Positions 1-36,308 of a DNA stretch of 36,308 nt are shown here, piece by piece. Numbering within the stretch: the stretch's first letter is position 1; every line of letters begins with the position of its first letter. Both the position numbers and the translations under genes were made by a program. The stretch covers positions 47,631 to 83,938 of the forward strand of contig JASEFN010000003.1 in assembly GCA_030018355.1 (NCBI GenBank), written 5' to 3'. A model generated the notes under the pieces. That model was not told the origin of the DNA, did not search any database, and saw only the letters and a program-made list of their open reading frames with translations. This DNA comes from Caldisericia bacterium. Its GTDB lineage: Bacteria > Caldisericota > Caldisericia > B22-G15.

Positions 1-322
1 TCCATTACTCTTTTTAACCCAATTTTCTCCACCATCAATAGATTTATAAACTCCACAATTTGATCGTAATCCAGCATACAAAATTTTCGAATTATTGGGA
101 TTAATTTCTAATGCAAAAATACTTTTATTTTCAGGTAATCCATTACTCTTTTTAACCCAATTTTCTCCACCATCAATAGATTTATAAACTCCAGGACCTG
201 CTGCTACATATAATATGTTAGAATTATTTTGGTCTACAATTATTGAGTTAATATTATTTTCAGGTAATCCATTACTCTTTTTAACCCAACTTTCTCCTCC
301 ATCAATAGATTTATACAAATCT
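1..322 (-). repeat. Near-identical tandem DNA repeats encoding BNR blades
   Basis: Three copies of a ~55-bp unit begin at 1, 139 and 268 (periods 138 and 129 bp). The copies at 1-55 and 139-193 look identical base for base. The copy at 268 differs at a few positions. The DNA between the copies is much less conserved. The conserved part encodes the Asp-box turn and the following SNGLPE linker. Confidence 0.85.
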
Positions 323-513
323 TTACTAGTGCCTATATAAAGTTTTTTACTATCTTTATTGTCAATTGCAATCGAATACACTTTTTCACCATAAACTTTA
401 TATATAGTTTCCCATTTTTTCTCAAATTTATCGATTTCATTATTAGATAATAAAATATTGAAACTATAAAGGAAGATTATTAAAATTAAACAAAAATTAA
501 TTAACTTTTTCAT
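1..513 (-). CDS. BNR/Asp-box repeat secreted protein (3' part outside window)
   Basis: The frame opens at an ATG (complement of 511-513) behind an AAGGAGGC ribosome-binding site and stays open to the window edge, so only the first 171 residues are visible. The N-terminus (MKKLINFCLILIIFLYSFN) is a signal peptide. It is followed by repeated units of about 43-46 residues centred on YKSIDGGENWVKKSNGLPE, the SxDxGxxW pattern of BNR/Asp-box propeller blades (sialidase, Ycf48 and VPS10-like). Three such units lie in the window. Blades of this type form a beta-propeller outside the membrane; the ligand cannot be told. The gene follows the FN3/stalk protein on the same strand, so both may belong to one surface-protein group. 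Whether it also ends in a stalk domain cannot be seen. Confidence 0.85.
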   Translation of the reverse strand, partial: MKKLINFCLILIIFLYSFNILLSNNEIDKFEKKWETIYKVYGEKVYSIAIDNKDSKKLYIGTSKDLYKSIDGGESWVKKSNGLPENNINSIIVDQNNSNILYVAAGPGVYKSIDGGENWVKKSNGLPENKSIFALEINPNNSKILYAGLRSNCGVYKSIDGGENWVKKSNG

Positions 514-552
514 TTTATAAGCCTCCTTTATTTTGTCTCTTTTTTCATTTTA

Positions 553-577
553 AAAGGGAGGAAAGTATCCTCCCTTT
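553..577 (-). terminator. Hairpin between FN3/stalk gene and BNR gene
   Basis: A perfect 10-bp inverted repeat (AAAGGGAGGA with TCCTCCCTTT, loop of 5) lies 9 nt past the stop codon at 586. On the minus strand the stem ends in TTTT followed by an A-rich stretch, so the U-tract is short. It probably ends the upstream transcript, perhaps partially. Confidence 0.6.
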
Positions 578-585
578 AATAAATT

Positions 586-3500
586 TTATTCCCCAGGATA
601 AGTAATCTTTACTACTTTAAGATTTGGATCCCAATCAACTTTACACCCAAGATTTTCTGCAATGAATCTTATTGGTAACATAGTTCTACCAGGTGGAATT
701 GTTATAGGTTTTACATTTGGATTTGTTGGATCAATCAACTTATATTCACCATTAACTGTTGCAAGATTTTTTCCTATCCAGAGTTCAATAGTTATTCCTT
801 TAAAATTAATTGTGACTTTTTGTTCTTTTGCTTCCCAGCCAACTTTTGCTCCTAATGCTTCAGCAACATATCTAATTGGAAGTAGAGTTCTTCCTTCAAC
901 TATCATTGGAGCAACATCCATATTTTTCGTCTCATTATTTTGATAATAAAAAGTTCTACCAATATAAAATCTTAAAATTATCACTTCTATATCTTTCATT
1001 GTTTTAATTCTGATTTCATTTGAATAATTTGATTCACCAAAAGAGTTAAATGCTTTAATTCTATAATAATATGTTTTATCTGGAACGAGGTTTTTATCTA
1101 CATATTTATTAGAATCTTTTGGTAAAGTAGAAATAGTAATATAGATTCCACCTTCTTCTTTTCTTTCTAATATAAATCCATCCTCGTTATCTGAGTTATC
1201 TTTCCATGTAAGCGAAATTTCAGATTTTGACACCGCCTCACCCAAAAGGTTCGTTGGTGCATTTGGTTTTGTTCCACATGGTGGAGTTATTACCATAAAT
1301 TCATTAGAAGATGTAGAAACGCCATATGAATTGAATGCATAAATTATATAATAATATTTAGTATTTCCTAAAACAGTTGTATCAGTATATGTTGTTTTAT
1401 TTGAAGGAAGGGTTGCGAGAAATGAATAACTACCACCTTCAATTTTTCTTTCCACTTTAAACCCATCCTCATTATCTGAATTATCTTGCCATATAAGAGA
1501 AACTTCACTGCATGAAGATGCAGAAGCAATTAAATTTGAAGGAGGATTTGGAGAAACTCCAATTTGTGGAGTTGTTGCATTTGCTTCATTTGAAAAAGGA
1601 GAGTATCCATAAGTATTAAATGCTCTTACTCTATAATAATAAGTTGTATTTGGATTAACAATATCTATAAATTCTGTTGTGTTTGCTGGAAGTGTTTTTA
1701 TTTCACTATAAGACCCTGCTAACTCTTTTCTTTCTATTTTAAACCCATCCTCATTATCTGAATTATCTACCCATGTAACTTTTATTTGAGTTGGAGATAA
1801 AACAGTAAGAGTTAAATCATCTGGAGCGTTTGGAATTGTTCCACATGAAGGAGTTGTAACTATTTTTTCATTTGAACTATTTTCTCCATAATCATTAAAG
1901 GCTATAACCTTATATGTATATATTTTATTTTCTGATACTGTTTCATCAAGATATGTGGTTGTATCAGAACCAACAGTAACTAATACAATATATGCTCCAC
2001 TTCCTTCTTTTCTTTCTATTTTAAATCCATCTTCATTATCTGAATTATCTGTCCAATTTAATTGAACTTGGTTACATGATAAAATATTTGCATTTAAATT
2101 AGATGGTGAATTTGGTGGATTTCCAAGAGGTAAAGTTGTTGCACTTGCTTCATTTGAAGAAGATTGACCAAAAGAGTTATATGCAATTACTTTATAATAA
2201 TATTTTGTATTTGGAGAAAGAGAAGTATCATTATAAGAAGTAATATTTGCTCCTAATGTGGCAATTTCTAAATATGAACCACCTTCAATTTTTCTTTGAA
2301 TTTTAAAACCTGTCTCATTATCTGAATTATCATTCCAACTTAAATTTATCTGAGTTGATGAAATAACATTTAAAGTTAAATTTGATGGTGCATTTGGTGG
2401 TGTTCCACATGGTGGAGTTGTAATATTTATTTCATTAGAATATCCAGAGTCACCATAACTATTTTTTGCCTTTACTCTATAATAATATTTTGTATTTTCT
2501 GAAACAGAAGTATCTGAATAAATTATAGTATTGGCTGGTAATGTCGCTATTATTGAATAGATTCCTCCTTCAATTTTCCTTTCCACTATATAATTTGTTT
2601 CATCTGATGCATTATCAAGCCAAGACATATCTATTTGATTACAGTTAACAGCAGTACCTTGCAAATTTGTTGGTGATGCTGGAGGAGAACCAAGTTGTAA
2701 AGTTTTGGCAGAAACTGTATTTGAAAAGGTAGATTCATTTAAATCTCTTTTAGCTTTTATCTTATACCAATAAGTAGTGTTTGGATTACATGTTGTATCT
2801 ATATAACTTGTATTTGAAGAAGAGATTGATGTTAATCCAAAGAAGGTAATGCCATCTGTGCTTTTTGAAATTGATATTGAAGTTGCATTTGAATCAACTG
2901 GATCCCAATTTAATCTAATTGAGTTTGGTGAAAGTGGAGTTGCTGTAAGATTTGTTGGAGTTTTTAAAACATAAACCGTTAAATTTATATTTTCAAAACT
3001 ATCTCCTGCACTATTATAAGTTCTCACTTGATATATATGAGAACCATAATTTGTTTCAATAAAATTTTTGTTAAAAGTTGAGTTTGAAAGCGTAAATTTT
3101 AGATTATAAGTATATATTGGTGGAAGTGGTGGAGGAGGAGTTAATTTAATAACTTCATATATTTTAAAACCCAATATTGTTGTACCTGTTGGATAATTTG
3201 TATATGTCCATACAAGGTAAACTGTATTCCCCTGTGCGCTACCTGAAAAAGTGTTTACACCTTTTGGAAATGTTTTAAGAGCAATTTCTGATGACCAACC
3301 GCTAAAATCATCATGTATCCCAGTTTCATCATATCTTCTTAATGTTAAAGAGTATTTATATTCTGTATTTGGTAAAACAGTTGTATCTGTATAAGTTGTT
3401 AAAGTTTTATCTATTGTCGCAATTTTTAATGGCCAGTCAGGGCCAGGAATTGTGTTTCTCCAAATTTCAATTTTATTAGCATTACTATCAACTGGATTCC

Positions 3501-3924
3501 ATGAAAGTTTTAAATCATACTTTCCAGAAACATGTTCAACTTTTAACCCTGTTGGTGTTACTAAAACATATGTTTCAAGATTTGAAGTATAACTACTATA
3601 AAGTATTGTAAATAACCATTTCCATCTTGTTCTAATTCTATAAATATGTTTTCCAACAGATTGTCCTGTAAAAGTTTTTTTGAGATTAGGGTACATAACT
3701 TCAGCAACTTTATTCCATGTGATACCATTATATTCTTCAATTTCAAAATAGTAGTCTCCATATGGATATGGTAAAGTGTATTTCCATTCAAGTAATATAG
3801 AAGTACCTGATGAATAGGCTACTGGATTTTCGGGTTTATTTAGATTTGTTATCCCAAGAACAGAATGCAAGTTTAAACTTAATAAAATAGTAATTAAAGT
3901 TAGTAAAAGAGTTAATTTTTTCAA
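586..3924 (-). CDS. Secreted multi-FN3 protein with C-terminal stalk domain
   Basis: 1112 residues, TTG start behind AAAGGAGAG. Residues 1-25 are a signal peptide. About ten fibronectin type III domains follow. The first four (about 27-410) are diverse. The last six (about 412-975) are regular ~94-residue units with the signature WxDNSDNEDGFKIERK and a Y-Y-Y-x-V strand. Residues 976-1112 form a stalk domain (copper amine oxidase N-terminal-like, PF07833 type) made of two halves marked GRTLLPIRYVAEALGAKV and GRTMLPIRFIAENLGCKV. There is no LPXTG, S-layer homology or C-terminal membrane segment, so the stalk domain is the obvious candidate for wall attachment or assembly (inference). The same C-terminal domain ends the PQQ-propeller protein at 11228. 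No catalytic domain is visible; an adhesive or structural surface role is likely. Confidence 0.85.
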   Translation of the reverse strand: MKKLTLLLTLITILLSLNLHSVLGITNLNKPENPVAYSSGTSILLEWKYTLPYPYGDYYFEIEEYNGITWNKVAEVMYPNLKKTFTGQSVGKHIYRIRTRWKWLFTILYSSYTSNLETYVLVTPTGLKVEHVSGKYDLKLSWNPVDSNANKIEIWRNTIPGPDWPLKIATIDKTLTTYTDTTVLPNTEYKYSLTLRRYDETGIHDDFSGWSSEIALKTFPKGVNTFSGSAQGNTVYLVWTYTNYPTGTTILGFKIYEVIKLTPPPPLPPIYTYNLKFTLSNSTFNKNFIETNYGSHIYQVRTYNSAGDSFENINLTVYVLKTPTNLTATPLSPNSIRLNWDPVDSNATSISISKSTDGITFFGLTSISSSNTSYIDTTCNPNTTYWYKIKAKRDLNESTFSNTVSAKTLQLGSPPASPTNLQGTAVNCNQIDMSWLDNASDETNYIVERKIEGGIYSIIATLPANTIIYSDTSVSENTKYYYRVKAKNSYGDSGYSNEINITTPPCGTPPNAPSNLTLNVISSTQINLSWNDNSDNETGFKIQRKIEGGSYLEIATLGANITSYNDTSLSPNTKYYYKVIAYNSFGQSSSNEASATTLPLGNPPNSPSNLNANILSCNQVQLNWTDNSDNEDGFKIERKEGSGAYIVLVTVGSDTTTYLDETVSENKIYTYKVIAFNDYGENSSNEKIVTTPSCGTIPNAPDDLTLTVLSPTQIKVTWVDNSDNEDGFKIERKELAGSYSEIKTLPANTTEFIDIVNPNTTYYYRVRAFNTYGYSPFSNEANATTPQIGVSPNPPSNLIASASSCSEVSLIWQDNSDNEDGFKVERKIEGGSYSFLATLPSNKTTYTDTTVLGNTKYYYIIYAFNSYGVSTSSNEFMVITPPCGTKPNAPTNLLGEAVSKSEISLTWKDNSDNEDGFILERKEEGGIYITISTLPKDSNKYVDKNLVPDKTYYYRIKAFNSFGESNYSNEIRIKTMKDIEVIILRFYIGRTFYYQNNETKNMDVAPMIVEGRTLLPIRYVAEALGAKVGWEAKEQKVTINFKGITIELWIGKNLATVNGEYKLIDPTNPNVKPITIPPGRTMLPIRFIAENLGCKVDWDPNLKVVKITYPGE
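1000..2691 (-). repeat. Six FN3 repeats arranged as three two-domain units
   Basis: FN3 domains 5-10 alternate between two types. Domains 5, 7 and 9 carry a Cys in the first strand (AVNCNQ, LSCNQ, SSCSE) and a second Cys at their end (PPCG, PSCG, PPCG). Domains 6, 8 and 10 have Ser, Pro or Lys and Leu, Ile or Met there. The loop before the Tyr-rich strand alternates less strictly: SEN in 5 and 7, PN or PD in 6, 8 and 10. This indicates expansion by duplication of a two-domain unit. Confidence 0.8.
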
Positions 3925-4066
3925 TTTTTTCTCTCCTTTCTCAGAAAATTTTAGAATTTAATTAATTTAGTATTAATCAAATCCAAAATTTTCCGACATA
4001 TTAGTATTTATTTCATTATATTATAATTTTTATAAATTTTTATAAAAAATTATATAAAATTAAAAT

Positions 4067-4471
4067 ATGAAAAACCTTATATCATCTGGTGGAGTAATAA
4101 TTAATCAAGATAAAGTTTTAATCTTAAAAAGAGATAAAACATGGGTTTTTCCGAAGGGAAAAGTAAAAGAGAATGAAAATTTAATTGAAACTGCAAAAAG
4201 AGAAATTTTTGAAGAAACAGGAATCAAAGTTGATGAACCTCTATTTTTTATTGGAACAACAAAATATAAATTTGTAAAGGAAAATGAAATATATAATAAA
4301 GAAGTTCACTATTATTTATTTAAAGTTGATACTTTAAATGTAAATATTGAAACTAGTTTTATTGGTTTTGGTTGGTTTTATTTTGATGAAGGATTAAAAA
4401 TTTTAACTTTTAAAAATGACAAAAAATTATTTAAAAATGCTTTAAAAAAATTAAAGGAGGCCAATTTATAA
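4067..4471 (+). CDS. Nudix (NUDIX/MutT-family) hydrolase
   Basis: 134 residues, about the size of a single Nudix domain. The complete Nudix box (G-x5-E-x7-REUxEExGU) runs from GKVKENE through REIFEETGI, giving the metal-binding Glu residues. The N-terminal SSGGVIINQDKVLILKR and WVFPKGKV strands are typical of MutT/diadenosine-polyphosphate hydrolases, which cleave nucleoside diphosphates linked to another group; the substrate cannot be assigned. The ATG at 4067 has no Shine-Dalgarno sequence. A TATAAA hexamer at 4053-4058 sits where a -10 box for a nearly leaderless mRNA would be. The gene stands alone on the plus strand, divergent from the FN3 gene and convergent with the SIMPL gene. Confidence 0.9.
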   Translation: MKNLISSGGVIINQDKVLILKRDKTWVFPKGKVKENENLIETAKREIFEETGIKVDEPLFFIGTTKYKFVKENEIYNKEVHYYLFKVDTLNVNIETSFIGFGWFYFDEGLKILTFKNDKKLFKNALKKLKEANL

Positions 4472-4478
4472 GGCCTCC
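4456..4478. terminator. Bidirectional terminator between Nudix and SIMPL genes
   Basis: GGAGGCC (4456-4462) pairs with GGCCTCC (4472-4478) around a 9-nt loop that contains the Nudix stop codon (4469-4471). On the plus strand ATTATTTTT follows a few bases later; on the minus strand the stem is followed by TTTAATTTTTTT. It serves two convergent genes only 26 nt apart. Confidence 0.75.
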
Positions 4479-4497
4479 CACATTATTTTTAAATAAA

Positions 4498-5247
4498 TTA
4501 AAAAATAAATTTAACATTTACAGTAACTTGAATTGATTGTAATCCTTCGTAAATTGGAGTAGTTATTTCAGGTGCTGGCATTGTTTTTAAATCATATCTT
4601 ATTACTGGAAATGAAATATCTGAAATATTGATTTCTTGAACTCCTTTAATTTTCTCACCAATTGTGTTTAGGGCTGTTTCTGCTTTTTTCTTTGCATCTT
4701 CCATTGCAAACTCAATTGCTTTTAGTTTCAATTCATTTTTGTCTAAAATATCAAATGTAATTCCATAAACTACATTAGCGCCATTTGTTGTAGTTGCATC
4801 AAGAACTTCCCCAATAAACTTTGTATCAAGTTTTCCATCTTGAGTTTTCTTTGTGATTTTTATATTTAACACATTTCTAACTTTATAACCTGTGACAACT
4901 GGTGGCTCATTTTGAGGATAAAAATAAACTGGAGAGATTGAATATTCAACAGTTTCTAACTCATCTTCTTTAACACCTAATTTTAAAAGTGCTTTAACAA
5001 TTTGATCCATAATTTTTGCATTCTCCTCTGCTGCTTCTTTTGCGGTTTTTCTTTCTATTTCAACTCCTACGCTAATATAAGCAACATCTGGCTTAACATA
5101 GACTACACCCTGACCTGTAACTGTTAAAAAATTTTCTGATGATACATTTGACATTTGATTTACTTCATTTTTTCCAAAACTTACACCAAAAAGGGACATC
5201 CCTAAAATTAAAACTGAAATCAAAAAAAGTGTTAAAACTTTTTTCAT
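4498..5247 (-). CDS. SIMPL (DUF541) domain secreted protein
   Basis: 249 residues with ATG behind AGGAGGTG. A signal peptide (about residues 1-26) is followed by the SIMPL/DUF541 fold: LTVTGQGVVYVKPDVAYI at the start, then AKEAAEENAKIMDQIVKAL, the conserved YSISPVYFYP and GYKVRNVL segments, and a C-terminal VTVNVKF strand. Family members (BP26/OMP28, YggE-like) are envelope proteins, some linked to oxidative-stress tolerance or oligomeric channel-like rings; the biochemical role is poorly defined. It lies downstream of the ECF sigma/anti-sigma pair on the same strand but after a terminator-like hairpin, so it may be a separate transcript or a read-through member of an envelope-stress set (inference). 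Confidence 0.85.
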   Translation of the reverse strand: MKKVLTLFLISVLILGMSLFGVSFGKNEVNQMSNVSSENFLTVTGQGVVYVKPDVAYISVGVEIERKTAKEAAEENAKIMDQIVKALLKLGVKEDELETVEYSISPVYFYPQNEPPVVTGYKVRNVLNIKITKKTQDGKLDTKFIGEVLDATTTNGANVVYGITFDILDKNELKLKAIEFAMEDAKKKAETALNTIGEKIKGVQEINISDISFPVIRYDLKTMPAPEITTPIYEGLQSIQVTVNVKFIF

Positions 5248-5283
5248 ACTTACACCTCCTATTTATTTAAACTGAAATTTTTC

Positions 5284-5309
5284 AAAAAAGTTTCAAAATG
5301 GAGAAACTT
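5284..5309 (-). terminator. Rho-independent terminator of sigma/anti-sigma operon
   Basis: On the minus strand AAGTTTC pairs with GAAACTT (5303-5309 and 5288-5294) around an 8-nt loop, and the stem runs directly into six T residues counting its own end. The stem overlaps the stop codon of the anti-sigma-like gene. Confidence 0.65.
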
Positions 5310-5994
5310 AAGAAGGATAAACAAAAAATTGAATTTTATTCACTTCTAAATCAAGGATTATAATCCAAAAACCCCTATTTCCTAAAACTTTTATAAAAAA
5401 TAAATTATCTTTTATAATTTTTATTAAAGAGAGATTGTTTTCATTTATAAATTCAAATCTTTGATCTTTCTTTAATACATTTAAAATTTTATCAATTAAA
5501 TTTCTGTCTATAATTTTAAATGTTTCTTCTTTTTGTTCAATTTCATTTAAATCAATATTATTTTCTTTTAAAAAATTTTCATTATAAATTAATTTTTCAA
5601 AATTTCCATCCTTTTCAAAAACAATAATTCCACTTTTAAACTTTTTTATTAAAGTTCCATTTTTATCAATTTCTACTTTTTCAATTTCATCATTTGAAAT
5701 TATTTTATTTATTTCTTCATCATATATTTGATTCATTGTTTTAAATGTTTCGGGTGGTTTAAATAATGCTTTATTTCTTAAAGATAGATTCTTATAAATA
5801 AAAATTGTTGGTAAAATTATAAGAATAATTATTGTAGCAAAAGAAAAAACTTTTTTATAAAATAATTTTCTTGCTCTCTCTTTCCTTTTATCATAAAGTT
5901 CAAAAAGGCGCTTTTTGAGTTCTTCTTTAAACTCTTCGTCCTTGATTTCAATTTTCTTTACATTCTTTAAGAATTCTTCAAATCTTTCCATCAT
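5308..5994 (-). CDS. Putative anti-sigma factor, single membrane span
   Basis: 228 residues. The N-terminal ~45 residues are charged and helical (predicted cytoplasmic), one hydrophobic segment follows (VFSFATIIILIILPTIFIYK, about 47-67), and the rest is a soluble outer domain of lysine/glutamate-rich beta and helical character with no family I recognise. The assignment rests on context: the gene starts 2 nt after the stop of an ECF sigma factor, and the layout cytoplasmic helix, one membrane span, external sensor domain is that of membrane anti-sigma factors. No HxxxCxxC zinc anti-sigma motif is present. ATGATG gives two possible starts. Role by inference: holds the partner sigma factor until an envelope signal releases it. 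Confidence 0.6.
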   Translation of the reverse strand: MMERFEEFLKNVKKIEIKDEEFKEELKKRLFELYDKRKERARKLFYKKVFSFATIIILIILPTIFIYKNLSLRNKALFKPPETFKTMNQIYDEEINKIISNDEIEKVEIDKNGTLIKKFKSGIIVFEKDGNFEKLIYNENFLKENNIDLNEIEQKEETFKIIDRNLIDKILNVLKKDQRFEFINENNLSLIKIIKDNLFFIKVLGNRGFWIIILDLEVNKIQFFVYPS

Positions 5995-5996
5995 AT

Positions 5997-6557
5997 TTAT
6001 AAACTTATATCTTTTAAAAAAGTTTCATCTTCTTTTATAATATCTCTTAACTTCATAAGACCCCTTCTAATTAAAGTTTTTACACTATTCTCATTCATAT
6101 TTAAAATTTCACTAATTTCTGAAATTTTTTTATTTTCTAAAAATCTCAACGATATAACAGTTTGATATTTAATTGGTAATTTTAAAATAGATTTTTGCAA
6201 AAGAAAAAACTTTTTTTCATAAGAAATTGAATTTAAAAAGTCAATTTTTTCCTCACTATCAACATCTTCTTTTAAAAGCAATTTCCCCTTTCTTTTAATA
6301 AAATCATTAACAACATTCGTAGAGATTTTAAGTAAAAAAAATAAATATGGTTTTCCAATATCTCTATATTTATCTAATGACAAAAGTGCTCTTGTAAAAA
6401 CTTCTTGTGTTAAATCTTTTGCATCTTCTTTTGAGCCAATTCTTCTGTATATATAATTCAAAACATCATAAAAATACTCTTCAAATAAAATACCGAAAGC
6501 ACTTTTATCAAATTTTGCCCTTTCAATTAACTCTTTTTCCTTTTCTCTATCAAACAT
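5997..6557 (-). CDS. ECF-type RNA polymerase sigma factor
   Basis: 186 residues, the usual ECF length. Region 2 is visible from FGILFEEYFYDVLNYIYRRI through the DAKDLTQEVFTRALLSL helix, which contacts core polymerase and the -10 element. Region 4 is LPIKYQTVISLRFLENKKIS followed by the helix-turn-helix EISEILNMNENSVKTLIRRG. There is no region 1 or 3. The ATG at 6557 has no clear Shine-Dalgarno; the leader is almost pure A/T. It is followed at 2 nt by a single-span membrane protein that is the likely anti-sigma. Autoregulation is common in this family but no promoter motif can be assigned from one site. Confidence 0.9.
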   Translation of the reverse strand: MFDREKEKELIERAKFDKSAFGILFEEYFYDVLNYIYRRIGSKEDAKDLTQEVFTRALLSLDKYRDIGKPYLFFLLKISTNVVNDFIKRKGKLLLKEDVDSEEKIDFLNSISYEKKFFLLQKSILKLPIKYQTVISLRFLENKKISEISEILNMNENSVKTLIRRGLMKLRDIIKEDETFLKDISL

Positions 6558-6634
6558 TAATATATAAAAATAAAAAAATAAATATTTAAAATAAGAATTT
6601 GAGATTTAAAACAATATTAATTTTAAATAATTTA

Positions 6635-7990
6635 TTAACCTTTAAGGAATTTGAGTTTTTCTACCTCTTCTTCGTCAACAATGTATTCTGATTCGATCTT
6701 TTTTTCTTGTACTACCTTCCTTCTAATTTCTTCTTCAAAAAGCGCTTTAATTGAGAGTCTCATTTTTCTATCTTCTGGTTTAAGTTCAACAACTTTTGCT
6801 TCAACTTCTTGGCCAATTTGAAGCGCCTCTTCTGGTTTTTTGATTTTCTTTAATGAGATTTGAGAAACATGAATAAGACCAGTTACTCCTTCTTCAAGTT
6901 CAATTACTGCTCCAAAAGGTAAAAATCTAATCACCTTTCCTTTAACAATTGTTCCAACAGGATATCTTTCTTCAATATTATCCCATGGGTGTGGCTTTGT
7001 TTGTCTTAAAGAAAGAGAGATTTTTTCTTCTTCTGGATCAACTTTTAAAATTTTTACTCTAATTTTTTGTTTTTTCCTTACCACTTCTCTTGCAGGTTTT
7101 CTTGGTCCCCATGTTAATTCTGATAGATGAATTAATCCTTCAACACCTTTGCCAAGATCAACAAAAACACCAAATTCTACAATTCCTACAACTGTTCCAA
7201 CAACAATTTCTCCTTCTTTTTCTTTAAGTTGGTAAAAATATTCTTTTCTTTCTCTCTCTTTCTCTTCCTCTAAAATAACTCTTCTTGATACAATAATTTT
7301 TCTTATCTCTCTATCAAATTCAATTATTTTAACCTTTAGTTTTTTGTTTAAATAATTTGATAAATCTTTCTTTTTTACTATGTCTAATTCAATTTGTGTT
7401 CTTGGTAAAAATGCAGGAAGACCCAAATCAATTAAAAGACCACCTTTAACTACTCTTGTAACAGTTCCCTCTATCTCTCTTTTATTTTCATATGCTTCTT
7501 TAAGTTCTCTCCATACTTTCTCATAATCTGCTCTTCTTTTTGAAAGAACAAGATCTCCTGTTGGTCCTTCGCTTCTTACAACGTAAACATCAATTTCTTC
7601 TCCCTCTTTTACTATATCCTTTGCAGAAACTCCCTTTTCTTTTGTTAACTCTTTAAGTGGAATATATGTTTCAAATTTTCTTCCAACACTAACAAGAGCA
7701 CCATCATCTTCAACTTTTACAACAATTGCTTTAATTATTTCTCCTTTCTTAAATTTTCTTGGTAGATAATCTTCTGTTATTTTCTTTATTTCTTCAAGTT
7801 CTTCATTTGAATTTTCTTCTTCCTCCTCTTCCTCCTCTTTTTCCATTTCAGATAAAATATTTCTAATTTCTTCTTCTCCTAATGATTCTTCCTCTTCTTC
7901 CACCTCCTCCTCTTTTTCTTTTTCATTTTCTTCACTCATACTCTCTTCAAACTCTTCATTGTTTAAAAACCTTTCTTCCCTATCCTCCAT
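6635..7990 (-). CDS. rpsA: S1 RNA-binding domain protein (ribosomal protein S1 homologue)
   Basis: 451 residues, ATG behind GGAGG. Four S1 OB-fold domains lie at about 81-152, 171-238, 260-329 and 345-415; the third is the most canonical (GTVVGIVEFGVFVDLGKGVE, GLIHLSEL). Four domains match the shorter S1 of low-GC Gram-positives rather than the six of Escherichia coli. Residues 1-76 are an extremely acidic low-complexity tail dominated by Glu. S1 helps load mRNA onto the 30S subunit. It is the last gene of the translation block, 12 nt after rplT, an unusual and fitting place. Whether it is a true 30S protein or an S1-like RNA-binding factor is not settled by sequence alone. Confidence 0.85.
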   Translation of the reverse strand: MEDREERFLNNEEFEESMSEENEKEKEEEVEEEEESLGEEEIRNILSEMEKEEEEEEEENSNEELEEIKKITEDYLPRKFKKGEIIKAIVVKVEDDGALVSVGRKFETYIPLKELTKEKGVSAKDIVKEGEEIDVYVVRSEGPTGDLVLSKRRADYEKVWRELKEAYENKREIEGTVTRVVKGGLLIDLGLPAFLPRTQIELDIVKKKDLSNYLNKKLKVKIIEFDREIRKIIVSRRVILEEEKERERKEYFYQLKEKEGEIVVGTVVGIVEFGVFVDLGKGVEGLIHLSELTWGPRKPAREVVRKKQKIRVKILKVDPEEEKISLSLRQTKPHPWDNIEERYPVGTIVKGKVIRFLPFGAVIELEEGVTGLIHVSQISLKKIKKPEEALQIGQEVEAKVVELKPEDRKMRLSIKALFEEEIRRKVVQEKKIESEYIVDEEEVEKLKFLKG

Positions 7991-8002
7991 AAAAACCTCC
8001 TT

Positions 8003-8359
8003 TTAACCTAAATTCTCCTTTGCCTTTTCGACAAGAAAAGCAAAACTCTCCTTGTCATGAATGGCAAGTTCAGATAGCATCTTTCTATTTAAATTTATTG
8101 CAGCCTTTTTAAGCCCATATATAAATCTTGAATATGAGACACCAAATTCTTTAAGTGCAGCTGAAATTCTTGTTATCCATAATCTCCTCATATCTCTTTT
8201 CTTTAATCTTCTTCCTACATAAGAATAGTGTAGTGCATGTTCTACTGCCTCTCTTGCAACTCTATATCTTACAGATGCTGCACCTCTAAAACCTTTAGCA
8301 AGTTTAAGAATCTTTTTTCTCCTTCTTCTTGTATATGGACCACCTTTAACCCTACTCAT
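8003..8359 (-). CDS. rplT: 50S ribosomal protein L20
   Basis: 118 residues, the standard length. The start (MSRVKGGPYTRRRRKKILKL) and the motifs AKGFRGAASVRYRVAREAV and RRLWITRISAALKEFGVSYS are diagnostic. L20 is an early 23S rRNA-binding assembly protein. The ATG follows an AGGAGGTTAAT site that overlaps the rpmI stop; only 1 nt separates the genes. In Bacillus and E. coli L20 represses its own operon; no leader structure for that is evident here. Confidence 0.97.
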   Translation of the reverse strand: MSRVKGGPYTRRRRKKILKLAKGFRGAASVRYRVAREAVEHALHYSYVGRRLKKRDMRRLWITRISAALKEFGVSYSRFIYGLKKAAINLNRKMLSELAIHDKESFAFLVEKAKENLG

Positions 8360-8360
8360 A

Positions 8361-8561
8361 TTAACCTCCTAAACCAAGTAGTTTTTTTACAAGATTTCTA
8401 TCTTCTTTAGAAACTTCTTTATACCTCAACTGTTTCACCTTTTTTCTTGAACTTTTCTTTTCAAGGTGGTGTGAATGTCCAGTTCTATTTCTTAATATTT
8501 TTCCAGTTGCAGTTATTTTAAACCTCTTCTTTGCTGTTTTCGGTAACTTTATCTTGGGCAT
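8361..8561 (-). CDS. rpmI: 50S ribosomal protein L35
   Basis: 66 residues, typical for L35. MPKIKLPKTAKKRFKITATG and the basic SHHLEKKSSRKKVKQLR stretch identify it. Its AAGGAGGT site and start lie inside the 3' end of infC, giving a 44-nt overlap and probable translational coupling. Confidence 0.97.
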   Translation of the reverse strand: MPKIKLPKTAKKRFKITATGKILRNRTGHSHHLEKKSSRKKVKQLRYKEVSKEDRNLVKKLLGLGG

Positions 8562-9087
8562 CTTTTAAACCTCCTTTTTTGATTGGACCTATTAGACACT
8601 CTATTTTTTTACCCTGAAAGAATGGCTCCTTTTCAACCATTCCAACAGGTGATAACTCTTTTATAACTTCATTAATAATTTCAAACCCTTTATCCTTATA
8701 TGAGAGTTCCCTTCCCCTAAAAATTACACTAACCTTAACCTTATCACCATCAATAAGCCAATCTTTTGCATTTTTAATTTTATACTCTAGATCACCCTTT
8801 CCTATAAATGGTCTTAACTCAAGATTTTTAACATCAAAAGTAACCTGTTTCTTTTTGGCTTCTTTTTTCTTTTTAGTCATCTCATACTTAAATTTTCCAT
8901 AATCCAGAATTTTACAAACTGGAGGATTAGCATCTGGATTGATTTCAACAAGATCAAGTCCTTTATCTTCTGCTATTTGTAATGCTTCTTGAATTGGATA
9001 AATGCCTAACTGTTTACCATCACTATCTATAAGTCTCACCTCTTTTGCCTTAATCGCCCTATTAACTCTAAGAGAAAACTCTTTAAT
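8518..9087 (-). CDS. infC: Translation initiation factor IF-3, probable AUU start
   Basis: IF-3 binds the 30S subunit and checks the start codon. The N domain (VRLIDSDGKQLGIYPIQEAL), the linker rich in KKKKEAKKKQ and the C domain (EYKIKNAKDWLIDGDKVKVS, ending near KIECLIGPI) are clear. The first ATG/GTG/TTG in frame is a GTG at 9039, which would cut off part of the conserved N-terminus (VNRAIKAKEVRLI) and has no good ribosome-binding site. The frame is open up to a TGA at 9094-9096. The only sensible start between is ATT at 9085-9087, 9 nt after a strong AGGGGGG. AUU is the known start of infC in E. coli, where IF-3 represses its own translation. The product would be 189 residues. Confidence 0.93.
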   Translation of the reverse strand: MKEFSLRVNRAIKAKEVRLIDSDGKQLGIYPIQEALQIAEDKGLDLVEINPDANPPVCKILDYGKFKYEMTKKKKEAKKKQVTFDVKNLELRPFIGKGDLEYKIKNAKDWLIDGDKVKVSVIFRGRELSYKDKGFEIINEVIKELSPVGMVEKEPFFQGKKIECLIGPIKKGGLKDAQDKVTENSKEEV

Positions 9088-9105
9088 GGTAAATCACCCC
9101 CCTCT
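9085..9105 (-). promoter_or_regulatory. infC ribosome-binding site and AUU start
   Basis: On the minus strand GAGGGGGGTGA is followed after TTTACC by ATT. This is the strongest Shine-Dalgarno match near the gene and sits at correct spacing only for the ATT codon. A rare start codon discriminated against by IF-3 itself would give autogenous control. Confidence 0.8.
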
Positions 9106-9114
9106 TTTTTTCTC

Positions 9115-11031
9115 TCACTTTTTCTCTAATACCTCCTTTTTAAGTTTTTCTAAAATTGTATCTAAATCAAACATACCTAAATTTCCTTCGCCTTTCTTTC
9201 TAACAGAGATCATTTCTTTTTCTTTTTCTTTTTTTCCTATAACAAATATATAAGGCACCTTCTCTGTTTCTCCTCTTTTGATCTTTTCTTGAAGGTTTTC
9301 ATCAGAAAAATCAGTCTCAACTCTAAATCCATTTTCAAGAAGTTTATTATATAATAATTTTCCATAATCTTCAACATCTTGAGTAACAGTTATAAGTTTT
9401 ATTTGAACAGGTGATAGCCAAAGAGGGAAGTTTCCTGCATAATTTTCAATAAGTGCACCAAAGAATCTTTCAATTGAACCAAGAACAACTCTATGTATCA
9501 TTACAGGTGTATATTCTCTACCATCTTTACCCATATATTTTAAGTTAAACCTCTGAGGTAGATTGAAATCGACTTGAATTGTTGGGCCTTGCCATAATCT
9601 ATCTAATGAATCTTTAAGTTTTATGTCAATTTTTGGACCATAAAATACACCCTCACCTGGATCAATTTTATAATCTACACCCTTATCTTCAAGCGCTTTT
9701 TTAAGTGCTTCTGTTGCTTTATCCCAAAGTTCTAGTGTTCCCACATATTTTTCTGGTCTGGTTGACAAAAATATTTCAAAATTTCTAAATCCAAATGTAT
9801 TCATCATATAAAGAGCAAAATCTAAAACACCAATTATTTCATCTTCTAGTTGCTCTTCAGTGCAAAATATATGAGCATCATCTTGAGTAAATCCTCTTAC
9901 TCTTAAAAGTCCATGAAGAACTCCAGATCTTTCATATCTATATACAGTTCCTAGTTCAAAAAATCTTAAAGGTAACTCTTTATAACTTCTTGTTTTTGAT
10001 TTATAAATCAAAATGTGTCCTGGGCAATTCATTGGCTTTACAAGATATTGGACATCTTCAATATTTATTCCTGTGAACATATTTTCTTTATAATATGACA
10101 TATGACCAGATATTTCCCAAAGTTTTTCTCTATAAATATGTGGGGTATAAACAAATTGATAACCTCTTTTTAAATGTTCCTCTCTTTCAAAATCTTCAAT
10201 TATTTTTCTTATCATTGCTCCCTTTGGATGGAAAAATATTAAACCTGGCCCAGCTTCGTCTGGATGAATGCTAAAAAGATCTAACTCTTTTCCTAATCTT
10301 CTATGATCTCTTTTCTCAATTTCTTTTAATCTTTCTAGATAATTTGTTAAAGACTCCTCATCAAAAAATGATGTTCCATAAATTCTTTGTAAAACTTCCC
10401 TTTTTTCGTCACCTTTCCAATAACTTGATGAAGATGATAAAAGTTTGAAGTGCTTTATAAAACTTGTATTTGGAAGGTGTGGTCCTTTGCATAGATCAAT
10501 AAATTCACCAACTTTATAAATTGATACAAAATCATCTTCAATTTCATCTATAAGTTCAAGTTTAAATTTCTCATCCTTAAACAAATTTCTTGCAGTTTCT
10601 TTATCAATTTGCTCTCTTTCAAATGGAAGAGTGATTTTTAAAATTTCTTTCATTCTGTTTTCTATTCTTTCTAAATCTTCAGGAGTGAATGGGTTATCAA
10701 CTAAAAAATCATAATAAAAACCATTTTTTATCGAAGGTCCAATTCCAAGAAGTGCATTTTTAAATAGAGATTTAACAGCATATGCAAGAATGTGAGATGT
10801 TGAGTGATTTAAAATATCAAGTGCCTCAGGCTCTTGGAGTTTCAGAAATTTTATCTTATCACCCTTTTTTGGAATATAATAAAAGTCAACAATTTCATTA
10901 TCATTAACCAATGCACCAACAAATTGTGAATTACTATTTAATAGTAAAACGTTTAGCAAATGAAAAAGATTTTCACCTTCTTCAATTTGAAAATTTTCAT
11001 TCAAGTTTTCAACAAAAATATCTATTTTCAT
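9115..11031 (-). CDS. thrS: Threonyl-tRNA synthetase
   Basis: 638 residues from the ATG at 11031 behind AAAGGTGA. The longer reading to 11103 runs through a tRNA gene and is false. An N-terminal TGS domain (about 1-65) is followed by the editing domain (HSTSHILAYAVK, DLCKGPHLPNT). The class II catalytic core has the zinc ligands in KPMNCPGHILIYKS, DDAHIFC and MIHRVVLGSIERF. The anticodon-binding domain closes the protein (SPVQIKLITVTQDVEDYGKL). The enzyme charges tRNA-Thr and edits mischarged Ser. It is full length with all key residues. It lies 27 nt after tRNA-Val and ahead of infC, the classical thrS-infC-rpmI-rplT order. There is no T-box leader. Confidence 0.97.
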   Translation of the reverse strand: MKIDIFVENLNENFQIEEGENLFHLLNVLLLNSNSQFVGALVNDNEIVDFYYIPKKGDKIKFLKLQEPEALDILNHSTSHILAYAVKSLFKNALLGIGPSIKNGFYYDFLVDNPFTPEDLERIENRMKEILKITLPFEREQIDKETARNLFKDEKFKLELIDEIEDDFVSIYKVGEFIDLCKGPHLPNTSFIKHFKLLSSSSSYWKGDEKREVLQRIYGTSFFDEESLTNYLERLKEIEKRDHRRLGKELDLFSIHPDEAGPGLIFFHPKGAMIRKIIEDFEREEHLKRGYQFVYTPHIYREKLWEISGHMSYYKENMFTGINIEDVQYLVKPMNCPGHILIYKSKTRSYKELPLRFFELGTVYRYERSGVLHGLLRVRGFTQDDAHIFCTEEQLEDEIIGVLDFALYMMNTFGFRNFEIFLSTRPEKYVGTLELWDKATEALKKALEDKGVDYKIDPGEGVFYGPKIDIKLKDSLDRLWQGPTIQVDFNLPQRFNLKYMGKDGREYTPVMIHRVVLGSIERFFGALIENYAGNFPLWLSPVQIKLITVTQDVEDYGKLLYNKLLENGFRVETDFSDENLQEKIKRGETEKVPYIFVIGKKEKEKEMISVRKKGEGNLGMFDLDTILEKLKKEVLEKK

Positions 11032-11058
11032 AGGTTTCACCTTTAAAAAAATAAAAAA
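11032..11058 (-). promoter_or_regulatory. U-rich leader between tRNA-Val and thrS
   Basis: On the minus strand the tRNA CCA is followed at once by TTTTTTATTTTTTT, then the thrS ribosome-binding site AAAGGTGA. The T-tract next to a stable RNA fold could end tRNA transcripts or allow partial read-through into thrS. Confidence 0.45.
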
Positions 11059-11133
11059 TGGTGGGCGATGGTGGACTCGAACCACCGACCTCTTCGGTGT
11101 CAACGAAGCGTTCTACCTCTGAACTAACCGCCC
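11059..11133 (-). tRNA. tRNA-Val (anticodon GAC), CCA encoded
   Basis: A complete cloverleaf can be drawn: acceptor GGGCGGT/ATCGCCC (one G-U), D stem GTTC/GAAC, anticodon stem CTTCG/CGAAG with loop TTGACAC (anticodon GAC), variable loop AGGTC, T stem GGTGG/CCACC with loop TTCGAGT, discriminator A and genomic CCA. Total 75 nt. It reads Val GUC/GUU codons. It is immediately followed by a U-rich leader and thrS. Confidence 0.96.
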
Positions 11134-11147
11134 ACTCTATAGTTATA

Positions 11148-11172
11148 TTATATTATTTTGTCTTTTTGTCAA
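11148..11172 (-). promoter_or_regulatory. Probable promoter of tRNA-Val/thrS operon
   Basis: A perfect TTGACA (complement of 11167-11172) is followed by an A/T-rich stretch with overlapping -10 candidates TAATAT (spacer 16), TATAAT (spacer 14) and TATAAC (spacer 19). The transcript would start a few bases before the tRNA 5' end at 11133. Confidence 0.6.
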
Positions 11173-11197
11173 GATAGATTTAATCCTAAATTTAATA

Positions 11198-11203
11198 TAT
11201 AAT
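11198..11203 (+). promoter_or_regulatory. Possible -10 box for the PQQ/stalk gene
   Basis: TATAAT lies 24 nt before the ATG at 11228, with GGAGGT between. No convincing -35 hexamer is present, so this is tentative. Confidence 0.35.
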
Positions 11204-11227
11204 TAAAAAAAATTATGGAGGTAAATT

Positions 11228-13648
11228 ATGAAAAAAATTTTAACAATCATTTTAATTTTTATAATTTTTCTATCCTTTAAATTATGGGCTAAAGGAGAGA
11301 CTGAATGGAATACATATAGAGGTAATAATTTAAGATGGGGCTATGGTGAATCGAATTTCTCTCCACCTTTAATGGAAGGGGCTTATTATATTGGAAATGC
11401 TACTTTTACATCTCCAATATATGCGGATGGTAAAATTTTTGTTGGTTCAGGAGATAAAAATTTATACTGTTTTGATGAAGAGACACTAAAGCCTCTATGG
11501 ACATATGAAACAGATGGAGCAATAATTGGTGCACCTGCGTATGATGATGGAAAAATTTATTTTGGAACTGTTGATGGATATTTTTTCTGTCTTGATATAA
11601 CTAATCCTCAAAAATATCTTTGGAGATATAATACTTATTCAAAAATTTATACATCTCCTTTAGTTTTAGGAAATATAGTCTATTTTGGAGTAGAGACAGG
11701 GCTTGTTTATGCATTAAATAAATTTAATGGAAAAGAAGTATGGAATTCACCTTTCACAACAAATGGAAAAATTAATTCTTCAATTGCTGGAGATGATACA
11801 TCTATATTCTTTATTTCTCAAGACGGATATTTATATGCAGTTCATCCATTAACTGGTGAATTATTATGGAAAAGAACAGTTGGTCCAAATGTTAAAGCAA
11901 CACCAGTTATAAAAGGTAATTATGTTTATATTTTGAACTTTCAAGGACAACTTTTAGCAATAAATAGATTAACTCGAAATCAAGATTGGTACTACTCTTT
12001 AAATCAAGATACAACCACTACACCAGCAATTTCTGGTGATCTTGCAATAGTTGTTGGAAATAATGGAAGGGTAGCCTGTGTTGATTTAAAAACTGGAAAA
12101 GCAAGATGGGAGAAAAGTTTGGGAGGCAAGTTTGATACTTCACCTGTTGTTACAGATAGATATATTTTTATTGGAGACAACTCATCAACTTTATATATGT
12201 TATCAATTGAGAATGGAACAACTCTATGGTTTACAAAATATGAAAAAGGTTTTTATAATGATTTTTGTATTCAAAATAATAAATTATATACACCCATGCT
12301 TGATAATTCATTAAGATATTTTATTTCTCAACCTCCACCATTTTTGACAGTTGAACCATTAACTCTTGATTTTGGAGAAGTTGATGTAAACTCAAAAAAA
12401 ACTTTAAGTTTTATAATAAAAAATAAAGGAGGAGGAACCTTAACTGGTAAAATTTCTGCTGAGAATTTCTATTGGATTAAAGTTTTTCCAACAGAATTTT
12501 CTGCAAATGAGGTTATAGTTAATGTAACAGTAGATACAACAGGATTTTCTATGGAAACAGAATATAAAGGCAAAATCATTATTAAGTCAAATGGAGGAGA
12601 TGCTGAGGTTTCTGTTATACTAAAGACAAAAAGTTTACCACCAAAGTTAAGTGTTACTCCTAAACTAATTGATTATGGAAATATAAATAAAGGAGATAAA
12701 AAAGTTATTCAGATTCAAATTAAAAATTTAGGTGGAGGAAAACTATTTGGTACACTTTCAACTGATGTTAATTGGATTCAATTTGAAACAATAAATTTTG
12801 AGGGAAATGATATAAAGGTTAATGTAACTCTTAATGCCGAAAATTTAATTGTTGGTCAAAGATATAAAGGTCTTATTTATGTTGAATCAAATGGAGGGAA
12901 AGAAACAATAGAAATTTATATAAATGTGGTTGAACCCAATCCAATTCTTTTTGTTGATACAAACACATTAAATTTTGGAGAGGTTAAAAAGGGTGATTCA
13001 CCATCAAAAATATTTGTAATTTCAAATAAAGGTGGTGGAACACTGAGTGGAACAATTTCAACATTGGATGATTTTATTATTTTAAGTACAAAAACATTTT
13101 CTGGAAATGAAGTTAGAGTAACAGTTACACTTAAAACAGATAACCTCATTGAAGACAAATTATATGTTGGAAAAATTGAAATTAACACACAATGGGGTAA
13201 GGCGACCATTGAAGTTTATGTAAAGATATTGAAGAGAGAAGAAACAGTTCAAAAAGTAGTCATAATTTTACAAATTGGAAATAAAGTTATATATGTAAAC
13301 AATCAACCACAAATTATTGATGTCCCACCACAGATAATTGAAGGAAGAACTCTTCTTCCAATAAGATATGTAGTTGAGCCACTTGGTGCAAAAATTTTCT
13401 GGGATGATGTTGAAAAAAGAGTAACAATTGAATTTAAAGATATTACTATAGATCTATGGATTGGAAAAGCACTAGCAAAAGTTAATGGTAAGGAAACTCC
13501 AATTGATCCAAATAATCCAAAAGTAGTACCTATGATTATTAAAGGAAGAACAATGCTTCCTGTAAGATTTGTTGCAGAAAATTTAGGTTGTAAAGTGGAT
13601 TGGGATGGAGCAACAAAAACTATAACAATAACATATCCTAAAGATTAA
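11228..13648 (+). CDS. Secreted PQQ-type propeller with Ig-like repeats and stalk domain
   Basis: 806 residues, ATG behind GGAGGT. Residues 1-21 are a signal peptide. About 25-375 form a PQQ-like beta-propeller with repeated blades (GKIFVGSGDKNLYCFD, GKIYFGTVDGYFFCLD, GDLAIVVGNNGRVACVD). About 376-675 hold three ~95-residue Ig-like repeats, each opening with LxxxLDFGEV-like strands and a NKGGGTLxG turn, similar to choice-of-anchor/ASPM-Hydin type domains. Residues 676-806 are a stalk domain (copper amine oxidase N-terminal-like) with GRTLLPIRYVVEPLGAKI and GRTMLPVRFVAENLGCKV, closely matching the C-terminus of the FN3 protein at 586-3924. There is no dehydrogenase motif set, so quinone enzyme activity is unlikely; a surface binding or assembly scaffold (BamB-like fold) is more plausible. 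Confidence 0.85.
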   Translation: MKKILTIILIFIIFLSFKLWAKGETEWNTYRGNNLRWGYGESNFSPPLMEGAYYIGNATFTSPIYADGKIFVGSGDKNLYCFDEETLKPLWTYETDGAIIGAPAYDDGKIYFGTVDGYFFCLDITNPQKYLWRYNTYSKIYTSPLVLGNIVYFGVETGLVYALNKFNGKEVWNSPFTTNGKINSSIAGDDTSIFFISQDGYLYAVHPLTGELLWKRTVGPNVKATPVIKGNYVYILNFQGQLLAINRLTRNQDWYYSLNQDTTTTPAISGDLAIVVGNNGRVACVDLKTGKARWEKSLGGKFDTSPVVTDRYIFIGDNSSTLYMLSIENGTTLWFTKYEKGFYNDFCIQNNKLYTPMLDNSLRYFISQPPPFLTVEPLTLDFGEVDVNSKKTLSFIIKNKGGGTLTGKISAENFYWIKVFPTEFSANEVIVNVTVDTTGFSMETEYKGKIIIKSNGGDAEVSVILKTKSLPPKLSVTPKLIDYGNINKGDKKVIQIQIKNLGGGKLFGTLSTDVNWIQFETINFEGNDIKVNVTLNAENLIVGQRYKGLIYVESNGGKETIEIYINVVEPNPILFVDTNTLNFGEVKKGDSPSKIFVISNKGGGTLSGTISTLDDFIILSTKTFSGNEVRVTVTLKTDNLIEDKLYVGKIEINTQWGKATIEVYVKILKREETVQKVVIILQIGNKVIYVNNQPQIIDVPPQIIEGRTLLPIRYVVEPLGAKIFWDDVEKRVTIEFKDITIDLWIGKALAKVNGKETPIDPNNPKVVPMIIKGRTMLPVRFVAENLGCKVDWDGATKTITITYPKD

Positions 13649-13681
13649 AACAAAATTAATTAATGTATCGATTTTTCTCTA

Positions 13682-13709
13682 TTGACAAAAAGAAATGATT
13701 ATATAAAAT
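13682..13709 (+). promoter_or_regulatory. Sigma-70-type promoter of grpE-dnaK-dnaJ
   Basis: TTGACA at 13682-13687 and TAAAAT at 13704-13709, spacer 16. Transcription would start about 13716, just upstream of the CIRCE operator. Confidence 0.7.
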
Positions 13710-13720
13710 TTATATTTAGG

Positions 13721-13747
13721 TTAGCACTCTATGTTTAAGAGTGCTAA
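13721..13747 (+). promoter_or_regulatory. CIRCE operator (HrcA binding site)
   Basis: TTAGCACTC, a 9-nt spacer, then GAGTGCTAA: a perfect match to the CIRCE inverted repeat. It lies at the start of the mRNA, between promoter and grpE. HrcA binding here represses heat-shock genes until heat titrates GroEL away (family knowledge). No hrcA gene is in the window, so the repressor is encoded elsewhere. Confidence 0.97.
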
Positions 13748-13762
13748 TTTTAAGGAGGAGAC

Positions 13763-14269
13763 ATGGAAAAAAGAGATGATTTAACATATGCTCTTTTTAA
13801 AGTTCTAAAAGAAAAAGAGGATGAATTAAGAAAGTTGAAAGAAGAGATTAAATCTTTAACTCTCCTAATTAAAAAAGAGAGGAGAGATCTCGAATATTTT
13901 CAAAAAAAATGGCAAGAAGAAGAGAAGTTGAGGGATATCAAAAATAGAGGTGAAATTATATCTTCTCTTTTACATATATATGATAGTATTGAGGGGGCCA
14001 AGAGTAAAATTAAAGATGAAAATTTATTAAACGGACTTTTATTAATAGAAAAACAATTTTTGGATTTTCTTAAAAAAGAGGGAGTAGAAGAAATTGGAAA
14101 TGTTGGAGAAAAGTTTGATCCATCCCTTCATCAAGTAATAAGTATTGATATTACAAATAAAGATGAAGAGGATGGAGTTATAAGTGAAGTTTATAGAAAA
14201 GGTTATAAGATAAAAAATTATCTTATAAGACCTGCTTATGTAAAAGTTTACAAAAAGGAGGTAAACTAA
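13763..14269 (+). CDS. grpE: GrpE nucleotide-exchange factor
   Basis: 168 residues, ATG behind AAGGAGGAG. The N-terminal half is a long charged coiled coil (about 10-60). The C-terminal beta domain has [14 protein letters not shown] and the closing [18 protein letters not shown] signature. GrpE releases ADP from DnaK and acts as a thermosensor. It is the first gene of the CIRCE-controlled operon, 1 nt ahead of dnaK; the more usual hrcA in front of grpE is absent. Confidence 0.95.
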
Positions 14270-14270
14270 T

Positions 14271-16109
14271 ATGGGAAGAATAATAGGTATTGATCTTGGA
14301 ACATCAAATTCATGTGCTGCTGCTATAATTGGAGGAAAACCAACAATTATACCAGCTGCTGAAGGTGTTTCAATTGGTGGAAAAACAGTTCCCTCAGTTG
14401 TAGCATTCACAAAAGATGGACAACTTCTTGTTGGAGAACCAGCAAGAAGACAGATGGCACTTAATCCTGAAAGAACAATAACAGGAATAAAAAGAAAAAT
14501 GGGGACAAACTATAGAGTTAAAATTGATGATAAAGAATATACTCCAGAACAGATTTCAGCATTTATTCTTCAAAAAATAAAAAAGGATGCAGAGGCATTT
14601 CTTGGAGAAAAAGTTGAAAAAGCAGTGATTACTGTACCAGCATATTTCAATGATAACCAAAGACAAGCAACAAAAGATGCAGGAAGAATTGCAGGTCTTG
14701 AAGTAGTTAGACTTATAAATGAACCAACAGCAGCAGCATTTGCATATGGACTTAATAAAAGTGAAAAAGAGTTAAAGATTCTTGTTTTTGATTTTGGTGG
14801 TGGAACTCTTGATGTTACTATTATGGATTTTGGTGAGGGAGTTTTCCAAGTAATTTCAACAGCAGGCGATACTCAACTTGGTGGAAGAGATATGGATGAA
14901 GCACTTATGAATTATATAATTGAAGATTTCAAAAAAGAGACTAATATAGATTTATCAAAAGATCCAAAAGCACTTCCAAGATTAAGAGAAGCAGTTGAAA
15001 AGGCAAAAATTGAACTCTCAAGTGTGCTTGAAACAGAAATTAACCTTCCGTTTATAGCGATAAAAGATAATGAACCATATCACCTTGTTAAAAGAGTAAC
15101 AAGAGCACTTCTTGAGGAGTTAGTTAAACCAATTATTGAAAGATGTCGTGGACCTTTAACTCAAGCACTTGAAGATGCAAAACTTACTCCAAGAGACATT
15201 GATAATATAATTCTTGTTGGTGGTCCTACAAGAATGCCAATTGTTCAAAGATTCATTGAAAATTTCTTTGGAAAACCTGCTGAAAGAGGTGTTGATCCAA
15301 TGGAGTGTGTTGCAATGGGTGCTGCAATTCAGGCTGGAATTCTTGAGGGAAGTGTTAAACAAGAAATTGTTCTTCAAGATGTAACACCTTTAACTTTAGG
15401 AATTGAGACTCTTGGAGGAATTTTTACAAAGATGATTGATAGAAATTCACCAATTCCAATTAAAAAGACACAAATTTTTACAACTGCTCAAGATAATCAA
15501 ACATCAGTTGAAATACATATACTTCAAGGCGAAAGACCTCTTGCAAAAGATAATGTTTCTCTTGGAAGATTTATTTTAGATGGAATTCCACCAGCACCAA
15601 GAGGAGTTCCAAAAATTGAAGTAACATATGAAATTGATGAAAACGGAATTTTACATGTTACTGCAAAAGATTTAGCAACTGGAAAAAGTCAAAATATAAC
15701 CATTACTCAAGCAGTTAGACTTTCTGAAGAAGAAGTTGAAAGGATGAGAAAAGAAGCAGAAAGATTTGCAGAAGAAGATAGAAAGAGAAAAGAAGAGATT
15801 GAACTAAGAAATATGGCAGATCAACTTCTTTATACTGGAAGAAAGACAATAAAAGAGAATAGAGATAAAGTTAGTAAAGAGGTAATTGATAATGCAGAAA
15901 AGAAACTTGATGAACTTGAAAATCTTCTTAAAGAGAATAAAATAGAAGAGATAAGAAAAAAGATAGATGAAGTCAATGAAGCGCTCGCAAAAGTTGGAGA
16001 AGAAATATATAGAAAAGCAGGAACTCAAGGAAGTTCAAATGAACCACCAAAAGAGCAGGAGAAAAAAGATGATAAAGGAACAATTGATGGAGATTATGAA
16101 GTCAAGTAA
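14271..16109 (+). CDS. dnaK: Chaperone DnaK (Hsp70)
   Basis: 612 residues, full length; ATG behind AAAGGAGGT. The ATPase domain has the phosphate-1 loop [30 protein letters not shown] and [33 protein letters not shown] is a family signature. The substrate-binding domain follows the interdomain linker ([14 protein letters not shown]), and a charged helical lid ends in TIDGDYEVK, close to the usual VIDAEYEE tail. DnaK refolds and protects proteins in an ATP cycle with DnaJ and GrpE. Its stop codon overlaps the dnaJ start by 1 nt. Confidence 0.98.
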
Positions 16110-17200
16110 TGAATAAAGATTATTATGAGATATTAGGGGTGGATAGAAATGCCACCCCTGAAGAAATAAAAAAAGCATATAGAAAACTAGTTAAGCAGTA
16201 CCATCCAGATTTAAACAAAAATAATCCTGAAGCAGCCAAAAAAATGGCTGAAATAAATGAAGCATATGAAGTTCTTTCTGATCCAGAAAAGAGAAAAAGA
16301 TACGATTTATATGGTACTGCTGAAGGTGTAGGAGATTATGCTTATCAATATACTTCAGAGTCTCCATTTAGTGACTTCTTTAGAGATTTTGATTTTGGTT
16401 TTGAAGATATTTTTGACACATTTTTTGGTGGTGGATTTACAGAAACTCGAGAGAGAAAAAGAGTTGAAAGAGGAAGTGATATATATGGAAGAATTGAAAT
16501 TGAATTAAGAGATGTTTTATATGGAAAAGATGTTGAAATTGAAGTTGAGAGAAACGAGATTTGTGATGCTTGTAATGGAAGCGGTGTTGAAAGAGGATTT
16601 AATAAAGAGAAATGCCCTACTTGTCATGGAACAGGCAAGGTAAAAAGAACTCAAAGTTCAATTTTTGGTCAATTTGTCACAATAACAACATGTCCAACTT
16701 GTAAAGGTGAAGGTGAAATAAATACACATCCTTGTAAAGTTTGTAGAGGGAGTGGAGTTGTAAAAAAGAAAAGAATTATAAAAGTAAAAATTCCACCAGG
16801 AATTGAAGATGGAATGAGAATAAGGCTTCAAGATGAAGGTAATTCATCAAAGAGTGGATTAAGAGGAGATTTATTTATTGAAGTTAAAATAAAACCACAT
16901 CCATTTATTAAAAGAAAGGGTACAGATTTAATATATGAGGCTGAGGTTCCTTTGCTTAAAGCAATTTTTGGTGGAGAGATTGAAGTGCCGTATATTGATG
17001 GAAAAAAGAGAGTTTATATTAATCCCGGAACTCAATTTAATGATGAGATAAGATTAAAAGGCGAAGGTCTTCCTTATTTAAAGGGGAGAGGAAAAGGGGA
17101 TTTTATTGTAATTGCAAAAATTAAAATTCCTAATATAAAAAATTTATCTAAAAAAGAGAAAGAACTTCTTGAAAAGTGGAAAGAATTAAATAAAGATTAA
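16109..17200 (+). CDS. dnaJ: Chaperone DnaJ (type I Hsp40)
   Basis: 363 residues. The J domain (1-68) includes the HPD motif (QYHPDLNK) that triggers DnaK ATP hydrolysis. A Gly/Phe-rich region follows ([15 protein letters not shown]). Four zinc-binding CxxCxGxG repeats ([32 protein letters not shown]) precede the C-terminal substrate domains ([17 protein letters not shown]). All type I parts are present. The start overlaps the dnaK stop (TAATG). The stop shares the tetranucleotide TTAA with the stop of the convergent membrane-protein gene. Confidence 0.98.
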
Positions 17201-17607
17201 ATTTTTCTTTCTCTCTCCTCTTTTGTAAAACAAAATCTTCTTACAAAACTTAAAATTCCTACTCCGATAACAGCATAAAGAATCTGCGTCATTGATATAC
17301 CAGGATGGGTTAAAAGTTCTCTTACAATTATAATAATAAGAGTATCAATTAAAGCAAAAGTTGAAAATCTTACCAAAACTACCATTAACTCTAATAAAAT
17401 CGCTAATAAAAGAATATAAGATAAGATCGTTTGATAGTGTGTTATTAAATCAAGAGGATTGGCAGTTAATGTATGTGTAATTATAAATGGAAGATATTTT
17501 AAAGTCAAAAGAAAAATAAAAAGTGTTAAAAGTGAGAGAAATGTGTCAAGTATTTTAATTATTGTTTTTATATATGTTCTAATAATATTAATTAAATCTG
17601 AATTCAC
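17197..17607 (-). CDS. Small integral membrane protein, PsiE-like
   Basis: 136 residues, GTG start behind AAGGAGGGA. Four hydrophobic helices are visible (about 15-42, 57-82, 84-98 and 105-122), with charged residues between them ([17 protein letters not shown]). Size, four-helix layout and the late helix ending in RRF resemble the phosphate-starvation-inducible PsiE family (PF06146), whose function is not defined. The match is by pattern only. The gene is single, convergent with dnaJ (stops overlap by 3 nt) and divergent from the dcw operon, sharing its upstream region. Confidence 0.5.
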
Positions 17608-17635
17608 TATCCCTCCTTAAATTTATTATACCAAT

Positions 17636-17663
17636 TTGTCAAATTTATTATTTGTGGTAAAAT
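17636..17663 (+). promoter_or_regulatory. dcw operon promoter
   Basis: TTGTCA at 17636-17641 and TAAAAT at 17658-17663 with a 16-bp spacer; start expected near 17670. The -10 box and start point lie inside the three MraZ boxes, a layout suited to repression. A second TAAAAT at 17678-17683 could serve a leaderless start at 17691. Confidence 0.6.
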
Positions 17664-17680
17664 GTGGTAATTTGTGGTAA
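17651..17680 (+). promoter_or_regulatory. Three tandem MraZ operator boxes
   Basis: TTTGTGGTAA, AATGTGGTAA and TTTGTGGTAA follow each other without gap at exactly 10-bp spacing. MraZ is known to bind short direct repeats of GTGG/TGGG type, one per helical turn, before its own gene. Ten base pairs between boxes and the position on the promoter fit autoregulation. Confidence 0.8.
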
Positions 17681-17690
17681 AATAATAAAA

Positions 17691-18119
17691 ATGTTTATGG
17701 GTTGTTTTGAGTATAAAATGGATGAAAAAGGAAGGGTGCTTGTACCACCCCAATTTAAAGAGGAACTTGGGGAAAAATTTATAATTACCCGTGGTTTTGA
17801 AAATTGCCTTTTTGTTTATTCAATTAAAGAATGGAATAGAATTTCAAATGAATTAGAAAAAGTTCCCTTATCTTCAAAAGAGTTAAGATTTTTTATGAGA
17901 ATTTGGTTTTCATCAGCACAAGAAGTGTCAATTGATCAATATGGCAGAATTTTAATACCAAATGATTTTAGAAGATATGCAAACTTAAATCGTGAAATTG
18001 TTTTTATAGGTGTTTTAAATAGAGTTGAAATATGGGATAAAACACTTTGGGAAAATTATAAAAATTCAAATGAAATCTCTTATGAAAACTCAATTTTGAA
18101 ACTTATGGAAGGAAGATGA
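17691..18119 (+). CDS. mraZ: Transcriptional regulator MraZ
   Basis: 142 residues from the ATG at 17691. The protein then begins MFMGCFEYKMDEKGRVLVPP, as MraZ does; a longer reading from 17664 would add nine residues and place the start within the operator boxes. Two AbrB-like swapped-hairpin halves are present (DEKGRVLVPPQF and DQYGRILIPNDF). MraZ forms a ring and represses the dcw operon. There is no Shine-Dalgarno sequence, so initiation may be leaderless or weak. The stop overlaps the rsmH start (ATGA). Confidence 0.93.
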   Translation: MFMGCFEYKMDEKGRVLVPPQFKEELGEKFIITRGFENCLFVYSIKEWNRISNELEKVPLSSKELRFFMRIWFSSAQEVSIDQYGRILIPNDFRRYANLNREIVFIGVLNRVEIWDKTLWENYKNSNEISYENSILKLMEGR

Positions 18120-18994
18120 TGGAAATAGTTCATAAACCAGTCTTATTAAAAGAAGTTCTCTCTTTTATAGATTTTGAGAAAGCAAGAATTTTTCTTGATT
18201 TAACTGTTGGAGAGGGTGGACATAGTGAAGAAATTTTAAAAAAAGCAAGAGAAGACGCAATTTTAATTGGTTTTGATCTTGATGAAGAGATTTTAAAAGT
18301 TGCTGAAAAAAGACTTTCAGAATTAAGCAAAAAATTTTATTTATTTAATGAAAATTATAAAAATTTTCCAGAAGTATTAAAGAAATTAAACATTGACAAG
18401 GTAGATTTTATGCTTTTAGATCTCGGTTTTTCTTCATTTCAACTTAAAGAAGGTAGAGGTTTTTCTTTTTTAGATAAAGAAAGTTTGCATATGGGTTATA
18501 GCAAAAGTTTTAGAGGAGCAGATTATTATATTAATAAATTGAGTAAAAATGATCTAATTTATATATTTGAAGAATTTGGTGAAATAAAAGATAGTGAAAA
18601 ACTTGCTTTAAAAATAATTGAAGAGAGAAAAAAGAAAAAGATAGAGTCAAGTTACGAACTTGCAAAAATAATTGAAAAGGTTGTAAAAAAGAGAGGAAAA
18701 ATTCACCCTGCAACTACAATTTTCCAAGCATTAAGGATTTATGTAAATCGTGAATTGGACAATCTTAGAGATTTTTTATTAATTTTTTCAGATTACCTCA
18801 ATATTGGAGGAATTGCAGAGATAATTTCATATCACTCTCTTGAAGATAGAATGGTAAAAAGAACTTTTAAAGAACTTGAAGAGATGGAAGTTGTAAAAAT
18901 TTTAACAAAAAAAGTGATAACACCAACAAAAGAAGAGATAAAAGAAAATAGGAGATCGAGAAGTGCAAAACTTAGAGTTGTTCAAAAAATTTAG
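18116..18994 (+). CDS. rsmH: 16S rRNA m4C1402 methyltransferase RsmH (MraW)
   Basis: 292 residues. The start HKPVLLKEVL, the SAM-binding LDLTVGEGGHSEEILKKA, the DFMLLDLGFSSFQL motif, HPATTIFQALRIYVNREL and the C-terminal YHSLEDRMVKR and RRSRSAKLRVVQKI are all typical. The enzyme methylates N4 of C1402 in 16S rRNA. Two adjacent ATGs (18116, 18119) are possible starts; the first overlaps the mraZ stop. Confidence 0.96.
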   Translation: MMEIVHKPVLLKEVLSFIDFEKARIFLDLTVGEGGHSEEILKKAREDAILIGFDLDEEILKVAEKRLSELSKKFYLFNENYKNFPEVLKKLNIDKVDFMLLDLGFSSFQLKEGRGFSFLDKESLHMGYSKSFRGADYYINKLSKNDLIYIFEEFGEIKDSEKLALKIIEERKKKKIESSYELAKIIEKVVKKRGKIHPATTIFQALRIYVNRELDNLRDFLLIFSDYLNIGGIAEIISYHSLEDRMVKRTFKELEEMEVVKILTKKVITPTKEEIKENRRSRSAKLRVVQKI

Positions 18995-19244
18995 TTTTCT
19001 TCTAATTTTAATAATAATTCTAATATTTATCTATGGGTTTTTAAATTTTTACAATATGAGTTTGGAAAAAAGGAAAATTGAATTAAAAAAAGAGTTAAAC
19101 TCTTTTAAAGAAGAATACATAGATCTTGTAATTAAATATGAAAGAGAGTCTAACCCCAAAAATCTTATTGAAACTGCTGTGAATAAATTAAAACTTAAAT
19201 TTGGAAGTGTTGAGGTGTTAGTTGATACAGGAGAGGGTAACTAA
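18963..19244 (+). CDS. ftsL: FtsL-like septal membrane protein
   Basis: 93 residues with a GTG start behind AGGAG (18950-18954), inside the end of rsmH (32-nt overlap). One membrane helix (about 9-30) is followed by a heptad-like charged helix (MSLEKRKIELKKELNSFKEEY), the single-span coiled-coil form of FtsL. Sequence is poorly conserved in this family, so position between rsmH and ftsI carries most weight. FtsL works with FtsQ/DivIB and activates FtsWI. Confidence 0.75.
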   Translation: MQNLELFKKFSFLLILIIILIFIYGFLNFYNMSLEKRKIELKKELNSFKEEYIDLVIKYERESNPKNLIETAVNKLKLKFGSVEVLVDTGEGN

Positions 19245-20925
19245 TAAAAAAAGAGATTTAAACAACAAAATTTTAAAAATATTTATTGTTATAGTTATAT
19301 CTTTTACAATAATTTTTTTGAAACTAATATACATTAACATTATTAAAAGCAATGAATACAAAAATATTGCAGAAACACAATGGTTTGAAAATGGAAAAAT
19401 AGTTAAAGCAAAAAGAGGCACAATTTATGATAGAAATGGAAATATTTTAGCAATATCTGTTTTGAGATATAAACTAATTTTAAATAAAAATCTTGTAAGC
19501 AATTTAGATAAGACACTTGAGATTTTGTCTGAAAGATTAAATTTAAATAAGGAAGAACTACTCAAAAAGGTAAAAGATAGTTCTTCTCAAGTTGTAATTC
19601 TTAATGACATAAAGGAGAGTGAACTTGAAAATTATAAAGATTTAATTAATGATGAAATATATTTTGAATCATATTATAAAAGAGTTTATCCATATGGAAA
19701 TTTAGCATCTTACCTTCTTGGTGCAATGGGAGTTGATAAAGGTCTTGAAGGAATAGAATTCCAATTTGATTCAATTCTTAAGGGCGAAGATGGGATTATG
19801 GGTTTTGTAAAGGATGCAACAGGTAAAGAGATTCCTGGTTCAGAATTTATAATTAAAAAACCAAAAGATGGAAAAGATATATATTTAACAATCGATATAA
19901 ATATTCAAGGAATGGTTGAAGGAGAACTTGAAAAAACATTTAAAGAGTATAAACCCAAAAGGGTTATTGGAATTATAGAAAGTGTTGAAACAGGAGAAAT
20001 TATTTCAATTGCAACTATACCCAATTTTAATCCAGAAAATTTAGAAGAATTTTCTCTTTTTTCATATCCAGATCCATCTTATGGATTTAATTATGAGCCT
20101 GGTTCTTCATTTAAACCACTTGTTGCTGCAGCAGCACTTGAAGAAGATTTAATAAAAGAAGATGATAAGTTTTATTGTAAAGGTTATGCTGTTATTGATA
20201 ATAAAACTTTTAAATGTTTAAAAGCCCATGGAGAACAAACATTAAAAGATTTACTTAAAAATTCATGTAATATTGGATTTATTGAAGTTGGCAAAAAAAT
20301 TGGAGAAAAACTTTATTACTATCTTAAACTTTTTGGTGTTGGAGAAGAAATTGGACTTGATTTTCCATATGAAGGAAAAGGAGATATTTTGGATCCAAAA
20401 GATTGGAGTGCCACAACTCTTCCAACAATGTCGTTTGGTGTAGGAATAACTGTAACTCCACTTCAACAAACCTCTTTTTATCAAACAATTGCAAATGGAG
20501 GAAATAGATTAAAACCTCAAATAATTAAAAGAATCGTTGATAATAATGAAGTGGTGTTTGAATCAAAACCAATTTTAATAAAAAAAGTTATTTCAAAAGA
20601 GACAGCAGATAAGGTTTTGTCTTATCTTGATTATGTTGTAAATGGTGGTGGTGTGAGAAGTGCTATTATTTCTGGATATTCAATTGGTGGGAAAACTGGA
20701 ACCGCTGGAGTTGTTGAAAACGGAAAATACAAAGAGGGTTATGCTGTTCTTTGGTTTATTGGAGTTATAACAGCAAAAAATCCAAAATACATAGTAACTG
20801 TTGTAGTTGATGGAATTGAAAGCCAAGAAGTATTTGCTGCTGGTATAGCAGCACCAACATTTAGAAGAATTGCTCAATTTTTGATAAACTATTATGGAAT
20901 AGAAAAGGATGAAAAGATTAAGTGA
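19222..20925 (+). CDS. ftsI: Septal transpeptidase, class B penicillin-binding protein
   Basis: 567 residues. One N-terminal membrane span (about 17-40), the pedestal domain with AKRGTIYDRNGNILA, then the transpeptidase domain: SSFK (active Ser295, Lys298), SCN (348-350) and KTG (491-493). It crosslinks peptidoglycan at the septum as partner of FtsW. There are no PASTA domains. The start is a TTG overlapping ftsL by 23 nt with GAGGTG in front; a stronger AGGAGAGGG follows the TTG but no usual start codon in frame lies behind it, so the start is not certain. Confidence 0.93.
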   Translation: MIQERVTNKKRDLNNKILKIFIVIVISFTIIFLKLIYINIIKSNEYKNIAETQWFENGKIVKAKRGTIYDRNGNILAISVLRYKLILNKNLVSNLDKTLEILSERLNLNKEELLKKVKDSSSQVVILNDIKESELENYKDLINDEIYFESYYKRVYPYGNLASYLLGAMGVDKGLEGIEFQFDSILKGEDGIMGFVKDATGKEIPGSEFIIKKPKDGKDIYLTIDINIQGMVEGELEKTFKEYKPKRVIGIIESVETGEIISIATIPNFNPENLEEFSLFSYPDPSYGFNYEPGSSFKPLVAAAALEEDLIKEDDKFYCKGYAVIDNKTFKCLKAHGEQTLKDLLKNSCNIGFIEVGKKIGEKLYYYLKLFGVGEEIGLDFPYEGKGDILDPKDWSATTLPTMSFGVGITVTPLQQTSFYQTIANGGNRLKPQIIKRIVDNNEVVFESKPILIKKVISKETADKVLSYLDYVVNGGGVRSAIISGYSIGGKTGTAGVVENGKYKEGYAVLWFIGVITAKNPKYIVTVVVDGIESQEVFAAGIAAPTFRRIAQFLINYYGIEKDEKIK

Positions 20926-22369
20926 GATTTTGAATGTTATTGATTATAAAAAGGTTATAAATTTTAAAGATCATGAAATTGAAAACCTCGCTATGAGAAT
21001 TAATGAAATAAAAGAAAATACTCTCTATTTTCTATTTAAAGGAAGAACTTATGATGGAACTAAAAATTATGAAGAAGCAAGTATTAATGGAGTTAAAGCA
21101 TTTATTTCTGATAGAGAATTTGAAATAAAGGAAGACACAACTTTAATTGTGGTTAATAATGTAAGAGATGTTCTTTATAAAATTTCATGTTTTTTATATG
21201 ATAATCCATCTCAAAAGATGAATGTTTTTGGAATAACTGGAAGTAGTGGTAAAACATCAGTTGTTACAATTTTAAAAAATATTTTCCCATACTCTTCATC
21301 GATCAGTTCTTTAGGTGTTGAAATTTTAAATGAAAAAGTTTATGAACCAGAGACAACTCAAACTACTCCAGAATCACACTACATTCAAAGGTACCTTAAT
21401 CTTGCATTAAAAAGAGGTTCAAAAAATTTTATTATTGAAACATCATCTTTTGCTCTAAAAGATAAGAGAGTTTTTGGAATAGATTTTAAGGCTTCAATTT
21501 TTTTAAACTTTTCAATTACTCATCATCTTAAGATTCATGGTACAATTTTAGATTATCTAAATTCAAAAATTCTCTTAAAAAGTTTAACAAATGGTCCATT
21601 TCTTATTAATTCCGACTCTCCTTACTCATATTTTTTTAAAAAAGATTCAAATAACTTCTATTTTTCATATAAAGAAAAAAAAGATTTTTCTGTTGTAGAT
21701 TATGAAAAAAATAAAGAGAACTTTAAATTTACAATTAAACTGTTAGAAAAAACCTATAATATAAATTTAAAAGATGAATTTGATATTTATCCAGTTTTAC
21801 CATCTCTTTCTCTTGCATATCTTACTAATCTTAACATTGAAGAGGCAATTTCAAAAATAGAAAATATGAATCTTAATCCTTCTGGAAGATGGGTAGTTTT
21901 GTCAAATGATCCTTTTGTTGTTGTGGATAAATCAAATACTCCTTTATCTATTGAATTTCTTGTTCAAAAAATAAAAAAGATTCCTTTTAAAAGAAAATTT
22001 GTTCTTTTTTCATTTTTTGAAGAGGAAGATAAAAGAGAAACATACATCATTTCAAAAATTCTTGCTGAAAACTTTAATTTCATTTTTATAACTCAAGATG
22101 ATACACAATATAAAAATCCTTTTCAATGTAATATTAATTTTATTAAATTTTTAAGAAAATTTAACTCTAACTTTACTTTTATTGAAGATAGAAAGGAGGC
22201 TATAAAAAAGGCTCTTATTTTTACAAAAAAGGGAGATGCGCTCTTTATTTTGGGAAGAGGAGATCAAAAATATATGAAGGTTCGTATGAATAAGAAAATC
22301 CCTTTTAATGATATTGAGATTACAAAAGAATTAGTGAATGAAATTTATTTAAAGAGGTATTATTTATGA
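20909..22369 (+). CDS. murE: MurE-like UDP-MurNAc-tripeptide ligase (divergent)
   Basis: 486 residues, ATG overlapping ftsI by 17 nt. Mur ligase folds are clear: P-loop TGSSGKTS (110-117), TTPES (152-156), THHLKIHGT (204-212, usually DHLDYHGT), Lys220 at the site of the carbamylated lysine, and GRGDQKYMKV (449-458, cf. GKGHE-Q of MurE). MurE adds the third stem-peptide residue to UDP-MurNAc-L-Ala-D-Glu. Several normally strict motifs differ: VDYAHTPDSLE is VDKSNTPLSIEFL, and the DNPR substrate motif is not recognisable (TQDDTQYKNPFQ occupies its place). The third residue therefore cannot be predicted. Place in the operon fits murE; murF, normally next, is missing. Confidence 0.8.
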   Translation: MKRLSEILNVIDYKKVINFKDHEIENLAMRINEIKENTLYFLFKGRTYDGTKNYEEASINGVKAFISDREFEIKEDTTLIVVNNVRDVLYKISCFLYDNPSQKMNVFGITGSSGKTSVVTILKNIFPYSSSISSLGVEILNEKVYEPETTQTTPESHYIQRYLNLALKRGSKNFIIETSSFALKDKRVFGIDFKASIFLNFSITHHLKIHGTILDYLNSKILLKSLTNGPFLINSDSPYSYFFKKDSNNFYFSYKEKKDFSVVDYEKNKENFKFTIKLLEKTYNINLKDEFDIYPVLPSLSLAYLTNLNIEEAISKIENMNLNPSGRWVVLSNDPFVVVDKSNTPLSIEFLVQKIKKIPFKRKFVLFSFFEEEDKRETYIISKILAENFNFIFITQDDTQYKNPFQCNINFIKFLRKFNSNFTFIEDRKEAIKKALIFTKKGDALFILGRGDQKYMKVRMNKKIPFNDIEITKELVNEIYLKRYYL

Positions 22370-23337
22370 TTGAAACTTTAATTATTTTTATATTTCTTTT
22401 TTTGTCTTACTTTCTCTTTAAAATTTTAATAATCTTTCAAAGAAAAAGAAAAAAAGGTCAAGTAGTTAGAGAAGAGGGTCCAAAGACACATCTTAATAAA
22501 AGCGGAACTCCAACTTTTGGTGGAGTTATTTTTATAATTTCATTTCTTTTAGTTTACCTTTTTTTGCCAAAAGATAGTTTATTAAATAATTTTCTTCTTT
22601 TTGTTTTTCTCCAAAGTTCAATAGGCTTTATAGATGATTTTATGAAAGTTATCTTAAAATCTCCATATGGACTTATTGCAAGATACAAACTTCCGCTTCA
22701 ATTTATTTTTTCAATTCCCGCCTTAATTTATTTTATAAATACAAAACATAACTTAATTTTATTGCCCTTTACAAATAGATTAATAGAGATATCAATACCA
22801 CTTTTTACTGGTTTATTTCTCTTTTTTGTAGTGGGAGGAATAAATAGTTTCAATTTTGCAGATGGACTTGATGGTCTTCTTTGTGGATTATCTTTAATTT
22901 TATTACCTTTGTTTATCTTTTTATCAAATGGAATTCCAAATTTAAACAAAATTTTACTTGCTATTTTTGGAACTCTTATCTCTTTTTTGTGGTTCAACTT
23001 TCATCCAGCAGAAATATTTATGGGTGATACAGGATCAACTTTTTTAGGAGCATTTTTTATGTATCTTATCTTTCTTTTTAGGCTTGAGATTCTTATGCCT
23101 CTTATTCTTTTTTTATTTGGGTTAGAAATAGTTTCTGTAATTCTTCAAGTTGGTTACTTTAAAATAACTAAAAAATTATATGGAGAAGGAAAAAGAATTT
23201 TTAAGATGGCACCAATACATCACCATTTTGAACTAATGGGAATTCCAGAAGAAAAGGTAACTGTTAAATTTTGGATTATTCAAATTATACTTGTTATAAT
23301 AACTTTTTCTTTGATCTACTTTGGAGGAAGAATTTGA
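22366..23337 (+). CDS. mraY: Phospho-N-acetylmuramoyl-pentapeptide-transferase MraY
   Basis: 323 residues with about ten membrane helices. Conserved loops are present: GPKTHLNKSGTPTFGG, the DD-type FIDDFMK, NSFNFADGLDGL, IFMGDTGSTFLGAF and APIHHHFELMG. MraY transfers phospho-MurNAc-pentapeptide to undecaprenyl phosphate, making lipid I at the inner face of the membrane. ATGA overlap with murE. Confidence 0.97.
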   Translation: MIETLIIFIFLFLSYFLFKILIIFQRKRKKGQVVREEGPKTHLNKSGTPTFGGVIFIISFLLVYLFLPKDSLLNNFLLFVFLQSSIGFIDDFMKVILKSPYGLIARYKLPLQFIFSIPALIYFINTKHNLILLPFTNRLIEISIPLFTGLFLFFVVGGINSFNFADGLDGLLCGLSLILLPLFIFLSNGIPNLNKILLAIFGTLISFLWFNFHPAEIFMGDTGSTFLGAFFMYLIFLFRLEILMPLILFLFGLEIVSVILQVGYFKITKKLYGEGKRIFKMAPIHHHFELMGIPEEKVTVKFWIIQIILVIITFSLIYFGGRI

Positions 23338-24707
23338 AATATAAAGGAAAGAAGATTTCAATTATTGGAATTGGTGGAACAAAAAGATCAGGTTTCTATA
23401 CAGCACTTCTTTTAAAAAAAGAAGGAGCAGAGGTATTTGTTAGTGAGATTAAAAAAGAGGTAGAATTTCAAAAAGAGATAGAGGAGTTTGATAAACTTGG
23501 AATAAAGTATGAATTTGGAGTAAATAGTGAAAAGATACTTGATGGAGATATTATCGTACTTTGTCCTGGAGTTCCAAGAGAACACCAAATAGTTCAAAAA
23601 GCAAAAAGTTTAGGAAAGATCATTACAGGTGAGTTAGAACTCTCTTTTGAATTTATAAATGGTGATGTAGTTGGAATAACTGGTACTTCTGGAAAAAGTA
23701 CAACAACTGCTTTAACTTATGAATTGATAAAAAGAAGTGGAGTTAAAACTCATCTTGGCGGAAATATTGGAATTCCACTTTCCTCACTTGTAATAAATGA
23801 AAGAGAGGGAATTTTTGTTCTTGAAATTTCTGCTTTTCAACTTGAAACAATAAAAAAATTTAGACCAAAAATTGGAGTTTTTTTAAACTTTCATGAGGAT
23901 CATCTTGATAGATACAAAAATTTGGGTGAATACTTTTTATTTAAAAAAAGAATTTTTGAAAATCAACTTAAAACAGATTATGCAATTTTAAATTATGATG
24001 ATGAAAAAATAAGAGATTTAAGTAAAGAGATAAATAGTAAGGTTTTATATTTTTCAATGAAAAAAGATGTTGAGGGTATTTTTTATGAGAAAGGAAAAAT
24101 ATTTTTAAATTTAGATGGTAATAAAGAGTATGTTATAGATAGAGAAGAAATATCACTAATTGGTGATTTTAACACAAATAATATAATGGCTGCCACTCTT
24201 GCTTCTTATCTTGTTACAAAAGATCTTAATTCAATAAGAGAAGGTTTAAAAGAGTTTAAGGCTCTTCCTCATAGATTAGAGTTTGTTACAGAAATTAATG
24301 GAGTAAAGTTCATAAATGATTCAAAATCAACGAAGCCAGAATCAAGTAAACTTGCTATTTCTTCTTTCCCCCCAAAAAAGATAATTATTATTCTCGGTGG
24401 TAGTAGTAAAAAGAGTGATTTTAGAGAACTTTGTGAATTAGTAAAAGAAAGAGCAAAATTTGCTGTTTGTATTGGTGTGACAAAAGATGAATTTGTAAAA
24501 ATTTTCAATGAGATTGATTTTAAAGATTATGTAATTGCTGATGACCTTAAAGAAGCAATAAGAGTTTCTTATTCAAAAGCTGAGAGAGGAGACATAATTC
24601 TTCTTTCACCTGCATGTGCAAGTTTTGATATGTTTATAGATTTTGAGGATAGAGGAGAAAAATTTAAGGGTTATGTTTTGGAGTTAAAAAATGAAAAGGA
24701 GGTTTGA
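23334..24707 (+). CDS. murD: UDP-MurNAc-L-Ala:D-Glu ligase MurD
   Basis: 457 residues from a TTG start (23334) behind GGAGGAAG; TTG overlaps the mraY stop as TTGA. The longer reading from 23271 would run far into mraY. The Rossmann N domain (KISIIGIGGTKRSGFYTA), P-loop GTSGKSTTTA, FHEDHLDRYKN and the C-terminal LSPACASFDMFIDFEDRG match MurD, which adds D-Glu to UDP-MurNAc-L-Ala in the cytoplasm. FHEDHLDR carries the metal-linked His. Confidence 0.95.
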   Translation: MKYKGKKISIIGIGGTKRSGFYTALLLKKEGAEVFVSEIKKEVEFQKEIEEFDKLGIKYEFGVNSEKILDGDIIVLCPGVPREHQIVQKAKSLGKIITGELELSFEFINGDVVGITGTSGKSTTTALTYELIKRSGVKTHLGGNIGIPLSSLVINEREGIFVLEISAFQLETIKKFRPKIGVFLNFHEDHLDRYKNLGEYFLFKKRIFENQLKTDYAILNYDDEKIRDLSKEINSKVLYFSMKKDVEGIFYEKGKIFLNLDGNKEYVIDREEISLIGDFNTNNIMAATLASYLVTKDLNSIREGLKEFKALPHRLEFVTEINGVKFINDSKSTKPESSKLAISSFPPKKIIIILGGSSKKSDFRELCELVKERAKFAVCIGVTKDEFVKIFNEIDFKDYVIADDLKEAIRVSYSKAERGDIILLSPACASFDMFIDFEDRGEKFKGYVLELKNEKEV

Positions 24708-25764
24708 TTTTATTCTTCTATTTCTTTTTGTAATTCTATATCTTTTTGGAGTCCTATGGCAATTTTCAGCAGGAAGCGTTGAATATTTAAAATTTGGAGA
24801 ATTTTACACCTTCAAAAGACATTTAATTTTTGCTTCTATTTCATTTATCTTTCTTTTTGTTTCAATTTACATTTCTAAAAAAACTCTTCTTTTTTTAATA
24901 AAACCGATTTTCTTTTTATCAATCTTACTTCTTGTTCTCGTTTACATACCATATTTTAATCAAAACACACTTCATAAAAGATGGATTTATTTATTTGGAT
25001 TGAGTTTTCAACCTTCAGAACTATTTAAGTTAACATCAATTCTTTATACTTCCTTTGTGCTTACTAGAGATTATCTTTTATGGAAAAGATTTACATATCT
25101 TCTACCTCTATTCCTTTATATCTTTTTGGGTGTTACCTTAATTTTATTTGAAACAGATTTGAGCACTTCAATGCTTATTTATTTAATTTTCTTTTTAATG
25201 ATTTTAGTTGGAACATATAAATTTAAACACATTATAATTCCATCTTCAATTCTCATTTTATTTCCAGTGGCTATTTTAATGAAAGAAGAGTGGAGAATTA
25301 GAATAATAAGTACACTTAATCCCTTTAAATATATAACCAATGAAGGTTATCAAGTTGCTCAATCTCTTATTGCAATAGCATCTGGAGGTCTATTTGGTGT
25401 TGGATATATGAATGGAAAACAGAAATTTGATTATATTCCACTTGTTTCAAAAGATTTTATTTTTGCTTTAATTTGTGAAGAGAGTGGGTTATTGGGTGCA
25501 TCTATTCTTCTTTTAATTCTTTTTTTAATTTTATATAGAGGTTTAAGAATTTCTCTAAAGGTGAATGATCCATTTTTAAAACTTTTATCATTTGGAATAA
25601 CTACTCATCTTGTCTTACAATCTTTAACAGTAATTGGAGTGAATATTGGTTTTTTTCCAGTGACTGGCCTTCCTCTTCCTTTTATAAGTTATGGAGGTAC
25701 TGCACTTTTAATTAATGGTATTGAAGCGGGTTTACTTCTAAATATCTCGAGGTATGTAGAATGA
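24691..25764 (+). CDS. ftsW: SEDS peptidoglycan glycosyltransferase FtsW
   Basis: 357 residues, about ten membrane helices. FQPSELFKL, the ETDLSTSM segment with the acidic residue needed by SEDS polymerases, GYQVAQSLIAIASGGLFGVG and the closing GLPLPFISYGGTALL are diagnostic. FtsW polymerises lipid II with the FtsI partner encoded upstream. The start overlaps murD by 17 nt. Confidence 0.95.
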   Translation: MKRRFDFILLFLFVILYLFGVLWQFSAGSVEYLKFGEFYTFKRHLIFASISFIFLFVSIYISKKTLLFLIKPIFFLSILLLVLVYIPYFNQNTLHKRWIYLFGLSFQPSELFKLTSILYTSFVLTRDYLLWKRFTYLLPLFLYIFLGVTLILFETDLSTSMLIYLIFFLMILVGTYKFKHIIIPSSILILFPVAILMKEEWRIRIISTLNPFKYITNEGYQVAQSLIAIASGGLFGVGYMNGKQKFDYIPLVSKDFIFALICEESGLLGASILLLILFLILYRGLRISLKVNDPFLKLLSFGITTHLVLQSLTVIGVNIGFFPVTGLPLPFISYGGTALLINGIEAGLLLNISRYVE

Positions 25765-26777
25765 AAGTATTAATTGCTACTGGAGGAACTGGTGGACATA
25801 TTTACCCAGGTATTTTAGTAGGAAAATATTTAAAAGAAAATGGAATTGATGTTTTATTTACAATTGGTAAAAGAAAAAGAGAAATAGAGATAATGAAAAA
25901 GGAAGAATTTCCTTTTGTTTCACTTCCTTTACCCCAGCCTTCCAAAATTTCATTTTATCCATTTCTTTTAATTTCTCTAATTTTTGCTTTAAAAGTAATT
26001 ATTAAGTTTAAACCAGATAAAATATTTGCAACAGGAAGTTATTCATCATTTCCAATTCTTTTTTGGGCAAACTTTTTGAAAATTCCATATTATTTACATG
26101 AACAAAACACAATTCCAGGCAAAGTTATTAAGATTTTTTCGAAAAAAGCAAAAAAAGTTTTTGTCTCTTTTGAGGAGACAAAAAGTTATCTTAAAAAAGA
26201 AAATATAATCTTTTCTGGTTTTCCAGTTAGAGAAAATATTGGAAAAATTTCAAAAGATGAAGCAGTAAAAAAATTTAATATTATTTCAAATAAAAAGATA
26301 TTTTTGCTTATTGGTGGTAGTGGTGGCTCAAAATATCTTCTTGAACTTATAAAAAAATTTGACAAAGAAATAGATTCTTTAAATCTTTTTGGAATTATAA
26401 TTAAAGGGAATCAAACATTTGATGAGACTCTTTCTTTTGAAAATATAATTTTTGAATATATTGATGAAATTGAATATGCTTATGCTGTATCTGATTTTGT
26501 AATTGGAAGGGGCGGTGCAGGAACAATTTGGGAGTGCATAGTTTCAAAAAAGCCATCTCTTATTGTCCCTATTAAAACCAGTAAACATCAAATTAAAAAT
26601 TCAAAAATAGTGGAGAAATTAAAAATTGGAGAAGTTTTTATTTCAGAAGATGAAACATTCTTTATTGAAAAGTTAAAGAAAATTTCTGAAAATCTTGATT
26701 ATTATCAAAAAAATTTTTCATATTTAAATCTTCCAAAAACAAAAGATATAATATTAAAGGAGATACTTTATGAGTAA
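25761..26777 (+). CDS. murG: UDP-GlcNAc:lipid I transferase MurG
   Basis: 338 residues of GT-B fold. N-terminal GGTGGHIYPG, HEQNTIPGKV and FSGFPVRENI, and C-terminal GGSGGSKY and GRGGAGTIWE (UDP-GlcNAc site) match MurG. It makes lipid II at the cytoplasmic face. ATGA overlap with ftsW; GAGG lies before the start. Confidence 0.96.
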   Translation: MKVLIATGGTGGHIYPGILVGKYLKENGIDVLFTIGKRKREIEIMKKEEFPFVSLPLPQPSKISFYPFLLISLIFALKVIIKFKPDKIFATGSYSSFPILFWANFLKIPYYLHEQNTIPGKVIKIFSKKAKKVFVSFEETKSYLKKENIIFSGFPVRENIGKISKDEAVKKFNIISNKKIFLLIGGSGGSKYLLELIKKFDKEIDSLNLFGIIIKGNQTFDETLSFENIIFEYIDEIEYAYAVSDFVIGRGGAGTIWECIVSKKPSLIVPIKTSKHQIKNSKIVEKLKIGEVFISEDETFFIEKLKKISENLDYYQKNFSYLNLPKTKDIILKEILYE

Positions 26778-28146
26778 AAAAGTTCATCTAATTGGAATTG
26801 GTGGTTCTGGAATGATATCTCTTGCAAATCTACTTTTAAATCAAAATTTTTCACTTTCTGGTTCTGATATTTCAATAAACGAAAAGATTGAAAAACTAAT
26901 TGAAAAAGGCATATATTTTTATTTAGGTCATAAAAAAGAAAATATTATAGATAAAGATATCATAATTTATTCATCTGCAATAAAAGAGGAGAATGAAGAG
27001 TTAGATTATGCAAAAAAACTAAATAAAGAAGTTTATCATAGAGTGGATTTTCTTAAAAAATTAACAGAAAACAAAAAGGTAATTGGTGTAGCAGGAACTC
27101 ACGGAAAAACAACAACAACTTCAATTATCTCTCACATATTTGATAAAGCGTATCTTTCTCCCTCAATATATATAGGCGGAGAAACAGAAGATTTTTATTT
27201 TGGTAGTAAATTAGGAAGTGGTGAGTTCTTTATTCTTGAAACAGATGAACATGATAAATCATTTTTAAAATTTGAGATATATTTGCCAGTCATAACAAAT
27301 ATTGATAAAGATCATCTCTCCTTTGATGGACCATACAAAGGAGATTTTGAATCATTAAAGAAGAGTTTCATTGAATTTATAAATAGATCTCTATCAAAAA
27401 AAGTCGTTCTAAATCTTGATGATCCAGTTTTAAGAGAAATTAAAGATTTTTTAAATGTTCAAGTTATCTCATATTCAATTTTAGATAAAAGTGCCACATT
27501 TTTTGCAGAAATAAAAGAAGACAAGGGTTTGAGTCAAGTGGTTTCGTTGTATAAAAATAAAAATTTTATTAAAGATTTCATAATACACCTTCCAGGGTTT
27601 ATGAATGTTTTAAATTCTCTTGCTGCAATTGCTACATCTTTTGAATTTAATATTGATAAAGAAACTATTTTTAAAAATATTGAAACTTTTAAAGGAGTTA
27701 AAAGAAGATTTGAAATTCTTTATGATAAATCTTTTACTGTTATTGATGATCATGCAGACCATCCAACTGAAATTAAAACAACTCTTTCTGTTGCAAGAAA
27801 AATTTATAAGAATAGAAGAATTATTCTTGTTTTAGAACCACATAGATATTCACGAGTTTTTAATTTAAAAGATGAATATCCTTTAAGTGTAAAAGATGCT
27901 GATATTATAATCTATTTGCCAATAGATCCAGCAGATGAATTAGAGACTCTTGGAATAAATGCCGAAATTTTGTATGATAAAACTAAGGTGATATATAAAA
28001 ATAAAGAAATTTATTATTTTGATAAAAAAAGTGCATTAGATTATTTGATGAAAAACATTAAAAAAGAAGATGTTATTATATTTATGGGACCTGGTAAAAT
28101 TAAAAATTTAGTTAAGGAGTTTTTAAGTGAGTTTAAGTCTTCTTAA
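26770..28146 (+). CDS. murC: UDP-MurNAc:L-Ala ligase MurC
   Basis: 458 residues. N domain VHLIGIGGSGMISLANLLL, P-loop GTHGKTTTTS, ETDEHDKSFL and NIDKDHLSFDG in the centre, and DDHADHPTEI plus LEPHRYSRV in the C domain. MurC adds the first stem residue, L-Ala. The protein is full length. ATG behind AAAGGAGAT, overlapping murG by 8 nt. Confidence 0.96.
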   Translation: MSKKVHLIGIGGSGMISLANLLLNQNFSLSGSDISINEKIEKLIEKGIYFYLGHKKENIIDKDIIIYSSAIKEENEELDYAKKLNKEVYHRVDFLKKLTENKKVIGVAGTHGKTTTTSIISHIFDKAYLSPSIYIGGETEDFYFGSKLGSGEFFILETDEHDKSFLKFEIYLPVITNIDKDHLSFDGPYKGDFESLKKSFIEFINRSLSKKVVLNLDDPVLREIKDFLNVQVISYSILDKSATFFAEIKEDKGLSQVVSLYKNKNFIKDFIIHLPGFMNVLNSLAAIATSFEFNIDKETIFKNIETFKGVKRRFEILYDKSFTVIDDHADHPTEIKTTLSVARKIYKNRRIILVLEPHRYSRVFNLKDEYPLSVKDADIIIYLPIDPADELETLGINAEILYDKTKVIYKNKEIYYFDKKSALDYLMKNIKKEDVIIFMGPGKIKNLVKEFLSEFKSS

Positions 28147-29071
28147 TGATTTTAAACTGATAAAAGGTAGAGTTTTTAGGGATTTTGAAATTAAAAATTT
28201 AACAACATTTAAAGTGGGTGGAAAAGTTGATTATCTTGTTATTCCAAAAGATGTAGAGGATATAAAAACAACACTTAAAATAGGAAAAGATAAGAATCTC
28301 CCAGTTTATATAATGGGCAATGGTTCAAACCTTCTTGTTTCAGATAAAGGCATAAGAGGAATTGTTTTAAGAATTTCAAAAGAAAATTTTAATAGAGTTG
28401 AACTGAAAGGAAACTTGATTACTTCTGAAAGTGGAGTTCCTTTAAGTGAACTTATCTCTCTTTCAATTAAAAATGGTCTTTCAGGACTCGAAAATCTTTA
28501 TGGAATTCCAGGTGTCCTTGGAGGTGTTATTGCTATGAATGCTGGAACTGATGGATGTTCTATTGGCGATTTTATAAAGGAGATAAAAGCAATAGATGCC
28601 TCACTAAATCAAAATGTTCTCTCAAAAGAAGAAATAATTTTTTCATATAGAAAATCTTCAATTCTTGAGAAAAAGTTAATTGTTATTGAAGCAAAATTAG
28701 AACTTAAAAAAGATGATAAAGAAAGAATATTTAAAACATTAAGAGAGAAGATAAGAAAAAGAAAAAAAACTCAACCAATCAACTTTCCAACAGCAGGATG
28801 TGTTTTTAAAAATGAGGGAGAAAATAAAGCAGGATACTTAATTGAAAAAGCAGGATGTAAGGGACTTAAAATTGGAGACGCTGAAGTTTCAACTCTTCAT
28901 GCAAATTTTATATTAAATAGAGGAAATGCAACATTTAAAGAGATAATATCTCTAATGAAATTGGTAAGAGAAATGGTTTATGAGAAATTTAAAATTACTC
29001 TCAATCCTGAAGTTGTAATTTTGGGAGAGGTTGAAGAGGCTCTCCCATTTAATGTGCTTGAGCCATGGTAA
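28127..29071 (+). CDS. murB: UDP-N-acetylenolpyruvoylglucosamine reductase MurB
   Basis: 314 residues, GTG start behind AAGGAG. The FAD domain has YIMGNGSNLLVSDKGIRG and LYGIPGVLGGVIAMNAG. Catalytic elements are FSYRKS (Arg175), PTAGCVFKNEG and the closing NPEVVILGE with its Glu. The residue at the place of the catalytic Ser in the GSxFKNP motif is Cys225, and the Pro after KN is Glu. Cys can act as the proton donor here in principle. The enzyme makes UDP-MurNAc with NADPH. It overlaps murC by 20 nt and ftsQ by 7 nt. Confidence 0.94.
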   Translation: MSLSLLNDFKLIKGRVFRDFEIKNLTTFKVGGKVDYLVIPKDVEDIKTTLKIGKDKNLPVYIMGNGSNLLVSDKGIRGIVLRISKENFNRVELKGNLITSESGVPLSELISLSIKNGLSGLENLYGIPGVLGGVIAMNAGTDGCSIGDFIKEIKAIDASLNQNVLSKEEIIFSYRKSSILEKKLIVIEAKLELKKDDKERIFKTLREKIRKRKKTQPINFPTAGCVFKNEGENKAGYLIEKAGCKGLKIGDAEVSTLHANFILNRGNATFKEIISLMKLVREMVYEKFKITLNPEVVILGEVEEALPFNVLEPW

Positions 29072-29646
29072 AGAAATTAATTTTAGTTTCTATTTTAATT
29101 ATTTTAATAATTTTTCCTCCAATTTTTCCTAAATCTTTAATTGAAGGAGAAAATAACAATCTAAAATCATACTTTGGTTTTGTTTTTACATATTTTAATA
29201 AAGATTTACAAAGAGAATCTATTTTTAAATATAAGGTAAAAGGGTTTGAAAAAAGAGGAGTTGTTTTAAAAAATGAAACCTTAGGTAAATCTTTTATTTT
29301 TTCATCAGATGGGAAATTATTAAGTGTGGGAGAAATTAATGGTGCAATAACTCTTTATTTTAAAGAAGAAAAAGAGCCCAAAAAATATTATGAATCTATA
29401 AAAAACTTTCACTCACATTTCATCTATTTACAAGATATTTTAAAAGATTTTAACTTGAAACCCTATCTTGATATAGAAAAAGACGAAATTTATTTTGAAA
29501 ACGAAGAAATTTTAATAAAATTAGGAAGAGAAAATTATAAAGAAAGAATTAAAAATGTTATTAATTTACTAAAGCATGAAAAACTCACAGGAACTATTGA
29601 TGCAACATTTGATAAAATAATTTTACATAAAGGGTCAAAAAAATGA
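29065..29646 (+). CDS. ftsQ: Short FtsQ/DivIB-like division protein
   Basis: 193 residues with one N-terminal membrane span (about 4-22) and a soluble outer part. The C-terminal half (LIKLGRENYKERIKNVINLL, then GTIDATFDKIIL) resembles the end of the FtsQ beta domain, where LG-x-n-K is followed by IDLRF. An obvious POTRA domain is not visible and the protein is shorter than usual FtsQ (about 250 or more). The place between murB and ftsA is the classical ftsQ position. The start has no clear Shine-Dalgarno and probably depends on coupling to murB. Confidence 0.65.
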   Translation: MVKKLILVSILIILIIFPPIFPKSLIEGENNNLKSYFGFVFTYFNKDLQRESIFKYKVKGFEKRGVVLKNETLGKSFIFSSDGKLLSVGEINGAITLYFKEEKEPKKYYESIKNFHSHFIYLQDILKDFNLKPYLDIEKDEIYFENEEILIKLGRENYKERIKNVINLLKHEKLTGTIDATFDKIILHKGSKK

Positions 29647-30761
29647 AAAATTTATCTGTCATTGAATTTTCTCCAAAAGATAAAATAATTTTTAATCTTT
29701 TCAGAATTGAAAATCATGATTTAAATTTAGTAGAAAGATATGAATTTGATGATATTAATTATAAAAATGGAAAAATATTGAAGGCTTCTCCTCTAAAAGA
29801 GAAAATTCAAAACGAAATTAAAAAGTTTGAAGAACTTATTGGATCATTTCAAAATATTATTACAATTTATGATAAACCAACAATTTTAAAAAAGAAATTT
29901 TTAATTAAAAGTAAAGTTGAAAGAAAATTTAGACAGATTGATATTGATAATATGTTAAACATAATAAAAACTTCTTTAGAAAAAGAAGGGAAAGAAATAG
30001 TTCATATTTTAAAAAATGAGTTTTTTATTGATGATAAAAGAGCGAGTAATCCACTTGGACAAAAAGGGAAAAATCTAATTGGTATTTTTATAATTTGTGC
30101 TATTGAAAAAGAAAAAATTAAAGTTTTAAAATCTCTTTTTGATAAAAAAGATTCACTTCTCGGAATACATTTTTCACCTCTCTTAATTCCTTATGGACTT
30201 AAAGATAGTTTTTCAAAAAATTTCATAATAGATATTGAAGATAAATTTACATATGTTCTTTTTGGTTATGAGAACACAATACATCAAATTGAATATTTAG
30301 ATATTGGTGTAATGGATATATTAAGAGATCTCTCGTATGTTCTTGAAATTCCTCCAAGAGAAACAGAAGAGATTGTTTTTAAAAAAGGTGCTCTTGACTC
30401 AAGAGTTTTTTTGGATAGTGATTATCCAATATCAATTGAGAAAAAAGTTGCTTCAATGAGAGTATATGAGATTCTTGAACTTATTGAAAAAAAAGCAAAA
30501 CGTCTTCCTTTTAAATTTTATCCAGAAGAGATTGTATTATGTGGAGAAGGTGCTAAAATAAAAAATATTAAAGAATTTACAAAAGAATTTTTTAATTTGC
30601 CAGTTTCAATAGGAGAGCCTGTGGAATTTAAAAGTGAATTAAAATTTGATGGTATTGATTTAATACATGTAATAGGTGCTATAAGAACTCTCTTTGAAGA
30701 AAAAGAGAGAGTATCGTTTTTTTCAAAATTTTTTAGGCTTTTTGAAAAAATTTTTGATTGA
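29643..30761 (+). CDS. ftsA: FtsA-like actin-fold division protein (divergent)
   Basis: 372 residues. FtsA ties FtsZ to the membrane. The 1C-type insert (about 85-160), the core segment [15 protein letters not shown] (194-208), [20 protein letters not shown] and [13 protein letters not shown] (297-309, adenosine motif) can be aligned with FtsA. The C-terminus (about 357-372, [14 protein letters not shown]) is an amphipathic helix, the membrane-targeting sequence of FtsA. The phosphate loops are eroded: the N-terminal DIGTSK position is EFSPKD and DIGGGTT is DIEDKFT. ATP binding is therefore doubtful. ATGA overlap with ftsQ and the ftsZ gene 11 nt later support the role. Confidence 0.8.
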
Positions 30762-30772
30762 GGAGGAAGAAA

Positions 30773-31834
30773 ATGGGTAATGCTTATGATCCATGGCAAG
30801 AAACAAAGCCAGTTATAAAAGTTGTAGGTGTTGGAGGAGGCGGTACAAATGCAGTAAATAGAATGATTGAGAGAGATATAAAAAATGTGGAATTTATTGC
30901 TATAAATACAGATGTTCAAGTTTTAAAACTCTCTAAGGCACATAGACTTGTTCAAATTGGTCCAAAAACAACAAAAGGTTTAGGTGCTGGATCAGATCCA
31001 GAGTTAGGAAAAAAAGCAGCAGAAGAGAGTAGAGAAGCAATAAGAGATGCTCTTATGGGAGCAGATTTAATTTTTATAACTGCTGGAATGGGGAAAGGAA
31101 CTGGAACTGGTGCATCTCCTGTTGTTGCAGAAATTGCAAGAGAAATTGGTGCTCTAACTATTGGGGTAGTTACAAAACCATTTAACTTTGAAGGAAGAAG
31201 AAGAATGCAGGTTGCAGAAGAAGGGATTTCTCTTTTAAAAGAAAAAGTTGATACTTTAATTATTATTTCAAACAACAGACTTCTTGAAATTACAACACCA
31301 AAAACGAGTTTACTTGATTCATTCTCTTTAGCAGATGAAGCACTAAGGCAGGGAGTTCAAGGAATTTCAGATTTACTCACTCAACCTGGCCTTATAAATG
31401 TAGATTTTATGGATGTTGCAAAAATTATGAGAGGAGCAGGGAATGCTTGGCTTGGAATTGGAATAGGTTCTGGAGAGAAAAGAGCAGAAACAGCAGCAAA
31501 AAATGCTTTAACAAGTCCACTTCTTGAAATGTCACTTTCTGGTGCAAAAGGAGTTGTTGTGAACATTTCTGGTAATAAATCTCTCTCTATTCATGAAGTA
31601 AATAATGCAATGAAGATAATTAGTTCTAATGCAGATCAAGATGCAAATATAATCTTTGGAGTAACAATTGATGATGAATTAGGCGATCAAATAAAAATTG
31701 TTGTGGTTGCTACAAACTTTCAACCTAAATTTGGTCCACAAGGAAAATTTGAAGAGTTAGAAAAGGAGATAATAACTGCAGAGGATCTTAGGATTCCTTC
31801 ATTTTTAAGGAAGAAAAGAGAAGAAAAAGATTGA
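30773..31834 (+). CDS. ftsZ: Cell division protein FtsZ
   Basis: 353 residues from the ATG at 30773 behind GAGGAGGAAG; an in-frame TTG at 30758 belongs to the ribosome-binding region. The GTP site has [25 protein letters not shown] and [20 protein letters not shown] (tubulin signature), and the T7 loop [10 protein letters not shown] short linker leads to the conserved tail [12 protein letters not shown] that binds FtsA and SepF. FtsZ polymerises into the division ring. Complete and highly conserved, unlike its neighbours FtsQ and FtsA. Confidence 0.98.
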
Positions 31835-32676
31835 AAAGATTAAATAGAATTATAATACTTTTTTTAGTTATTATTTTTCTTTTTAATTACAAAAAAGTTT
31901 TTTCTCTATTTATACTACCTCAAACATATAAAATTGAGAAGATCACTGAGTCAATATTTATAAGAAAAGAAGGAATAGTTTTATTCAATGAAGATATAAT
32001 CTATTCTCCTTATGATGGAAGGATAAAACTCCTTTTTAATCATGGAGATAAAATAAAGAAAAATTCTCTTGTTGCAACAGTTGACACACTTGAAGGAGAA
32101 TTTAAATTTTATTCAAATCTTTCTGGAATTCTTTCGGTCAAATTTGACAATTTAGATTTTTCTCAAGATGAGATTAATAATTTAAATTTCAAAACCCTTC
32201 TTTCAAATTTAAATTCTAAAAAAATTCAAAATGGCGATGAAATAAAGATTGGTGAGCCAATTTTTAAAATAATAGATAATCTTTCTGCGTTTATATATTT
32301 TGAAAATGATGAAAATCTAAAGAATTTTATCTCAGGAAAATATATTTATCTTAAAAATATCTATAATGGAGAAATCTTTAAAGGCGAAATTGTTGAAAAC
32401 ACCTCTTTATTAAAAATTAAATTTAACAAATTTTTAGAATATTTTTTAGATGAGAGAGTTCATCCATTTGAGATTATGATTTTTGAGGGTGAAGTTATTA
32501 AAATAAAAGAAAGTTTTATAAAAAATGGAGGAATTTATTTGAAAGAAGATCTTAATACAAGTTTTGTTTCAATTAAGAATTTTAAATATATTAAAATTGG
32601 TGAATTTTTAATTTTTCCTCTTATTGAGGAAAATAAATCTCTTTTTGATCTTATAGGAAAAGTGATAATAAAGTAA
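31831..32676 (+). CDS. HlyD-like single-span envelope protein, role unknown
   Basis: 281 residues, TTG start overlapping the ftsZ stop (TTGA). One N-terminal membrane span (about 7-29) is followed by an outer domain. [27 protein letters not shown] (in two parts, about 58-84) is a biotinyl-lipoyl-like half hammerhead as in HlyD/membrane-fusion proteins, with a second element near [12 protein letters not shown]. No long coiled-coil hairpin and no transporter neighbour are present, so an efflux adaptor is unlikely. Location between ftsZ and sepF suggests a role in division or wall assembly (inference). Confidence 0.6.
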
Positions 32677-32686
32677 AGGAGGAGAT

Positions 32687-33070
32687 ATGGGTTTTTTGGA
32701 TGGTTTAAAAAAGTTTTTTGGTTTTGAGGAAGAAGTACAAGAAATTCACGAAGAGGAAGAAGGAATTGTTATTGGTGAGGATACAGGAGTTAAAGTTGTA
32801 GTAATTGAGCCTAAATCTTTTGATGAAGCACAAGAAATTATAGATGATCTTAAAGATGGTAGACCAGTAATAATTAATTTTGAAGATACAGATAGAGAAC
32901 TTGCAAGAAGAATAATTGATTTCATAAGTGGTGGAGCATATGCTTTGGATGGTTCAACAGAAAAAATTTCAAATTATGTATTTTTGTTTGTTCCAAAAGG
33001 GGTTGAAATAACAAAAGAGAGCAAAAAATTTTGGAAGAAACACCTCGATAAAGAAGAAAAAGAAGAGTAA
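32687..33070 (+). CDS. sepF: Cell division protein SepF
   Basis: 127 residues, ATG behind AAAGGAGGAG. An N-terminal amphipathic helix (MGFLDGLKKFFGFEEE) for membrane binding, an acidic linker, then the SepF core: VKVVVIEPKSFDEAQEIIDD, PVIINFEDTDRELARRIIDF, GGAYALDGSTEKISNYVFLF. SepF bundles FtsZ filaments and anchors them to the membrane, overlapping in function with FtsA. It is the last gene of the operon. Confidence 0.96.
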   Translation: MGFLDGLKKFFGFEEEVQEIHEEEEGIVIGEDTGVKVVVIEPKSFDEAQEIIDDLKDGRPVIINFEDTDRELARRIIDFISGGAYALDGSTEKISNYVFLFVPKGVEITKESKKFWKKHLDKEEKEE

Positions 33071-33102
33071 AATTAAACCTAATTTATTCACAATGTTTGA
33101 AT

Positions 33103-33131
33103 TTGAAATAATTTTAGAAGTTTGATATAAT
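33103..33131 (+). promoter_or_regulatory. Promoter before hairpin RNA candidate
   Basis: TTGAAA at 33103-33108 and TATAAT at 33126-33131 with a 17-bp spacer, one of the best sigma-70-type promoters in the window. The start is expected at about 33137-33139. It lies 33 bp past sepF and faces a convergent gene, so no coding sequence follows in its direction. Confidence 0.7.
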
Positions 33132-33135
33132 TTTA

Positions 33136-33215
33136 TTTGCTCTGACTCTTACGTTATCTCGTAAGTATCTTCCTAAAAAATGGGAAGACCAGAGATAACG
33201 GAGAGTTGGAGCAAA
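33136..33215 (+). ncRNA. Candidate small RNA folding as a long hairpin
   Basis: The 80 nt form one long stem: TTTGCTC/GAGCAAA (7 bp), two G-U pairs, ACTCT/AGAGT (5 bp) with one further wobble, a single bulged A, CGTTATCTC/GAGATAACG (9 bp), an asymmetric internal loop (7 and 3 nt), then TCTTCC/GGAAGA closed by a wobble with a 7-nt A-rich loop. An alternative local hairpin CTTACG/CGTAAG (33148-33153 with 33160-33165) competes with the central stem. Neither strand has a U-tract after the stem, so it is not an ordinary terminator. A strong promoter places the RNA start at the stem base. It matches no RNA family I recognise (not SRP, 6S, tmRNA or RNase P). Confidence 0.5.
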
Positions 33216-33232
33216 ATCTCCTTAAACATTAA

Positions 33233-33655
33233 TTATTTTATAAGTTTTTCTATTAAATTGTTATCCTCTTTACTTTTAAATATAATTTTTATTAGTAATC
33301 TTAATGAATTGCTTAAATTTTTAGATATTTTAACTTTCTTTAATAAATAAGGCAATCTTCTTATTGATTCCTTTCCCTCTTTTATATTTAAAATTGATAT
33401 AATTTTTTTCCTTTCATCTTTTGAATATTTTTCATTTATATCGAGTTCAATTATTCTATTTATTGGAAGTTGATTAATTATACTTGCGAATACCTCATCT
33501 GGAGCATCAATTAAATTAATTATTTCCCAATCATAAATAATTTTTGAATCATAAGAAAGTTCTTTAGATATAAAAGCAATACTTTTGTATTCCCACGCGC
33601 CAAAATCATTTTTAGTAAGAACTCTATAACTTTTTGAAATATTGTTATTCTTCAT
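33233..33655 (-). CDS. Hypothetical protein, 140 residues
   Basis: I do not recognise this protein. It is soluble, mixed alpha/beta in the first half (SYRVLTKNDFGAWEYKSIAF) and rich in Lys/Ile helices in the second (RRLPYLLKKVKISKNLSNSL). There is no signal peptide or membrane segment. It starts 14 nt after the glycosyltransferase gene and is probably co-transcribed with it. ATG without a clear Shine-Dalgarno. Composition matches its neighbours, so a real gene is likely. Confidence 0.6.
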   Translation of the reverse strand: MKNNNISKSYRVLTKNDFGAWEYKSIAFISKELSYDSKIIYDWEIINLIDAPDEVFASIINQLPINRIIELDINEKYSKDERKKIISILNIKEGKESIRRLPYLLKKVKISKNLSNSLRLLIKIIFKSKEDNNLIEKLIK

Positions 33656-33669
33656 AAAATTATTTTACA

Positions 33670-35178
33670 CTATTTTTTAGTTATAATATACCCTTTTACA
33701 AAAATATAATCAAAATCTTTGGGTATTTCATAAGATATAATTGTAACCCCTCCACCTTTTAAACTTCCTTGACTTTCTTCAATTTTTATTCCCTCAAGCA
33801 TAAGAATTTCTTCAAAGTCTCTTGGATGATCACATATAAATATTATCTTGTTTACATATTCATCAATTTTAATAACATTTCCTTCATAAATTTCCATTGG
33901 CTCTCTTTTATATTGAACAATATATCCATTCTCAATATTCCATTCACAAATGTAATTACTTAGTGGTGAAATAAAATAAATTTTATTGTTTGGGAAATAA
34001 TATGCAAACCTAAATAAATCTACACTTTCATCTGAAAGAAAAATTACAGTTTGCTTATCATTTTGAATTGCTTTTTTAATTTTAAGAATTATTTCATTTA
34101 TATTATTTATTTGAATATCTAATTTATTCCTTAATTCAAAGAATCTTAAAGTAAAGTTTACAATTAATATTGATATTAAAATTATTAAAAAAATTTTCTT
34201 ACTTTTTATTTTAAAATAAAACAATTTATAAAAAAGAAAAAGATAAAGAGGAGGAATGACGGTTAAATAATAACCAACTTTTGGTGCATGAATTAAAAAG
34301 TAAAATAAAAGTGAGGGAACTATCCATATTAATAAAAAATTTAAATTATCTTTTCTTTTTATAAACATATAAATTAAAATTATGATTGAAATAAGTGTTT
34401 CTTTTAAAAACAAAATAAATGTTAAAAATGTATTTTTAATCCAATAATAGTTATCAAAAAAAATAGATGTTCCTAAAACCCATGTAAATAGCGTTTTTGA
34501 ATGAAATGAATGAATTTTGATTCCACCACCAGAATAAATTGTGGGAATATACCAAATTAAAATAAAAATTAAGATTAAAAGTAAATTTATTAAAATTTCT
34601 TTAAATTTTAATTTTATTTTGATAAAAATATATAAAATTAATGGAAAAAAGAAAATTAAACTATTAAATCTTATTCCACCACCTAGCCCATAAAATATTG
34701 ATAAAAGATAACTCTTTTTCTTATCAAATAAAGTAAGAAAAGATAAGAAACCAATTAAAAGAGTTAAGAATACTTCAGATACATAGATATCTTCAACAGT
34801 TCCATAAAAATAAAAAATAGATGAAAAAGAAAATATTATTGTTCCAAAGAATGAATATTTTTCATTTTTTGTTAAATATTTAAGAAAATAATAAAAAATA
34901 ATTACTCCTAATATTGAAAAAATAACTGATAGAATCTGTAAACTCCTTAATTCATCTTTTATAAATATATAAATTAATTTACTCATTAATACTAGTATTG
35001 AATATCCTGGTGGATGTGGTTGGTCTGCATAAATGTTAAATTTTTTAATTGCCAAAGCAAAATTTATCGAATCCCACTCATGAAAAAAATTTTTAAATAG
35101 GAACACTCTTGTTAAAATTATTAACAAAATCAATATTATAATTTTATAATCAACTTTTTTACTCATAAATATATCCAT
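33670..35178 (-). CDS. GT-C-type membrane glycosyltransferase (PMT/GT39-like)
   Basis: 502 residues. About ten to twelve membrane helices fill residues 12-345, followed by a soluble C-terminal domain of some 150 residues. The first outer loop has HEWDSINFALAIKKF, with an acidic residue as in GT-C enzymes, and ADQPHPPGYSILVLMSKLIY, typical of the dolichyl-phosphate-mannose-mannosyltransferase-like superfamily (PMT_2). Such enzymes transfer a sugar from a polyprenyl-phosphate carrier to protein or lipid outside the membrane. Donor and acceptor are unknown. The start may be the ATG at 35178 or 35166; both overlap the end of the upstream propeller gene. Confidence 0.75.
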   Translation of the reverse strand: MDIFMSKKVDYKIIILILLIILTRVFLFKNFFHEWDSINFALAIKKFNIYADQPHPPGYSILVLMSKLIYIFIKDELRSLQILSVIFSILGVIIFYYFLKYLTKNEKYSFFGTIIFSFSSIFYFYGTVEDIYVSEVFLTLLIGFLSFLTLFDKKKSYLLSIFYGLGGGIRFNSLIFFFPLILYIFIKIKLKFKEILINLLLILIFILIWYIPTIYSGGGIKIHSFHSKTLFTWVLGTSIFFDNYYWIKNTFLTFILFLKETLISIIILIYMFIKRKDNLNFLLIWIVPSLLFYFLIHAPKVGYYLTVIPPLYLFLFYKLFYFKIKSKKIFLIILISILIVNFTLRFFELRNKLDIQINNINEIILKIKKAIQNDKQTVIFLSDESVDLFRFAYYFPNNKIYFISPLSNYICEWNIENGYIVQYKREPMEIYEGNVIKIDEYVNKIIFICDHPRDFEEILMLEGIKIEESQGSLKGGGVTIISYEIPKDFDYIFVKGYIITKK

Positions 35179-36308
35179 TAATTATAAAAAGGCTTCCATT
35201 AATTCTATCAATAAGAAAAGTTTTTTCATTAAAAATTAATAAAGAGTATGGTTTTAAACTTTTTAATTTTTCAAAATAGTTATACGAAAAAGAAAAAATT
35301 GGTAAAAATTTATTATTTTTAAATAGATAAACATATTTCCATCTGGAACCAAGAAAGTATAAATTTTCTTTTAAATCAAATATACTCGTCATAATATCAT
35401 CTAATTTTATTTTTTTTATTTTTTTGCCTTCAATAATTATTAATTTATAATTTTTTTTATCTGAGATAAAAATATTTTCTTTTTTTACAAAAAATTCATT
35501 AGGTTCAAATAAAATGCTTTTTGGTTTTATCAAATTCAATAGATATTTATAAGTTGATTCTCCAATTGAATATTTGTAATTTCCATTTAAATCAAAAATT
35601 TTCAATTTATGATTATAAACATCCAAAACATAAATTAAATCATTATAAACTTTAATCTTTGATGGATATGAAAATTCATTTTCCTTATTTCCAAAAGTTC
35701 CAAATGAAAATATTAAATTCCCTTTTTTATCAAAAACCCTTATTTTATTATTCCATGAATCAGCAACATATATTTTCCCTTTATAATAAAAAATACCATT
35801 TGGATATTTTAAAATCTCTTTACCAAATTTATTTTTAAATTTAAGATTTTTATTAAATATTACTATTTCAGAACTTTTAGTGTTTAATAAATATATATTT
35901 CCATCTTCATCTATTGTTATATCAGAAGGGTATTCTAAATTTTCAATAACTTCAAATTCAAATTGTGGAGGTAAAACTTTTATTCCCTCATTTTTAAAAT
36001 ATAAAACAACTGCCCTTGATAAGTCAAAAAAAATTTCATCACCCTCTTTTTCAAGTTTTATCTCTTTTAAAAATTTTAAATTTTTATCAAAAACCAAAAT
36101 ACCCTTATCACTTAAAAAATAAATTTTATCATCAATATCAATATCAAAAGATTTAATTTTATAATTTGGAATAGTTTTTTCATTAATTTTCTCTCCTTTT
36201 GAATCTATAATTAAAATTTCATTTTCATTTATAAGATAAATTTTATCTTTTCTAATTTTAAATTTTAAATAATTATTATTTAATTTAATTTCTAATTTAT
36301 TAAATTTT
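35159..36308 (-). CDS. NHL-type beta-propeller protein (5' end outside window)
   Basis: The frame is open from the window edge to the stop at 35159, so the start lies beyond 36308; a TTG at 36097 is not a needed start because blade-like sequence continues upstream (DKIYFLSDKGILVFD). NHL-like repeats are visible: YPSDITIDEDGNIYLLNTKS, YPNGIFYYKGKIYVADSWNN, YPSKIKVYNDLIYVLDVYNH. Each blade carries the G-x-IYV-x-D pattern. Such propellers bind proteins or carbohydrates; no enzyme motif is seen. It overlaps the glycosyltransferase gene by 20 nt and is probably in the same operon. The N-terminus, and thus secretion, cannot be judged. Confidence 0.8.
   Translation of the reverse strand, partial: KFNKLEIKLNNNYLKFKIRKDKIYLINENEILIIDSKGEKINEKTIPNYKIKSFDIDIDDKIYFLSDKGILVFDKNLKFLKEIKLEKEGDEIFFDLSRAVVLYFKNEGIKVLPPQFEFEVIENLEYPSDITIDEDGNIYLLNTKSSEIVIFNKNLKFKNKFGKEILKYPNGIFYYKGKIYVADSWNNKIRVFDKKGNLIFSFGTFGNKENEFSYPSKIKVYNDLIYVLDVYNHKLKIFDLNGNYKYSIGESTYKYLLNLIKPKSILFEPNEFFVKKENIFISDKKNYKLIIIEGKKIKKIKLDDIMTSIFDLKENLYFLGSRWKYVYLFKNNKFLPIFSFSYNYFEKLKSLKPYSLLIFNEKTFLIDRINGSLFIINGYIYE

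Follow-up and report, generated by a model that had tools for sequence, protein, structure and literature searches.

Described small RNAs share single features with the element reported here. 6S RNA, which acts through protein binding (to RNA polymerase), resembles it as a long interrupted hairpin, but its covariance model (RF00013) has 187 positions. The bacterial small SRP RNA (RF00169) is a single long hairpin with internal loops and of similar size. The small RNA RNA-OUT of IS10 likewise consists of one hairpin; it is antisense to the transposase leader and acts via its apical loop (PMC4737173), whereas the apical loop of the present element differs between genomes and no transposase is seen beside it. 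The nearest described arrangement among those we found is that of the 66-nt sRNA ArgX in Lactococcus lactis, whose gene lies directly after argR and is transcribed from its own promoter (PMC6586332). The likeness is one of arrangement, with the same strand and a near-consensus -10 element; ArgX differs in having a common terminator with argR and in acting as a regulator of the arc operon, while the element described here has no clear terminator. Among the literature matches listed, no report of small RNAs from Caldisericota was found.

The window analysed here, i.e. the whole stretch of 36,308 nucleotides (G000:C3:47631-83938), belongs to a genome with a total size of 1.41 Mb. It contains the end of the dcw cluster, where ftsZ is followed by an HlyD-like gene and then by sepF (Pfam SepF, E = 3e-31), which ends at 33070 on the + strand. 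A short ORF without a Pfam family lies at 33233-33655 on the - strand, so that the promoter and hairpin described below are enclosed by two convergent genes, as the original prediction had stated. We regard 33103-33212 as an independent candidate sRNA gene which, among the genomes searched, is confined to one Caldisericota genus, and assign this reading a probability of roughly 75%. Judged from the sequence, the region has two properties of a stand-alone sRNA gene, namely its own promoter at the 5' end of the RNA and a conserved sequence in an otherwise diverged intergenic region.

The element is found in three genomes: the present one (G000) and two relatives, G003 (L004:1501-1578) and G001 (L007:3513-3589, JAKPCM010000096.1). 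The search comprised BLAST against 61 genomes and a covariance model against 54 Caldisericota genomes, and neither method detected the element in the 51 other Caldisericota genomes searched. In all three carriers, sepF directly precedes the same promoter and hairpin, the setting is one of convergent genes, and there is a single copy per genome. Both other genus members in which the 3' end of sepF is assembled thus carry the element. In the fourth member (G002) and in the nearest other genus (G004), no sepF is assembled and the contigs stop within ftsZ or the gene after it; because they break before sepF, these two genomes were not counted as absences. The break affects the same stretch of the dcw cluster in both drafts. 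In more distant members of the class the element may be missing or diverged beyond recognition, and fast evolution may account in part for its absence beyond the genus. A BLAST match in genome G031 was discarded as a chance hit, since it sits in a coding sequence (dihydroorotase/hydantoinase-like by eye). A 22-nt match on contig C2 of the present genome, which covers the AT-rich promoter region and lies in apparently coding DNA, was rejected as well.

The neighbourhood in G001 has features of its own. An AbiEi/AbiEii-like (type IV toxin-antitoxin) gene pair (L007:3536-4627, - strand) starts at the 3' base of the hairpin, and its AbiEi-like ORF reads into the opposite strand of the hairpin, which suggests an insertion whose edge coincides exactly with the RNA. 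The hairpin has been kept despite this different downstream gene. Between sepF and the promoter, G001 also has extra DNA (L007:3393-3480) that contains GTGTACAAGGTGCCTGACCCCACTGTACAC as well as an inverted repeat of 11 bp (AGTTTACAAAA/TTTTGTAAACT) and that looks like a mobile repeat.

The promoter had been described as TTGAAA-N17-TATAAT pointing at a palindrome, and this description is confirmed and can be extended. The -35 element TTGAAA (33103-33108, + strand) is separated from the -10 element by a 17-nt spacer in G000 and G003, and reads TTGAAT with a 16-nt spacer in G001. The TATAAT hexamer (33126-33131) is part of an extended -10 element, TGATATAAT (33123-33131), with its TG at 33123-33124; the pattern TGNTATAAT is present in all three genomes. 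With a score of 11/12, it ranks first among the 7 promoter-like sites detected in a scan of 1.1 kb. However, about 6.6 sites of at least 9/12 are expected there by chance, and the promoter-like site is therefore not significant when taken alone. It is the conservation in the relatives that settles the question of more than chance for promoter and hairpin. In a three-way alignment with G000 as the reference, which was also used for the identities of the hairpin and its flanks, the extended -10 element is 89-100% identical. The end of TATAAT is exactly 7 nt away from a conserved GCTCT in all three genomes, whereas the five nucleotides scored between them (33132-33136) show an identity of only 20-40%. 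Because this spacing is fixed while its letters differ, we infer a transcription start at the invariant G33139 (+ strand), flush with the stem base, which fits the start point that had been expected there.

The predicted body of the sRNA, based on fold and conservation, is a hairpin of 74 nt (33139-33212, + strand). Its outer stem (33139-33160 / 33192-33212) has 21 pairs and one bulged base (33151), and its apical stem (33168-33174 / 33182-33188) carries an apical loop at 33175-33181. The stems are separated by a 7x3 internal loop, with GUAAGUA on the 5' side (33161-33167; AUAAGUA in both relatives) and an invariant CCA on the 3' side (33189-33191). The palindrome of the original prediction is hence indeed an imperfect stem with a bulge and an asymmetric loop, but consists of about 21 + 7 pairs around the loop rather than of one run of about 30 bp. 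The minimum free energy is -43.1 kcal/mol for 126 nt (z = -6.8), and none of 200 shuffled sequences was equally stable. For the 105-nt core, the value is -42 kcal/mol with z = -7.6; the corresponding z in the relatives is -7.6 (G003) and -3.1 (G001). In a scan of the whole window on both strands, the hairpin was the most stable 80-nt segment (-32.6 vs a mean of -8.2, sd 4.1), with a tRNA-Val gene as the runner-up.

Conservation of the palindrome in related genomes, which had been named as a check, was found, and it is confined to promoter and hairpin. The hairpin (33137-33213) is 95% identical in G003 and 87% in G001. Identity drops to about 44% upstream of the promoter and to 23-27% downstream, where the tail (AAAATCTCC..., 33213-33232) is unconserved; these flanks are not alignable. 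The hairpin is also more conserved than the fourfold-degenerate sites of sepF, of which 20/30 and 14/28 are identical (50-67%; Fisher p = 4e-4 and 2e-4). Of the 84 cells in the alignment, 83 are standard pairs on the + strand (98.8%), the sole exception being one C-A mismatch in G001. Read on the - strand, the same alignment is only 84.5% paired, because G-U pairs turn into A-C mismatches. As pairing on the + strand exceeds that on the - strand, it is probably the + strand RNA that has been selected, and not a DNA palindrome. The pairs that vary pass through G-U. Compensatory changes, which had been proposed as a further check, are limited to a single pair (G-U, G-C and A-U), which is too weak for proof: covariation in one pair from three sequences has no statistical weight, and shuffles were uninformative. 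Of the 21 outer pairs, 18 are invariant, and both strands of the stem are conserved beyond what pairing alone needs. The apical loop differs between the genomes, with a deletion in G001, whereas the conserved unpaired bases, RUAAGUA and CCA, face each other across the asymmetric internal loop.

A hairpin between convergent genes, as found in all three genomes, could also belong mainly to the 3' end of the sepF transcript and/or act as a bidirectional terminator, with an incidental promoter. The sequence following the stem bears on this explanation. In G003, the stem is followed by a T-rich run (ATTTTTAATTTATTT) and in G001 by a weaker one (CTTTATT), and Rho is encoded in G000 and G003. The claim that no U-tract follows on either strand holds for the present genome, in which no terminator-like site was detected in the 1.1 kb scanned, but does not extend to G003. 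A terminator, however, would not explain why the promoter and its exact spacing are kept in a leader that has otherwise diverged, and terminators do not usually preserve sequence in addition to pairing, as the invariant outer pairs do here. Together with the missing U-tract in G000 and the poorer pairing of the - strand, this makes a terminator quite unlikely. Two further ideas concerned a switch. The competing local 5' hairpin CTTACG/CGTAAG exists in the present genome but reads CTTTCG/CATAAG in both relatives, and GGAG has its complement CTCC in this sequence, while neither relative has CTCC after the hairpin. Since the relatives lack both, the two switch ideas were dropped. What stands of the original prediction is a candidate hairpin RNA, orphan and with a promoter of its own, backed by conservation and by pairing on the + strand.

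Being short, stable and equipped with its own promoter, the hairpin resembles antisense RNAs such as RNA-OUT, and it could be a cis-antisense RNA whose pairing partner is the mRNA 3' end of the convergent gene. That gene ends at 33233 on the - strand, and transcription past this point could extend across the hairpin. Yet the convergent gene is a different, AbiEi-like one in G001, the target would be a 3' UTR and not a ribosome-binding site, and the apical loop, where pairing starts in RNA-OUT, is not conserved. We thus consider this very unlikely. Even less probable is a function at the DNA level, as a protein-binding or recombination site, an integron attC-like site or a mobile repeat. The foreign-looking genes whose start in G001 coincides with the 3' base of the hairpin would agree with such a site, and the ends are loosely attC-like (CTCTAAC...GTTGGAG in G001). 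However, the AAC...GTT triplets of attC are not kept (by eye GAC/GTT, GAC/GTC and AAC/GTT, with GAC/GTC in G003), and an integron attC site was rejected; moreover, G-U type changes keep RNA pairs while they break DNA complementarity, and the promoter is conserved. Many genomic copies would have pointed to a mobile repeat, but with one copy per genome, a REP/MITE-type repeat is ruled out. No homologue turned up when plasmid and phage collections were searched by BLAST and IMG/VR was scanned by pattern twice; the sole plasmid match (E = 0.09) lies over the AT-rich promoter region. Finally, promoter-like sites are abundant in AT-rich genomes, but a chance structure without function is hardly credible given conservation above neutral in three genomes and z of about -7. 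A candidate sRNA gene is favoured over these alternatives by its single copy, its fixed place after sepF and the conservation of promoter and structure above the neutral level, all of which come from sequence comparison.

The candidate sRNA does not belong to a known class among those that were tried. An Rfam search, proposed along with the original prediction, gave nothing relevant for the region at E <= 5, for the whole window or for the loci of the relatives, and the element matches no Rfam family. There was no covariance-model match to 6S RNA or to the small SRP RNA, and the genome has its own copies of both (C2:201681-201846 and C3:158671-158770, respectively). Hfq was not detected in the genome, whereas control genomes were positive, and an Hfq-dependent antisense sRNA was therefore rejected. 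Likewise, CsrA was not detected although positive controls worked; an RNA of the CsrB/CsrC type was dismissed on this ground and because the ACGGA motif of the hairpin sits in the stem and is lost in G001. A small ORF within the RNA (ATG at 33176) has no evident ribosome-binding site, and its frame is broken by a 1-nt indel in G001. When pairing with the 5' regions of the genes in the window was evaluated, the best value was -23.4 kcal/mol at rplT; random segments reach -26.6, so the rplT energy is inside their range and no target is claimed. A CRISPR repeat or tracrRNA was also rejected, the words that the hairpin has in common with the repeat unit of the Cas1-adjacent array being at most 7 nt long. 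The genome contains a large CRISPR array near Cas1 (L061:961-8080, G000:C4), with 103 exact copies of GTTTCAATCCCTCATAGGCGAGCTAAAAAC in the 20 kb examined there.

Transcription of the candidate gene, its start site and the stability of the RNA are proposed here from sequence. RNA polymerase with the housekeeping sigma factor would start at about G33139, and the RNA would open with the 5' strand of the 74-nt hairpin. As its 5' end would be paired flush at the stem base, a stable RNA is expected. What the RNA may do can be judged only from which bases are conserved. We tentatively prefer, as an unproven mechanism, a folded ligand of a protein over a classic antisense RNA, with contacts that would be made via the internal loop RUAAGUA/CCA and the stems on either side of it. 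This is favoured by the variable apical loop combined with conserved unpaired bases in the internal loop, by the conservation of both stem strands beyond pairing needs, and by the lack of detectable Hfq and CsrA. The next most likely mechanism, which we regard as possible but doubtful, is a base-pairing regulator that acts via the 5' arm or the internal loop. It is unlikely that the element represents a new RNA family, in which small single hairpins with a flush 5' end bind a dedicated protein or control dcw expression in Caldisericota; the candidate sRNA gene is new as a sequence but ordinary as a kind. Promoter, likely start and fold are defined for a candidate sRNA gene that is not in Rfam, and since Hfq and CsrA were not found in this genome, it offers a clean entry point to sRNA action there. 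Its fixed place at the end of the division cluster makes a candidate link to sepF/ftsZ expression directly testable.

A minor observation concerns the tRNA-Val (GAC) gene of the window (11059-11133, - strand). It overlaps the 5' part of the thrS ORF as called mechanically (TTG start at 11103); the true start of thrS lies downstream of this TTG, probably at an internal ATG (MKIDIFVENL).
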